Of a DNA stretch of 53,679 nt, positions 1-53,679 are shown one piece after another. Both the position numbers and the translations under genes were made by a program. The notes beneath the pieces were generated by a model. It was not told the DNA's origin. It was given only the letters and a program-made list of their open reading frames with translations, and did not search any database. Source of the DNA: Candidatus Nanopelagicales bacterium (GTDB lineage Bacteria; Actinomycetota; Actinomycetes; S36-B12); contig JAURFD010000006.1 of NCBI GenBank assembly GCA_030827125.1, forward strand, positions 1 to 53,679. The letters run 5' to 3'. Each line of letters starts with the position of its first letter. The first letter of the stretch is position 1.

Positions 1-1
1 C

Positions 2-148
2 TGGCTTCGCCGCGATGACGGTGTGTCTGCCGTGGAGTACGCCATCCTCGTTGGAGTCGTCGCAATTGCCGTGGTGGCCGGCATCACTGCGTTCTCAGGG
101 TCGCTTCAGACGTACCTGTCGGGCTTGTGGTCTAGCTTGGGTCTCTAG
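2..148 (+). CDS. flp: Flp-family type IVb pilin, 5' end outside window
   Basis: Only the last 48 codons are inside the window, read from base 2 to the TAG at 146-148. The visible product has the type IVb pilin pattern: a charged stretch RRDDG, then VSAVEYAILVGVVAIAVV, that is a prepilin-peptidase site after Gly with Glu at mature position +5 followed by one hydrophobic helix, and a short tail ending in Gly-Leu. It would be the major pilin polymerised by the Tad machine encoded directly downstream; the next gene starts 7 nt after the stop. The start codon and leader are not visible. The reading frame is too short for a routine ORF filter, but the motif is clear. Confidence 0.85.
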   Translation, partial: WLRRDDGVSAVEYAILVGVVAIAVVAGITAFSGSLQTYLSGLWSSLGL

Positions 149-155
149 TCGCACC

Positions 156-563
156 ATGCGGCAACAACGAACTGACCGTGGCGCCGTCGCAGTTGAGTTC
201 GCGATCGTTGTCCCGATCTTTCTGATTCTTCTCCTGGCGGTCATTGACGGCGGCCGACTGCTGTATGTCCGCATCGCGCTGCTGAACTCGGCGAGCCAGG
301 GCGCTCGCGCTGCCGCGCTCGCCCTGCCCGCCGGCTCGGTGACGACCGTGGCACAGGATGCGGCGCCCGGTGCGGCATCCATGTCCGGCTCGGGAGCTGG
401 CAGTGTGGGCGTCGTCATCAACGCGAGTTGTCCCACACCGCCTGACCCGACCTCAACGGCGATGTCGAGCGTCACCACGTCGCTTCCTTTCAGTTTCTTC
501 GCCCCCCTCCCTGACCAGAATCTCTCCGCGACGTCGGAGTGGCTATGCCTGCCGACGTCATAG
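156..563 (+). CDS. tadE: TadE-like minor pilin
   Basis: The 135-residue product starts with a short basic leader and the prepilin-like site DRG|AVAVEF (Gly9, Glu at +5), followed by a hydrophobic helix (about residues 11-33) and the conserved GGRLLYVRIALLNSASQGAR region typical of the TadE family. TadE-like pseudopilins are processed by the prepilin peptidase and are needed for assembly of Flp pili. The ATG at 156 is preferred over an in-frame start at base 15 because it puts the leader and cleavage site at the N-terminus and lies just after the pilin stop. It overlaps the next gene by 25 nt, so the two are probably translated together. Confidence 0.85.
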   Translation: MRQQRTDRGAVAVEFAIVVPIFLILLLAVIDGGRLLYVRIALLNSASQGARAAALALPAGSVTTVAQDAAPGAASMSGSGAGSVGVVINASCPTPPDPTSTAMSSVTTSLPFSFFAPLPDQNLSATSEWLCLPTS

Positions 564-1702
564 CGTCCACGGAAAGCTCACGCGATCGGGGCGCGATTGG
601 TGTGATGATGGCGGTCCTCCTCGGAACGGGTGCACTCATCGGCCTACTCGCTCTCACCGTCGACATGGGGCGTGTCTACTTGGAATCTCGGACCGTCCAG
701 GTGGGCGCCGACGCGGCAGCAGACGGATTGGCTTATGAGTGTGCGCTCAACGCGGCAGCCTGCACGAGCGTGGGAAACGCCACCGCTTTCGCCCAAGGGA
801 TCGTCAACGCCAATTCTTCCGACGGAGCTAGCGGTCTCGAGGAAGTCTGCGGATCCACGCTGGGCGGCTGTGCTGCCTTGAGCGCCCGACCGATGGATTG
901 CGCCACCGATGCCACAGGCAAGGCTTATGTCCGTGTGACGACAAAGACGTCAGGAGCTTCGGGGGATCTGTTGCTGACACCCTTCACGGACCTTCTCGAT
1001 GGAAGCGCGTCCGATGGGGATGGGGTCACGCTCTGGTCATGCGCACAGGCGCAATGGGGCAAGGTCAACCTCGCGGAGATCGAATTGGAAGTAGCGCTGC
1101 CGCCATGCGCCTTTGCCATTGGCGGGAGCGCCAAAGTGGTCGCCACAGAGGACAAGGTTGCGGGTATCTCCTGCTCCGTCACCACCTTCTCAGCGACCGG
1201 AGTCCCCGCGAGCACGACCATCACCGATGGTGTGTCCTCGAAAGGGCAGAATGCCGCCTTCTGGATCGACCTCGGCACGGGCACCTGTACTTCTGGATCC
1301 GATGTGACCGTACCCGCCACGTTCGTGACATTCGCCAAACTCACAGACGCGTGCGACGGCAACTTCTTTGGGCGCCTGCAGGACTACATCAACTCTGGCG
1401 AGGTCGTGCTTGTAGGTATGGGGTGGCGCAACAGCGATTCAACGGTCGATCTCCGGTCATTCGTTGGCGTACGATTCCGCGGCTACTGCGTCAAGGAGGC
1501 GAAGGGTGGCACCTGCCGAGGGGGAGCCGGCGACGGCTATGGAGACATGAGCGGTACCGGTTGGCCAGCCAAGTGTTCCGAAAAGGAGCCGTGCCTGTAC
1601 TACGAGTACACCAACGCCGTGCTGCCGTACCAGGAAATAGCGACGACGTCGCTCTCGACGCAGCCGAACTTCGGTGTTCAGACCGTGGCAAACATGCCAT
1701 GA
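539..1702 (+). CDS. TadG/TadE-like pilus-associated protein, cysteine-rich
   Basis: This 387-residue protein starts at GTG 539 (ATG 545 is an alternative), overlapping tadE. It has the leader and helix DRG|AIGVMMAVLLGTG, where +5 is Met instead of Glu, then VDMGRVYLESRTVQVGADAAADG, the usual TadG/Flp-assembly N-terminal region. The remaining ~340 residues are extracytoplasmic, not recognised as a known domain, and contain 14 cysteines, which suggests disulphide bonding outside the cell. TadG-like proteins are larger pseudopilins thought to act at the pilus base or tip. Position between TadE and CpaB supports this; the exact role is inferred. Confidence 0.75.
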   Translation: MAMPADVIASTESSRDRGAIGVMMAVLLGTGALIGLLALTVDMGRVYLESRTVQVGADAAADGLAYECALNAAACTSVGNATAFAQGIVNANSSDGASGLEEVCGSTLGGCAALSARPMDCATDATGKAYVRVTTKTSGASGDLLLTPFTDLLDGSASDGDGVTLWSCAQAQWGKVNLAEIELEVALPPCAFAIGGSAKVVATEDKVAGISCSVTTFSATGVPASTTITDGVSSKGQNAAFWIDLGTGTCTSGSDVTVPATFVTFAKLTDACDGNFFGRLQDYINSGEVVLVGMGWRNSDSTVDLRSFVGVRFRGYCVKEAKGGTCRGGAGDGYGDMSGTGWPAKCSEKEPCLYYEYTNAVLPYQEIATTSLSTQPNFGVQTVANMP

Positions 1703-1718
1703 GGCCTAAGGTGAGCAT

Positions 1719-2441
1719 ATGAAGAGGGTCGTCTTCCTGAGTGTGTTGGCGCTTCTCCTTGCCGCCGCCGCCGGAGTGCTGACCTACCTCTACCTCGGCG
1801 GCGCTGAAGATCGGGCGATCGGCCGCTTCACCATGATGGACGTCCTGGTCTCCAGCGGTGAAATCCCGGCCGGTACGACACTCGGCGATGCGCAGCAGCA
1901 GGGCTTGATCGAGCGGCAGCAGTTCCCCGAGGAATACGCGCCGAGCAATGTCCTGCTCGAGGTGAATGACGGCAACCGCGGGATGGTCACGCCCGATGAC
2001 CTTGCCGCGGGCCAGATCCTCCTCACGGGCGATTTCGCCGAGCCGCAGGATGCCCCCAAACTCCTCGACGTGCCCGAGGGCAAGGTCGCGGTGTCCCTGG
2101 CCCTCGATGCTGCCCCCCGTGTCGGCGCCTTCTTGATTCCTGGTGACTTTGTCGGTGTCTTCGCCAGCGCGGCCAAGCAGTCGGGCGATTCTTCCGTCAC
2201 ACAAACACGAGTGGTCTTCCCGTCCCTGGAGGTCCTCGCAGTCGCTGGAGTCACCGAAGCCGGCGGGATCTTTGACACGGATGCACAAAGTGGCTCGCTT
2301 CTGGTGACCTTGGCTGTCGATCCCAACGAGGCGACAAAGCTTGTGAATGCCGCCCAAGGGGGTCAGGTCTACCTGTCCCTGCTGTCGAACGGGACCACGG
2401 TCCCGGCCAATTCCGTCTACACGCCTGCGGGTCAGCCATGA
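1719..2441 (+). CDS. cpaB: CpaB/RcpC-like Flp pilus assembly protein (SAF domain)
   Basis: The 240-residue product has one N-terminal membrane helix (about residues 5-26), then a SAF-type domain (VLVSSGEIPAGTTLGDA, residues ~42-110) and an RcpC-like beta domain (KVAVSLALDAAPRVGAFLIPGDFVGVFAS onward). CpaB/RcpC proteins are anchored in the membrane and act as periplasmic or wall-zone parts of the Tad apparatus. The gene begins 16 nt after the tadG-like gene and its stop overlaps the ATG of cpaE by 4 nt (ATGA), so it belongs to the same operon. No secretin gene (cpaC/rcpA) accompanies it, as expected in an organism without an outer membrane. Confidence 0.85.
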   Translation: MKRVVFLSVLALLLAAAAGVLTYLYLGGAEDRAIGRFTMMDVLVSSGEIPAGTTLGDAQQQGLIERQQFPEEYAPSNVLLEVNDGNRGMVTPDDLAAGQILLTGDFAEPQDAPKLLDVPEGKVAVSLALDAAPRVGAFLIPGDFVGVFASAAKQSGDSSVTQTRVVFPSLEVLAVAGVTEAGGIFDTDAQSGSLLVTLAVDPNEATKLVNAAQGGQVYLSLLSNGTTVPANSVYTPAGQP

Positions 2442-3592
2442 CCGTCGTCCTGACCTCTCGTGACGCTGACCCTGATCGTTACTCGGTTGTCCTAGGGGGC
2501 CAAGTCGATTTCGTCCACTCGGCCCAGGATCTTCACGGGTACCTCGACGCACATCCATTAGAGGACCTCGTTGTCGTCGGGCCCGACATCACGATGGCCG
2601 TCGTGACATCGGTCGCCCAGCGATATCGAGTGGAGCGTGCCGCTCTCGGCATCGTCCTCTTGCGCGAACGCGTGGAGACAAACGTGCTGCGGGAGGCGCT
2701 TCGCTCAGGAATCCGCGAGGTTGTCCAAGCCGACGACGTCGAGGCCATCACGGTCGCCTGCCGTCAATCACGCTCAATCAGCGGTCAGGTGAGAGGTGCT
2801 CTCAGCGGTCAGGACACCTCGCGCGGCAAAGTGATCATGGTGTTCGGCGCCAAAGGGGGATGTGGCAAGACCACCGTCGCGACAAACCTAGCCATGGCGC
2901 TGGCGGATCTCGATGTCGGCCGTGTGGCGCTCGTAGACCTCGATCTCGACTTCGGTGACGTAGGGGTGTTCTTGAAGTTGGGTAGCCAGGTCACCATCAG
3001 CAAGGCCGTGCAGATGGCGGGCACGATCGATGAGAGAGCAGCGCAACTCCTCATGACGCCCTACCGCGACCGCGTGGACGTTCTCCTCGCCCCAGGGCGT
3101 CCGGCGGAAGCGGAGTTCGTCAAACCTGAGTTGGTCGTCGACATCGTGAACACCCTGCGTGAGACCTACGCCTTCGTGGTCTTGGACTCAGCGCCGTCCT
3201 TCACGGAAGTCTCCTTGCAATGCTTCGAGATCGCGGACTCCTATGTCCTGGTGACAACCCTGGACCTGCCATCACTGAAGAACATCAAGTTGGCGATGGA
3301 CACGATGGACGCCCTTGGCTATCCCCGATCCAAGTGGCACCTGGTCCTCAATCGTGCGAACGCTGAGGTTGGACTAACCCGTGAAGAAGTCGAAGAGGTG
3401 CTGGGCATCGCCGTCATGGCCGCGGTGCCCTCGAGCCGAGATGTGCCCGAGACGCTCAACACCGGAGGCACGATCGTGGAGGAAATGCCACGACATCCGG
3501 TGAGTCAAGCGATCGTTGCCTTGGCGCGAAGCGAAGCCGGCCTCGCTCCCGTTCCCGCCAAGCGGCGCCGCTTCTGGCGTAGGAAGCGCTGA
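2438..3592 (+). CDS. cpaE: CpaE-like pilus assembly ATPase (MinD/ParA family)
   Basis: The 384-residue protein has an N-terminal receiver-like region (~1-115, no obvious phospho-acceptor) and a MinD/ParA ATPase domain. The deviant Walker A motif is GAKGGCGKTT at residues 137-146, followed by VALVDLDLDFGD and VVLDSAPSF. CpaE/TadZ proteins place the Tad machine, usually at the pole; the actinobacterial relative is the septum-site protein Ssd. Its ATG overlaps the cpaB stop (ATGA) and the cpaF ATG lies 2 nt after its own stop. The basic C-terminus (KRRRFWRRKR) may contact membrane or nucleic acid, which is inference. Confidence 0.88.
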   Translation: MTVVLTSRDADPDRYSVVLGGQVDFVHSAQDLHGYLDAHPLEDLVVVGPDITMAVVTSVAQRYRVERAALGIVLLRERVETNVLREALRSGIREVVQADDVEAITVACRQSRSISGQVRGALSGQDTSRGKVIMVFGAKGGCGKTTVATNLAMALADLDVGRVALVDLDLDFGDVGVFLKLGSQVTISKAVQMAGTIDERAAQLLMTPYRDRVDVLLAPGRPAEAEFVKPELVVDIVNTLRETYAFVVLDSAPSFTEVSLQCFEIADSYVLVTTLDLPSLKNIKLAMDTMDALGYPRSKWHLVLNRANAEVGLTREEVEEVLGIAVMAAVPSSRDVPETLNTGGTIVEEMPRHPVSQAIVALARSEAGLAPVPAKRRRFWRRKR

Positions 3593-3593
3593 G

Positions 3594-4937
3594 ATGGGTC
3601 TCGCAGAGCGACTCGGACAGGTGTCTGGTGCGAGCGCGGCTCAAGTAGCCGGGGTCGAGGTGAACGTCGAGCACCGCCTCGGCGCCCGCGAGCAATTCAA
3701 GCGCGATGTGCACGCACGGCTCGTAGAACGACTCGGATCGCAACTGTACTCGGCTGATCTGGACAGGGCCGCCCTGCAGGACGCGGTGTTCGACGTCATC
3801 CAGGAGGCAGTGAAGGGCGATGAGGAGTCACTTTCCTCGACCGAGCGCTCGCGCCTAGTCCAGGAGATCATCGACGACATCCTCGGGCTCGGCCCTCTTG
3901 AGCCACTACTGCGGGACTCCTCGATCACCGAAATCATGGTCAATGGCTATGACCATGTGTACGTCGAGCGGCGGGGTCGGATCGAGCCCACCAATGTGCG
4001 ATTTGTCAATGAGCGCCACCTACGAGAAATCATTGACCGCATCGTGTCGCGCGTGGGTCGGAGAGTCGACGAGGCGAGTCCCATGGTGGATGCGCGTCTC
4101 CCCGATGGGTCTCGCGTGAATGCCGTCATTCGACCAGTCGCCGTCGACGGTTCGTCCCTGACGATTCGCAAGTTCGCCAGGGAGATCATGGGCGTTGAGG
4201 ACCTCATCGCCTTGGGGACGATGACGCCCAAATCCTTGCAGTTCCTTCGCGATTGCGTCGTCGGGCGTCGCAACATCCTCATCAGTGGAGGGACGGGCTC
4301 GGGCAAGACGACCACATTGAATGTGTTGTCCTCCTTCATTCCCGAGGATCAGCGCATCGTCACCATTGAGGACGCAGCCGAACTGCAACTGGAGCAACCA
4401 CACGTCGTCCGACTCGAGTCAAGGCCGGCGAACATTGAGGGTGCAGGAGCGATCAGCATTCGCGATCTCGTGCGCAACTCGCTTCGCATGAGGCCCGATC
4501 GCATCATCATCGGCGAAGTTCGCGATGCTGCCGCACTGGACATGCTTCAGGCGATGAACACCGGTCATGATGGATCGCTCTCTACCGTGCACGCCAACAG
4601 TCCCCGCGATGCTCTCTCGCGCATTGAGACCATGGTGCTCATGGCTGGCCTGGATCTGCCGATACGTGTTATCAGGGAGCAAATCGTCAGCGCCATTGAT
4701 CTCGTTGTTCACCAAATGCGGCTGCGTGATGGTTCTCGCCACGTCATGCAGATCGCAGAGGTGGTCGGCATGGACGGCGATGTCATCTTGATGGATGACA
4801 TCTTCGAGTTCGAGTTCGACGAGGCACACGGGATGCAGCCGCGCGGCACACTCCTGCCCACGGGCATCGTCCCGGGGTTCCTCGGCGAGTTGAGGGACCG
4901 AGGCGTTGACGTCGATCCGGGGCTTTTCCAGAGGTAG
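3594..4937 (+). CDS. cpaF: CpaF/TadA secretion ATPase
   Basis: This 447-residue hexameric ATPase of the type II/IV secretion superfamily powers Flp pilus assembly from the cytoplasmic face. It contains [17 protein letters not shown] in the N-terminal domain, Walker A GGTGSGKT at residues 232-239, an Asp box ([12 protein letters not shown]), Walker B with [12 protein letters not shown], and a His box ([15 protein letters not shown]). The ATG at 3594 follows the cpaE stop by one base; an upstream in-frame start at 3516 would run through the end of cpaE and is not credible. Length and motifs are normal for the family. Confidence 0.93.
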
Positions 4938-4943
4938 TCGACG

Positions 4944-5936
4944 ATGGATGACCGCATCTTCTACGAATCGAATGCAGGGCTCGCCATCGCTGCTATTGCC
5001 GTAGCCGCTCTCGCGGGTGTCGTCGCTGTCCTCGCGCTGGCCGCGTGGCAAAGCAACCGGCGGCGGGTACGTCGTCGCGAGTACGTCCAGAGGGCTGCGA
5101 CAGGTGGGTTGGAGGCCAGTCGCGAGAGCAGGTCACGGGGCCGGGCGCCGTCCCGCTCAATCGTGGCATCGGTGCTCCGCGCACTTGGCTTGTACCGGCC
5201 AATTGAGCGGGGTCTCTCGGTCGCTGACCTGCGCTTGTCCCCTGAGCGCTTCGCTCTTCGTGTTCTGCTGATCATGGCCGCCTCGTGGCTGCTGCTGTGG
5301 CTCATGCTGCGCAACCCGGTGTCGGCCGCGATCCTTACCCTGCTGCTTGGTCCGGCGGGGGCGTTCGTGTATCTCCGCGTCCGGGGCAACCGGACCCGTC
5401 GACAGTTCGAAGAGGAGTTGCCCGAATTCCTCATGCTGCTGTCGTCCTCGCTGAGGACGGGGTTGAGCTTCACACAAGCGCTGGAGTCGCTGTCGGCGGA
5501 GGGCACCGGAGAGGTCGAGCGTCAGGTCCGACGAGCGGTTGCGGAGATCTCGATGGGGGCGACTCCCGATGAAGCGTTGAAACGAGTAGCCGATCGCATG
5601 GACAGCCAGGACATGGGATGGGCCGTGATCGCGATCGGCATCCAGCGCGAGGTCGGCGGCAACCTCAGCAACATTCTCGACTCGGTTGCGGACACCGTTC
5701 GGGCCCGGGAGACGGTGCGTCAGGAGGTGCGCTCGATGTCTGCCGAAGGCCGCCTGTCAGCCATCGTGCTCGGACTCCTGCCGATCATTCTTCTCGCGGT
5801 CTTCGCGGTCATCCGACCCACGTATGTGAGCACCCTGTGGACGACACCGATTGGACTGGTGCTGCTGGCCGGGTCGGGCGTCCTCATGATCATCGGCGCC
5901 CTATGGATGGCCGCCCTCGTGCGGGTGAAGGCCTGA
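4944..5936 (+). CDS. tadB: TadB-like type II secretion system F domain protein
   Basis: The 330-residue membrane protein is one of the two inner-membrane platform proteins of the Tad system. It has an N-terminal helix (~11-35), a basic cytoplasmic stretch, a helix pair (~94-140), the cytoplasmic T2SSF domain with LPEFLMLLSSSLRTGLSFTQ and GNLSNILDSVADTVR, and two C-terminal helices (~265-325). It follows cpaF by 6 nt and ends in TGATG, sharing one base with tadC. The order CpaF-TadB-TadC is the canonical one. Confidence 0.9.
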   Translation: MDDRIFYESNAGLAIAAIAVAALAGVVAVLALAAWQSNRRRVRRREYVQRAATGGLEASRESRSRGRAPSRSIVASVLRALGLYRPIERGLSVADLRLSPERFALRVLLIMAASWLLLWLMLRNPVSAAILTLLLGPAGAFVYLRVRGNRTRRQFEEELPEFLMLLSSSLRTGLSFTQALESLSAEGTGEVERQVRRAVAEISMGATPDEALKRVADRMDSQDMGWAVIAIGIQREVGGNLSNILDSVADTVRARETVRQEVRSMSAEGRLSAIVLGLLPIILLAVFAVIRPTYVSTLWTTPIGLVLLAGSGVLMIIGALWMAALVRVKA

Positions 5937-6856
5937 TGACAGCCGCAGCTTCAGATCCCATCGTCGCCGCTGTCCTCGTCGGACTCGCGGTGGCAGCGGT
6001 GCTGCTCGCTCTCATCGCCCGGGCATCTGACCGGTCCACGCAACGCAGGCGGGCAGCCACCATGGCCATCGTGCAGAACTATGGTGCGTCGACAACCACG
6101 GTAGATGGCCGCGGCTCGGTGCGAGGACAGTTTGTCGTGCTGCCTCGCATCGGTCGGATTCTCATCACGCGTCCTGGCCGGCGTCGCATCATCCGCAAGC
6201 TCGCCTACGCCGGCTTCGCCAATGAGCGTGCGCTGGCGCGAATAGAGTCAGCAAAGGCCGTGGGGCTCATCCTCGGTGCGTCGCTCGGGCTCATCGCGGC
6301 AAGCCAATGGGGCGGGTGGTGGTTGATCGGGATCGTGGGAATGCCGCTCCTGGGCTACTTCCTGCCAGACATCTGGCTGCGTGGTCGGGCGACAGAACGT
6401 GCCGAACGGATCGGGCAGGAAATGCCGGAGGCCATGGATCTGCTCTACCTCTGCGTGAACGCGGGCCAGGGACTCACCGCCGCCATGAATGAGGTGGCGA
6501 AGTCTCAGAGTGGGCCGCTGTCGGCGGAATTCGCTCGAGTCATCAAGGAGATGCAGTTGGGGATGTCGCGGCAGGACGCCTTCCGCGAGTTGCGGCGGCG
6601 CACGCAGCAGCCGGATCTGCAGAAGTTCGCGGACGCGATCATCCAGACCGATCGCTCCGGCGTCCCAATCTCGGCGGTCTTGGCTGAGCAGGCTCGGGCG
6701 ATGCGTGAGCGGCGCCGGTCGAAGGCCCGCGAGCATGCCCAACAGGTAGGCGTCAAGATTCTCTTCCCGCTCGTTCTGTGCTTCCTGCCGGGCGTCTTCG
6801 TCGTGGCGATCGGGCCGGCGGTGATCTCGTTGATCTCCACGTTTGCGGGGCTCTAG
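5936..6856 (+). CDS. tadC: TadC-like type II secretion system F domain protein
   Basis: The 306-residue product is the partner platform protein of TadB. It shows a membrane helix at ~7-26, a central helix pair (~103-140), the T2SSF domain (IGQEMPEAMDLLYLCVNAGQ, then FADAIIQTDRSGVPISAVL and RERRRSKAREHAQQVGVKI) and a final hydrophobic segment. The ATG at 5936 overlaps the TGA of tadB, which fixes the start; a longer in-frame reading from 5618 lies over tadB and is rejected. It is the last gene of the visible operon. No prepilin peptidase is present in the window, so that function must be upstream or elsewhere. Confidence 0.9.
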   Translation: MTAAASDPIVAAVLVGLAVAAVLLALIARASDRSTQRRRAATMAIVQNYGASTTTVDGRGSVRGQFVVLPRIGRILITRPGRRRIIRKLAYAGFANERALARIESAKAVGLILGASLGLIAASQWGGWWLIGIVGMPLLGYFLPDIWLRGRATERAERIGQEMPEAMDLLYLCVNAGQGLTAAMNEVAKSQSGPLSAEFARVIKEMQLGMSRQDAFRELRRRTQQPDLQKFADAIIQTDRSGVPISAVLAEQARAMRERRRSKAREHAQQVGVKILFPLVLCFLPGVFVVAIGPAVISLISTFAGL

Positions 6857-6912
6857 CACACGTGGGCTATCAGCGCCCCCGGACGCGCACTCTCTGGTCA
6901 GCGGTCGCTTGT

Positions 6913-8484
6913 CTAGCCCTTGACCGTGATCGGCCGCTCGATGACCGCCTTCTGACCCGAAGATGTTGCAGCGATTTTGAGTGTTCCACTGCGCGTGGGC
7001 GCCACCTTGATCGTGTAACGCCCCTTGCTGTTGGTCCTTGTCACGCCCAACTCTTTGATCTTGCCCTTGTTCGAGATCCACACGACACGAATCTTCGCGC
7101 TCTTGACCGGATCGTCACCGCGCAGGACCTTGCCGGTGACCTTGGCGGTCTCGCCCTTGCGGATCGTGTCATCGAACTTTGCCCGCAATTCCAGCGGGGG
7201 CGCGATCTTGCGAGCCATCTGGCTGTAGAAGCCGTCGAGCACGAAGCCGAACTCCCAGACCGCGACGCCGGCGATCGACCTGTCGCGAACGATGTTCGCC
7301 TTGACCTTTGCTGAGCGGGTATCGGCGAACCACACTTCGCGCTCGGCTGAGCAGATGACAGCCGTGCCACCTGCGGTGCCATCGGTGTCGATCCAGTAGC
7401 GGTAGGTGTACTCGCCGTAGGTCGCGTCCCACGTCGGCGTGACCTGCTCGCGATCGGCGATCTGCAGGGCGCGCTCAATGGACTGGCTGAGCATGCCGGG
7501 GACTCCGCCTCCGCTTGGCTTCCAGCCGCTGGGGCAGTCACCGCGGGTGACATAGGCACCGGTGTTGTCCTGGCGTACCCAGTTGCGGGCATATTGCGGG
7601 ATCCCAAGCCAGACCTTCGCGCGGTGGGCACTGCCAAGCTGGTCAAGTGCGGATGCCACCACCTGGTCAGCCCAGTTCAGCGGACCAATGGGGCCCGGGC
7701 TGCCGTAGCTGTAGTCGTAGGCCATGAGTCGCAGTCGATCGACCGATCCGATGATCTCGTCCCAGGCGTAGACGCAGTAGCCCGTGCTCGGGTTGGGCGC
7801 ACCGATCGGTCCACGGTCGTTGCCGCAGGCATTCTTCTCCGACATCCACGCCTCGACGAAGGGGTACTCGCCAGCGGGCACGGTCACCGAGAGCAGGAGG
7901 TCTGCCTTGCGAAGGCGTGAGGACAGGGCCGTGATGAAGGCGACCCAGCGCGGTTTGGTCGTGGCCCAGGTGCTCGACCCGTCCGCGAAGGCGAACTTCT
8001 CCATATCGAGGTCGACGCCGTCGACATTCGCCTTCGTCGCCCAATCCACGATCTGGTCGGCGTAGGCATCGCGCCTCTCGGCGGTTGCGAGGTACTCCGA
8101 GAGTTCGCCCGCGCCAGAGCCGTCGATGATCGAGCCGAGTACCGGGATGCCGGCCGCCTGCATGATGTCGCGCTGTCCGGCGAGGTGGGCGTTGGTCCAT
8201 GGGGCATCCCCTGCGTCACTGCAGCTGCTGTCGGGGTTGTAGGTGCACAGCGGCTTGTTTGGCCCGGCAAAACTCCACCAGAAGAGGTTGACCTCGGGCA
8301 CCGTGGTGCGGCCTTGGCTGGCCAGCGTTTCGACGACGGAGTCTGGCTCCCAATAGCCGAACCAGCCGGACACGTAGGGGCCGGTGATGAGTTGGGGAGT
8401 CATGGCCTGGGCCGAGTTCGGGGCCAGCACAGCGATGGCGAGCCCAACGAGCATCATCAGCCGGAGAAGCGCCTTACGTCCCAC
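6913..8484 (-). CDS. secreted GH18-fold glycoside hydrolase with C-terminal beta domain
   Basis: The 523-residue product has a signal peptide (residues ~1-27, ending AQA) and a TIM-barrel of the glycoside hydrolase 18 type. The catalytic motif DGVDLDME is at residues 155-162 with Glu162 as the expected acid. Later come RLRLMAYDYSYG, a family substrate-binding stretch, and GVAVWEFGF near the end of the barrel. The last ~90 residues (ELRAKFDDTIRKGE onward) look like an immunoglobulin-type beta-sandwich. The substrate could be chitin or peptidoglycan, as for YaaH-like hydrolases; I cannot decide. GTG 8484 is chosen because it opens the signal peptide and is preceded at exactly 6 nt by TATCGT. 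It converges on tadC with a 56-nt gap. Confidence 0.8.
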   Translation of the reverse strand: MGRKALLRLMMLVGLAIAVLAPNSAQAMTPQLITGPYVSGWFGYWEPDSVVETLASQGRTTVPEVNLFWWSFAGPNKPLCTYNPDSSCSDAGDAPWTNAHLAGQRDIMQAAGIPVLGSIIDGSGAGELSEYLATAERRDAYADQIVDWATKANVDGVDLDMEKFAFADGSSTWATTKPRWVAFITALSSRLRKADLLLSVTVPAGEYPFVEAWMSEKNACGNDRGPIGAPNPSTGYCVYAWDEIIGSVDRLRLMAYDYSYGSPGPIGPLNWADQVVASALDQLGSAHRAKVWLGIPQYARNWVRQDNTGAYVTRGDCPSGWKPSGGGVPGMLSQSIERALQIADREQVTPTWDATYGEYTYRYWIDTDGTAGGTAVICSAEREVWFADTRSAKVKANIVRDRSIAGVAVWEFGFVLDGFYSQMARKIAPPLELRAKFDDTIRKGETAKVTGKVLRGDDPVKSAKIRVVWISNKGKIKELGVTRTNSKGRYTIKVAPTRSGTLKIAATSSGQKAVIERPITVKG

Positions 8485-8490
8485 TCTTTG

Positions 8491-8496
8491 ACGATA
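8491..8496 (-). promoter_or_regulatory. -10 box of a probable leaderless mRNA (GH18 gene)
   Basis: TATCGT lies 6 nt upstream of the GTG at 8484, so transcription would begin at the start codon. There is no Shine-Dalgarno sequence. No convincing -35 hexamer was found. Confidence 0.45.
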
Positions 8497-8564
8497 CGTC
8501 GCGACAAGCCTTGAGGCGTGTGGTGGCGACGGAAGCGCCCTGATCCCAAGCGTGCGCCAAGACA

Positions 8565-8810
8565 AAAGTAGAACGGCCCCTCGGAGTATGAGTCCGAGGG
8601 GCCGTTCTCTTAGAGCCGTGTTCTCGCCTCCGGTTTCCCGGCGCCTTCGCGGTGTGCTCCCCGCTCTGGTCGCCCCCTGTTTCCAGCTGGCTGGCGTCAC
8701 TTTCGACTCCTCGATCCGTACCTTGCGTCCGACCCGCTTGCACTCGGGTCTTCCAGGTCTGACCTGGTAGGCCGCCGGTTTTCGAACCGACCCGCACCTC
8801 GCGGTGCGTT
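8565..8810 (-). ncRNA. structured non-coding RNA (candidate Ms1/6S-like RNA)
   Basis: Read on the minus strand, about 245 nt form a chain of perfect short hairpins: CGCACC-GCGA-GGTGCG (8793-8808), CGGTT-CGAA-AACCG (8776-8789), CCAGGT-CAG-ACCTGG (8753-8767), GACCCG-8 nt-CGGGTC (8731-8750) and CCGG-GAAA-CCGG (8630-8641). They end in a 15-bp terminator stem (8571-8607). A promoter-like pair lies just upstream. Open frames across it have no family-like protein and no ribosome site. The 5' end near 8810 is inferred from the -10 box. It lacks the RNase P GAGGAAAGUCC core and the tmRNA ends. Mycobacterial Ms1/MTS2823, as I recall it, also lies beside a Tad/CpaE locus, which is the only basis for that suggestion. 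Confidence 0.6.
8571..8607 (-). terminator. strong intrinsic terminator of the structured RNA
   Basis: The stem is 15 bp and perfect: GAACGGCCCCTCGGA and its complement, around a 7-nt loop at 8586-8592. On the minus strand it is followed by TACTTTTGTCTT. It separates the RNA gene from the GH18 gene downstream on the same strand. The plus-strand side has only CTCTTAG after the stem, so it should work mainly for minus-strand transcripts. Confidence 0.8.
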
Positions 8811-8816
8811 GAGAGA

Positions 8817-8846
8817 TTTCTACCCCTGTCGTCAAGGCAACACAAG
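8817..8846 (-). promoter_or_regulatory. promoter of the structured RNA
   Basis: On the minus strand TTGTGT is followed after 17 nt by TAGAAA (8817-8822), which would start transcription near 8810. A TTGACG lies inside the spacer, so the true -35 is uncertain. The flanking stretch is unusually A/T-rich for this genome. Confidence 0.45.
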
Positions 8847-9067
8847 GGGTTGTCGACAAGTTTTTTCGTCAATGTGGCACCTCTCGTCACACCCTTATTT
8901 CTAGTAGTGAATTGCCCCACCAGTTACGGCGAGAAGTGTTGGACGAGACCAAGGGGAGTAGCGGGAGTACTGCCCTGACCGGGTGGAACGTGCGACAACA
9001 ATTCACCCTGGCTGGGCGGGGGTAGGGTGACGCTCACGCCGCGACGGAACCGATGGGAGGGGGAGCA
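8847..9067. other. intergenic region, divergent promoters expected
   Basis: Between the RNA promoter and the CPBP protease gene there is no convincing gene. The part nearest the RNA (to ~8900) contains runs such as TTTTTT and is locally A/T-rich. The part nearest the protease carries a G-rich Shine-Dalgarno stretch. I see no repeat or operator of note. Confidence 0.5.
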
Positions 9068-9883
9068 GTGAACGACTCCTCGCAAGTTCCACGTCCCACC
9101 GCGCGGAAGAGAAGTTTGCTGGCCTTCTTCGCCGTCTTGATCGTGGTGGAGGCGATCGGTCTTGCCCTCATCAAGCCCGCAGGTTTCACCATCGCCGCAT
9201 ACGTCATCATGTTCGCCCCCGCGCTCGGAGCCTTGGCGGCGCGGTTCTACGGTCCGGGAGTCATCTGGTGGGGCCGTCCCTCCTGGTGGATTCTTGTCGC
9301 GCTCCTGCCAATACCCGTCGTTCTCGCCGGCTACTGGGTCTCATCAATGCTCGGGTGGCTGCAATTCTCTGGTGAGGCGCTGCGTGGCTCTCTGCTGGTA
9401 GTGCCCTTTGCCTTGATCACAACGTGTGTCGCCGCATTCGGAGAAGAACTTGGCTGGCGTGGATTCCTGTGGCCGCTGCTGCGAACACGGTTTACCTTCC
9501 TCGTGGCGACGGCGATCCTCACGCCGATCTGGCTCGCCTACCACCTTCCCGGGATCTACCTCGGCGTGTACGGCTCGTGGACGGGCCTTCCCGCATTCGC
9601 CGTCGCGCTCATTGGCTGGACACTCTTCATCGGGGTCGTCACGGATCGATCGAGATCAGTCTGGCCGGCCGTCCTCCTCCATGGAGCCTGGAACACCTAT
9701 GTGGAGACGAGTTTCACCGGATTGATCGACGGAACTCCCACCCCCGCTTTCGTCGGCTCCGGGCTCACTGGTGAGTTCGGATGGGTGGCCGCCATCTTGA
9801 GCCTGGCCCTCGGCGGGGGGTTTGCGTGGTGGCACATTCGCACTGGTCGAGGCGCAAGGCTTGTAGCGGCCGGCGCCACCTAG
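9068..9883 (+). CDS. CPBP (CAAX-type) family intramembrane metalloprotease
   Basis: The 271-residue membrane protein has six to eight hydrophobic segments and the family motifs: EELGWRGFLWPLL (EExxxR), TPIWLAYHLPG with the His of the second motif, and HGAWNTY as the third. CPBP/Abi-type proteins are glutamic intramembrane proteases or their relatives; substrates in actinobacteria are mostly unknown. GTG 9068 is chosen over ATG 9053 because the G-rich sequence GGGAGGGGGAGCA sits immediately upstream as the ribosome-binding site and overlaps the earlier ATG. It is monocistronic between a divergent RNA gene and a convergent cupin gene. Confidence 0.85.
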   Translation: MNDSSQVPRPTARKRSLLAFFAVLIVVEAIGLALIKPAGFTIAAYVIMFAPALGALAARFYGPGVIWWGRPSWWILVALLPIPVVLAGYWVSSMLGWLQFSGEALRGSLLVVPFALITTCVAAFGEELGWRGFLWPLLRTRFTFLVATAILTPIWLAYHLPGIYLGVYGSWTGLPAFAVALIGWTLFIGVVTDRSRSVWPAVLLHGAWNTYVETSFTGLIDGTPTPAFVGSGLTGEFGWVAAILSLALGGGFAWWHIRTGRGARLVAAGAT

Positions 9884-10036
9884 GCCGTAACTCTCCGTGG
9901 CCCGGCAACCGCGCGAAGGGACGGACCAGGACCGCAATGCCGTGTGGTGGCTCGCGGGCCCACACCCGTGACAGCGCCGACTGCCGGACAGGGGGTCTGG
10001 CCCTCGCGCATCCGAGTGCCTATGGGCGTGAAGGGC

Positions 10037-10387
10037 CTAGATGTAGCTCTCCGCGGCCTCGAACTCCAAGGCCACGAAGGGCTCGTCGCCGATGACCCAG
10101 GCATCGTGCCCGGCAGCGACGGTGTAGGAGTCTCCCGGGCCCACGTCAATCGACGTTCCGTCTTCATGGACGATATGGAGATGCCCGGACTGCACCGCCC
10201 CGAAATGGGTGGCCTGGCATGTGGGAGTTCCCATCTTGGGACTGACATGCTCTGACCACTTCCAGCCTGGCTCAAAAGTAAACCGTGCCACGGACCCGCC
10301 GCCGAACGTGAGAATTTCAACGGTGCTCTTGTCGAGGCTTCGCACCTCATCGGCGGTCTCGAAGGATTTCATCTCAACACTACTCAT
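10037..10387 (-). CDS. cupin-domain protein
   Basis: The 116-residue product is a single small beta-barrel cupin. The metal-binding pattern can be seen as EHVSPKMGTPTCQATHFGAV (motif 1 region) and DVGPGDSYTVAAGHDAWVIGD (motif 2), with His residues suited to bind a metal. Such single-domain cupins are often sugar- or small-molecule-binding or act in stress responses; no substrate can be named. AGGAGG is 4 nt before the second of two tandem ATGs (10387), which is therefore preferred over the first (10390). It converges on the protease gene. Confidence 0.8.
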   Translation of the reverse strand: MSSVEMKSFETADEVRSLDKSTVEILTFGGGSVARFTFEPGWKWSEHVSPKMGTPTCQATHFGAVQSGHLHIVHEDGTSIDVGPGDSYTVAAGHDAWVIGDEPFVALEFEAAESYI

Positions 10388-10480
10388 CATGCCTCCTGCG
10401 CGGTGGTGTCGATCCTGACACTAGCACCATGGCAGCGATATCTCGCAGCGCGGGAGGGCCAAAGGTCCCCTTCGACTTCG

Positions 10481-10553
10481 TGGCCCCGAGAGGATTCGAA
10501 CCTCCGACACAAGGTTTAGGAAACCTCTGCTCTATCCCCTGAGCTACGGGGCC
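10481..10553 (-). tRNA. tRNA-Arg (anticodon CCU)
   Basis: The minus strand folds as a cloverleaf of 73 nt: acceptor GGCCCCG paired with CGGGGCC plus discriminator A, D-arm GCTCAGGGGATAGAGC, anticodon arm AGGTTTCCTAAACCT with loop TTCCTAA (anticodon CCT, reads AGG), and T-arm GGAGGTTCGAATCCTC (G/C stem around TTCGAAT). The 3' CCA is not encoded. A TAAACT element about 38 nt upstream may be its -10 box. AGG is a rare codon in such a GC-rich genome. Confidence 0.95.
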
Positions 10554-10641
10554 GTGAGATTGACTGGCCGCTGGGAAGTTTAGTGGACGGTCCGAGACCT
10601 CTGTCCGGCTGGTTCAGGGGTCAGTGTCAATCCTTGAGCAC

Positions 10642-12309
10642 TTAGTCGGTCTCGATCAGGTCCTCGTCGATGAACCCGTCGTCGTTGAAGTCGATGCCGA
10701 TGGGCATGACGGTGCCATCGCCCTGCCAGGCTCCGTACTCGATGACGAGGGATTCATTTGCGGAGAGGGGGATCGGATCGCTGACGTACTCTTCATCGCT
10801 GACATCATCAATGCGACGGATCACGAAGTCGATGGTCCCCTCCCCGTCAGTAGTCGTAAAGGCGGTCACCGTTTGGGCTTCGAGATTCAAGAACACCGTG
10901 ATCGCGCCACCCTCTCCGGGTAGGTCCAAGCCACCGAAGAGGAATCCGTAGGAAGCTTCCGAACCATCCAGACTCAACACAATGTCCGGTGCTGCTCCCA
11001 CGTTCGTGGAATACGTGACGCTGGAGGATTCCGGATCGAAGATGATCGAATCGACATCGCCGGGTGACATGAGGAAGTCCTCAATCCCGTAACTGTATCC
11101 AGGACCGATGATGGTGATCCCCGTTGTGGCGTCAGCGACAGCGTCGGCGGCATCGACGGTCACCACGAATGCCTCACTCTCCGGAACGGCGATCACCGGG
11201 GCGCTCGTGATCACGCGAGACATCGGCACCCACTCACGCAGGCCCTCAATGGCGTTGCCGTCCAGATCGGTCACGGAAATGGTCACGCCCAGCCCTGCTG
11301 CCTCTTGATTGAGGTAGACCACATTGACGTCGCCATCGGCTGTTGACGTCTCGGCGGCTCCAGGCGGGCTGCCCAGTCCGGCTGCTTCGTTTGAGGTCCC
11401 GCCGGCGCAGAAGGCGCAATCTTGCGGACCGAGCATGGGATCGACGGGGAAGAGCACCAGGGGATTGTCCGCCCCACCCTCGTACAGTTCGGGATCGTTC
11501 CGTGGATCGGCCGATGTGCTGTAGGTCCAGGTATCCGTCGTCGTATCGACAACCATCATTTGGGCCTCGTACGGGAAATTGTTGTCGTACAGCATGATGC
11601 CGACCTGTCCGTCACCAAGATCCTCGATCGCATACGGAGTGACGGCGTGCCCGTCCTGGAAATCGCCGTCCACGAGTCGGTAGATCCCGAAGACGTATCC
11701 TTGGCCCTCAGCCCATTCTTGGGCGAGGACGTCGAGTGCCTGATTGGGAGTCAGGGTTTGCCGCTCAGCGAAGGTGGGGTCCGTTTCCTGGGTGACGAAG
11801 ACCGTCGCGATGTCTGCCTGCAGACCCCAATTGGCCTCGAAGGACATCTGCCCCGGGGTGTCCGAACCGTAGGCCTGCGGGTCGACGTACCCGGCGAAGA
11901 GTGCCCAGGCCAACCCAGCCATCCCGAAGCAGTGGCCACCGGCCATGCCGTCGTTCTGCACCTCCATCCACCGCTGGGCGGTCGGAGTGAGGAGGCAGTC
12001 CTCGCCGTCGATTTGCGCGCAGACTTGATCGCCGAAGAGCATGCGCATCGAGTAGGAGGTCAGGTTCTCGACCTCCCCCTCGTTGCCGTAGTTCGGGAAG
12101 CCAAAGCCATCGACTTCCACATCGAATCCGGTGTCGAAGGTGACTGCTGCCTGCGGTGCCATGTCGGATGACTGTGCGGGGGAGGCCTCGGTCGCGGTGT
12201 CGACCTCGCCAGCCATACATGCAGTCGAGACCAGCGGTAGGGCGCAAGCCAGCACGGCGAACCGAACACGTAGGCGTCGGTGCACAGGTCGGGCACGCAT
12301 TGTCAGCAT
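10642..12309 (-). CDS. lipoprotein with predicted papain-like cysteine peptidase domain
   Basis: The 555-residue product has a lipoprotein signal (basic start, hydrophobic core, lipobox LVSTAC, Cys31). The first half carries what looks like a papain/transglutaminase-type triad: MAGGHCFGMAGLAWALF with Cys127, DGHAVTPYAIED with His221, and IMLYDNNFP with Asp242/Asn243, in the order and spacing expected for such folds. The second half is beta-rich and unrecognised. GGAGG 7 nt before the ATG supports the start, which overlaps the stop of the histidine kinase by 7 nt. It is the distal gene of the regulator-kinase operon and is probably surface-anchored. Enzyme activity is inferred only from motif order. 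Confidence 0.6.
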   Translation of the reverse strand: MLTMRARPVHRRLRVRFAVLACALPLVSTACMAGEVDTATEASPAQSSDMAPQAAVTFDTGFDVEVDGFGFPNYGNEGEVENLTSYSMRMLFGDQVCAQIDGEDCLLTPTAQRWMEVQNDGMAGGHCFGMAGLAWALFAGYVDPQAYGSDTPGQMSFEANWGLQADIATVFVTQETDPTFAERQTLTPNQALDVLAQEWAEGQGYVFGIYRLVDGDFQDGHAVTPYAIEDLGDGQVGIMLYDNNFPYEAQMMVVDTTTDTWTYSTSADPRNDPELYEGGADNPLVLFPVDPMLGPQDCAFCAGGTSNEAAGLGSPPGAAETSTADGDVNVVYLNQEAAGLGVTISVTDLDGNAIEGLREWVPMSRVITSAPVIAVPESEAFVVTVDAADAVADATTGITIIGPGYSYGIEDFLMSPGDVDSIIFDPESSSVTYSTNVGAAPDIVLSLDGSEASYGFLFGGLDLPGEGGAITVFLNLEAQTVTAFTTTDGEGTIDFVIRRIDDVSDEEYVSDPIPLSANESLVIEYGAWQGDGTVMPIGIDFNDDGFIDEDLIETD

Positions 12310-14198
12310 GTCTCAGCCTCCAAAGGATCGAGAGGAATCTTCACATCGAGTTGGCACCCCCCGGAGGGGGGCGTGCTGCGCCGCCAGCGTCCCGGACAGG
12401 CCTGGTCGAGGTAGGCGGTGCCCAATCCCCGTTGGTGCCCACGCAGTCCGCCTCCGTCATCAGTAACCCGGATCCGAAGTTCGCGGATGTCATGGTCAAC
12501 AGCGGTGGAGACCCACACCATGATCGTGTCCGCGCCGCCATGGCGCACCGCATTGCACAGGGCCTCCTCGATGACCACGACGGCGACGTCAGCGGCACCG
12601 CCGGGAACGTCGACACAATCGGGATCAATCACGCAGGTGATGTCGGCGATGCCCTGCCACAGGTCGACCTTGGCCCGGACCCCGTCAACAAGGCTGGCCT
12701 GGGCAGTGGGTTCGTCGCTGACGGGCCACGGCTCGGCCAGCACCGCTCGCGCCTGGGCCATGGCTTCGGCATGGGCCTTCGGGTCATTCGCGGCGACGGC
12801 ACGGTCGAGGGCAAGAATGCATGCGGCGAGCCGTGACTGAAGCGCACCGTGTAGGGCTCGGGCTGATTCCTTGGTAAGAGCGCGCACGACCTCGTCCTGT
12901 GCCTGGAGTTGGAGGCGGGCCATGTCGATGTCATCGGCGTACAGGCGCAATAGCGATGCTTGTTGCGCGCGCCATTCACCAATACCGGAGGTGAGCCACA
13001 CGATGCAGGCGCTGATCGCCACGGTCACAGCCCAACCGACACCCCGGGAGGTCGACATGACGGGGTCGTTCAACGTCTCGGTGGCTATCCAGGGAACTTG
13101 CAGCAGAACGAAGAAGCCGACGAACGTCACCGTGTGCCATTGCGGAACCCGCGCCATGACGACGTTGCCGAGACCGAGAATGAGGTAGATGAGGGCACTG
13201 CCGACAAGGGCAGAGATGGCCGCGGCGGGAAGCCCTGCATCGACCCAGGTAGATGGCACGCTCGTGAGCAAGAAGATCGCGGTCACCATCCCCGGCCGGA
13301 ACGGCTGATGGCGCGCGACTCCGCGAATAAACGACAGCGGCCCCACACTTACCCCGACCGAGATCGCGCGCTGCTGGAGACGGTGGCTCAAGGGTCGCAC
13401 CGAGGCATCATTGAGATCCTCGAGCAAGCGTGCGGCGGACGCCGTGACTTCAGAGTTGATGCGGGTGGCCTCGGCAGCAAGTTGGAAGGCTGCTGCATCG
13501 AGATGTGGCTGAAGGGACGTCCGGAGTTCAGCGTTCAATGTCTGCCGCAGCAGCGCCACTTCCGTGCTTTGAGACGTTCCCGTGAGCACCACATCGGTCG
13601 CTTGGGCCACGAGCGCGTCGCGGACCCGTTGGATGCGGCGCCGTCCGTCATGGATAACGCCTAGGATCAACGCCCCGCACGTTGCAGCGACCGCGATGCT
13701 CACGATGGTGAGAGCGGGCGGTCCACGCAGCGCGAATCCCGTTCCTGGGACGAGGGTGACTAACAGCAGGCCGACCAGTCCACCTCCGAGGAAGTAGGAG
13801 CACAGGAAGCGGAGGAGACCCACGCCTCCCGCTCGTCGGGCAAAGGTGGCTTCTGCCCAGACCCAGACGCCGGTGAAGATCCCGCAGAGGACACAAGTGC
13901 CGAGAAGGCCCGCGATGGAAGTGACGGTCACCGGGGTGGGCGACTTCAGGATCTCGGATGACATGACGAGGAGGACAGCGACGAGGACCAGGGAGCCAGA
14001 CACCGCCGAGACAACGCCGAGGCGCACGGCCGTTGCGGACGAGACATCCCGCTCACGGATGCGATCCCGGAGGGCCGGGACCTTAAGGAGCTCGGAGACC
14101 GAGTCGCGGTGGACCGCGAAAGTTGGAGAGTCACGGTCGGGCGACGGGGAGACCGACCGCTGTGCTGAGGAGCGCATCGCTCGCAATCGCCCGGTCAC
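12303..14198 (-). CDS. membrane sensor histidine kinase (LuxR/NarL-system type)
   Basis: The 631-residue protein has two groups of four membrane helices (~57-182 and ~303-405) separated by a cytoplasmic helical stretch, then a HisKA_3-like helix ESARALHGALQSRL with candidate His450, and a C-terminal HATPase domain (N box VIEEALCNAVRHGG at ~543-555, G1 VTDDGGGL at ~578-585). This is the layout of kinases that pair with NarL/LuxR regulators. GTG 14198 overlaps the stop of the response regulator (GTGA), so the two are coupled. Eight helices with almost no extracellular loop suggest that it senses the membrane itself or a membrane partner; this is inference. Confidence 0.8.
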   Translation of the reverse strand: MTGRLRAMRSSAQRSVSPSPDRDSPTFAVHRDSVSELLKVPALRDRIRERDVSSATAVRLGVVSAVSGSLVLVAVLLVMSSEILKSPTPVTVTSIAGLLGTCVLCGIFTGVWVWAEATFARRAGGVGLLRFLCSYFLGGGLVGLLLVTLVPGTGFALRGPPALTIVSIAVAATCGALILGVIHDGRRRIQRVRDALVAQATDVVLTGTSQSTEVALLRQTLNAELRTSLQPHLDAAAFQLAAEATRINSEVTASAARLLEDLNDASVRPLSHRLQQRAISVGVSVGPLSFIRGVARHQPFRPGMVTAIFLLTSVPSTWVDAGLPAAAISALVGSALIYLILGLGNVVMARVPQWHTVTFVGFFVLLQVPWIATETLNDPVMSTSRGVGWAVTVAISACIVWLTSGIGEWRAQQASLLRLYADDIDMARLQLQAQDEVVRALTKESARALHGALQSRLAACILALDRAVAANDPKAHAEAMAQARAVLAEPWPVSDEPTAQASLVDGVRAKVDLWQGIADITCVIDPDCVDVPGGAADVAVVVIEEALCNAVRHGGADTIMVWVSTAVDHDIRELRIRVTDDGGGLRGHQRGLGTAYLDQACPGRWRRSTPPSGGCQLDVKIPLDPLEAETC

Positions 14199-14854
14199 GA
14201 AGACGAGGTACCGATTCGTGTAGGCATGGCCCCTGCCACGAAACCAAAGTAGGCCTGGGTGATGAGGACTCGAGGGCTGCGTGCATGTGCCGAACTCAGA
14301 TCCAATTGATTGATGAGTCGCGCCACAGCCTTGGCCACCGATGCCTCCTCGATACCTCGTGCCTTCGCTATCTCGGCATTGGACAGGCCACTGGCTACCA
14401 AGCGCATGATCTCCACCTGGCCGTCGCGCAGCCGCCCGAGGCGCTGAGTCCGCTGGAGCCGATGGATCTCCTGCGCCAGTTCACGATCCGTGGCGGCAGC
14501 CATAGCGGCCTCGAGCGTCGACACGTCACTTAGTGACCGCTTCACCATGAACACGGCACCGGGTGGCAAGGGCCGGAAGTCGCCGATCAGTCGGATGTCG
14601 ACGTACGTGGACAGCACCAGAATGCCTGAGCTGGGGACGAACTTGCGCACCGCGTAGGCCACGTCCACACCACTGGGCCCCGGGCCCAAATCAAGATCAA
14701 GGATGACGAGCGTGGGTCGAGACGATCTGAGCAGCAGCATCGCCTCGGCACTCGTGGCCACATCGCCAACGATCTCGTGTCCGAGCTCGCGCAGTTGGCT
14801 GCACAGGAGCATTCGGGTAAAGCCGTCATCCTCAACGACGAGGACCTGACCCAT
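14195..14854 (-). CDS. LuxR/NarL-family response regulator
   Basis: The 219-residue product has an N-terminal receiver domain with acidic pair ED (residues 8-9), phospho-acceptor Asp53 in VILDLDLG and Lys105 (FMVKRS). A C-terminal LuxR-type helix-turn-helix follows at ~143-195 (GQVEIMRLVASGLSNAEIAKA..VAKAVARLINQL). It should bind DNA when phosphorylated by the kinase encoded next. AGGAG lies 6 nt before the ATG. The stop overlaps the kinase start. The DUF4333 lipoprotein gene ends 34 nt upstream, so it may be part of the same transcript. Confidence 0.88.
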   Translation of the reverse strand: MGQVLVVEDDGFTRMLLCSQLRELGHEIVGDVATSAEAMLLLRSSRPTLVILDLDLGPGPSGVDVAYAVRKFVPSSGILVLSTYVDIRLIGDFRPLPPGAVFMVKRSLSDVSTLEAAMAAATDRELAQEIHRLQRTQRLGRLRDGQVEIMRLVASGLSNAEIAKARGIEEASVAKAVARLINQLDLSSAHARSPRVLITQAYFGFVAGAMPTRIGTSSS

Positions 14855-14888
14855 GAGGCACTCCTAGCGACTCGAGATGATGCGGAGG

Positions 14889-15389
14889 CTACTCGACAAG
14901 TTCCCAGGACACGTTGCCCAGAGCATCATTCTGAGTGATGAGCAGGGCGGTCTCGTACTCCTCGTCATACGCGATGCATTCGGTCACCAGGCCTGCCTGC
15001 AAGGGAGTGTCCTGCGGGCACTCGACCGTCACCGGGCCGCCCCAGGTGTCGGCGATGAGGTCGGCAAGCTTTGCCTCGAAGTCAGGGCCGTTCAGCAGGT
15101 CAGCGGCCTCCCAGCGCACGTCGACGTTGCCCAAGTCATCCTTCTGAGTGATCACCAGGCGGTTAGTTTGTCCATCGATCGTGGCCTCGCACTCGGTGAC
15201 GAGCCCAGCCTGAATGGGAATGTCCGGCGGGCAGTCAACGCGCACCTCGCTGGCACCGGTATCGCTCTTGACTCCTTCGGTGAGCTTCGTCATGTCGAGC
15301 GAGCTGGTGGATGATCCGCCGCAAGCGGCGAGGCTCAGGGCCACGGCCCCGAGTCCAACAAGAAATTTGGCGCTTCGATTCATCAACAT
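14889..15389 (-). CDS. lipoprotein with two DUF4333 repeats
   Basis: The 166-residue product has a lipobox (LSLAACGG, Cys23) and two tandem DUF4333-like units. Each has the pattern V-x-CP-x-D-x-P-x-QAGLVTEC..., a hydrophobic LVITQ/LLITQ strand, and a G-N-V-x-W tail. DUF4333 is an actinobacterial domain of unknown function found in exported proteins; each unit has one cysteine pair, probably a disulphide. GGGAG 6 nt upstream of ATG 15389 decides this start; an in-frame reading to 15434 has no such site. It lies upstream of the response regulator and may be sensed by, or co-expressed with, the two-component system. Confidence 0.75.
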   Translation of the reverse strand: MLMNRSAKFLVGLGAVALSLAACGGSSTSSLDMTKLTEGVKSDTGASEVRVDCPPDIPIQAGLVTECEATIDGQTNRLVITQKDDLGNVDVRWEAADLLNGPDFEAKLADLIADTWGGPVTVECPQDTPLQAGLVTECIAYDEEYETALLITQNDALGNVSWELVE

Positions 15390-15459
15390 GTCTGACTCCC
15401 AAGGGTAGGTCTGGCCGGGTAGTGACTCGGGCATCGCTGTAGACAGCGCGGGTCAAGCA

Positions 15460-16134
15460 CTAACTCAGGGATGCCCATCCGGCCGTGGTCACGAGTACGG
15501 CGATACCGCCGACGAGACCCACAGCACTCAGGGCGAGGAAGGCGACCTGGATGGATCGCCTTTGGACGATGGTCGTCAGACCAGCGATGAATAGGACGAC
15601 GGCGAAGAAGACGTTTGCCAGATCGAATCGATCGCTCGTCCCGTCGGCCTCCTCGGCGGCGAGCCGAAGAACCTCAGCCTCTTCGAGGAGGGCATCGCCA
15701 TCAGCGATGAGTACCTGGCTGGGCAGGTCCGCGTAGTAGGGGTTTGCCGCGTCGAAAGGTGTCGGCGGAGATGTCTCGGCCGGCTCAGCATTCCACCATT
15801 CCACGGCAGCGTAGAGCTCGTCACTCATGACGACCTCGAGGTACGCCGCTGCGTCAGCGTTGCCCGTGGACGTGGCGACCGCCCAGTCGAGGAAGAGCGT
15901 GGTCTCCAGTGATTCTTGCTGGTCGGCGCGACCGTAGGTGTCGTTCGCCAAGGCAATGGCCGCCTGTTGCTCGGAGTAGTTCTTCAGCACGAGATCGCTG
16001 GTGAGGGATTCGCGGTAGGCCGACCAGGCGGTCAGGGTGGCTGCGATGCCGAGTACGACGGCCGCGGTGATCGCGAGTCCTGCCTGGGTGACTCCGGTTC
16101 GCTGACCGTCTGTCTCGCTGGTTTCGGTGGTCAT
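15460..16134 (-). CDS. membrane protein of unknown function, about 224 aa
   Basis: I do not recognise the family. The product has an N-terminal helix (~17-38, GLAITAAVVLGIAATLTAW), an extracytoplasmic acidic region of about 120 residues rich in Ala, Glu and Asp, and two C-terminal helices (~165-185 and ~192-216). This single-helix, outer domain, double-helix arrangement recurs in uncharacterised bacterial proteins. ATG 16134 is chosen because upstream in-frame codons give only low-complexity basic sequence. It points the same way as the lipoprotein and two-component genes, with a 70-nt gap to the next. Confidence 0.65.
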   Translation of the reverse strand: MTTETSETDGQRTGVTQAGLAITAAVVLGIAATLTAWSAYRESLTSDLVLKNYSEQQAAIALANDTYGRADQQESLETTLFLDWAVATSTGNADAAAYLEVVMSDELYAAVEWWNAEPAETSPPTPFDAANPYYADLPSQVLIADGDALLEEAEVLRLAAEEADGTSDRFDLANVFFAVVLFIAGLTTIVQRRSIQVAFLALSAVGLVGGIAVLVTTAGWASLS

Positions 16135-16338
16135 GGGCACAGAGTGGGGCCGTCGGCAGCGAGGTGCCCTGATCTGCGCCAAAGAGGGGTGCTGGTGCCA
16201 TGGTTTGGAGATCTCGGCGGGTCGTGAACTGCGCCCTTGCCTGCCTGCGGAGGTCTTCGATTCCGTGGTCAGTTCCACAGTCAAGCGGGGATCCGTGCGG
16301 TGGTGCCGGGGCTGGCTCGCCGAGGGCCGATGAGCGCG

Positions 16339-16344
16339 TAGGGT
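16339..16344 (+). promoter_or_regulatory. -10 box of a probable leaderless mRNA (acetolactate decarboxylase)
   Basis: TAGGGT is 6 nt before the GTG at 16351 and is not part of any stop codon. No Shine-Dalgarno or clear -35 is present. Confidence 0.45.
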
Positions 16345-16350
16345 GCAGGG

Positions 16351-17115
16351 GTGCCTGACCACTCCAAGCGTCCTCGTCGCGCGCGGACGCTCGCTGCCCT
16401 CATCGTTCCCGTCGCCGCTGTTGCACTCGTGGCCACCGCCCCGGCAGGGGCCCAACCGGCCAGCACGCCGAGTGGTTGGGTGACTCAGGCTGGCACTTAC
16501 GACTACCTCGTGCAGCCAGACTTCGACGCGGTGGCGTCCCTTGCGGACGTAGTAGGCAAGTCGACGATCGGACTGGGCACCTTCGATCAACTGGATGGCG
16601 AACTCGTCCTGGTCCGAGGGACCGTCTATCGAGTCGGCACGGATGGCACGCCGCGACCGGTCGACCTCAATCGCACGACGCCGTTCTTCCAGGGCGTCCG
16701 CTTCTCCCCTCAGGAGTGGGTGACTCTGGCTGCCAATACGGCATGCAGCGAACTCATTCCGATCATCGACGCTGCGGCCGGTGCCGAGGATGGCATCGTG
16801 GCCGTCCGCATCAACGGCACCTTCTCAGCGCTGACGACGCGCAGCGTGCCGAAACAGGCCAAGCCCTATCCGCCACTTTCGGATGTCATCGCCGAGCAGG
16901 TGCAGTTCCCGATGACCGATCGCAAGGCCACGCTCGTCGGCTTCCGGCAGGGCTCGGACATGCTCGGCGTAGGCCAGCCGGGCCTTCACCTGCACGGCCT
17001 GACCCGTGATGCAGAAGCCGGGGGCCACGTGCTGAGCTGCACGGTCGGTTCTGGTGCGCGCATGGCGATCCAGCAGGTGCGTGGGGTCCAGCTTCATGCC
17101 CCCAGCGGGGGCTAG
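16351..17115 (+). CDS. budA: exported alpha-acetolactate decarboxylase
   Basis: The 254-residue product matches acetolactate decarboxylase (acetolactate to acetoin plus CO2). It has STIGLGTFDQLDGELVLVRG (residues ~71-90), VRINGTF with Arg153, and GLHLHGLTRDAEAGGHVLSC with His213, His215 and His226. The spacing of these three His (+2, +11) is that of the known zinc ligands of the family. Unlike the usual cytoplasmic enzyme it begins with a clear signal peptide (basic start, AALIVPVAAVALVATA core, cleavage after AGA-Q near 35). It may act outside the membrane. The C-terminal glutamate used by characterised enzymes cannot be placed with certainty. Confidence 0.82.
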   Translation: MPDHSKRPRRARTLAALIVPVAAVALVATAPAGAQPASTPSGWVTQAGTYDYLVQPDFDAVASLADVVGKSTIGLGTFDQLDGELVLVRGTVYRVGTDGTPRPVDLNRTTPFFQGVRFSPQEWVTLAANTACSELIPIIDAAAGAEDGIVAVRINGTFSALTTRSVPKQAKPYPPLSDVIAEQVQFPMTDRKATLVGFRQGSDMLGVGQPGLHLHGLTRDAEAGGHVLSCTVGSGARMAIQQVRGVQLHAPSGG

Positions 17116-17118
17116 AGT
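17113..17118 (+). promoter_or_regulatory. -10-like box 6 nt before a start codon
   Basis: TAGAGT precedes ATG 17125 by 6 nt. The first three bases are also the stop codon of the preceding gene, so this case is weaker than others of the same pattern. Confidence 0.35.
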
Positions 17119-17124
17119 CCGGCT

Positions 17125-17427
17125 ATGGTCATGTCCGCCGATGACTACCGCGAGCAGGTTGCGCGCGCCCGACGCACCGCGCGACAGGTCCTCATCTATG
17201 GGTGGCTCTCCTTCATTGGTGGCTGGCTGATCGTCCTTGGAGCGATCGTCGCGTGGTTGGCCTTCAAACAACCGTTGAGCGATGCGCTGGACGTGTTGCT
17301 TGTCGCCGGGCTCGGCAGTGTGATCGGTGGTGTGGCGCTGTATGCCACCAGCAACAATCTCGCGGTGTCGGCTTCGCGGCTCGAGATCGACGCGGTGACG
17401 AAGCTGGGTCGCAGCGAGTCGTCGTAG
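17125..17427 (+). CDS. small membrane protein with two helices
   Basis: This 100-residue protein of unrecognised family has a basic amphipathic N-terminus (YREQVARARRTARQV), two helices (~23-47 and ~58-77) and a short polar tail. Codon use is like that of its neighbours, which supports it as a real gene. The ATG at 17125 (or 17131) follows the acetolactate decarboxylase by 9 nt. No function can be assigned. Confidence 0.6.
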   Translation: MVMSADDYREQVARARRTARQVLIYGWLSFIGGWLIVLGAIVAWLAFKQPLSDALDVLLVAGLGSVIGGVALYATSNNLAVSASRLEIDAVTKLGRSESS

Positions 17428-17478
17428 CCGTGTCACCACGGTGCTGACGGTGAGGCACGCTCCGTAGAGTCGTGGCAC

Positions 17479-18798
17479 ATGAGGGTGTGGCCCCGCCGAC
17501 GTGTGTGGCAGTTCGTCGCTGCCTTTGCCGTCCTGGCTGTCCTCCTCGGCTCGGTCACTGCTGTCCGAGTCCTCTCCGCCGTACGGAATCCGTCTGAGGT
17601 GCTCCACGAAGACACCCTCATCAACGCCGACCTCTGGGACACCGAACCCCGCATGATGGCGGCCGGACTCGGTTTCACCCAGATCATTGGCGTGCCCGGA
17701 CTCTCTGAGGATGACCTTGGCGCGAGTGAGACACAGGTCCACCTCGCCGGCGGGGCTTGGAACGACGTGACGTGCGCTGATGGATCGACGCCGTCCTTGG
17801 CGGTATACACGAGCGCCGCGACCCCGCAGAGCATCGCTTCCCTCTATGGTGCCCCGGTCTATTACGCGGACGGTCTGCCGATCGAATTCAGTTGGCCCGT
17901 GCTGCCGAGCTCCCTTGACCCCGATGACATCGCGGTGACCCTCAACGACGGCACCGTCGTGCAACCCGAGGTTGCGGCCGTCTGGCCGAACTTCGAGTAC
18001 AACGAGAGATCGACCGTGGTCGTCTTCGGCCACTTCGGCAACCGCTCGGCTCCGGAAGATCCCGGCGCGATCTACCCGGTGCGCGTCGACGTCGTTGAGG
18101 GAACGACCCCTCTGCAGCTCGTCGGTCCGGGTCCGACGCTGGTCAGTGCCGTGGGCATGGGCGTGCAGTCTCCCGGCTCCCCGTACACCGATCCTGATGT
18201 CGAGCCGTCTGATCGTGGTGGCCCGCAACTGGTGGCCGCCAAACTCAGTCGCTACTCGTCCGAGGGCGACACCGGCCCGCTTCTCTTCCAATCGGGGTTG
18301 CTGCCGAACGATGGAGCGGCCCTGTACGGCGATCGTGCGCAATACCGGCTGCGCGTCTTCACCTCCGGGGGCATGACACCTGACGGCGTCACCGGAATGA
18401 AGCCGACGGAGTTCGAACGCTTCTTTCGAATCGAGGCGGTCACGACAGCGGGGGAGAAGGTGTTGATCACTCAAACGGGCGTCGACTACGTCATCGACGG
18501 TGCAGTTCTCCGTGTCGAAGGTTTGGCCGATCTTGGCCTGCGGCAGGACACCTACGACGACTGCTACCGCGAGGACAAGGACAACCAGATCGACATCATC
18601 CTGTCCGGGGACGAGTCAGCGATGCGCTTGATCACCCGTGTCCAGATGCCGTCCACCGGTGACTACGACCCCGTGTACAACCCCGGGGGCCCGGGCAGCG
18701 CTCCTTGGCCCGGCGTTCGGTACGCGGCACCGAGTCCGCCGATCGACATTGAGGTCATGCAGGCGATTGATGATCCGATGACCGTCAGTTATCCCTAG
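17479..18798 (+). CDS. secreted or membrane-anchored protein of unknown function
   Basis: The 439-residue product has a basic N-terminus and one hydrophobic segment (~10-32, VWQFVAAFAVLAVLLGSV), then a long extracytoplasmic region without a domain I can name. It is rich in beta-type sequence, Pro and Asp, with only two cysteines after the helix, and the stretch PIEFSWPVLPSSLDPDDIAVTL suggests a beta-sandwich. TAGAGT lies 8 nt before the ATG. The stop overlaps the convergent LtrA stop by 4 nt. Length and codon use make it a confident gene of unknown role. Confidence 0.7.
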   Translation: MRVWPRRRVWQFVAAFAVLAVLLGSVTAVRVLSAVRNPSEVLHEDTLINADLWDTEPRMMAAGLGFTQIIGVPGLSEDDLGASETQVHLAGGAWNDVTCADGSTPSLAVYTSAATPQSIASLYGAPVYYADGLPIEFSWPVLPSSLDPDDIAVTLNDGTVVQPEVAAVWPNFEYNERSTVVVFGHFGNRSAPEDPGAIYPVRVDVVEGTTPLQLVGPGPTLVSAVGMGVQSPGSPYTDPDVEPSDRGGPQLVAAKLSRYSSEGDTGPLLFQSGLLPNDGAALYGDRAQYRLRVFTSGGMTPDGVTGMKPTEFERFFRIEAVTTAGEKVLITQTGVDYVIDGAVLRVEGLADLGLRQDTYDDCYREDKDNQIDIILSGDESAMRLITRVQMPSTGDYDPVYNPGGPGSAPWPGVRYAAPSPPIDIEVMQAIDDPMTVSYP

Positions 18799-19937
18799 GC
18801 GTCGCGGGAGAGATAGCGCGGTATCCGACCCCCGAGGCTTCGGGGATCGACGCCGATCGTGGCCGCAGCCACGACTAGCAGCACGAGCGGGATTGTGGAC
18901 AGTCGCGGACCCACGACGGTGAGGATCGCGAGCAGGGCGATGGCGAGGAGCGATAACCGTCGCAACGGCGCGCGAGTCAGCGCGGCAAAAGCCGTGGTGG
19001 CCACAAGGAAGAGTCCGACTCCGGCTGCCAGGCAGGCCTCGAGGATGTCGTCGAGCGGGGTGGTGACATCGATCATCGCCGCCTTGAGTGCCACCGCGGT
19101 GAGGAGGAGACCGGCCACCATGAGCAGGTGGAGGTAGGTGTATCCGTAGCGCGCGAAGCGGACGAGTGCAGCCCCGCGAATCTCGTGGAGGCGCCGCTCG
19201 CCCGCATCGAGCACCTCGGTGTAGTAGTGCCTGAGCAGGATCACGATGAGGACGAACGAGATGAGCACGGCGGCAATGAGTAGTGGCGTCATGGGCGCCT
19301 TGGCCGCCCCTTCGCCGAGGCTGATGATCGTCTCCCCCATGGTGATGAGCATGAAGAGGCTGTAGCGCTCAGCAAGGTGATCGGTGGAGATCTTCCATTC
19401 ATGGGATCCCGACAGGGCGGGTGCCGCAGCAGCGAGGCCCATGCCGATCAGGATGACGATGACGGAAACGACCTCGCTCTCGATGAAACTCGTGATCACG
19501 AGGGCGATGGGCAGAGCAGCGGCGAAGGTAATGAGCCGCGCGGTGGCGCGGCGCATTGGTGGGTCAAAGCGAGCGACGGCGTACTGGCCACCAAGCGCGA
19601 GGATCGCCAGGGCGAGGTAGGTGAAGGCAAAGAGTTTGCTGTTGTCCCAGAAGGCTTCGGGGATCGACAACGCGACGAGGAGGAGCAACGCCATGGCCAC
19701 GGCAAAAAGTGGCTGCCGCCAGTCGCGACGGTACTGGCTCGGCAGTCCGACGTTTGCCATGGAGGTGAAGGCCACCCAGACCCACCAGACGAGGACGAGG
19801 ACGACGAGGCCATGGATGATGCCGCTGAGCGTGCCATCCGCGACAATCGTCCGCGTGATCTGGATCAGCGTGAAGACGTAGACCAGGTCGAAGAATAGTT
19901 CGAAATACTGAACTCTTGCACCGCCGCCCTCGGACAT
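18795..19937 (-). CDS. ltrA: low temperature requirement protein A (LtrA) family membrane protein
   Basis: The 380-residue protein has about ten hydrophobic helices and the LtrA signature YFELFFDLVYVF near the N-terminus and RYSLFMLITMGETIISLGEG in the middle. The founding Listeria gene is linked to growth in the cold; the biochemical role of the family is unknown. ATG 19937 puts the conserved ELFFDL motif ~14 residues in, as in relatives, and TAGCAT lies 7 nt upstream, fitting a near-leaderless message. An extension to 19961 is possible but not supported. Confidence 0.85.
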   Translation of the reverse strand: MSEGGGARVQYFELFFDLVYVFTLIQITRTIVADGTLSGIIHGLVVLVLVWWVWVAFTSMANVGLPSQYRRDWRQPLFAVAMALLLLVALSIPEAFWDNSKLFAFTYLALAILALGGQYAVARFDPPMRRATARLITFAAALPIALVITSFIESEVVSVIVILIGMGLAAAAPALSGSHEWKISTDHLAERYSLFMLITMGETIISLGEGAAKAPMTPLLIAAVLISFVLIVILLRHYYTEVLDAGERRLHEIRGAALVRFARYGYTYLHLLMVAGLLLTAVALKAAMIDVTTPLDDILEACLAAGVGLFLVATTAFAALTRAPLRRLSLLAIALLAILTVVGPRLSTIPLVLLVVAAATIGVDPRSLGGRIPRYLSRDA

Positions 19938-19987
19938 GTCCGGGATGCTAGGCCATATCAAGCACAGTGACCCTAAGGACCGTCTTG

Positions 19988-20953
19988 CTACGACTTGGTG
20001 GTGGACTCGTCATCGTCCGGTATTGGCTCATCGAAGTCCGCGATTTCTAGGACGCTCTCCTTAGCGGGTTTCATGATCACGTAGGTGAAGGCGGCGATGA
20101 TCACGACGGTTGCGACGATCACCTCGGCGCCTTGGAGCCACCCCTCCTGAGCGTACGAGAGGACGGCTGAGCCGATCTGTTGGCTGAGGATGAACACGGC
20201 CATGACGAGCACGAACCAGCCGAAGACCTTGCGAAGGAGATCGGGATGGATCTTGCCGACGAGTCGCGAGCCGATGAGGGCACCAATGACGGCCATCCCG
20301 GTGACGATGAGCGTCACGGACCAGTTGATCTGCGTCTCGGGGTTCAAGCTCACGAGGGAGTCGCCACCGAAGGTGAGGAGGTAGCCGGCAAAGCCCGCGA
20401 AGGACTTCATCGCGACGACCAGGAGCGAGGTCGCCACGGCATTAGGCATCGCCAACCCGCCGAGTAGCGCGAGGGCGGGCACGACGAGGAACCCGCCACC
20501 GGCTCCCACGAGGCCGGTGACGAGGCCGACGATGAGTCCGTCAAGCAAGATGCGGAAGACCGGCAGGCCGTTGCCGCTGCCGTGATGGCCTTCAACCTTC
20601 TTGCGGCCGCGAATCATGGCGACGGCGGTGACGCCCATCATGACCGCGAAGGCCACAAGCAGGACGACGCTCGGCAGGTGGGACCCGATCTGTCCACCGA
20701 TGAAGGCGCCGACCATTCCCGCGAGGCCGAAGATGATGCCGGTGCGCCACTTCACCCGCCCGGCGCGGGCATGGGCGATCAGGCCGAATACGGACGTGAC
20801 CGCCACCACGAAGAGGCTGGCGGTGATGGCCTGCTTGGCGTCGAAGCCGGCCACGTAGATGAGTACGGGAGTCGTAAGGATTGAACCGCCGCCGCCGAGC
20901 AGGCCCACGGCCATGCCAATGAAGATGGCCAGGAATGCGGCTAGGAAGACCAT
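19988..20953 (-). CDS. TauE/SafE family sulfite/anion exporter
   Basis: The 321-residue membrane protein shows the two-fold repeat of the family: GMAVGLLGGGGSILTTPVL in the first half and VGLVTGLVGAGGGFLVVPAL in the second, each at the beginning of a four-helix unit. TauE/SafE proteins export sulfite, sulfoacetate or related organic anions. The acidic C-terminal tail (FDEPIPDDDES) is cytoplasmic. ATG 20953 is the first Met before the first helix. The gene starts 13 nt after the GntR gene, so the pair forms an operon; the regulator probably senses the transported compound or its precursor. Confidence 0.85.
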   Translation of the reverse strand: MVFLAAFLAIFIGMAVGLLGGGGSILTTPVLIYVAGFDAKQAITASLFVVAVTSVFGLIAHARAGRVKWRTGIIFGLAGMVGAFIGGQIGSHLPSVVLLVAFAVMMGVTAVAMIRGRKKVEGHHGSGNGLPVFRILLDGLIVGLVTGLVGAGGGFLVVPALALLGGLAMPNAVATSLLVVAMKSFAGFAGYLLTFGGDSLVSLNPETQINWSVTLIVTGMAVIGALIGSRLVGKIHPDLLRKVFGWFVLVMAVFILSQQIGSAVLSYAQEGWLQGAEVIVATVVIIAAFTYVIMKPAKESVLEIADFDEPIPDDDESTTKS

Positions 20954-20966
20954 GGATCGCTCGTCT

Positions 20967-21743
20967 CTACTGGATGCTGATGTCGCTCGGTGCGGTGAGG
21001 GCGGTCGTCGTGCTCGCGGTGGGTGACCACTCGGTTTCAAGACTGAAGTGATCGCCACGAATGTAGGTTTCGCGCCATTCGGCGGGGCGTCCCTGTGCGG
21101 TGGCGCGGCGTTCGAGGAGGAAGACCGGGTCGCGTTCGGGAATCTGCAGTTGCTGGGCAATATGGCGCGGTGCTAGCTGCGCGGTGATGCGTTCATGGCC
21201 GGAGTCAATGACGACGCCGCATGTGCGGTCGAGTTCGGCGTAGAGCCCGGTGGCGGTGAAGTCGCGATCCAGAAGAGGGGCGGCGATGGTCGCGGGCAGC
21301 CAGGAGATGTCATGGGCCAGTGGCTCGTGGTCGGCACAGCGCAGGCGTTCAAGGACGATGAGTTCGGTGTTCGCCGGCACGCCGAGATGCTCACTGACGC
21401 TGGCGTTGACGGTGCGTCCGAGGCGTAGGACGCGGTTGACATGGCTGACGCCCTGCGCGGTCATCGTGTCGAAGAGGGAATACAACGTCCCTAGGCTCTG
21501 GCGGTAGCGGGGGGACGACACCGTCGTGGGTCGGCCGCGGTGGCTGCTGATCAGACCCTCGTCGCGGAGGACCCGCAAGGCCTCCCGGATGGTGTGCCGA
21601 CTGACCTCGTACTCCTCGGTGAGGGCGATCTCACCGGGGAATTGGCCGGTGAACTCCCCGGCGGAGAGGCGGCGGCGGAGGTCATCGCAGGTCTGCGCCC
21701 ACAGGGGGAGGGGGCTCGAGCGATTAAGGCTTGCGGCCGGCAT
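20967..21743 (-). CDS. GntR/HutC-family transcriptional regulator (UTRA domain)
   Basis: The 258-residue product has an N-terminal winged helix (LWAQTCDDLRRRL..EIALTEEYEVSRHTIREALRVLRDEGLISSHRG, residues ~13-75) and a UTRA ligand-binding domain (LERLRCADHEPLAHDISWLP..., RATAQGRPAEWRETYIRGDHF). HutC-type members bind small molecules and usually repress their own operon. ATG 21743 coincides with the predicted transcription start, since TACATT is exactly 6 nt before it. The TauE/SafE gene follows directly. Confidence 0.88.
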   Translation of the reverse strand: MPAASLNRSSPLPLWAQTCDDLRRRLSAGEFTGQFPGEIALTEEYEVSRHTIREALRVLRDEGLISSHRGRPTTVSSPRYRQSLGTLYSLFDTMTAQGVSHVNRVLRLGRTVNASVSEHLGVPANTELIVLERLRCADHEPLAHDISWLPATIAAPLLDRDFTATGLYAELDRTCGVVIDSGHERITAQLAPRHIAQQLQIPERDPVFLLERRATAQGRPAEWRETYIRGDHFSLETEWSPTASTTTALTAPSDISIQ

Positions 21744-21749
21744 AGCGTA

Positions 21750-21778
21750 AATGTACGGACATCCGGACTTCTCGTCAA
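21750..21778 (-). promoter_or_regulatory. leaderless promoter with operator-like repeat upstream of gntR-tauE
   Basis: On the minus strand TTGACG (21773-21778), a 17-nt spacer and TACATT (21750-21755) are followed by 6 nt and the ATG. The spacer contains CGGATGTCCG, a near-perfect palindrome, next to a second TCCGGA. A repressor bound there would sit between the -35 and -10 boxes, consistent with autoregulation by the GntR protein. Confidence 0.55.
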
Positions 21779-21811
21779 GATCGCCCGTTGTTTTCGGGGC
21801 GCCACAGTGAT

Positions 21812-22297
21812 CTATCCAAACTCGACGGCGGTGGCGAGCCATCGCCCGCGGATTGCTTCGAGGCGCAGGGCCACCGCCCGAGCTCGCACGGCCCCGATGA
21901 CGACGGCGCTCGCCTCGATGACTCCGGGGGCCGGCGAGGTGACGCGCACCGAGCGAACCCGACGGCACTGGGGGGCGAGATCCTTGCCCGCTGGGTGACG
22001 GCGCGCCGCTGCGCCCCGCCGGGCCAGGGTTTCCCGGATGTCGGCGGTGACCCAGCGGGTGAGCTGCCCGGGTGGACGCTCGCCGGCGGCGACCTCCAGG
22101 AGCGCCGGGGCCAGTCGAGCGACCCAGGGAGCGGGGGCCGGCAGTCGGCCAGCCGCCTCGAGAGTCTCCGGCCCGACCGGATCGGGCGAGGGAGTCACGA
22201 GGGTCAGGTGACGCGCCCGCTTCGGCGTTGCGGGCAAGCCACTGGGGACCGTCCACTCCAGGGGAAGGGGCTGCTCGGCAGTCGTGGCGGTGGACAT
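21812..22297 (-). CDS. Rv3235-family (DUF6459-like) protein
   Basis: The 161-residue product has a variable N-terminus and a conserved C-terminal half: LAPALLEVAAGERPPGQL, RWVTADIRETLARRG, RRVRSVRVTSPAPGVIEAS and RARAVALRLEAIRGRW. This is the pattern I associate with the actinobacterial Rv3235 family, whose function is unknown. AGGAGG 5 nt before ATG 22297 fixes the start; the long in-frame extension to 22936 runs over the opposite gene and is rejected. It is divergent from the Sm-like repeat gene. Confidence 0.7.
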   Translation of the reverse strand: MSTATTAEQPLPLEWTVPSGLPATPKRARHLTLVTPSPDPVGPETLEAAGRLPAPAPWVARLAPALLEVAAGERPPGQLTRWVTADIRETLARRGAAARRHPAGKDLAPQCRRVRSVRVTSPAPGVIEASAVVIGAVRARAVALRLEAIRGRWLATAVEFG

Positions 22298-22432
22298 GGT
22301 TCCTCCTGTGCAAGGGCCAACGGTGTTCGGCCGGTTCGGATGGGCTTCGGTTGATGTCGTTTGGCGTTGTTTGCTGTCGTTCGTTGGTGCGTGAACGCAT
22401 TCCATGTCGCTGCCGAAGGCGGAGTCAACGCC

Positions 22433-22438
22433 TACGCT
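22433..22438 (+). promoter_or_regulatory. -10 box of a probable leaderless mRNA
   Basis: TACGCT lies 6 nt before GTG 22445. It is independent of any stop codon and is the main reason for choosing that start. No -35 was recognised. Confidence 0.4.
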
Positions 22439-22444
22439 GCGACT

Positions 22445-23026
22445 GTGGATGAACCGTTCAGCGACCCTGCGCGTTTGGTCGATTCGACCCGCGTGGACGC
22501 TCTGCTCGCGGGCATCGTCGCGGAAGTCGATGCGGCAACCGACGCCGCCGACGATGCAGAAATCGTCGAACTTGAGCGAGCGGGCCGTGCTGGTCGACAG
22601 TTGCTCGACCGATTCCGCGACTGCGACGCGGCGCGCATTGAGATCTTCGGTGGCGAGCTCGTGACGGGGTGGATCGTCGCCGTCGGTCGGGACTGCGTCG
22701 TGGTTGCCGAACCCGCGGGCGACTGGGTCATCCCGGTCTCCGGCATCGTGGCGGTCGTCGGACTTGACGGTGAGGCCCGGCGAGCGATTGCGTCCCTGGA
22801 TCGGCTGGGGATGCTCTCGGTCATCCGCTCGTGGGCGCGAGATCGCGAGGTGGTGCGCGTATTTCGGGCCGGGGGTGCGCCACTCGACGGCACCATTGAC
22901 GCTGTTGGCGCTGACTATGTCGACATTGCCGAGCATGATCCGGGTGAGCCACGTCGCACCGACGCGGTACGACGTGTCGCGACGGTGCCGGTGAGTGTGG
23001 TGACGGCGGTTCGTCGTCGTGCGTAG
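22445..23026 (+). CDS. conserved hypothetical protein with two Sm-like beta repeats
   Basis: The 193-residue product has a helical N-terminal part (DALLAGIVAEVDAATDAADD, ~15-50) and two similar beta segments, RIEIFGGELVTGWIVAVGRDCVVV-type (~62-105) and RVFRAGGAPLDGTIDAVGADYVDI-type (~140-185). Each has a hydrophobic-G-G-x-x-x-x-G-x-I-x-x-V-G-x-D-x-V pattern like Sm/LSm folds. That resemblance is by eye; RNA binding is not established. Alternative starts at 22361 (TTG) and 22391 (GTG) exist, but only 22445 has a -10 box at the leaderless distance. It is divergent from the Rv3235-family gene and convergent with the HTH gene. Confidence 0.6.
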   Translation: MDEPFSDPARLVDSTRVDALLAGIVAEVDAATDAADDAEIVELERAGRAGRQLLDRFRDCDAARIEIFGGELVTGWIVAVGRDCVVVAEPAGDWVIPVSGIVAVVGLDGEARRAIASLDRLGMLSVIRSWARDREVVRVFRAGGAPLDGTIDAVGADYVDIAEHDPGEPRRTDAVRRVATVPVSVVTAVRRRA

Positions 23027-23048
23027 TGATCAGGTGAGTGCGTAATGA

Positions 23049-23300
23049 TCAGGTGAGAGTGTCGGCGGTCAGACTCGCGGCGGTCTCGGCGTAGGCGCGT
23101 TCGATATAGCTCTCGAGTTCCACGGTCTCCACTCGCCATTGCCCCCGACCACCGATCTTGATCGCGGGGAGGTCTCCGCTGCGGACGAGGGCGTACGCCT
23201 GGGCGGCGGACACGTTCAAAATCTCGGCCACATCGGCGAGGGTGAGGAATCGCTGCACCTCGCGAGGGTCGCACGCGCGGTGCCCGCTGGCTACCTTCAT
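23049..23300 (-). CDS. excisionase-type helix-turn-helix DNA-binding protein
   Basis: The product (83 aa from ATG 23300) contains RFLTLADVAEILNVSAAQAYALVRSGDLPAIKI then GGRGQWRVE..ELESYIERAY, the MerR/excisionase-like HTH_17 fold of actinobacterial small regulators. Such proteins bind DNA through the helix-turn-helix and a short wing. The start is uncertain: GTG 23258 would give a 69-residue protein closer to the usual family length, and GTG 23327 a longer one. None has a good ribosome site. It is divergent from the SAF/ATPase pair and is a candidate regulator of it. Confidence 0.75.
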   Translation of the reverse strand: MKVASGHRACDPREVQRFLTLADVAEILNVSAAQAYALVRSGDLPAIKIGGRGQWRVETVELESYIERAYAETAASLTADTLT

Positions 23301-23413
23301 CTTCGACCTGTGGATGACATCGCGCACGTGCCATGCACCGTTGTTGCGGCGAGTGGAGACGCGCGGATGCGGACATCAATAGTGGCTCGCAGTCCCGTCT
23401 CACAGGAGAGTCC

Positions 23414-24085
23414 ATGTCCCCAGCAACCGCCATCTTCGAGCGTCTACGACCCCCTGCGCCGCATGTGATCATCGATGCATCACCGCCGGCAACCCGCCGC
23501 CGCCGTTCCTGGTGGCGTGATGGCCGAGTCATCGCGGGGGTGGGCATCCTGGTGATCTGCACCGTTGTCGGAGGCCGACTCCTCGCGGGGAGTGATGAAT
23601 CCGTCGAGGTGTGGCAGGCGACGCGAGATCTCGCGGCGGGGTCGATCCCCTCTGCCACGGACCTTCAGGCGGTGCTGGCCCCCCAGTCTGTTGCCGGGGC
23701 CTACGCGGCTGCACAGGGTCCCGTGACGACACCGCTCACCCGACCTGTCCTCGCGGGGGAGTTCCTCCCGCTCCCCGTCGAGGTCACCGCCGTTGATGCC
23801 CGCTGGGTCACGTTACCCGTCGAACCCCTCCACGCACCATCGGACCTCGCGCCCGGGGACGTCATCGATGTGTGGTCGACCAGCGATGTCGACCTCGCCG
23901 CAGTGCCGAGGCCGCGCCTGGTGCTCGACAGCGTGCTCGTCACCGATGTCACGGTCGACTCTCTCGGCATCGGTGGGGAGTACGGCGTCACTGTCGAAGT
24001 CCCGCCGAGCGACGCGGAGACTCTCGTCACCGCGGTGCGGTCCGGTGTCATCGACCTCGTGCGGGCCCCGGTGATCACGCCATGA
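23414..24085 (+). CDS. SAF-domain membrane protein (CpaB/FlgA-like)
   Basis: The 223-residue product has a basic N-terminus, one membrane helix (~38-56, RVIAGVGILVICTVVGG), then a SAF domain (VWQATRDLAAGSIPSATDLQAVL, ~66-125) and a further beta region with PGDVIDVWSTSD and VSV/VTVEVPPSDAETLV resembling the RcpC domain. It is thus like CpaB of the Tad locus at the window start, but no pilin, motor or platform gene is near. AGGAGA precedes ATG 23414 by 5 nt; the in-frame extension to 23333 has no ribosome site. The stop overlaps the start of the ATPase gene (ATGA). Confidence 0.78.
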   Translation: MSPATAIFERLRPPAPHVIIDASPPATRRRRSWWRDGRVIAGVGILVICTVVGGRLLAGSDESVEVWQATRDLAAGSIPSATDLQAVLAPQSVAGAYAAAQGPVTTPLTRPVLAGEFLPLPVEVTAVDARWVTLPVEPLHAPSDLAPGDVIDVWSTSDVDLAAVPRPRLVLDSVLVTDVTVDSLGIGGEYGVTVEVPPSDAETLVTAVRSGVIDLVRAPVITP

Positions 24086-25350
24086 GCGCGACGCCGATCC
24101 TCCTGGCCGCACCGGGACTGGCTCAGGAGGCTGAGCTCGTGGCGCTCCTCGGGCAGCGTGGTGCGTCCCTCACCATTACCCGCCGGTGTGTTGATGCGCT
24201 GGACCTGATGGCCGCTGCCGGGGAGGGGGTGGCGCGCGTGGCCGTCGTGTCGGCCCGGCTTCCCCGCCTCACCCGAGACACCATCGGTCGACTTGCGGCG
24301 CTCGGCATCACCGTTGTTGGCCTGGCGGCCAGCGACGCAGACGCGGACGCCACCGTCCTGCGCAACCTGGACATTCCGCTGGTGACCATGGCGCCGCCGG
24401 ACGAATCCGGTCGTGATGACCTCAACGTCACGGTCGCGGCCCTGGCCAGACTCGTCGTCGATCCGCGCCCGAGCAGCCTGGAGTACTCCGGCGGGCGATC
24501 TACCCAAGCCGTCCGGGAGATCGTCAAGGCCCCTGGGCGCCTGGTCGCGGTGTGGGGTCCCGTCGGTGCCCCCGGGCGCACCACCGTGGCGGTGGGTCTA
24601 GCGGACGAATGGGCGCGCAACCGCACGCCAGCGCTGCTCGTCGATGCGGACACGGTCGGCGGGGGCGCCGTCGCCGCGCATCTCGGTGTGCTCGACGAGG
24701 TCAGCGGCATTGTCGTCGCGTGCCGCCACGCCGACACCGGGCGACTGGATCCCCCGGCGCTGGCCGCGGCGGCCCGAACGGTTCACGGTGACCTGCGCGT
24801 CCTCACCGGAATTCCGCGCGCGGAGCGTTGGGCCGAACTCCGCCCCGCGGCACTCACCCGACTGTGGCAGGCGGGACGCAACACCTCGGGGGTCATGGTC
24901 GTCGACGCGGGATTCAGCCTCGAGCGCGACGAGGAGATCGTGTCCGACGCGCGCGTGCCGCGTCGCGCGGCCGCCACGCTGACCGCACTAGCGGCCGCCG
25001 ACATGATCGTGGCCGTAGGCAGTGCCGACCCGGTAGGAATGGAACGACTTGTGCATGCGCTCGGCGATCTGCGGCGCGCATTTCCCGAGACACCGGTACG
25101 AGTCATCGTCAACCGCGTGCGCCGATCCGCACTCGGTCCCGACGCGACGGGTCAGATTCGCGAAACCTTGCGTCGCCACGTGGGTATCGGCGATGCCGTC
25201 TGCGTGCCGGAGGACCGCGAGGCGTGCGATGCGGCACTGCGCGCGGGGGGAACCCTCGCAGAAGTGGCCCCTCGTTCACAGGTGCGTAACGCGCTGCGCG
25301 AACTTGTCACCGAATGGACTTGGCCCGCACCGCTCGACATCGCGGCGTGA
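24082..25350 (+). CDS. CpaE/MinD-like P-loop protein with degenerate Walker A
   Basis: The 422-residue product has an N-terminal receiver-like region (~1-125) and a MinD/ParA-like domain. The P-loop position reads GPVGAPGRTT (159-168): the signature Lys of the deviant motif is absent and the P-loop Lys is Arg166. Other MinD-like parts remain, for example LLVDADTVGGG (~186-196) and VMVVDAGFSLE. It resembles CpaE in layout. Whether it still binds ATP is doubtful. It is translationally coupled to the SAF-domain gene, so the two products probably act together at the membrane. Function unknown. Confidence 0.72.
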   Translation: MSATPILLAAPGLAQEAELVALLGQRGASLTITRRCVDALDLMAAAGEGVARVAVVSARLPRLTRDTIGRLAALGITVVGLAASDADADATVLRNLDIPLVTMAPPDESGRDDLNVTVAALARLVVDPRPSSLEYSGGRSTQAVREIVKAPGRLVAVWGPVGAPGRTTVAVGLADEWARNRTPALLVDADTVGGGAVAAHLGVLDEVSGIVVACRHADTGRLDPPALAAAARTVHGDLRVLTGIPRAERWAELRPAALTRLWQAGRNTSGVMVVDAGFSLERDEEIVSDARVPRRAAATLTALAAADMIVAVGSADPVGMERLVHALGDLRRAFPETPVRVIVNRVRRSALGPDATGQIRETLRRHVGIGDAVCVPEDREACDAALRAGGTLAEVAPRSQVRNALRELVTEWTWPAPLDIAA

Positions 25351-25354
25351 CCCC

Positions 25355-25360
25355 TAGGAT
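25355..25360 (+). promoter_or_regulatory. -10 box of a probable leaderless mRNA (HAD hydrolase)
   Basis: TAGGAT is 6 nt before ATG 25367 and lies after, not in, the stop codon of the previous gene. No Shine-Dalgarno sequence is present. Confidence 0.45.
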
Positions 25361-25366
25361 CGTTCC

Positions 25367-26014
25367 ATGCCTCAGTACAGCGGTCTTATTGTCGACTGGG
25401 GCGGGGTCCTCACCGGAGATATCGGATCGGCGGTGCACCGGTGGGCCGATCGCCACGGCATCGACAAGGCCGCCTACGCCGAGATCATCCGTACCTGGGT
25501 GGGCCCGGAGGCTGAGCTGGAGGCCATGCTCAACCCCATTCATGCGCTGGAGCGCGGTGACATCGAAGTGCCGGATTTTGAAGAACTCCTCGCCGTCGAA
25601 CTCACCCGTCGTACCGGTGAGCCACACGATGCCGTCGGATTGCTTGATCGTATGTTCGCCGAGTTCGAGCACGCGCACGACATGAATGCGCTCGTGCGCC
25701 GCGCCCGGGACCTGGGAATTCGGACCGCATTGCTCTCGAATTCCTGGGGCGACTTCTATCCGCGCGACCTTTGGGATGGCATGTTCGATGTCGTCGTCAT
25801 CAGCGGTGAGGTTGGGCTCCGCAAGCCCGATCCGGAGATCTTCCATCTCACGCTCGAGCGCATGGAGATGACGGCCGAGGAGTGTGTGTTCGTCGATGAC
25901 TTGCCGCACAACATCACCGCGGCGGCGGATTTGGGCATCGTGGGTGTGCGACATGTCGCCTACGAGACGACACGCAGCGAACTTGAGGTCCTGTTCGGCC
26001 TGAATCTGACCTAG
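25367..26014 (+). CDS. HAD-superfamily hydrolase
   Basis: The 215-residue product has HAD motif I as LIVDWGGVLT (nucleophile Asp10; the second Asp of the common DxD is Gly), motif II TALLSNSW, motif III around GLRKPDPEIF with Lys, and motif IV VFVDDLPHN. A helical cap lies between motifs I and II. The D-x-G-G-V form is typical of the epoxide-hydrolase-N-terminal/acyl-CoA-dehydrogenase-linked HAD group; substrates are unknown. The next gene is a WS/DGAT 21 nt downstream, so a lipid-related role is possible. Confidence 0.83.
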   Translation: MPQYSGLIVDWGGVLTGDIGSAVHRWADRHGIDKAAYAEIIRTWVGPEAELEAMLNPIHALERGDIEVPDFEELLAVELTRRTGEPHDAVGLLDRMFAEFEHAHDMNALVRRARDLGIRTALLSNSWGDFYPRDLWDGMFDVVVISGEVGLRKPDPEIFHLTLERMEMTAEECVFVDDLPHNITAAADLGIVGVRHVAYETTRSELEVLFGLNLT

Positions 26015-26035
26015 GAAGCGTGGCACCATGAAGGG

Positions 26036-27430
26036 ATGGCCGATCGGCTCTCCACGGTGGACTCCTCCTTCCTCTATCTCGAGGCGTCCAACACGCCCAT
26101 GCATGTGGGGAGCCTGACGCTCTTCCAAGAGCAGCCCGGCGTCTTTGATCACGAGAGCCTCGTCGCACTCATTCGCGATCGCATCGCCTATGTGCCGAGA
26201 TATCGGCAACGATTGCGTGAGGTCCCCGGTCGACTCGCCCATCCGGTCTGGGTTGATGACGAACGCTTCGACGTGACCTACCACGTACGCCGCTCAGCCC
26301 TTCCCGCTCCCGGCACCATCGAACAACTCCACGACCTGGTGGCTCGCATCATGAGTCGGCCGCTCGATCGGCGGCACCCTCTATGGGAGGTCTACCTCGT
26401 GGAGGGAGTGCAGGGCAATCGCTTCGCCCTGCTGAGCAAGACCCATCAGGCCATGGTTGATGGAGTGACGGCGGTCGACATCGGCGAGGTGATCCTCGAG
26501 GAGTCCGATCAGGTCCACGGCTCCCCGATCAGCACCTGGCGACCGGCTCGCGAGCCCAGCACGGTGGAACTCGTCGCCGGAGCTCTTGGCGATGTCGTGA
26601 GCCACCCGAGCACCGTCGTCGAAGCACTCCGCAATGGAGTCGGCAGTGCGCGCCAGGCGATGGGTGACGCGCTGGCGACCGTGCTGGCGGCCACGCGGAG
26701 CCCGGAGCCGAATCCGCTGAATGTCCCGGTGGGGCAGCAGCGCCGCTTCGACACGGTCGATTTGCAACTCGCCGACCTCAAGGAAGTACGCCGACTTCGC
26801 GGGGGGTCGATCAATGACGTCGTGCTCGCCATTGTCACCGGCGCCATGCGCTCATGGTTGCTGTCGCGCGGTGATCCGGTGCCGCACGACGCGGTGATTC
26901 GAACACTGGTTCCCATGAGCGTGGCTGGCAACGACGGCTCGATCAGCCTCGTGGACGCCTTCACCCTGGACCTTCCTGTGGGCGAGCCCGATCCGATCAT
27001 TCGCCTTCAGCGCATCACCTTCGACACCACCCGGTACGGCGAATCTGCTCGCCCGATCGGAGCCAAGGCCATGGCCGGAATCGTGGGGTTCGCGCCGCCC
27101 ACGTTGCACACGCTGGGCGCACGCGTGGGTTCGTCGCTGTCGCAAAGGTCCTACAGCCTGACCGTCACCAACGTCCCCGGGCCGCAGACTCCCCTGTACG
27201 CCGGCGGTGCGCGCATGCTGTCGGCCTACCCCATCATCCCGCTTGCCCCGCGGCACGCCCTCAGCATCGGGGTGACGTCCTATGACGGCGGCGTCTTCTT
27301 GGGACTCAACGCTGATCGGGATGCCCTCATGGATCTGTCCGTGATCTCGCAGGGGATCGTGGACTCCCTCGCCGAACTCCGCGACTCGCGACGCCCACCC
27401 TCGGTGCGACACCTGAGCGTGGCGGACTAG
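26036..27430 (+). CDS. wax ester synthase/diacylglycerol acyltransferase (WS/DGAT) family protein
   Basis: The 464-residue product matches the family from the N-terminal LSTVDSSFLYLEASNTPMHVG to the C-terminal NVPGPQTPLYAGGARM. WS/DGAT enzymes transfer an acyl group from acyl-CoA to a fatty alcohol or diacylglycerol at the membrane or lipid-body surface. The active-site motif HHxxxDG reads HQAMVDG (residues 137-143): the second His, usually the catalytic base, is Gln. Activity is therefore uncertain, though actinobacterial paralogues vary here. The start ATG 26036 is preceded at 6 nt by CACCAT. The patatin gene follows after 2 nt. Confidence 0.85.
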   Translation: MADRLSTVDSSFLYLEASNTPMHVGSLTLFQEQPGVFDHESLVALIRDRIAYVPRYRQRLREVPGRLAHPVWVDDERFDVTYHVRRSALPAPGTIEQLHDLVARIMSRPLDRRHPLWEVYLVEGVQGNRFALLSKTHQAMVDGVTAVDIGEVILEESDQVHGSPISTWRPAREPSTVELVAGALGDVVSHPSTVVEALRNGVGSARQAMGDALATVLAATRSPEPNPLNVPVGQQRRFDTVDLQLADLKEVRRLRGGSINDVVLAIVTGAMRSWLLSRGDPVPHDAVIRTLVPMSVAGNDGSISLVDAFTLDLPVGEPDPIIRLQRITFDTTRYGESARPIGAKAMAGIVGFAPPTLHTLGARVGSSLSQRSYSLTVTNVPGPQTPLYAGGARMLSAYPIIPLAPRHALSIGVTSYDGGVFLGLNADRDALMDLSVISQGIVDSLAELRDSRRPPSVRHLSVAD

Positions 27431-27432
27431 CG

Positions 27433-28410
27433 GTGGCCAAGAGCGCGACACGACGCGGCATCGTCCTCGGCGGTGGCGGCATTCTCGGCGGTGCCTGGGC
27501 GGTGGGAGCCCTGCATGCCTTGGAAGAAGCGCGCGGATTCGATGTACGCGAGGTCGACGCCATTGTGGGCACCTCAGCAGGTTCGGTGCTGGCTGCGCTC
27601 CTCGGTGCCGGCGTATCCGTCGACCAACTCGTGGCTCATCAGCGGGGGGAGTCCATCGGCACCGGCCCACTCGCGGGGTATCTGTGGGATTACGAGTCTG
27701 CGACGGGCGGGTCTCGGCCCTCGATGCCGCGCCTGCGCGGGCCGGGCTCGGTGCGACTCATGGCCTCGTCGCTGCGCCGAGGGCGGCAACTCCCGCCGAC
27801 CGCGGTGCTGTCGGCCTTCCTACCGGTGGGTGCAGGGTCCCTGGAGCGCGTGGGACATCTCATCGACGCCGTGACGCCATGGGGACATTGGTCGCCCCAT
27901 GCCCAGCTGTGGGTGGTCGCCATGGACTACCACACGGGTGATCGCATCGTCTTCGGCCGCGACGACGCCCCAGCGGCCTCATTGAGCGAGGCGGTCATGG
28001 CTTCGTGCGCCATCCCCGGCTGGTTTGAACCCATCGAGATCGGCGGGCGCACTTATGTTGACGGGGGTGCCTGGTCGGCAACCTCTGTCGACGTCCTTGC
28101 GGAACTCGAACTCGACGAGGTGTACGTCGTCGCCCCCATGGTGTCCTTCGAGACCGACGATCCGACCTCACTGCTGGGCAGACTGGAGCGCCGATGGCGC
28201 GGCAGTGTCACGCGGAGGTGCCTCTCCGAGGCGGACCGACTGGAGATGGGCGGCACCGCCGTGACCATTCTGGGCCCGGGGCCCGACGACCTTGAGGCGA
28301 TCGGCGGCAACGTGATGGAAGCTCAACGACGTTTGAGCGTCCTTGAGACGTCGGTACGCACGACGCGGGAGACTCTTGCCAGGGGCGGAGGCCTAGCCAG
28401 CACCGGCTAG
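27433..28410 (+). CDS. patatin-like phospholipase
   Basis: The 325-residue product has the patatin Ser-Asp dyad: oxyanion loop GGGGILGG (13-20), nucleophile elbow GTSAG with Ser48, and VDGGAWS with Asp210. Such enzymes cleave acyl chains from phospholipids or storage lipids. GTG 27433 follows the WS/DGAT stop by 2 nt, so the synthase-like and lipase-like proteins are made together, suggesting lipid turnover. The C-terminal ~60 residues are a helical extension. There is no signal peptide. Confidence 0.88.
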   Translation: MAKSATRRGIVLGGGGILGGAWAVGALHALEEARGFDVREVDAIVGTSAGSVLAALLGAGVSVDQLVAHQRGESIGTGPLAGYLWDYESATGGSRPSMPRLRGPGSVRLMASSLRRGRQLPPTAVLSAFLPVGAGSLERVGHLIDAVTPWGHWSPHAQLWVVAMDYHTGDRIVFGRDDAPAASLSEAVMASCAIPGWFEPIEIGGRTYVDGGAWSATSVDVLAELELDEVYVVAPMVSFETDDPTSLLGRLERRWRGSVTRRCLSEADRLEMGGTAVTILGPGPDDLEAIGGNVMEAQRRLSVLETSVRTTRETLARGGGLASTG

Positions 28411-28442
28411 GCGGCACTCGCCCGAGGAAGAGGGAGGTTCAC

Positions 28443-31400
28443 GTGTCGGATTCCCACGCGGATCCCGATGCGCTCGTGCAATTGCGCACCCTGGTCGAGG
28501 GGACACCCGTCCTTGACTCTCTCGCGCAGACCTACTACCGCAATGTCCCGCCCGCTGACCTCGATGGCCGCAGCGCGTCGGACCTCCTCGGGGCTGTGGC
28601 CTCACATGTCGACATCGCTGGCCACCGTCCACAAGGGACGGCGGTCGTGCGGGTGCACACTCCCACCGATGACGCCGATGGATGGTCCTGCGACGGAACC
28701 GTGGCCGAGATTGTCACCGACGACATGCCCTTCCTCGTCGATTCGGTCAACGCGGCCCTCACATCACTCGGCTGCCAACTCCGGCTCGTCATCCACCCGG
28801 TGTATTCCATCCGCCGCGACCTCGCCGGCCACCTCCTTCAGGAGGACGACGACGCCACCAGCGCGCTACTGCAAGAGTCATGGATCCACGTGGAGTTCGA
28901 CGGCGGGGCGGCTCCACCCGAGGAGATCGAGGCGACGCTTCGACGGGTCCTCGTCGACGTACGCGAGGCCGTCGAGGACTGGCCGAGGATGCGCGCGACC
29001 GCCGTCATGCTGGCCGACGAGTTGATCGGCCATCCGCCCCCCACCGTGCCGATTCCGGAATCCACTGAGGCGGCCCGACTGCTCGAGTGGCTCGCCGATG
29101 ACAACTTCACCTTCCTCGGCTACCGGGAGTACGAACTGGGCGACGATGATCGACTCAGTGCAGTCCCGGGAACAGGCCTGGGGATCTTGCGCTCTGATCC
29201 CGAGGTCGGTGGTCGACTCCTCACCGGATCGGTCGCCCGCCATGCCCGTGATCCCCGTGTCCTCGTCCTCACCTCCGCGAACTCTCGCTCGTCCGTGCAT
29301 CGACCGACCTACCTGGACTACGTCGGGGTGAAGAAGTTCGACGCGGAGGGACGTGTGGTCGGCGAGCGACGGTTCCTCGGCCTCTTCGCGGCGACGGCGT
29401 ACACGCACTCGGTGCGGGAGATCCCTGTGTTGCGGGAGAAGGCGGCCGCGGTTCTGAGTCAACTGGGTTTTGATGCGCGGTCACACAGCGGCAAGGACGT
29501 GGTCCAGTTCCTCGAGACATATCCGCGAGAAGATCTCTTTCAGATTGAGCTCGATGACCTGGCGGAGGTCGCGCTCGCGGTCCATCAGATCTCCGAACGC
29601 CGACAAACGCGTCTCTTCGTTCGTCGAGATCCCTACGGGCGCTTCGTCTCCTGCCTGGTGTATCTCCCGCGCGATCGGTACACCACGGAGGTCCGGCTAA
29701 GGATTCAGCAGATTCTGCTGGAGGCGTTTGACGGTTCGACCGTGGATCACGCGGCCCGTGTCTCGGAGTCGGTCCTCGCCCGACTGCACATGGTGGTGCG
29801 TGCAGATCCGGGGGGCACGATCGCTTCACCGGACCTCGACATCGTCCAAGAGCGCGTCATTCGGGCTGCCCGCAGTTGGGATGACGACTTCGACGAGACA
29901 CTTACCGCTCGCGTGGGACGGGAGCGCGCCCAGGAACTCATCGCGAAGTATGGGCCCGGATTCCCGGAGGCCTACAAGCATGAGGTGCCGGTGGATGCTG
30001 CCGTCAAGGATGTCCTCCTTGCGGAATCGCTGAGTGATTCGCAGGATCTGGAACTTCGGCTGTACGCGCCGCAAGGGCATGACTCGTCTCTCCGACGACT
30101 GAAGTTGATTCGGTGCGGCGACGCGATCTCCCTGTCGCAGGTCCTCCCGCTCCTGGGCAGTCTCGGGGTCACGGTCGAAGACGAGCATCCGTACGACGTT
30201 CTGGTCGATCACGATCGCACCTTGCACATCTACGACCTGGGCTTCCGGCTGCCTGAGCACGGCATCGTGAGACCGGAGGGACTGCGCCAGCGCTTCGAGT
30301 CGGCCTTCTCTGCAGCCTGGACTCTCGAGTGCGAGGCGGATGCCCTCAATGCCCTGGTGATCACGGCAGGCTTGAGCTGGGAACAGGTCGTCATCCTGCG
30401 GAGCTACGTCCGCTACCTTCGGCAAACCGGTACGAGCCTCGGGCTGGAGTTCGTGGAGTCGGCCCTCTTGGGCAACCCCCGCCTGGCCCGGATGGTGGTC
30501 GAGCTGTTCGAGGTGCGCTTCGATCCCGCCGGGGAGGATGGGCGCCGCGACCGCCAGGAGACGATCGCCGCGCGTGCTCGGCAGGCCCTCGACGAGGTCG
30601 CCAGCCTCGATGAGGATCGCATCCTGCGCTCCCTCTTCGGGATGGTGACGGCGACGTTGCGCACGAATGCCTTCCAGCGCACTCCCGACGGAGGTCGACT
30701 CGACCGTTTGTCCATCAAACTCGACCCGCAAGCCATTCCCGGGCTCCCACTCCCGCGTCCTCGCTTCGAGATCTGGGTCTACTCGCCCAGGGTGGAGGGT
30801 GTGCATTTGCGCTTCGGGCGCATTGCGCGGGGTGGTTTGCGCTGGAGTGATCGACGAGCCGACTTCCGCACCGAGATTCTCGGCCTGGTGAAGGCGCAGG
30901 AGGTGAAGAACGCCGTCATCGTCCCGGTGGGAGCGAAGGGTGGCTTCCTCCCCAAGCTGCTCCCTGATTCTCAGGTGGATCGCGATGGTTGGCTTGCCGA
31001 AGGCCGCGCGGCCTACTCGACGTTCATCCGCGGCCTACTTGACATCACCGACAATCGCGTTGAGGGCGAGGTCGTGCCGCCACCCAATGTCGTTCGTCAC
31101 GATGAGGACGACCCCTACCTCGTCGTCGCCGCCGACAAGGGCACCGCGACCTTCTCCGATTTGGCGAACTCCGTCGCTGCCGACTACGACTTCTGGCTCG
31201 GGGATGCCTTCGCCTCCGGCGGTTCGGCGGGCTACGACCACAAGGCGATGGGGATCACCGCCCGTGGCGCGTGGATCTCGGTGCAGCACCACTTCCGGGA
31301 ACTCGGTCTCGATACGCAGACCGAGGATTTCACCGTCGTCGGCGTTGGCGACATGAGCGGCGACGTATTCGGCAACGGCATGTTGCTGTCCGAGCACATT

Positions 31401-33251
31401 CGGCTGGTGGCCGCCTTCGACCACCGGCACATCTTCTTGGACCCCAATCCCGATGCCGCAGCGTCGTACGCCGAGCGCAAGCGCATCTTTGATTTGCCCC
31501 GCTCCTCCTGGGCGGACTACCAGACGGACCTCATCTCGGCCGGGGGAGGAGTCTTTGATCGGGCGTTGAAGTCGATCCCGATCAGCCGTGAAGTCGGCGA
31601 GCGGTTGGGCATTGCCCCCGATGTCGCCACGTTGCCGCCCCACGAGTTGATCAAGCGCATCCTCACGGCGCCCGTAGATCTGCTGTGGAACGGTGGTATT
31701 GGGACCTACGTGAAGGCGCAGACCGAGACGAATGCAGACGCGGGCGACAAGGCGAACGACAGCGTCAGGGTCAACGGCTCGGCACTGCGTTGCCGCGTCG
31801 TGGGTGAGGGCGGCAACCTTGGACTCACCCAGCTCGGTCGCGTTGAGGCCGCCCGGTCCGGCGTTCGTCTCAATACTGATGCCATTGACAATTCAGCGGG
31901 CGTTGACACTTCCGACCACGAGGTCAACATCAAGATCCTTCTTGAAGGTGCTGTCCGCGATGGTGAACTCACCGAGGTCGAGCGTGATGCGCTGCTCGCC
32001 TCCATGACGGATGAGATTGCCGACCTCGTGCTCCGCGACAACGTCGAGCAGAACGTCCTCCTCGGCACCGCGCGGTGGGGAGCCGCCGACCTCGCCTCGG
32101 TGCACGGCCGCATGATCACCGACCTGGAGTCCCGCGGCATGCTCGATCGTGCCGTGGAGTTCCTCCCCGATGATGAGGAACTCACCACGCGAGCGGCAGC
32201 GCATCAGGGGCTCACGTCGCCCGAGTTGGCCGTGTTGTCTGCCTATGCCAAGAACTCCCTGGCGGCGGATTTGGAGAAGGCCACGCTCGCGGATGATCCG
32301 TGGTTTGCGCGGTTCGCCATTGATTACTTCCCGCAGGCGCTACGTGAACGCTTCTCCTATCGGATTGCGGCCCATCCGCTGTGTGAGGAGATTGTCACGA
32401 CCGCGGTCGTCAACTACCTCATCAACCGCGGTGGGATCTCGGTTGTCTTCCGGGCCTGCGAGGAGACGGGTGCGTCGCCCCTGGAGGCTGTACGTGCGGC
32501 ATTTGCCGGCGCCGCGGTGTTTGATCTGCCGTCCTACTGGTCGGCAATCGACGCGCTCGAGGACTCGGTTCCGGCCGATGCGATGAATCTCTTGCGCTAC
32601 GAGTCTCGACGACTCCTCGACCGGTCGATCAGGTGGTTCCTGCAAAGCCGCGGTGGCAGCATCGACGTCACATCCGAGGTCGCGCGCTTCACCCCGTGGA
32701 TCTCCGACCTGGCCCCGAAGGTCGCCGATGCGCTGGTGGGCATCGAGCACGGTCGCATGGAAGCCACCCAGGCCCGATTGGTCCAGCAGGGAGCACCTGA
32801 GGACCTGGCGACCCAGGCGGCGTCCATGCTCGACGTCTTTGCGCTTCTCGACATCATCCAGGTGGCCGAAGCTGCGAACCAGTCGCCCGCCGACGTGATG
32901 CCGCTGTACTTCATGCTCTCGGAGCGATACGACGTGGACCGGCTGCTCGTGCGCATCACCAGCCTGCCGCGCGGCGATCGATGGTCCGCCCTCGCCCGCC
33001 AGGCATTGCGCACCGATCTTTACGGCGCCCTCGTCGGAGTCACGCGAGGGGTCATCACGGCAACACCGCCCGGCCGGGACCCGCTCGAGCGCATCGAGGC
33101 ATGGGAGGACCGTCATCGTGAAGGCCTGGCACGTGCCCAGGCCACCTTGGACCAGATCGCCGCGCACGAGACCGGGGACCTCGCAACCCTGTCGGTCGCC
33201 CTGCGGGTCCTGCGAAACCTCGTGGCGCAGGGTCAGGCATCGGCCGACTAG
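28443..33251 (+). CDS. NAD-dependent glutamate dehydrogenase, 180-kDa type
   Basis: The 1602-residue protein is the large GDH found in actinobacteria and proteobacteria (glutamate + NAD to 2-oxoglutarate + ammonium). The N-terminal ~700 residues hold regulatory ACT-like regions; the catalytic core includes GGLRWSDRRADFRTEILGLV and GAKGGFLPK (~830-836, active-site Lys), then the Rossmann part around VVGVGDMSGDVFGNGMLLSEH (~965-985) and EGGNLGLTQLGR. The length is typical. GTG 28443 has GGGAGG 7 nt upstream. It probably works in glutamate catabolism feeding the TCA enzymes encoded later. Confidence 0.95.
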   Translation: MSDSHADPDALVQLRTLVEGTPVLDSLAQTYYRNVPPADLDGRSASDLLGAVASHVDIAGHRPQGTAVVRVHTPTDDADGWSCDGTVAEIVTDDMPFLVDSVNAALTSLGCQLRLVIHPVYSIRRDLAGHLLQEDDDATSALLQESWIHVEFDGGAAPPEEIEATLRRVLVDVREAVEDWPRMRATAVMLADELIGHPPPTVPIPESTEAARLLEWLADDNFTFLGYREYELGDDDRLSAVPGTGLGILRSDPEVGGRLLTGSVARHARDPRVLVLTSANSRSSVHRPTYLDYVGVKKFDAEGRVVGERRFLGLFAATAYTHSVREIPVLREKAAAVLSQLGFDARSHSGKDVVQFLETYPREDLFQIELDDLAEVALAVHQISERRQTRLFVRRDPYGRFVSCLVYLPRDRYTTEVRLRIQQILLEAFDGSTVDHAARVSESVLARLHMVVRADPGGTIASPDLDIVQERVIRAARSWDDDFDETLTARVGRERAQELIAKYGPGFPEAYKHEVPVDAAVKDVLLAESLSDSQDLELRLYAPQGHDSSLRRLKLIRCGDAISLSQVLPLLGSLGVTVEDEHPYDVLVDHDRTLHIYDLGFRLPEHGIVRPEGLRQRFESAFSAAWTLECEADALNALVITAGLSWEQVVILRSYVRYLRQTGTSLGLEFVESALLGNPRLARMVVELFEVRFDPAGEDGRRDRQETIAARARQALDEVASLDEDRILRSLFGMVTATLRTNAFQRTPDGGRLDRLSIKLDPQAIPGLPLPRPRFEIWVYSPRVEGVHLRFGRIARGGLRWSDRRADFRTEILGLVKAQEVKNAVIVPVGAKGGFLPKLLPDSQVDRDGWLAEGRAAYSTFIRGLLDITDNRVEGEVVPPPNVVRHDEDDPYLVVAADKGTATFSDLANSVAADYDFWLGDAFASGGSAGYDHKAMGITARGAWISVQHHFRELGLDTQTEDFTVVGVGDMSGDVFGNGMLLSEHIRLVAAFDHRHIFLDPNPDAAASYAERKRIFDLPRSSWADYQTDLISAGGGVFDRALKSIPISREVGERLGIAPDVATLPPHELIKRILTAPVDLLWNGGIGTYVKAQTETNADAGDKANDSVRVNGSALRCRVVGEGGNLGLTQLGRVEAARSGVRLNTDAIDNSAGVDTSDHEVNIKILLEGAVRDGELTEVERDALLASMTDEIADLVLRDNVEQNVLLGTARWGAADLASVHGRMITDLESRGMLDRAVEFLPDDEELTTRAAAHQGLTSPELAVLSAYAKNSLAADLEKATLADDPWFARFAIDYFPQALRERFSYRIAAHPLCEEIVTTAVVNYLINRGGISVVFRACEETGASPLEAVRAAFAGAAVFDLPSYWSAIDALEDSVPADAMNLLRYESRRLLDRSIRWFLQSRGGSIDVTSEVARFTPWISDLAPKVADALVGIEHGRMEATQARLVQQGAPEDLATQAASMLDVFALLDIIQVAEAANQSPADVMPLYFMLSERYDVDRLLVRITSLPRGDRWSALARQALRTDLYGALVGVTRGVITATPPGRDPLERIEAWEDRHREGLARAQATLDQIAAHETGDLATLSVALRVLRNLVAQGQASAD

Positions 33252-33254
33252 ATT
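33249..33254 (+). promoter_or_regulatory. -10-like box 6 nt before adenosine deaminase start
   Basis: TAGATT precedes ATG 33261 by 6 nt. Its first three bases are the stop codon of the GDH gene, so selection for a promoter is not proven. Confidence 0.35.
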
Positions 33255-33260
33255 CACCAC

Positions 33261-34346
33261 ATGGCCACCCTTGACGAGCAGACCATCCGCCGGTTGCCCA
33301 AGGTCCTCCTGCACGATCACCTCGACGGCGGTGTGCGGCCGCAGACGGTTGCCGAACTCGCCGCCGAGTCCGGCTACGCCGATCTCCCCGAGTCCGACGT
33401 TGATCGCCTCGCCGGCTGGTTCCGGGACGCCGCAGACTCGGGATCCCTCGACCGTTATCTGGAGACGTTCCAGCACACGGTGGGTGTCATGCAAAGTCCG
33501 GAGGCACTCTTCCGGGTCGCCGCGGAGTGCGCCGAGGATCTCGCCGTGGACGGCGTCGTGTACGCCGAAGTGCGGTTCGCGCCGGAATTGCACACCGAGC
33601 GTGGCCTGTCGTTGAGCGAGGTGGTCGACGCGGTGCAGGCAGGCTTCCACGAGGGTGAGCGCCGCGCCACGAGTGCCGGGCGACCTATCCGGATCGGCAC
33701 GCTGCTCACGGCCATGCGTACCGCCGCGATGAGCCGGCAGATCGCCGAACTCACCGTGCAGTTCCGAGATCGCGGTGTCGTGGGCTTTGACATCGCCGGT
33801 CGCGAGGCAGGCTATCCGCCCACGCGTCACCTAGATGCATTTGAGTATCTGCGCCGGGAGAATGCTCACTTCACTATTCACGCCGGCGAGGCGTTCGGGT
33901 TGCCGAGTATCTGGGAGGCCATCCAGTGGTGCGGCGCGGATCGCCTCGGCCACGGTGTCCGCATCGTCGATGACATCGAACAGCGCCCCGATGGCACCTA
34001 TCACCTTGGGCCGCTCGCGGCCTATGTGCGCGACCGCCGTATCCCCCTGGAACTGTGTCCCACATCGAATGTCATGACGGGGGCGGCCGCCAGTATCGCC
34101 GAGCATCCCATCGGGATGCTCGTGGATCTACGTTTCCGCGTGACCATCAATACTGACAATCGGCTGATGTCGGGGACCACGATGACCCGGGAGATGACGG
34201 AGGTCTGCGGTGCCTTCGGCTGGGGTGCGTCGGAACTGCGCTGGCTGACGGTCAATGCCATGAAGAGCGCCTTCATCCCGTTCGACGAGCGTCTGCTCCT
34301 CATCGACGATGTCATCAAGCCCGCATACGCCGCGCTGGGCGCGTAG
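33261..34346 (+). CDS. add: adenosine deaminase
   Basis: The 361-residue product carries the family metal and catalytic motifs: [11 protein letters not shown] (zinc HxH), HAGEAFG (zinc His and catalytic Glu), [19 protein letters not shown] and [11 protein letters not shown] (final Asp ligand). It deaminates adenosine or deoxyadenosine to inosine in the cytoplasm. With the PNP gene 1.6 kb downstream this gives two successive steps of purine nucleoside salvage. It may be transcribed separately from the GDH gene because a -10-like element sits at 6 nt before its ATG and there is no ribosome-binding site. Confidence 0.93.
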
Positions 34347-34349
34347 GCT
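34344..34349 (+). promoter_or_regulatory. -10-like box 6 nt before a start codon
   Basis: TAGGCT precedes ATG 34356 by 6 nt and overlaps the stop codon of the adenosine deaminase gene. Confidence 0.35.
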
Positions 34350-34355
34350 CAAGTC

Positions 34356-34649
34356 ATGAGCGCTGTGGAGGCCTTGCACACGACCGCCCTTCAGGTGGGA
34401 GACCTTCGGGACGGCCTTGGCCGGGTCAGAAGTGTTCTCGAGCAGGCTGATTCCGTCCTTACCGTGGCTGACGATGTCCTCGGCAAGGCCGACGATGTCC
34501 TCGAGCAGGCAGCGGAGGCGGTGGAAACATCACGTCGCTGGGCGCCGCGCGTGGCTGTCGTCGTCGGTGTTCTGGCTGTCGCCGGGGTGGTGGGCTTCGT
34601 GGTCTGGCGCCGAACCCGGCGTCGCGATGACTCACCCGAGGTCGACTAG
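34356..34649 (+). CDS. small membrane protein with a heptad-like N-terminal helix
   Basis: This 97-residue protein of unrecognised family has an amphipathic, probably coiled-coil first half (~10-60; repeated VLEQADSVL, ADDVLGKADDVLEQ), a single membrane helix (~65-83) and a basic then acidic C-terminal tail. The start ATG lies 9 nt after the adenosine deaminase stop. Codon use is normal, so it is likely a real gene. Confidence 0.6.
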   Translation: MSAVEALHTTALQVGDLRDGLGRVRSVLEQADSVLTVADDVLGKADDVLEQAAEAVETSRRWAPRVAVVVGVLAVAGVVGFVVWRRTRRRDDSPEVD

Positions 34650-34687
34650 CGAGTGACGCGAAGCACGAATGTCACGCAGGCGTTGAT

Positions 34688-35341
34688 TCACGACAACGTA
34701 GGGACGCTCACCGTCCAGGCGGTTGTCTCCACGATGAATCCTGCACGCGAGTAGACGGTCCGGGCGCGGCTGTTGCTGTCCGTGACCGCGAGGCCGAGGG
34801 TCTGTTGCCCAGACCGGGCTAGGTGCTTCACGCTCCACATGAGAAGCGCCGCTCCCACGCCGGGTCGATCGGGTGTTGGGCTGCGCCAGATGTCGCTGAT
34901 CCAGGGTCCTTCACCGGGTCGGTCCACCACGAGAATCCCCCCGACGACCTCGTCGCCGGCGACCGCCAAGCCGCTCGCCTGATGGATGAGGGGACCCAGC
35001 CGCCCTCCGCTCGTGTAGGGAATGAGGTAGTCGTCGATGAGGCTTTCGCCGCCGGGGAGATGGTCGGGGTGTGACGGGGGGTAGGCGCCCAGGAGGCTGG
35101 GTAGGACCTCGGTCCACGGCCGAGGCGGCTGCGCACTGGCCGTGAACGCCAGGATGTTCCAGGACGGGTCGGGAAGCTCGTCGGCGTCGGATTCTGCGAG
35201 ATGCCGACGCATGACGTGGGCATGGCGCACGAGCGTGCATCCGGCATCCAGAAGTGCGGCTGCCAACACGGGATCGGCGGTGGCCGCAAGCCAGCCTCGC
35301 AGGTGGGTGAGAACCTCCTCCGCGGCCTCGGTGGCGGTCAC
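34688..35341 (-). CDS. GNAT-family N-acetyltransferase
   Basis: The 217-residue product has an N-terminal helical extension of about 110 residues and a C-terminal GNAT fold. The acetyl-CoA-binding part is recognisable as DIWRSPTPDRPGVGAALLMWSVKHLA (the Q/RxxGxG/A loop is loosely kept as RPGVGA), followed by LAVTDSNSRARTVYSRAGFI, the usual N-x-x-A-x-x-x-Y-x-x-x-G-F ending. Substrate unknown. The GTG start at 35341 is 62 nt after the second GNAT gene and probably in the same transcript. Confidence 0.75.
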   Translation of the reverse strand: MTATEAAEEVLTHLRGWLAATADPVLAAALLDAGCTLVRHAHVMRRHLAESDADELPDPSWNILAFTASAQPPRPWTEVLPSLLGAYPPSHPDHLPGGESLIDDYLIPYTSGGRLGPLIHQASGLAVAGDEVVGGILVVDRPGEGPWISDIWRSPTPDRPGVGAALLMWSVKHLARSGQQTLGLAVTDSNSRARTVYSRAGFIVETTAWTVSVPTLS

Positions 35342-35403
35342 TCCGGGACGTCGTGTGAGCAGGTCGGCACATGGGCGACCATCGCGCTCCTCCTGGACTC
35401 CGC

Positions 35404-35943
35404 CTACGGTCGAGAGGCGGTCGATGGGGCACCCCCGTTCAGGTCGCGTCGCACCAGCGAGTAGAGGACCAGGTCGTGATGCAGGCCATCGCCCCGATGC
35501 TGGGCCGATCGCAGCACACCCTCGCGCGTGAACCCGGCCCGCTCGAGCGCGCGTTGTTCGGCAATGTTGGTGATGTCGGTGGAGGCCTCAACGCGCTCGG
35601 AGAATGTCAGCAGACACTCCGCCAGCATGCGCTGGGCCGTGGATCCGATGCCCTGGCCGCGAGCATCAGGCGTCAGGGCAATACCGATGTTCCACGCCCG
35701 AGAGCCTTGTGTTGGGCCGTAGTCGGTCGCATGCCACGACATCGTTCCCACGATGCGATCGCCCCACTCGATGACGAGTCGGACGGGTGCGTCGTGACTT
35801 GGGCTGGGCAGAGAGTCGTCCGGCCAGTGATCCCATTCGGTGGAGACGTCAGGAACGACGTCCTCCGGTTGCCGGAGTCGCAGGACGAGCGGCTGCCCCG
35901 CAGTGATCGCCTTGATAGGGAGCCCCGTCTCCGCGGCGTTCAT
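35404..35943 (-). CDS. RimJ/RimL-like GNAT acetyltransferase
   Basis: The 179-residue product has VLRLRQPEDV at the beginning, WNIGIALTPDARGQGIGSTAQRMLAE (acetyl-CoA loop RGQGIG) and STDITNIAEQRALERAGFTREGVLR, the pattern of RimJ/RimL-type acetyltransferases that act on protein N-termini or small amines. Its ATG overlaps the stop of the PNP gene (ATGA), which makes it part of the PNP operon. Target unknown. Confidence 0.85.
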   Translation of the reverse strand: MNAAETGLPIKAITAGQPLVLRLRQPEDVVPDVSTEWDHWPDDSLPSPSHDAPVRLVIEWGDRIVGTMSWHATDYGPTQGSRAWNIGIALTPDARGQGIGSTAQRMLAECLLTFSERVEASTDITNIAEQRALERAGFTREGVLRSAQHRGDGLHHDLVLYSLVRRDLNGGAPSTASRP

Positions 35944-36749
35944 GCCATGTGACGAAGGATGCCGGAGAGGAGTCCGCCCATGCGCTCAGCGGCAGCCTTG
36001 CCGGCCTCGAGCACCTCAGCGTGACTGAGCGGCTCGCCCGTCATCCCAGCCGCGAGGTTGGTGACGAGCGAAACCCCGAGGATCTCCATGCCCGCCTCAC
36101 GTGCGGCGATGGCTTCTTGGACGGTGGACATCCCGACGAGCGTGCCCCCCATGGCGCGCACCATCCCGATCTCGGCCGGTGTTTCGTACTGCGGACCAAG
36201 GAATTGCGCGTAGACACCCTGGGCGAGAGTCGGATCAACCTCGCGGGCGACCGACCGCAGTCGGGCGGAGTACAGGTCGGTCATGTCGATGAACGTCGCA
36301 CCGCGCAGCGGAGTGACACCGAAGAGGTTGAGGTGGTCGGCGATGAGGACCGGAGTGCCCGGCGACCAGGTGGGATCCAGTCCACCGCAGCCGTTGGTGA
36401 GCACGATGCTGCGGCAGCCGGCCGCCGCCGCGGTGCGGACCGGATGCACCACCGGCTCCACCCCGCGCCCTTCGTACAGATGCGAGCGTCCGAGGAAGAC
36501 GAGCACACGGATGCCATCGGCGTCGACACTGCGGATCGTGCCCGCGTGACCGAGGGCACTCGGCGGGGGGAATCCCGGCAACTCGGTCGCGGGGAACTCC
36601 GCGACGGTGCGCCCGAACATGTCCGCGGCGGGTCCCCAACCCGATCCGAGGACGATGGCGACATCGTGCTGAGGCACGCCGGTCAATCGAGCCAGGGTGG
36701 CGGCGGCCTCGACGGCGACGGCCTGGGGGTCTTCGTACAGGTCGGTCAT
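35940..36749 (-). CDS. purine-nucleoside phosphorylase (class I, trimeric type)
   Basis: The 269-residue product has VAIVLGSGWGPAAD (phosphate loop), FLGRSHLYEGRG, SIVLTNGCGGL, GPQYETPAEIGM and GMSTVQEAIAAREAGMEILGVSLVTNLAAG, which are the motifs of trimeric PNP. It splits inosine or guanosine with phosphate into base plus ribose 1-phosphate. It lies downstream of the gamma-glutamylcyclotransferase-like gene by 22 nt; TAGCGT is 7 nt before ATG 36749, so it could also have its own near-leaderless promoter. With adenosine deaminase it forms a salvage route. Confidence 0.9.
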   Translation of the reverse strand: MTDLYEDPQAVAVEAAATLARLTGVPQHDVAIVLGSGWGPAADMFGRTVAEFPATELPGFPPPSALGHAGTIRSVDADGIRVLVFLGRSHLYEGRGVEPVVHPVRTAAAAGCRSIVLTNGCGGLDPTWSPGTPVLIADHLNLFGVTPLRGATFIDMTDLYSARLRSVAREVDPTLAQGVYAQFLGPQYETPAEIGMVRAMGGTLVGMSTVQEAIAAREAGMEILGVSLVTNLAAGMTGEPLSHAEVLEAGKAAAERMGGLLSGILRHMA

Positions 36750-36771
36750 GGGGCGGACGCTAGCAGCGGGA

Positions 36772-37212
36772 TCAGGTGCAGGGGTGGTTGCGGAGCATCG
36801 CGACGTAGTCCTCCGGGGCTCCACCGGCCTCGGCCGCGTCCGCGATGATGCCGAGGTAGCGCGCGGACGGCAGGCCCCCCTCGTAAGCATCGAGGACGTA
36901 GAGCCAGGCGAGCATGCTGCCATCGAGGGTCTGCACGCGGACGCGGATCTTCTCCCACATGCCGAGAGAGATGCCCTCCCACGCGTCGAGGGATGCTTCG
37001 TCGAGGGGATGAAGGTCGTAGAGCACGACGAAGACCGAGGATGAAGCATCCTCGACGACCGTCGTCAGCGGTCCCTCCCACCCGAGATCCTCGCCCGCGA
37101 AGGTCAACCGCCACCCGGTGAGCCAGCCCGTGCCGGCCACCGGGGAGTAGGGGGCACGCTCGACCATTCGGGCGGGGTCGAGGTTGGATCCGTATGCCGC
37201 GTAGAGCGCCAT
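36772..37212 (-). CDS. gamma-glutamylcyclotransferase-like protein
   Basis: The 146-residue product begins MALYAAYGSNLDPARM, the phosphate-type YGSN loop of the gamma-glutamylcyclotransferase/AIG2 fold, and continues with FVVLYDLHPLDEASLDAWEG, whose Glu may be the catalytic acid. Family members release 5-oxoproline from gamma-glutamyl compounds, but many bacterial ones are uncharacterised. ATG 37212 places YGSN at the N-terminus as in relatives and is 6 nt after TACCCT, supporting the start. It is divergent from the LpdA-like gene. Confidence 0.82.
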   Translation of the reverse strand: MALYAAYGSNLDPARMVERAPYSPVAGTGWLTGWRLTFAGEDLGWEGPLTTVVEDASSSVFVVLYDLHPLDEASLDAWEGISLGMWEKIRVRVQTLDGSMLAWLYVLDAYEGGLPSARYLGIIADAAEAGGAPEDYVAMLRNHPCT

Positions 37213-37218
37213 GGCCCC

Positions 37219-37224
37219 AGGGTA
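37219..37224 (-). promoter_or_regulatory. -10 box of a probable leaderless mRNA (gamma-glutamylcyclotransferase-like gene)
   Basis: On the minus strand TACCCT is followed by 6 nt and ATG 37212. It is not part of a coding region. The divergent CAGAAT box lies 25 nt away. Confidence 0.45.
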
Positions 37225-37248
37225 CGGCTGACGGCGCACCGGCCACGG

Positions 37249-37254
37249 CAGAAT
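37249..37254 (+). promoter_or_regulatory. -10 box of a probable leaderless mRNA (lpdA-like gene)
   Basis: CAGAAT lies 6 nt before ATG 37261 in the short divergent intergenic region. Confidence 0.4.
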
Positions 37255-37260
37255 GGCCGC

Positions 37261-38652
37261 ATGAGCACCGTGGTGATCGTCGGAGCCGGACCCGGGGGCT
37301 ATGAGGCGGCCCTGGTCGCCGCCCAACTAGGAGCCGAGGTCACCATCATCGACTCGGCGGGTCCCGGTGGGTCGGCGGTCCTGACGGACTGCGTCCCGAG
37401 CAAGACCCTCATCGCCACCGCGGATGTGCTCACCTCCGCTCGGGATTCCGTGAGTCTCGGCGTGCGCGTTGACAGTCAGACACCCCGCGGCCATCTCAAC
37501 GTGGACCTCGGGGCGGTCAATGAACGAGTGCGCCGGTTGGCTCAGGCGCAAAGCCAGGACATCGCATCACGACTTACGCGCGATGGCGTGAGGTATATCC
37601 GCGGTCGCGGCCGACTGGTGAGTGCCCAGGAGGTGATCGCGGAGACGGCCGAGGGGCCGGTGCACCTCCCCGCCGATGTGGTGCTCATCGCCACCGGCGC
37701 TCGACCGCGCGTCCTCGACACGGCTGTCCCCGATGGCGAGCGCATCCTCACCTGGGAGCAGTTGTACGACCTCGAGGAGTTGCCCCAGCGATTGATCGTC
37801 GTGGGATCAGGCGTGACCGGTGCGGAGTTCGCATCGGCGTACCGCGTCTTGGGATCGGAGGTTGTCCTCGTGTCGAGTCGGACGCGCGTGCTGCCCGGCG
37901 AGGATCCCGACGCAGCCGCCGTGATTGAGGAGGTCTTCGCCGACCGCGGCATGACCGTGCTTTCCCAATCTCGCGCTGTTGCGGCCCGCCAGACCGCATC
38001 GGGAGTCGTGGTGGAGCTTGAGGGGGGTGAGACCGTCGAGGGCAGTCACGTGCTCATGGCGGTCGGTTCGCTGCCCAACACCGAGGATATGGGGCTCGCC
38101 GAGGCAGGCGTCGACGTCGACGATCGCGGATACATCGTCGTTGATCGCGTATCCCGCACTAGTGCCCGAGGCGTGTACGCCGCCGGGGACTGCACGGGTG
38201 TCCTCATGCTCGCGTCGGTAGCAGCCATGCAGGGGCGCATCGCCATGTGGCATGCGCTCGGCGACGCGGTGGGTCCGCTGCATAAAGGTCACGTGGCGAA
38301 CACGGTGTTCACGACCCCGGAGATTGCCACCGTCGGTGTCACGCAGAGCGAGGTGGACGCGGGCCAGGTCCTCGCTGACGTGGTGACGATGCCGTTGGCG
38401 ACCAATGCCCGGGCGAAGATGCAGGAGATTCGGCACGGCTTCGTGAAGCTCTTTTGCCGCCCCAGCTCGCGGATCGTCATCGGCGGAGTGATTGTGGGTC
38501 CGCGGGCCAGCGAACTCATCCACGCTGTGGCCCTCGCCGTTGACGCACGGCTGACGGTCGACCAATTGGCGTCGACATTTACGGTCTATCCGAGCCTGAG
38601 CGGGTCGATCGCGGAGGCTGCCCGGCGACTGCGGCGCGCCACCGAGGAGTAG
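37261..38652 (+). CDS. lpdA: LpdA-type NAD(P)H:quinone reductase (flavoprotein disulfide reductase family)
   Basis: The 463-residue flavoprotein has an N-terminal FAD loop (VVIVGAGPGGYEAA), an NAD(P) loop (LIVVGSGVTGAEFA) and the late FAD motif (GVYAAGDCTG). In true dihydrolipoamide dehydrogenase the redox centre is CxxxxC; here it is AVLTDC, so Ala39 replaces the first Cys and only Cys44 remains. The C-terminal catalytic His of the HPT motif is Tyr (VYPSLSG). The protein thus cannot be a disulfide reductase and corresponds to the actinobacterial LpdA group, which reduces quinones with NAD(P)H. No pyruvate dehydrogenase genes are nearby. Confidence 0.85.
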   Translation: MSTVVIVGAGPGGYEAALVAAQLGAEVTIIDSAGPGGSAVLTDCVPSKTLIATADVLTSARDSVSLGVRVDSQTPRGHLNVDLGAVNERVRRLAQAQSQDIASRLTRDGVRYIRGRGRLVSAQEVIAETAEGPVHLPADVVLIATGARPRVLDTAVPDGERILTWEQLYDLEELPQRLIVVGSGVTGAEFASAYRVLGSEVVLVSSRTRVLPGEDPDAAAVIEEVFADRGMTVLSQSRAVAARQTASGVVVELEGGETVEGSHVLMAVGSLPNTEDMGLAEAGVDVDDRGYIVVDRVSRTSARGVYAAGDCTGVLMLASVAAMQGRIAMWHALGDAVGPLHKGHVANTVFTTPEIATVGVTQSEVDAGQVLADVVTMPLATNARAKMQEIRHGFVKLFCRPSSRIVIGGVIVGPRASELIHAVALAVDARLTVDQLASTFTVYPSLSGSIAEAARRLRRATEE

Positions 38653-38700
38653 GGACCCCGAAGACCTAGAACAGAGGGCCGGGACTAGCCTCGGACCTAG

Positions 38701-38718
38701 ATCTCTTGACGTCGAGAT
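38701..38718 (+). promoter_or_regulatory. inverted repeat upstream of mdh-icd
   Basis: ATCTCTTGACGTCGAGAT has 5-bp arms ATCTC/GAGAT around a centre holding the palindrome GACGTC, 41 nt before the mdh ATG. TTGACG within it could be a -35 hexamer, but I see no matching -10. It is a candidate operator for regulation of the TCA genes mdh and icd. Confidence 0.4.
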
Positions 38719-38732
38719 ACCTCGTTAAGTGA

Positions 38733-39749
<1,017 letters not shown>

Positions 39750-39782
39750 AACCCGTCCCAACAACAGGAAGTGAACGCCACC

Positions 39783-40997
39783 GTGGCCAAGATCAAGGTG
39801 CAGAACCCTGTCGTCGAACTCGACGGCGACGAGATGACCCGCATCATCTGGCAGTTCATCAAGGACCAGCTGATCCTGCCCTACCTGGATATCGACCTGA
39901 AGTACTACGACCTTGGCATTGAGTACCGCGACGCCACGGACGATCAGGTGACGATCGACGCCGCCCATGCCATTCAGGAGTACGGCGTCGGCGTCAAGTG
40001 CGCCACCATCACTCCGGATGAGGCGCGGGTTGAGGAGTTCGGCCTGAAGAAGATGTGGCGTTCACCCAACGGGACGATCCGCAACATCCTCGGTGGAGTC
40101 ATCTTCCGCGAGCCCATCATCATCAACAACATTCCCCGCTTGGTGCCGACCTGGACCAAGCCGATCATCGTGGGGCGTCACGCCTTCGGTGATCAGTACC
40201 GCGCGACAGACTTCAAGGTGCCCAGTGCTGGCACGCTAACCATGACGTTCACACCCGCGGACGGCTCCGAGCCCATGGAATTCAACATCTTCGACTTCCC
40301 GGCCGGTGGTGTCGCGATGGGGATGTACAACCTCGACGAGTCCATTCGCGACTTCGCCCGCGCTTCCTTCCGCTACGGCCTCGCGCGCAATTACCCGGTC
40401 TACATGTCGACGAAGAACACCATCCTTAAGGCCTACGACGGCCGCTTCAAGGATCTCTTCGCCGAGATCTTCGACGCGGAGTTCAAGGATGAGTTCGCCG
40501 CGGCTGGCATCACCTACGAGCATCGCCTGATCGATGACATGGTTGCTGCCGCGATGAAGTGGGAGGGCGGCTACGTCTGGGCGTGCAAGAACTACGACGG
40601 TGACGTGCAGTCCGACACCGTTGCTCAGGGGTTTGGTTCGCTCGGCCTCATGACCTCGGTGCTCATGACCCCGGATGGCAAGACAGTGGAGGCGGAGGCA
40701 GCGCACGGCACGGTCACGCGCCACTACCGTGAACACCAGAAGGGCAACCCCACCTCGACCAACCCAGTGGCGTCGATCTTCGCCTGGACGCGCGGGTTGG
40801 AGCACCGAGGCAAGTTGGACGGGACCCCGGAGGTCTCCGCGTTCGCCCAGACACTTGAGCGAGTGTGCGTGGAGACCGTGGAGGCCGGTCAGATGACCAA
40901 GGATCTCGCCCTCCTCGTGGGACCGGACCAGTCGTGGCTCACCACGCAGGAGTTCCTCGGCGCCATTGACGACAATCTGCAGAAGGCGATGGCCTAG
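39783..40997 (+). CDS. icd: NADP-dependent isocitrate dehydrogenase
   Basis: The 404-residue product is the eukaryote-like, dimeric NADP-IDH (class II): it begins [23 protein letters not shown] and includes [17 protein letters not shown] with the substrate Ser/Asn/Arg, [43 protein letters not shown] (metal Asp residues) and [17 protein letters not shown] (NADP). It converts isocitrate to 2-oxoglutarate with NADP. GTG 39783 gives the typical N-terminus and an AGGA 10-13 nt upstream; GTG 39771 would put the ribosome site on the start itself. It follows mdh. Confidence 0.94.
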
Positions 40998-41001
40998 ACC
41001 C

Positions 41002-41844
41002 TTGGCCCGCAAGGCTCCCCTGGTCGTCATCACGGCCAACGTCAACGGCATCAGGGCGGCAGCTCGCCGCGGTGGCCTGGACTGGCTAACCGATGCCCGG
41101 GCTGACCTGATCTGCCTGCAGGAGGTCCGCGCAACGCACGAGCAGACGCACGAGCAACTCCAGGGGAGCGGTCTGTCCACTTTCCATGTCGCTCACAGCC
41201 CGGCGGCTGCATTGGGACGCAACGGCGTGGCCGTGCTGTCGCGCATGAAGCCCGACGAGGTACGCACCGACATCGGTGATCTGGCCTTCGCCGATCAAGG
41301 TCGGTGGATCGAGGTTGACGTCGACACAGCGCTGGGGCCGGTGACGGTGGTGTCGGCGTACATCCACACGGGTGAGGCGGACACGCCCAAGCAGGAGGAG
41401 AAGTTCCGTTTCCTCGATGCGATGGACCGGCGCCTGGCCGCCTTGCGTCGCCGGGCCAGTCGGCGCAAGGGACATGTCCTGGTCACCGGTGACTTCAACG
41501 TCGCCCATGCCGAGGTTGACATCAAGAACTGGCGCGCCAATCGAGACAAGGCCGGATTCCTCTCGGAGGAGCGCGCCTATCTCGATCGCTGGTTCGGCGC
41601 TCCCGGTGGCAAACCGGGCCCTTGGCACGACCTCGGCCGGCGCCTCGGGGGTCCCGGTCCGGGCCCCTATACCTGGTGGTCGTGGCGCGGACGCGGCTTC
41701 GACACCGACGGCGGATGGCGGATCGACTACCAGGTGGCGACGCCTGGCCTGGCGGAGCGGGCCGAGAGCGCCGTGGTGGGGAAGGCGCCCGCCTACGCGG
41801 AACGCTGGAGCGATCACGCCCCATTGACCGTAACCTTCCGCTGA
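41002..41844 (+). CDS. xth: exodeoxyribonuclease III/AP endonuclease family nuclease
   Basis: The 280-residue product has the exonuclease-endonuclease-phosphatase motifs: TANVNGIRAA (metal Asn), LICLQEVRA (metal Glu), VSAYIHTGEADTPKQEEKFRFLD, TGDFNVAHAEVDIKNWRANRDKAG and WSDHAPLTVTF (catalytic Asp-His). This is the ExoIII type that cleaves at abasic sites and degrades duplex DNA from 3' ends. A TTG at 41002, 4 nt after the icd stop, is the likeliest start because upstream codons overlap icd; the choice is moderately certain. Confidence 0.88.
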   Translation: MARKAPLVVITANVNGIRAAARRGGLDWLTDARADLICLQEVRATHEQTHEQLQGSGLSTFHVAHSPAAALGRNGVAVLSRMKPDEVRTDIGDLAFADQGRWIEVDVDTALGPVTVVSAYIHTGEADTPKQEEKFRFLDAMDRRLAALRRRASRRKGHVLVTGDFNVAHAEVDIKNWRANRDKAGFLSEERAYLDRWFGAPGGKPGPWHDLGRRLGGPGPGPYTWWSWRGRGFDTDGGWRIDYQVATPGLAERAESAVVGKAPAYAERWSDHAPLTVTFR

Positions 41845-41878
41845 CCCTTTCGTTGTCAACGGGCTCGAGCCGGGGCCC

Positions 41879-41884
41879 TATCCT
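41879..41884 (+). promoter_or_regulatory. -10 box of a probable leaderless mRNA (CNNM/CorC gene)
   Basis: TATCCT is 6 nt before ATG 41891 and is outside coding sequence. TTGTCA lies 20 nt upstream of it, a spacing longer than usual for a -35 box. Confidence 0.5.
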
Positions 41885-41890
41885 GTGGGG

Positions 41891-44222
<2,332 letters not shown>

Positions 44223-44240
44223 CGCTCCATCGCGCTCCGG

Positions 44241-44296
44241 TTTCCGACCGTCATGGTGGGATTCCGCTCGCCGAAAGTCACCACAACGGTCGGAAA
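44241..44296. terminator. long inverted repeat between convergent trpS and dac genes
   Basis: TTTCCGACCGT (44241-44251) pairs perfectly with ACGGTCGGAAA (44286-44296), and the inner TGGTG/CACCA pairs again after one mismatch. It lies between two gene ends and probably works as a terminator for both strands, although no long T-run follows. A dispersed repeat is an alternative. Confidence 0.55.
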
Positions 44297-44305
44297 GCGA
44301 CGGGT

Positions 44306-45547
44306 CTAGAGCGTCGTAGAGCCAGCGTCAATGCGTTCCTCGTCGTCCGACGGGGTCGGGCGACGAGGACGTCGCGGAGCCGGCGGCGGAGTGCGCAGCG
44401 CCCGGATGCCCTGGATCACCATGAGGAGGCCGACCACCATGGCGCCGAGCAGGGCGATGACCCACGCCCACGAGATCCCGCCACTCTCGGCGGCCTGATC
44501 GGCTGCCAGCGTGCCCCCCGTAGAAGTATCCGCACCCTCCGCGCCCGTGATCCCTGCGTTACTGCCATCGGTGACATCGGCGGGGGCGGGCGCCACAGCC
44601 TCGTCGACCATCGGCTCGATGGGATCGACGAGGTAGCCCACGGGGGTAACCTCATCAATGTTGGCGAATCCCCAGTCGAGCAGGCTCGATGCCGCGGGGT
44701 AAATCTCTCCCTCGATATTGAGGAGGGTGACCACCAGAGAGGTCCCGTCCCGCTCGGCCGCGCCGATGAAGGTGCGACCGGCCTCGGTGGTCCACCCGGT
44801 CTTCACACCGATAGCGCCCTCATATCCCTGGATAAACAGGGGGTTCTGCGTCGCGATCGGCATGGTCGGGCGCGGGTCACCCGGCTTGTCGGGCATGTAG
44901 CCGGGGAAATCTTCGAGGACACGGGTGTTGACGTACTCGAAAACGTCGGGGCGCGAGAGTCCTTCGCGCGCGATGAGGGCGAGATCGTAGGCGGACGTGA
45001 CCTGTCCCTCGGCGGGTAGGCCGCTGGGATTCACCGCCACGGTGTCGTAGGCCTGAAGGCGCTGAGCCTCCTGGTTCATCTGCGCCACCGTGAGGTCGAG
45101 GCCGCCGTTGGCCATCGCGAGTGCGCGGGCGCAGTCATTGCCGCTCTGCATCATGAGGCCGAAGAACAACTCGCGCACCGTGTAGGTGGCGTTTTCCACG
45201 ATGCCAACGCGGCTGCCATCAACCGCGACATCGTCGTACGTCGAGGTGTAGACCTCGTTGGGGTCGAGACGCTGCGAGAGGGTGAGTACGGTGAGGGCCT
45301 TCAGGACACTGGCGGGCGCTCGCGGCACATGGGGTGCCTCGGCAGCCAGCACGGCACCGGTTTCGAGGTCAGCGAGAACCCAGGCCGACGCCGGGACGTT
45401 GGGGAGGGCAGAGGCTCCGGGGCCCGGGTCGACGATGACGTCGTAGCCGGTCAGTTGTGCGCCGCCGATGGGCTCCGCGTTCGCGGCCGTTGCCGGGACG
45501 AGGCTGAGCGCCGTGGCGGCAACCAGGGCGAGGAGTGCGCGACGCAT
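44306..45547 (-). CDS. D-alanyl-D-alanine carboxypeptidase (PBP5/S11 family)
   Basis: The 413-residue product has a signal peptide (ends ANA near 24), an S11 peptidase domain with SxxK as SVLK (Ser80, Lys83), SGN (135-137) and KTG (249-251), and a C-terminal membrane helix (~358-381) after a Pro/Thr/Asp-rich linker, with a basic cytoplasmic end (PAPRRPRRP). It trims D-Ala from peptidoglycan stem peptides at the outer face of the membrane. TACCCT lies 9 nt before the ATG. The gene is convergent with trpS. Confidence 0.92.
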   Translation of the reverse strand: MRRALLALVAATALSLVPATAANAEPIGGAQLTGYDVIVDPGPGASALPNVPASAWVLADLETGAVLAAEAPHVPRAPASVLKALTVLTLSQRLDPNEVYTSTYDDVAVDGSRVGIVENATYTVRELFFGLMMQSGNDCARALAMANGGLDLTVAQMNQEAQRLQAYDTVAVNPSGLPAEGQVTSAYDLALIAREGLSRPDVFEYVNTRVLEDFPGYMPDKPGDPRPTMPIATQNPLFIQGYEGAIGVKTGWTTEAGRTFIGAAERDGTSLVVTLLNIEGEIYPAASSLLDWGFANIDEVTPVGYLVDPIEPMVDEAVAPAPADVTDGSNAGITGAEGADTSTGGTLAADQAAESGGISWAWVIALLGAMVVGLLMVIQGIRALRTPPPAPRRPRRPTPSDDEERIDAGSTTL

Positions 45548-45600
45548 GATTTGCCCAGGGTAACCGGAGCGATCCGGTGTTGCCCAACGGCGCGCCGCCC

Positions 45601-46343
45601 TCAGACGCGGCGGAAGATCAGCGCGCGCTTGACCTGCTGGATGGCCTTGGTGACCTCGATGCCACGCGGGCAGGCGTCGGTGCAGTTGAAGGTGGTGCGG
45701 CAGCGCCAGACACCCTCGCGATCATTAAGGATCTCCAGGCGGCTCTCGGTACCGGCATCACGCGAATCGAAGATGAAGCGGTGCGCGGCCACGACGGCGG
45801 CCGGCCCGAAGTACTGTCCGTCGGTCCAAAAGACCGGGCAGGAGGTCGTGCACGCAGCGCACAGGATGCACTTGGTGGTGTCATCGAAGACCTCGCGCTC
45901 CTCGATCGACTGAAGGCGTTCGCGGGTGGGCTCGTGTCCGTCGGTGATGAGGAAGGGCTTCACCGCCCGGTAGGCCGCGAAGAACGGCTCCATGTCGACC
46001 ACGAGATCCTTCTCGAGGGGCAAGCCCTTGATCGCCTCGACCGTGATCTCGTCACCGCCGAGATCCTTAATGAGGGTCTTGCACGCGAGTCGGTTGCGTC
46101 CGTTGATGCGCATCGCGTCCGAGCCGCAAATGCCGTGCCCGCAGGAGCGACGGAAGGTCAAGGTGCCGTCCTGCTCGCCCTTGATCTTCATGAGGGCATC
46201 GAGCACGCGGTCCGTCGGATACGCCGAGACGACGTACGTCTCCCAGTGCGGCTCCTCGTCAAGCTCGGGGATGAACCGGCGGATACGGAAGGTGACGTCG
46301 GACGGTTCGATACGAACCGCAGTGTCTGCGGCGGTGGCAGTCA

Positions 46344-46344
<1 letters not shown>
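45601..46344 (-). CDS. sdhB: succinate dehydrogenase iron-sulfur subunit
   Basis: The 247-residue product binds the three Fe-S clusters of complex II: [2Fe-2S] in RRSCGHGICGSDAMRING..LACKT, [4Fe-4S] in CILCAACTTSCPVFW and [3Fe-4S] in CRTTFNCTDACPRGI. It passes electrons from the flavin to the quinone site. Its ATG overlaps the TGA of sdhA (TGATG). The gene is last in sdhCDAB. Confidence 0.95.
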
Positions 46345-48098
<1,754 letters not shown>

Positions 48099-48107
48099 GC
48101 CGCGCTC

Positions 48108-48515
48108 CTAGCCGAGATTCGGGTCGAATGTGAAAATGACGAGCGTCCCGAGAAGGATGATGAAACCAGCGGCCACGTAGAGCAGCATCTTGAGCCAGAA
48201 ACGCGTCTGGTCGCGCTCCGCATAGTCGTTGATCACGGTGCGGAGTCCGTTGGTGCCGTGGAGCATGGCCAGCCACAGCATGATCAGATCCCAGGCCTGC
48301 CAGAACGGGCTCGCCCAGCGACCCGCGACGAAGGCGAAGTTGATGCGCTGCACGCCGCCGTCGAGGACATTCATGATGAGGAGGTGACCAAGAACGAGGA
48401 AGACCAGCACCACACCGGAGATGCGCATGAACAGCCACGAGTAGAGCTCGTAGTTGCTCCGCTGCTTGGTGCGGCCGCGGTCGGAGAGCGCGAGGGCGCG
48501 GTCGGTGGCGCTCAT
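48108..48515 (-). CDS. sdhD: succinate dehydrogenase membrane anchor subunit
   Basis: The 135-residue product has three membrane helices (SWLFMRISGVVLVFLVLGHL, WDLIMLWLAMLHGTNGLRT, MLLYVAAGFIILLGTLVI). HLLIMNVLDG and MLHGTNGLRTVINDY carry the His residues that fit haem b ligation. Its ATG overlaps the sdhC stop by 4 nt. ATG 48515 is preferred to the upstream in-frame codons lying over sdhC. Confidence 0.88.
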   Translation of the reverse strand: MSATDRALALSDRGRTKQRSNYELYSWLFMRISGVVLVFLVLGHLLIMNVLDGGVQRINFAFVAGRWASPFWQAWDLIMLWLAMLHGTNGLRTVINDYAERDQTRFWLKMLLYVAAGFIILLGTLVIFTFDPNLG

Positions 48516-48937
48516 GGGGTGCTCCCAAACAGGGCTTCGACGGTGTGCTTGAGCATGAAGTAGGTGCCCGGGATCATGACGACGACCCAGACGCCGACAA
48601 CGCCCCACAGCATCTGACGCTGGTAGCGGGGGCCGCGGGACCAGAAGTCCACCGCGATCACCCGTAGGCCGTTCAGGGCGTGGTACAGGACGGCGCCGAC
48701 GAGGCCGACCTCGAGGAGGTTGACGATGGGAGTCTTGTAGGTCGCGATGACGATGTCGTAAGCCTCCGGGGAAACCCGGACCAGGGCGGTGTCCAGCACG
48801 TGCACGAAGAGGAAGAAGAACACGGCGACACCGGTGATCCGCTGAGCGACCCAGGACCACATACCCTGGCCGCCGCGGTAGAGGGTGCCGACGGGTGCGG
48901 TCGCCACAGTCGCCTCCGATGCTCGGTGTGTCGCCAT
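48512..48937 (-). CDS. sdhC: succinate dehydrogenase cytochrome b556 subunit
   Basis: The 141-residue product has YRGGQGMWSWVAQRITGVAVFFFLFVHV and LYHALNGLRVIAVDF, the characteristic segments of SdhC with haem-ligand His, and three membrane helices. It begins the operon sdhCDAB. There is no good ribosome site; AACTCT lies 7 nt before the ATG, possibly a near-leaderless start. Confidence 0.88.
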   Translation of the reverse strand: MATHRASEATVATAPVGTLYRGGQGMWSWVAQRITGVAVFFFLFVHVLDTALVRVSPEAYDIVIATYKTPIVNLLEVGLVGAVLYHALNGLRVIAVDFWSRGPRYQRQMLWGVVGVWVVVMIPGTYFMLKHTVEALFGSTP

Positions 48938-48993
48938 CGTAACGAGAGTTCCGCGATGCGGCAGGCCGGGGTGAGTGTGGAGCGCCCCGCCCC

Positions 48994-48999
48994 TAGGCT
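48994..48999 (+). promoter_or_regulatory. -10 box of a probable leaderless mRNA (mutase-mtnA operon)
   Basis: TAGGCT is 6 nt before ATG 49006 in the intergenic region divergent from sdhC, so it is not a stop-codon effect. No clear -35. Confidence 0.5.
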
Positions 49000-49005
49000 G
49001 CCGGT

Positions 49006-50580
<1,575 letters not shown>

Positions 50581-50582
50581 CG

Positions 50583-51620
50583 GTGGCAGAGATCGAGGCG
50601 GTGGCCTGGCGGGACGACGCGCTGGTGCTCTTGGACCAGACCCGGTTGCCGGGCGACGAGGTTCACCTGGCCTGCCGAAGCGTCGACGATGTGGTGGACG
50701 CCGTACGCCGACTTGTCGTGCGTGGGGCGCCGGCGCTGGGTGCGGTGGGTGCCTACGGTGTCGCGGTCGCCATGCTGCAGGCCGGCCGTGAAGGCTGGAC
50801 CGCAGGCCGGCTCTCGGCGGAGGTCGACAGGGTGCGAGACGCCCGCCCGACCGCGGTCAACCTGGCATGGGGGGTCGATCGTGTGCGTCCGTTCATCGCC
50901 GGAGGAGTGTCGGCGGTCATCGCGGAGGCGACCACACTCGTCGCGGAGGACACCGCGGCAAACCGTGCACTCTCGCGCCGCGGGGCGGACTGGATCGAGG
51001 CGCATTGTGTGCGACGACCGCTGCGTGTGTTGACGCACTGCAACACCGGTGCTCTCGCAACCACGGGCTGGGGGACGGCGTTCGGGATCATTCGTGAACT
51101 CTTTGACCGTGGCGAGATCGAGCGTGTCTATGCCGATGAGACCCGGCCCCTGCTCCAGGGCGCTCGACTCACCGCGTGGGAGTGCGCTCGCCACGGTATT
51201 CCCTACGTCGTACAGGCGGACGGTGCGGCCGCGTCGACCATCCTGCGCGGACTGGTGGATGTCGCGGTCATTGGCGCAGACCGCATTGCGCGCAACGGCG
51301 ACACCGCCAACAAGATCGGATCGGTCGGCGTTGCCCTCGCCTGTCATGCCGCGGGCATCCCCTTCGTCGTCGCCGCACCCTCGTCCACCGTTGATCTGTC
51401 GACCGCCACCGGGGCCGACATCGAGATCGAATTGCGGGACGGAGCGGAGGTCACCGCCTGGAGTGGTGTCGCCTACGCGCCCGAGGGCGCTCAGGGATTC
51501 AACCCCGCCTTCGACGTCACTCCGGCGGCGTACATCTCCGCTGTCGTGACCGAGCGCGCCGTGGTCGAACCAGGCGGGCACGTCAGTGTGGAGGCTCTCG
51601 TGAAGGGTGAGACGTCGTGA
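50583..51620 (+). CDS. mtnA: S-methyl-5-thioribose-1-phosphate isomerase
   Basis: The 345-residue product has VVRGAPALGAVGAYGVAVA, LTHCNTGALATTGWGTAFG with the catalytic Cys, and ADRIARNGDTANKIGS with the catalytic Asp, which are the MtnA (aIF2B-like) hallmarks. It isomerises methylthioribose 1-phosphate, and in some bacteria 5-deoxyribose 1-phosphate, to the ribulose form. The GTG start is 2 nt after the mutase gene and the stop overlaps the fusion gene (GTGA). No mtnBCDE genes of the classical methionine salvage pathway are seen nearby. Confidence 0.93.
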   Translation: MAEIEAVAWRDDALVLLDQTRLPGDEVHLACRSVDDVVDAVRRLVVRGAPALGAVGAYGVAVAMLQAGREGWTAGRLSAEVDRVRDARPTAVNLAWGVDRVRPFIAGGVSAVIAEATTLVAEDTAANRALSRRGADWIEAHCVRRPLRVLTHCNTGALATTGWGTAFGIIRELFDRGEIERVYADETRPLLQGARLTAWECARHGIPYVVQADGAAASTILRGLVDVAVIGADRIARNGDTANKIGSVGVALACHAAGIPFVVAAPSSTVDLSTATGADIEIELRDGAEVTAWSGVAYAPEGAQGFNPAFDVTPAAYISAVVTERAVVEPGGHVSVEALVKGETS

Positions 51621-53590
51621 GCACGCCGCTGGAGCAGCTGGTCGAGCGGTCCCGTCGGATTGGCGACGATCCGACGCTGGTGGTGTACGGCGGCGGCAAC
51701 ACCTCGGCCAAGGGAACCCTGGTCGACCACCTTGGGCGCGAGCAGCGGGTGATGTGGGTCAAGGGCTCGGGAGCGGATCTGCGTGGCTCGGTTGACTCAG
51801 ACTATCCCGCGCTGCGTCTGGACGATCTGCTTCCGCTGCGGGACCTCGAGGACCTGTCCGATGAGGAGATGACCGACCTCGTCGCGCGCGCACTGCTCGA
51901 CCCTTCGGCGCGACGGCCGTCGATCGAGACGTTGCTACACGCCTTCCTCCCGTTCACCCACATTGACCACGTGCATGCCGATGTCATTTGCGCGCTGACC
52001 AACCATGCCGAGGGTCCGCGCGTCACGCGCGAGGCGCTGGGTGAGGGATTTGCCTATGTGGACTGGATGCGTCCGGGCTTCACGCTGAGCAAGGTTGTCG
52101 GAGATCTGGCGAACTACGACGGCGTGGTGTTGGCTCACCACGGCCTAGTGACGTGGGGGGAGTCCAGCGCCGAGTGCTGGACGCAGACGGAGGCCGCGGT
52201 TGGTCGAGCGCGGGAGTTCCTCGCAGCACAGCCGTTGCGGACGGAGCCGTCGCGAGGTGTCGCGGATATGCCCGATGACGAGGTCGAGCGACTGCTCCTG
52301 CACCTGCGCGGCGCAGTAGCGAAGACGAGTCGCCGCGTGCTCCGGGTCGATGATCGCCTGCGCGCGGTGGCTGATCGGTCGGACCTCGACGCGGTGGTCG
52401 CCGGTGGCGTGAGCAGTGCCGATCACATGCTGCGCATCAAGCCGCGATCCGCCATTGTCCGGTCCGTCTCGAGTGCGGCCGATGATGTGGCGACGTACTC
52501 CGATGATTACCGCGCGTACGTCGAGCGCAATGCGGCGCTCATGCCCGCGGGCTACTCAGCGCACGATTCGATGCCGAGGGTTGTCCTCGTTCCCGGGCTC
52601 GGTGCCGTGACGACCGGAGCGACGCGACGCGACGCCGAGGTGGCGGCGGATATCGCCGTGCACACGCATGAGGTGGCGGCCTCCGTCGCCGATCGCTTCG
52701 GCACGCCCGAGCCGCTGGACGATGTGGAGACCTTCCGGTTCGACTACTGGCCCATGGAGCTCTACAAGCTGACGCTGAAGCCGGCGCCGCCGGATCTTGC
52801 GGGCTCGATCTTTGTCGTCACCGGTGCCGCCTCGGGGATCGGGCGGGGGATCGCGCTTGAACTGGCGGGTCGTGGAGCGTCACTGGTCCTCGCTGACCTC
52901 GATGGGACGGGGTTGGGTGAGGTCGCGGAGCGCATCGCCGAATCTGGCGGCGCCGAACCGGAGCTGATGGTCGGTGATCAGACGGACGAGGCCGTCGTAG
53001 ACGACACCGTGCGGCGCGCGGTGCGCGCCTTCGGCGGTCTCGACGGGGCCGTGATCAACGCCGGCATCGGCGTCACCGGCACCTTGGATGAGTTGACGCT
53101 GGACCAGTGGGAGAGCGGGCTGCGGATCAACCTCACCAGCGGCTTCTTGCTCACGCGGGCCGCCGTACGCGTGTTGAAGGAACAGGGCGTCGGTGGCTCG
53201 CTTGTGTACGTCGCGAGCAAGAACGCCTTCGGACCTGGCGCGGGTTTTGGCGCCTACTCGGTGTCGAAGGCCGGGATGGTGCAGTTGATGCGGATCGCGG
53301 CGCTCGAGGGTGGGCGTCATGGAATTCGCGCCAATGCGATCAACCCCGATGCGGTGTTCGACCACTCGCGACTGTGGGATGACGGACTGCGCGAGGAGCG
53401 CGCGGCGGCTCACGGCATCAAGCCGGAGGAGCTCGAGGACTTCTATGCCTCGCGGAATATTCTTGGACGCCGCGTCACGACGCGCGATGTCGCGCAGACG
53501 GCGGCGTTCCTGCTCTCGGACGCGTCGTCGCGAACGACAGGGGCGGTCATCCCCGTCGATGGCGGCGTCGCCGGCGCCTTCCCCCGCTAA
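51617..53590 (+). CDS. class II aldolase/short-chain dehydrogenase fusion (rhamnulose-1-phosphate aldolase-like)
   Basis: The 657-residue fusion has an N-terminal class II aldolase domain (~1-390; DPTLVVYGGGNTSAKG, FTHIDHVHADVI with the zinc His residues, VLAHHGLVTWG) and a C-terminal SDR domain (~398-657; VTGAASGIG 401-409, Tyr547-Lys551 in YSVSK). RhaD/YuxG-type fusions split a 1-phosphoketose into DHAP and an aldehyde and then reduce or oxidise the aldehyde. With MtnA directly upstream the likely substrate is methylthioribulose or 5-deoxyribulose 1-phosphate. GTG 51617 overlaps the mtnA stop. Confidence 0.88.
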   Translation: MSTPLEQLVERSRRIGDDPTLVVYGGGNTSAKGTLVDHLGREQRVMWVKGSGADLRGSVDSDYPALRLDDLLPLRDLEDLSDEEMTDLVARALLDPSARRPSIETLLHAFLPFTHIDHVHADVICALTNHAEGPRVTREALGEGFAYVDWMRPGFTLSKVVGDLANYDGVVLAHHGLVTWGESSAECWTQTEAAVGRAREFLAAQPLRTEPSRGVADMPDDEVERLLLHLRGAVAKTSRRVLRVDDRLRAVADRSDLDAVVAGGVSSADHMLRIKPRSAIVRSVSSAADDVATYSDDYRAYVERNAALMPAGYSAHDSMPRVVLVPGLGAVTTGATRRDAEVAADIAVHTHEVAASVADRFGTPEPLDDVETFRFDYWPMELYKLTLKPAPPDLAGSIFVVTGAASGIGRGIALELAGRGASLVLADLDGTGLGEVAERIAESGGAEPELMVGDQTDEAVVDDTVRRAVRAFGGLDGAVINAGIGVTGTLDELTLDQWESGLRINLTSGFLLTRAAVRVLKEQGVGGSLVYVASKNAFGPGAGFGAYSVSKAGMVQLMRIAALEGGRHGIRANAINPDAVFDHSRLWDDGLREERAAAHGIKPEELEDFYASRNILGRRVTTRDVAQTAAFLLSDASSRTTGAVIPVDGGVAGAFPR

Positions 53591-53606
53591 TCGGGGTGGG
53601 GGGAGG

Positions 53607-53679
53607 TTAGGCCAGGATGATGGCGGTCATCTCGTCGACCTCCGGGTATGCCGAGTCGCCCTCGGCGTGCGGCTCGCCC
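53607..53679 (-). CDS. C-terminal end of a minus-strand gene, cut by window edge
   Basis: On the minus strand an open frame enters from the right edge and ends in TAA at 53607-53609. The last residues read GEPHAEGDSAYPEV then DEMTAIILA. Codon use is like that of the neighbours. No family can be named from 23 residues. It is convergent with the aldolase/SDR gene with a gap of 16 nt. Confidence 0.5.
   Translation of the reverse strand, partial: GEPHAEGDSAYPEVDEMTAIILA

Follow-up and report, generated by a model that had tools for sequence, protein, structure and literature searches.

A family of stand-alone structured RNAs with a covarying kissing loop in the class Actinomycetes

Introduction

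Stand-alone RNAs that combine much compensatory evolution with a wide spread, such as 6S RNA, Ms1, RNase P and tmRNA, are often important. 6C RNA is made of two hairpins with C-rich loops, and the orphan RNAs ROOL, GOLLD and raiA are large, structured and stand-alone, some of them with loop-loop contacts. The Ms1 consensus is described as a long hairpin with a central bubble and two short end hairpins (PMC4191392). Its size is given as about 230 nt in Streptomyces and 300 nt in mycobacteria, and Ms1 is predicted for Nocardioides (PMC9130861; prediction in Table 4). The site of Ms1 is marked by 6C RNA together with CpaF- and TadB-like genes (PMC9569102, PMC6582537). CoRP, of about 500 nt, lies in the neighbourhood of tRNA-Gln/Glu, and its close homologues were found in Corynebacterium only (PMC11077062). 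Two further papers were drawn on (PMC4109619, PMC3774663).

The initial annotation of a 53,679-nt stretch of DNA from a Candidatus Nanopelagicales bacterium (contig JAURFD010000006.1, positions 1 to 53,679, in the following "the window") had proposed, from the letters alone, a structured RNA gene beside a Tad locus, possibly an Ms1/6S-like RNA. Here, we describe this RNA, its relatives and their fold, and we compare them with the RNAs named above.

Results

The RNA gene in the window

Two covariance models were used: R1 was built from nine aligned copies (alignment A3) and R2 from 54 copies. Covariation was counted in the alignment A5, a sequence-only MAFFT alignment of 54 rows. Of the 56 matches that score 84.7 bits or more it takes 54; a near-identical copy from the sister genome G004 (L111) and a truncated one (L153:1-196) were dropped and weaker matches omitted. 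The reading of the minus strand from 8868 to 8562 as a stand-alone RNA gene, promoter region included, holds, and covariation among the homologues supports it. Its parts are:

8846..8868 (−), AT-rich, UP-element-like tract upstream of the −35, from the A+T composition of 54 homologues
8840..8845 (−), −35-like hexamer TTGTGT, its TTG conserved among homologues
8816..8822 (−), −10-like TAGAAAT, 17 nt past the −35
8562..8810 (−), RNA body of about 249 nt; R1 match at 8567-8823(−) with 242.4 bits, and covariation
8570..8608 (−), terminator hairpin of 16 pairs with a 7-nt loop
8586..8592 (−), terminator loop CUCAUAC, exact in 51 of 54 A5 rows

The 5′ end would lie near 8810, at a conserved A about 6 nt past the −10, and the 3′ end, to judge from the terminator, near 8562. 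In 51 of the 54 homologues a TTG occupies −22 or −23 relative to the model start, and the −10 consensus TAgAaaT follows after 17-18 nt. Between −45 and −24 the homologues have a mean A+T content of 67%, compared to 40% in background windows, with a weaker tract (55%) in the window itself. Although a generic promoter scan of 8300-9200 found no promoter, the promoter-like pair of the initial annotation is upheld by this conservation. Folding of 8565-8846(−) gives −132.3 kcal/mol (z = −4.87), a value as low as which was reached by none of 200 shuffled sequences. Long open frames overlap the region; despite these, the earlier view that it encodes no believable protein stands, since the lengths of the 54 homologues (252-339 nt in A5) occupy all three classes modulo 3 (21, 19 and 14), which speaks against a conserved protein. 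The terminator had been given as 15 bp long; it is present, but with 16 pairs, of which 10 show compensatory change in A5 (96.8% of cells paired), and its T tail is weak in the window. The window RNA is presumably transcribed in the cell and looks like an active cellular RNA.

Two branched domains linked by a kissing loop

The comparison of homologues yields a fold of two branched domains linked by a covarying kissing loop. On the window it is laid out as follows:

8793..8808 (−), P1 hairpin with a GNRA loop (GCGA); 6 of 6 pairs with compensatory changes in A5
8711..8790 (−), Domain I, in which P2 encloses an inner helix, P3 and P4
8790-8783 with 8718-8711 (−), P2; 84.5% of A5 cells paired
about 8777-8770 with 8730-8722 (−), inner helix of Domain I; 74.6% of A5 cells paired
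8767-8753 (−), P3 hairpin; 81.2% of A5 cells paired
8750-8732 (−), P4 hairpin; 83.4% of A5 cells paired
8740..8743 (−), P4 loop GUGC, one side of the kissing loop (helix 7)
8654..8657 (−), P6 loop GCAC, the other side, from covariation in A5
8630..8691 (−), Domain II: P5 at 8691-8672, P6 at 8664-8649 and P7 with a GAAA loop at 8641-8630

Throughout A5, 88.0% of cells pair and 59 of 73 pairs show compensatory changes, a count that leans towards structure because the fold was partly chosen and pruned on the same rows: it started from the minimum-energy fold of a single row (L105), positions that paired poorly were removed once the counts had been seen, and the kissing pairs were recognised by eye. 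Cells in which both partners had changed numbered 500, against 157.8 ± 14.1 in shuffled alignments, and the covariation score was 0.389, compared to 0.195 after shuffling and at most 0.102 when the structure was slid along the alignment. The hairpins with GNRA loops noticed earlier are thus present, and their pairs covary. The window copy forms 63 of the 73 consensus pairs; the helices that close Domain II (near 8694-8692/8628-8626 and 8709-8706/8615-8612) are weak in its row.

The kissing helix is paired in 96.2% of A5 cells, with exchanges between GC (27), AU (11) and UA (2) at one position and between CG (49) and UA (4) at another; three of its four pairs were scored in the window row, where an alignment gap displaces the outermost partner in the P6 loop. 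A second alignment, A6, holds 15 shorter RNAs, 12 from the genus of Nocardioides zhouii (which has 20 full-length matches) and one each from G178, G459 and G400; its structure is that of RNAalifold, supplemented by eye, on the same rows, with P6 and the kissing pairs. Here the same loops pair over six positions (94.4% paired), GUGACG/CGUCAC having changed together to GUGAUG/CAUCAC, with counts of GC11/AU2/GU2 and CG10/UA4/UG1, and A6 as a whole has 90 double-changed cells compared to 25.3 ± 4.7 in shuffles. Comparative analysis thus shows that the loop-loop contact between the domains covaries in two divergent groups. The second domain is branched in the window's family and shorter in Nocardioides.

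The terminator loop

CUCAUAC is exact in 15 of 15 A6 rows, and the three exceptions in A5 are CUCAUGC, UUCAUAC and GGGAAGC, one row each. Among 24 loci scanned in Nocardioidaceae and farther groups, a CTCATAC hairpin was found in 10 and not in 14. Variant loops examined were CCCUUAC, CCCUUAU, CGCUUAC, CGCAUAC, CUGAUAC, CUAAUAC and CAUCUAU; the farther-out loops keep the frame C-NNN-UAY while the terminator stem changes. CCCUUAC is the terminator loop in the copies examined of one group of mostly ~7-Mb genomes, f25. A 7-nt loop with CAU after U resembles an anticodon arm, but mimicry of one was dropped because the loops of other groups read CCCUUAC, CGCUUAC or CUGAUAC, among others.

The nonamer AGTATGAGT, the complement of the loop and its closing pair, was searched at its full length across the whole genome (2.6 Mb in 82 contigs, 97% complete) and occurs at two places, the terminators of the two RNA genes. 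Its avoidance elsewhere cannot be claimed, because a reversed control pattern also has zero occurrences in the genome. At 663 start codons, pooled from the window and 71 loci with near-duplicate loci included, the complement of the terminator loop was not enriched (1 compared to 0.35 expected, a test of low power). Antisense pairing of the loop with start codons was rejected on these two results. Among the papers listed in a literature search for the nonamer, none looked relevant by title.

Distribution of the family

The initial annotation had suggested a covariance model built from this region in related genomes, and such a model does find homologues in the window's family, with covariation. 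A search by DNA similarity gave matches in 11 of 59 genomes, R1 in 59 of 85 genomes of the window's family (31 of the 41 good ones) and in 78 of 166 at the order level, the window's own genome being counted in each. At the class level R2 matches 92 of 394 genomes and 53 of 137 genera, own included; this is not a count of full-length copies, because many class-wide matches are the terminator hairpin alone. Such matches can mislead, because a GC-rich, loop-less hairpin in L017 also scores significantly with R1 and R2 (E 4e-5 to 4e-4, on both strands). A draw across the phylum gave matches in 2 of 396 genomes, the window's own and G235, both of the class Actinomycetes. The RNA family spans part of this class, Nocardioides zhouii and Pimelobacter simplex included. 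In the genus of N. zhouii 23 of 59 genomes match; G928 has the RNA at four distinct places, and another genome has two copies about 430 bp apart (G934:C2:1582619-1583259).

Plasmids and phages searched by DNA similarity, and viral contigs searched with one terminator pattern, gave no match. Rfam reported for the window no family at threshold except tRNA, which sets the RNA apart from ROOL, GOLLD and raiA; with permissive settings, 8200-9200 yielded just three matches, all of them sub-threshold, and the loci of nine relatives gave tRNAs and their minus-strand echoes, with all else below threshold. No description of the family was recognised in the open-licence PMC literature, covered mostly as titles and openings of abstracts and hence weak evidence of absence.

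Neighbourhood and spread

The genes around the window copy are:

6913..8451 (−), GH18 family protein (PF00704), same strand as the RNA and downstream of it; start uncertain, the frame being open still farther upstream
9053..9883 (+), CPBP/Rce1-like protein (PF02517), upstream and divergent
10480..10553 (−), tRNA-Arg(CCT), with the CPBP and cupin-like genes between it and the RNA

Only the sister genome G004 shares GH18 and a piece of the CPBP gene, on a contig that breaks off within GH18. G007, from the window's genus and without an R1 match, has a GH18 gene 69% identical in protein, then about 270 bp and an identical tRNA-Arg; because G007 has GH18 and tRNA without the RNA, the RNA, CPBP and cupin genes sit in a variable segment (window 6913-10553). 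A second GH18 paralogue, 46% identical, is encoded farther along the window's contig (G000:C64:105637-106998), and 10642-12309 (−) of the window encodes a protein of 555 aa that begins like a lipoprotein and matches nothing in Pfam.

In a quick tree of the RNAs, with SH-aLRT as the only support measure, the window copy falls into a clade of six rows from three genera (SH-aLRT 99). Its nearest relative is in G082, of another genus, with DNA homology of 91.4% over 278 bp that ends at the limits of the RNA gene. A second, diverged copy in the window's own genome (G000:C11:79584-79871 (−), L166/L224, 65.1 bits with R2) adjoins an ole-like cluster of an epimerase and a hydrolase-AMP-ligase. The window copy is a second paralogue, common to two other genera, probably by horizontal spread, and it gives an example of an RNA gene common to several genera as a bare unit.

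Neighbours at the other RNA loci were searched with Pfam-checked proteins from L095, in a set of 86 loci that are not independent, many coming from the same genera. Upstream and divergent, tgt is found at 18 of the 86; an epimerase/3-beta-HSD gene lies downstream and convergent at 29 and a hydrolase-AMP-ligase fusion is present at 25, two genes that we take to be oleD-like and oleBC-like, respectively. At 14 loci tgt and ole-like genes occur together. Among 13 Nocardioidaceae loci, several adjoin an amidase gene (Pfam-checked in L175) or lie between radA-like and lacI-type genes (checked in L253).

Loci of group f25 (L202-L207 and L210) have two RNA copies or terminators in the same orientation, separated by about 4.1 kb. 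Those of L203 flank a protein of 1182 aa with pentapeptide repeats; its reading as a proline-catabolic enzyme was rejected, Pfam giving the repeats only.

Comparison with Ms1

With Ms1 (MTS2823, scr3559) the window RNA shares that it is a stand-alone actinobacterial RNA of about 230-300 nt with a sigma-A-like promoter and an intrinsic terminator, likenesses which are not specific. The site and the fold differ. Ms1 lies next to ssd/CpaE-HAD genes and near 6C RNA, whereas the members of the present family are found at other sites, with several copies in some genomes. The Tad neighbourhood that had suggested Ms1 is real in the window, with CpaE in the nearby Tad operon and tadC 1.7 kb away, but it is a feature of this copy alone; the window's first base, which lies upstream of the Tad operon, is also the first of the contig. 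In tblastn searches, none of seven Tad proteins of the window was found in the 86 other RNA loci (median flank about 3 kb per side; loci from the family search, with flanks of 1.5 kb, could not reveal Tad genes at the window's 1.7-kb spacing). Nor were there Tad genes in 11 RNA loci of 10 genomes with flanks of up to about 10 kb, some of which end close to the RNA.

Conversely, R1 on 43 Tad loci from named records, and a covariance model on 12 Tad-region sources, gave below E 0.01 only the loop-less, GC-rich hairpin of L017. Both sites can be compared in G352. There, 6C RNA and CpaF- and TadB-like genes (the TadB match being weak) lie at 6.978-6.982 Mb, where R2 has no match, and the kissing-loop RNA lies at 6.243 and 6.247 Mb, about 0.73 Mb away. 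Identification as Ms1 by synteny was rejected on these grounds: no Tad genes in the flanks searched at other RNA loci, separate sites in G352 and, at Tad loci, no match but that hairpin. Rfam gave no Ms1 match, but it is said to find Ms1 only in close mycobacterial kin (PMC9130861), and the presence of Ms1 in Rfam 15 is taken from papers.

The published Ms1 is a rod with a central bubble, whereas the window RNA has two covarying domains and a kissing loop. 6S RNA is likewise an open-promoter-like rod with a bubble, and the window RNA has no such rod; the 6S model (RF00013) has no match in the window's genome and matches 5 of 14 control genomes. The likeness to 6S RNA is one of possible functional class only, that of protein-binding regulatory RNAs. 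Other sites, a different covarying fold and the lack of a 6S match in its own genome thus speak against the suggested identity with Ms1 or 6S. 6C RNA is also actinobacterial and stand-alone, but its model (RF01066) has 75 positions; it has no match in the window or its genome, and among eight genomes searched it matches one, G352. CoRP differs in size, the A5 homologues having 252-339 nt, and in its site, the recurrent neighbours here being other genes; it is an earlier example of an unrelated RNA of one lineage that acts on RNA polymerase. Taken together, and as far as sequence comparison reaches, these stand-alone structured RNAs form a family in the class Actinomycetes that has no match in Rfam and differs from Ms1, 6S and 6C wherever testable. 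We are highly confident that the family is new and is not Ms1, with Ms1 compared by its site and the published description of its fold.

Discussion

What could such an RNA do? Transcribed from its own sigma-A-like promoter, it would fold compactly, with the kissing loop as a lock, and would act in trans: a conserved protein partner would bind the terminator loop and the folded body, and may thereby be sequestered or tuned in the general manner of 6S/Ms1-type RNAs. The terminator loop is the putative binding site of the partner, which is more likely a protein than an mRNA. We consider a putative protein-binding, trans-acting RNA about equally likely to be right or wrong as a description of the family. 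We prefer protein binding to base pairing because the middle of the loop drifts while its ends stay, and because the nonamer complementary to the loop and its closing pair is found only in the two RNA genes. Pairing of the terminator loop or other loops with mRNAs, perhaps by seeds of 6-7 nt, as in a base-pairing regulatory RNA, would agree with a conserved unpaired loop on an exposed hairpin and with the AUG contained in the loop's complement; however, with the complementary nonamer absent from the genome outside the RNA genes, no enrichment at start codons (at low power) and drift of the middle positions, it appears quite unlikely.

More specific, and unlikely though worth naming, is the proposal that the RNA, unrelated to Ms1, does the same job, as an abundant RNA putatively binding RNA polymerase like 6S, Ms1 and CoRP. 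Neither 6S nor 6C was found in the window's own genome, the promoter-like blocks with their AT-rich tract are conserved, and CoRP is an unrelated RNA in such a role whose authors expect more kinds (PMC11077062). On the other hand, the covarying fold lacks an open-promoter-like bubble, the distribution is patchy (92 of 394 genomes), and the RNA occurs in Nocardioides, a genus predicted to have Ms1 (PMC9130861). Somewhat more widely framed, the family could be a new and abundant class of kissing-loop RNAs whose C-NNN-UAY loop putatively contacts a central machine, be it RNA polymerase or some other conserved complex. It would then be a counterpart of 6S/Ms1 that has spread between genera as a bare gene; we advance this tentatively and think it improbable. 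The family offers a concrete candidate for the published expectation that more actinobacterial RNA classes are tied to the transcription machinery (PMC11077062). That it is a diverged and relocated Ms1, putatively binding core RNA polymerase, is hardly credible. The size of about 249 nt, the promoter and terminator and the distance of 1.7 kb to tadC would fit, but Tad genes were not found in the flanks searched at the 86 other RNA loci, the RNA of G352 is separate from the 6C/CpaF site, the 12 Tad-region sources and 43 Tad loci returned only the L017 hairpin, the fold is unlike the published rod with its bubble (PMC4191392), one genome (G928) has the RNA at four distinct places, and Nocardioides carries it elsewhere, yet Ms1 is predicted there (PMC9130861).

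Two readings would deny the RNA a function in trans, and both are very improbable. The window and G004, where the same-strand GH18 frame starts directly after the RNA, suggest a riboswitch or attenuator that acts in cis as the leader of the gene downstream. Across 82 loci, a set that is not independent, 76 could be scored, six being too short-flanked; the nearest downstream gene is on the same strand in 32 and on the opposite strand in 44, and the oleD-like gene is convergent in 29 of 86. A leader of GH18 was rejected, since there is no constant same-strand downstream gene. That the RNA is a short repeat, mobile or selfish, and has no work to do in the cell would account for homology between the window and G082 that stops at the gene ends, for the empty site in G007 and for the closely spaced copies of G934. 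Against it stand the few copies per genome, the compensatory evolution of the fold in A5 and A6, the recurrent site beside tgt or ole-like genes, and the lack of matches in plasmids and phages or, with the terminator pattern, in viral contigs. A trans-acting, putatively protein-binding RNA is thus the reading that we prefer.

Further observations concern the Tad regions themselves. The window may hold a second Tad-like set at 22361-25350, with a CpaB-like frame recognised by eye at 23333-24085 and a frame of 492 aa at 23872-25350 that has a weak CbiA/ParA match. Near the Tad locus of two Nocardioidaceae there is a c-di-AMP riboswitch (L015, 19627-19787 (−); L018, 20649-20811 (−)).
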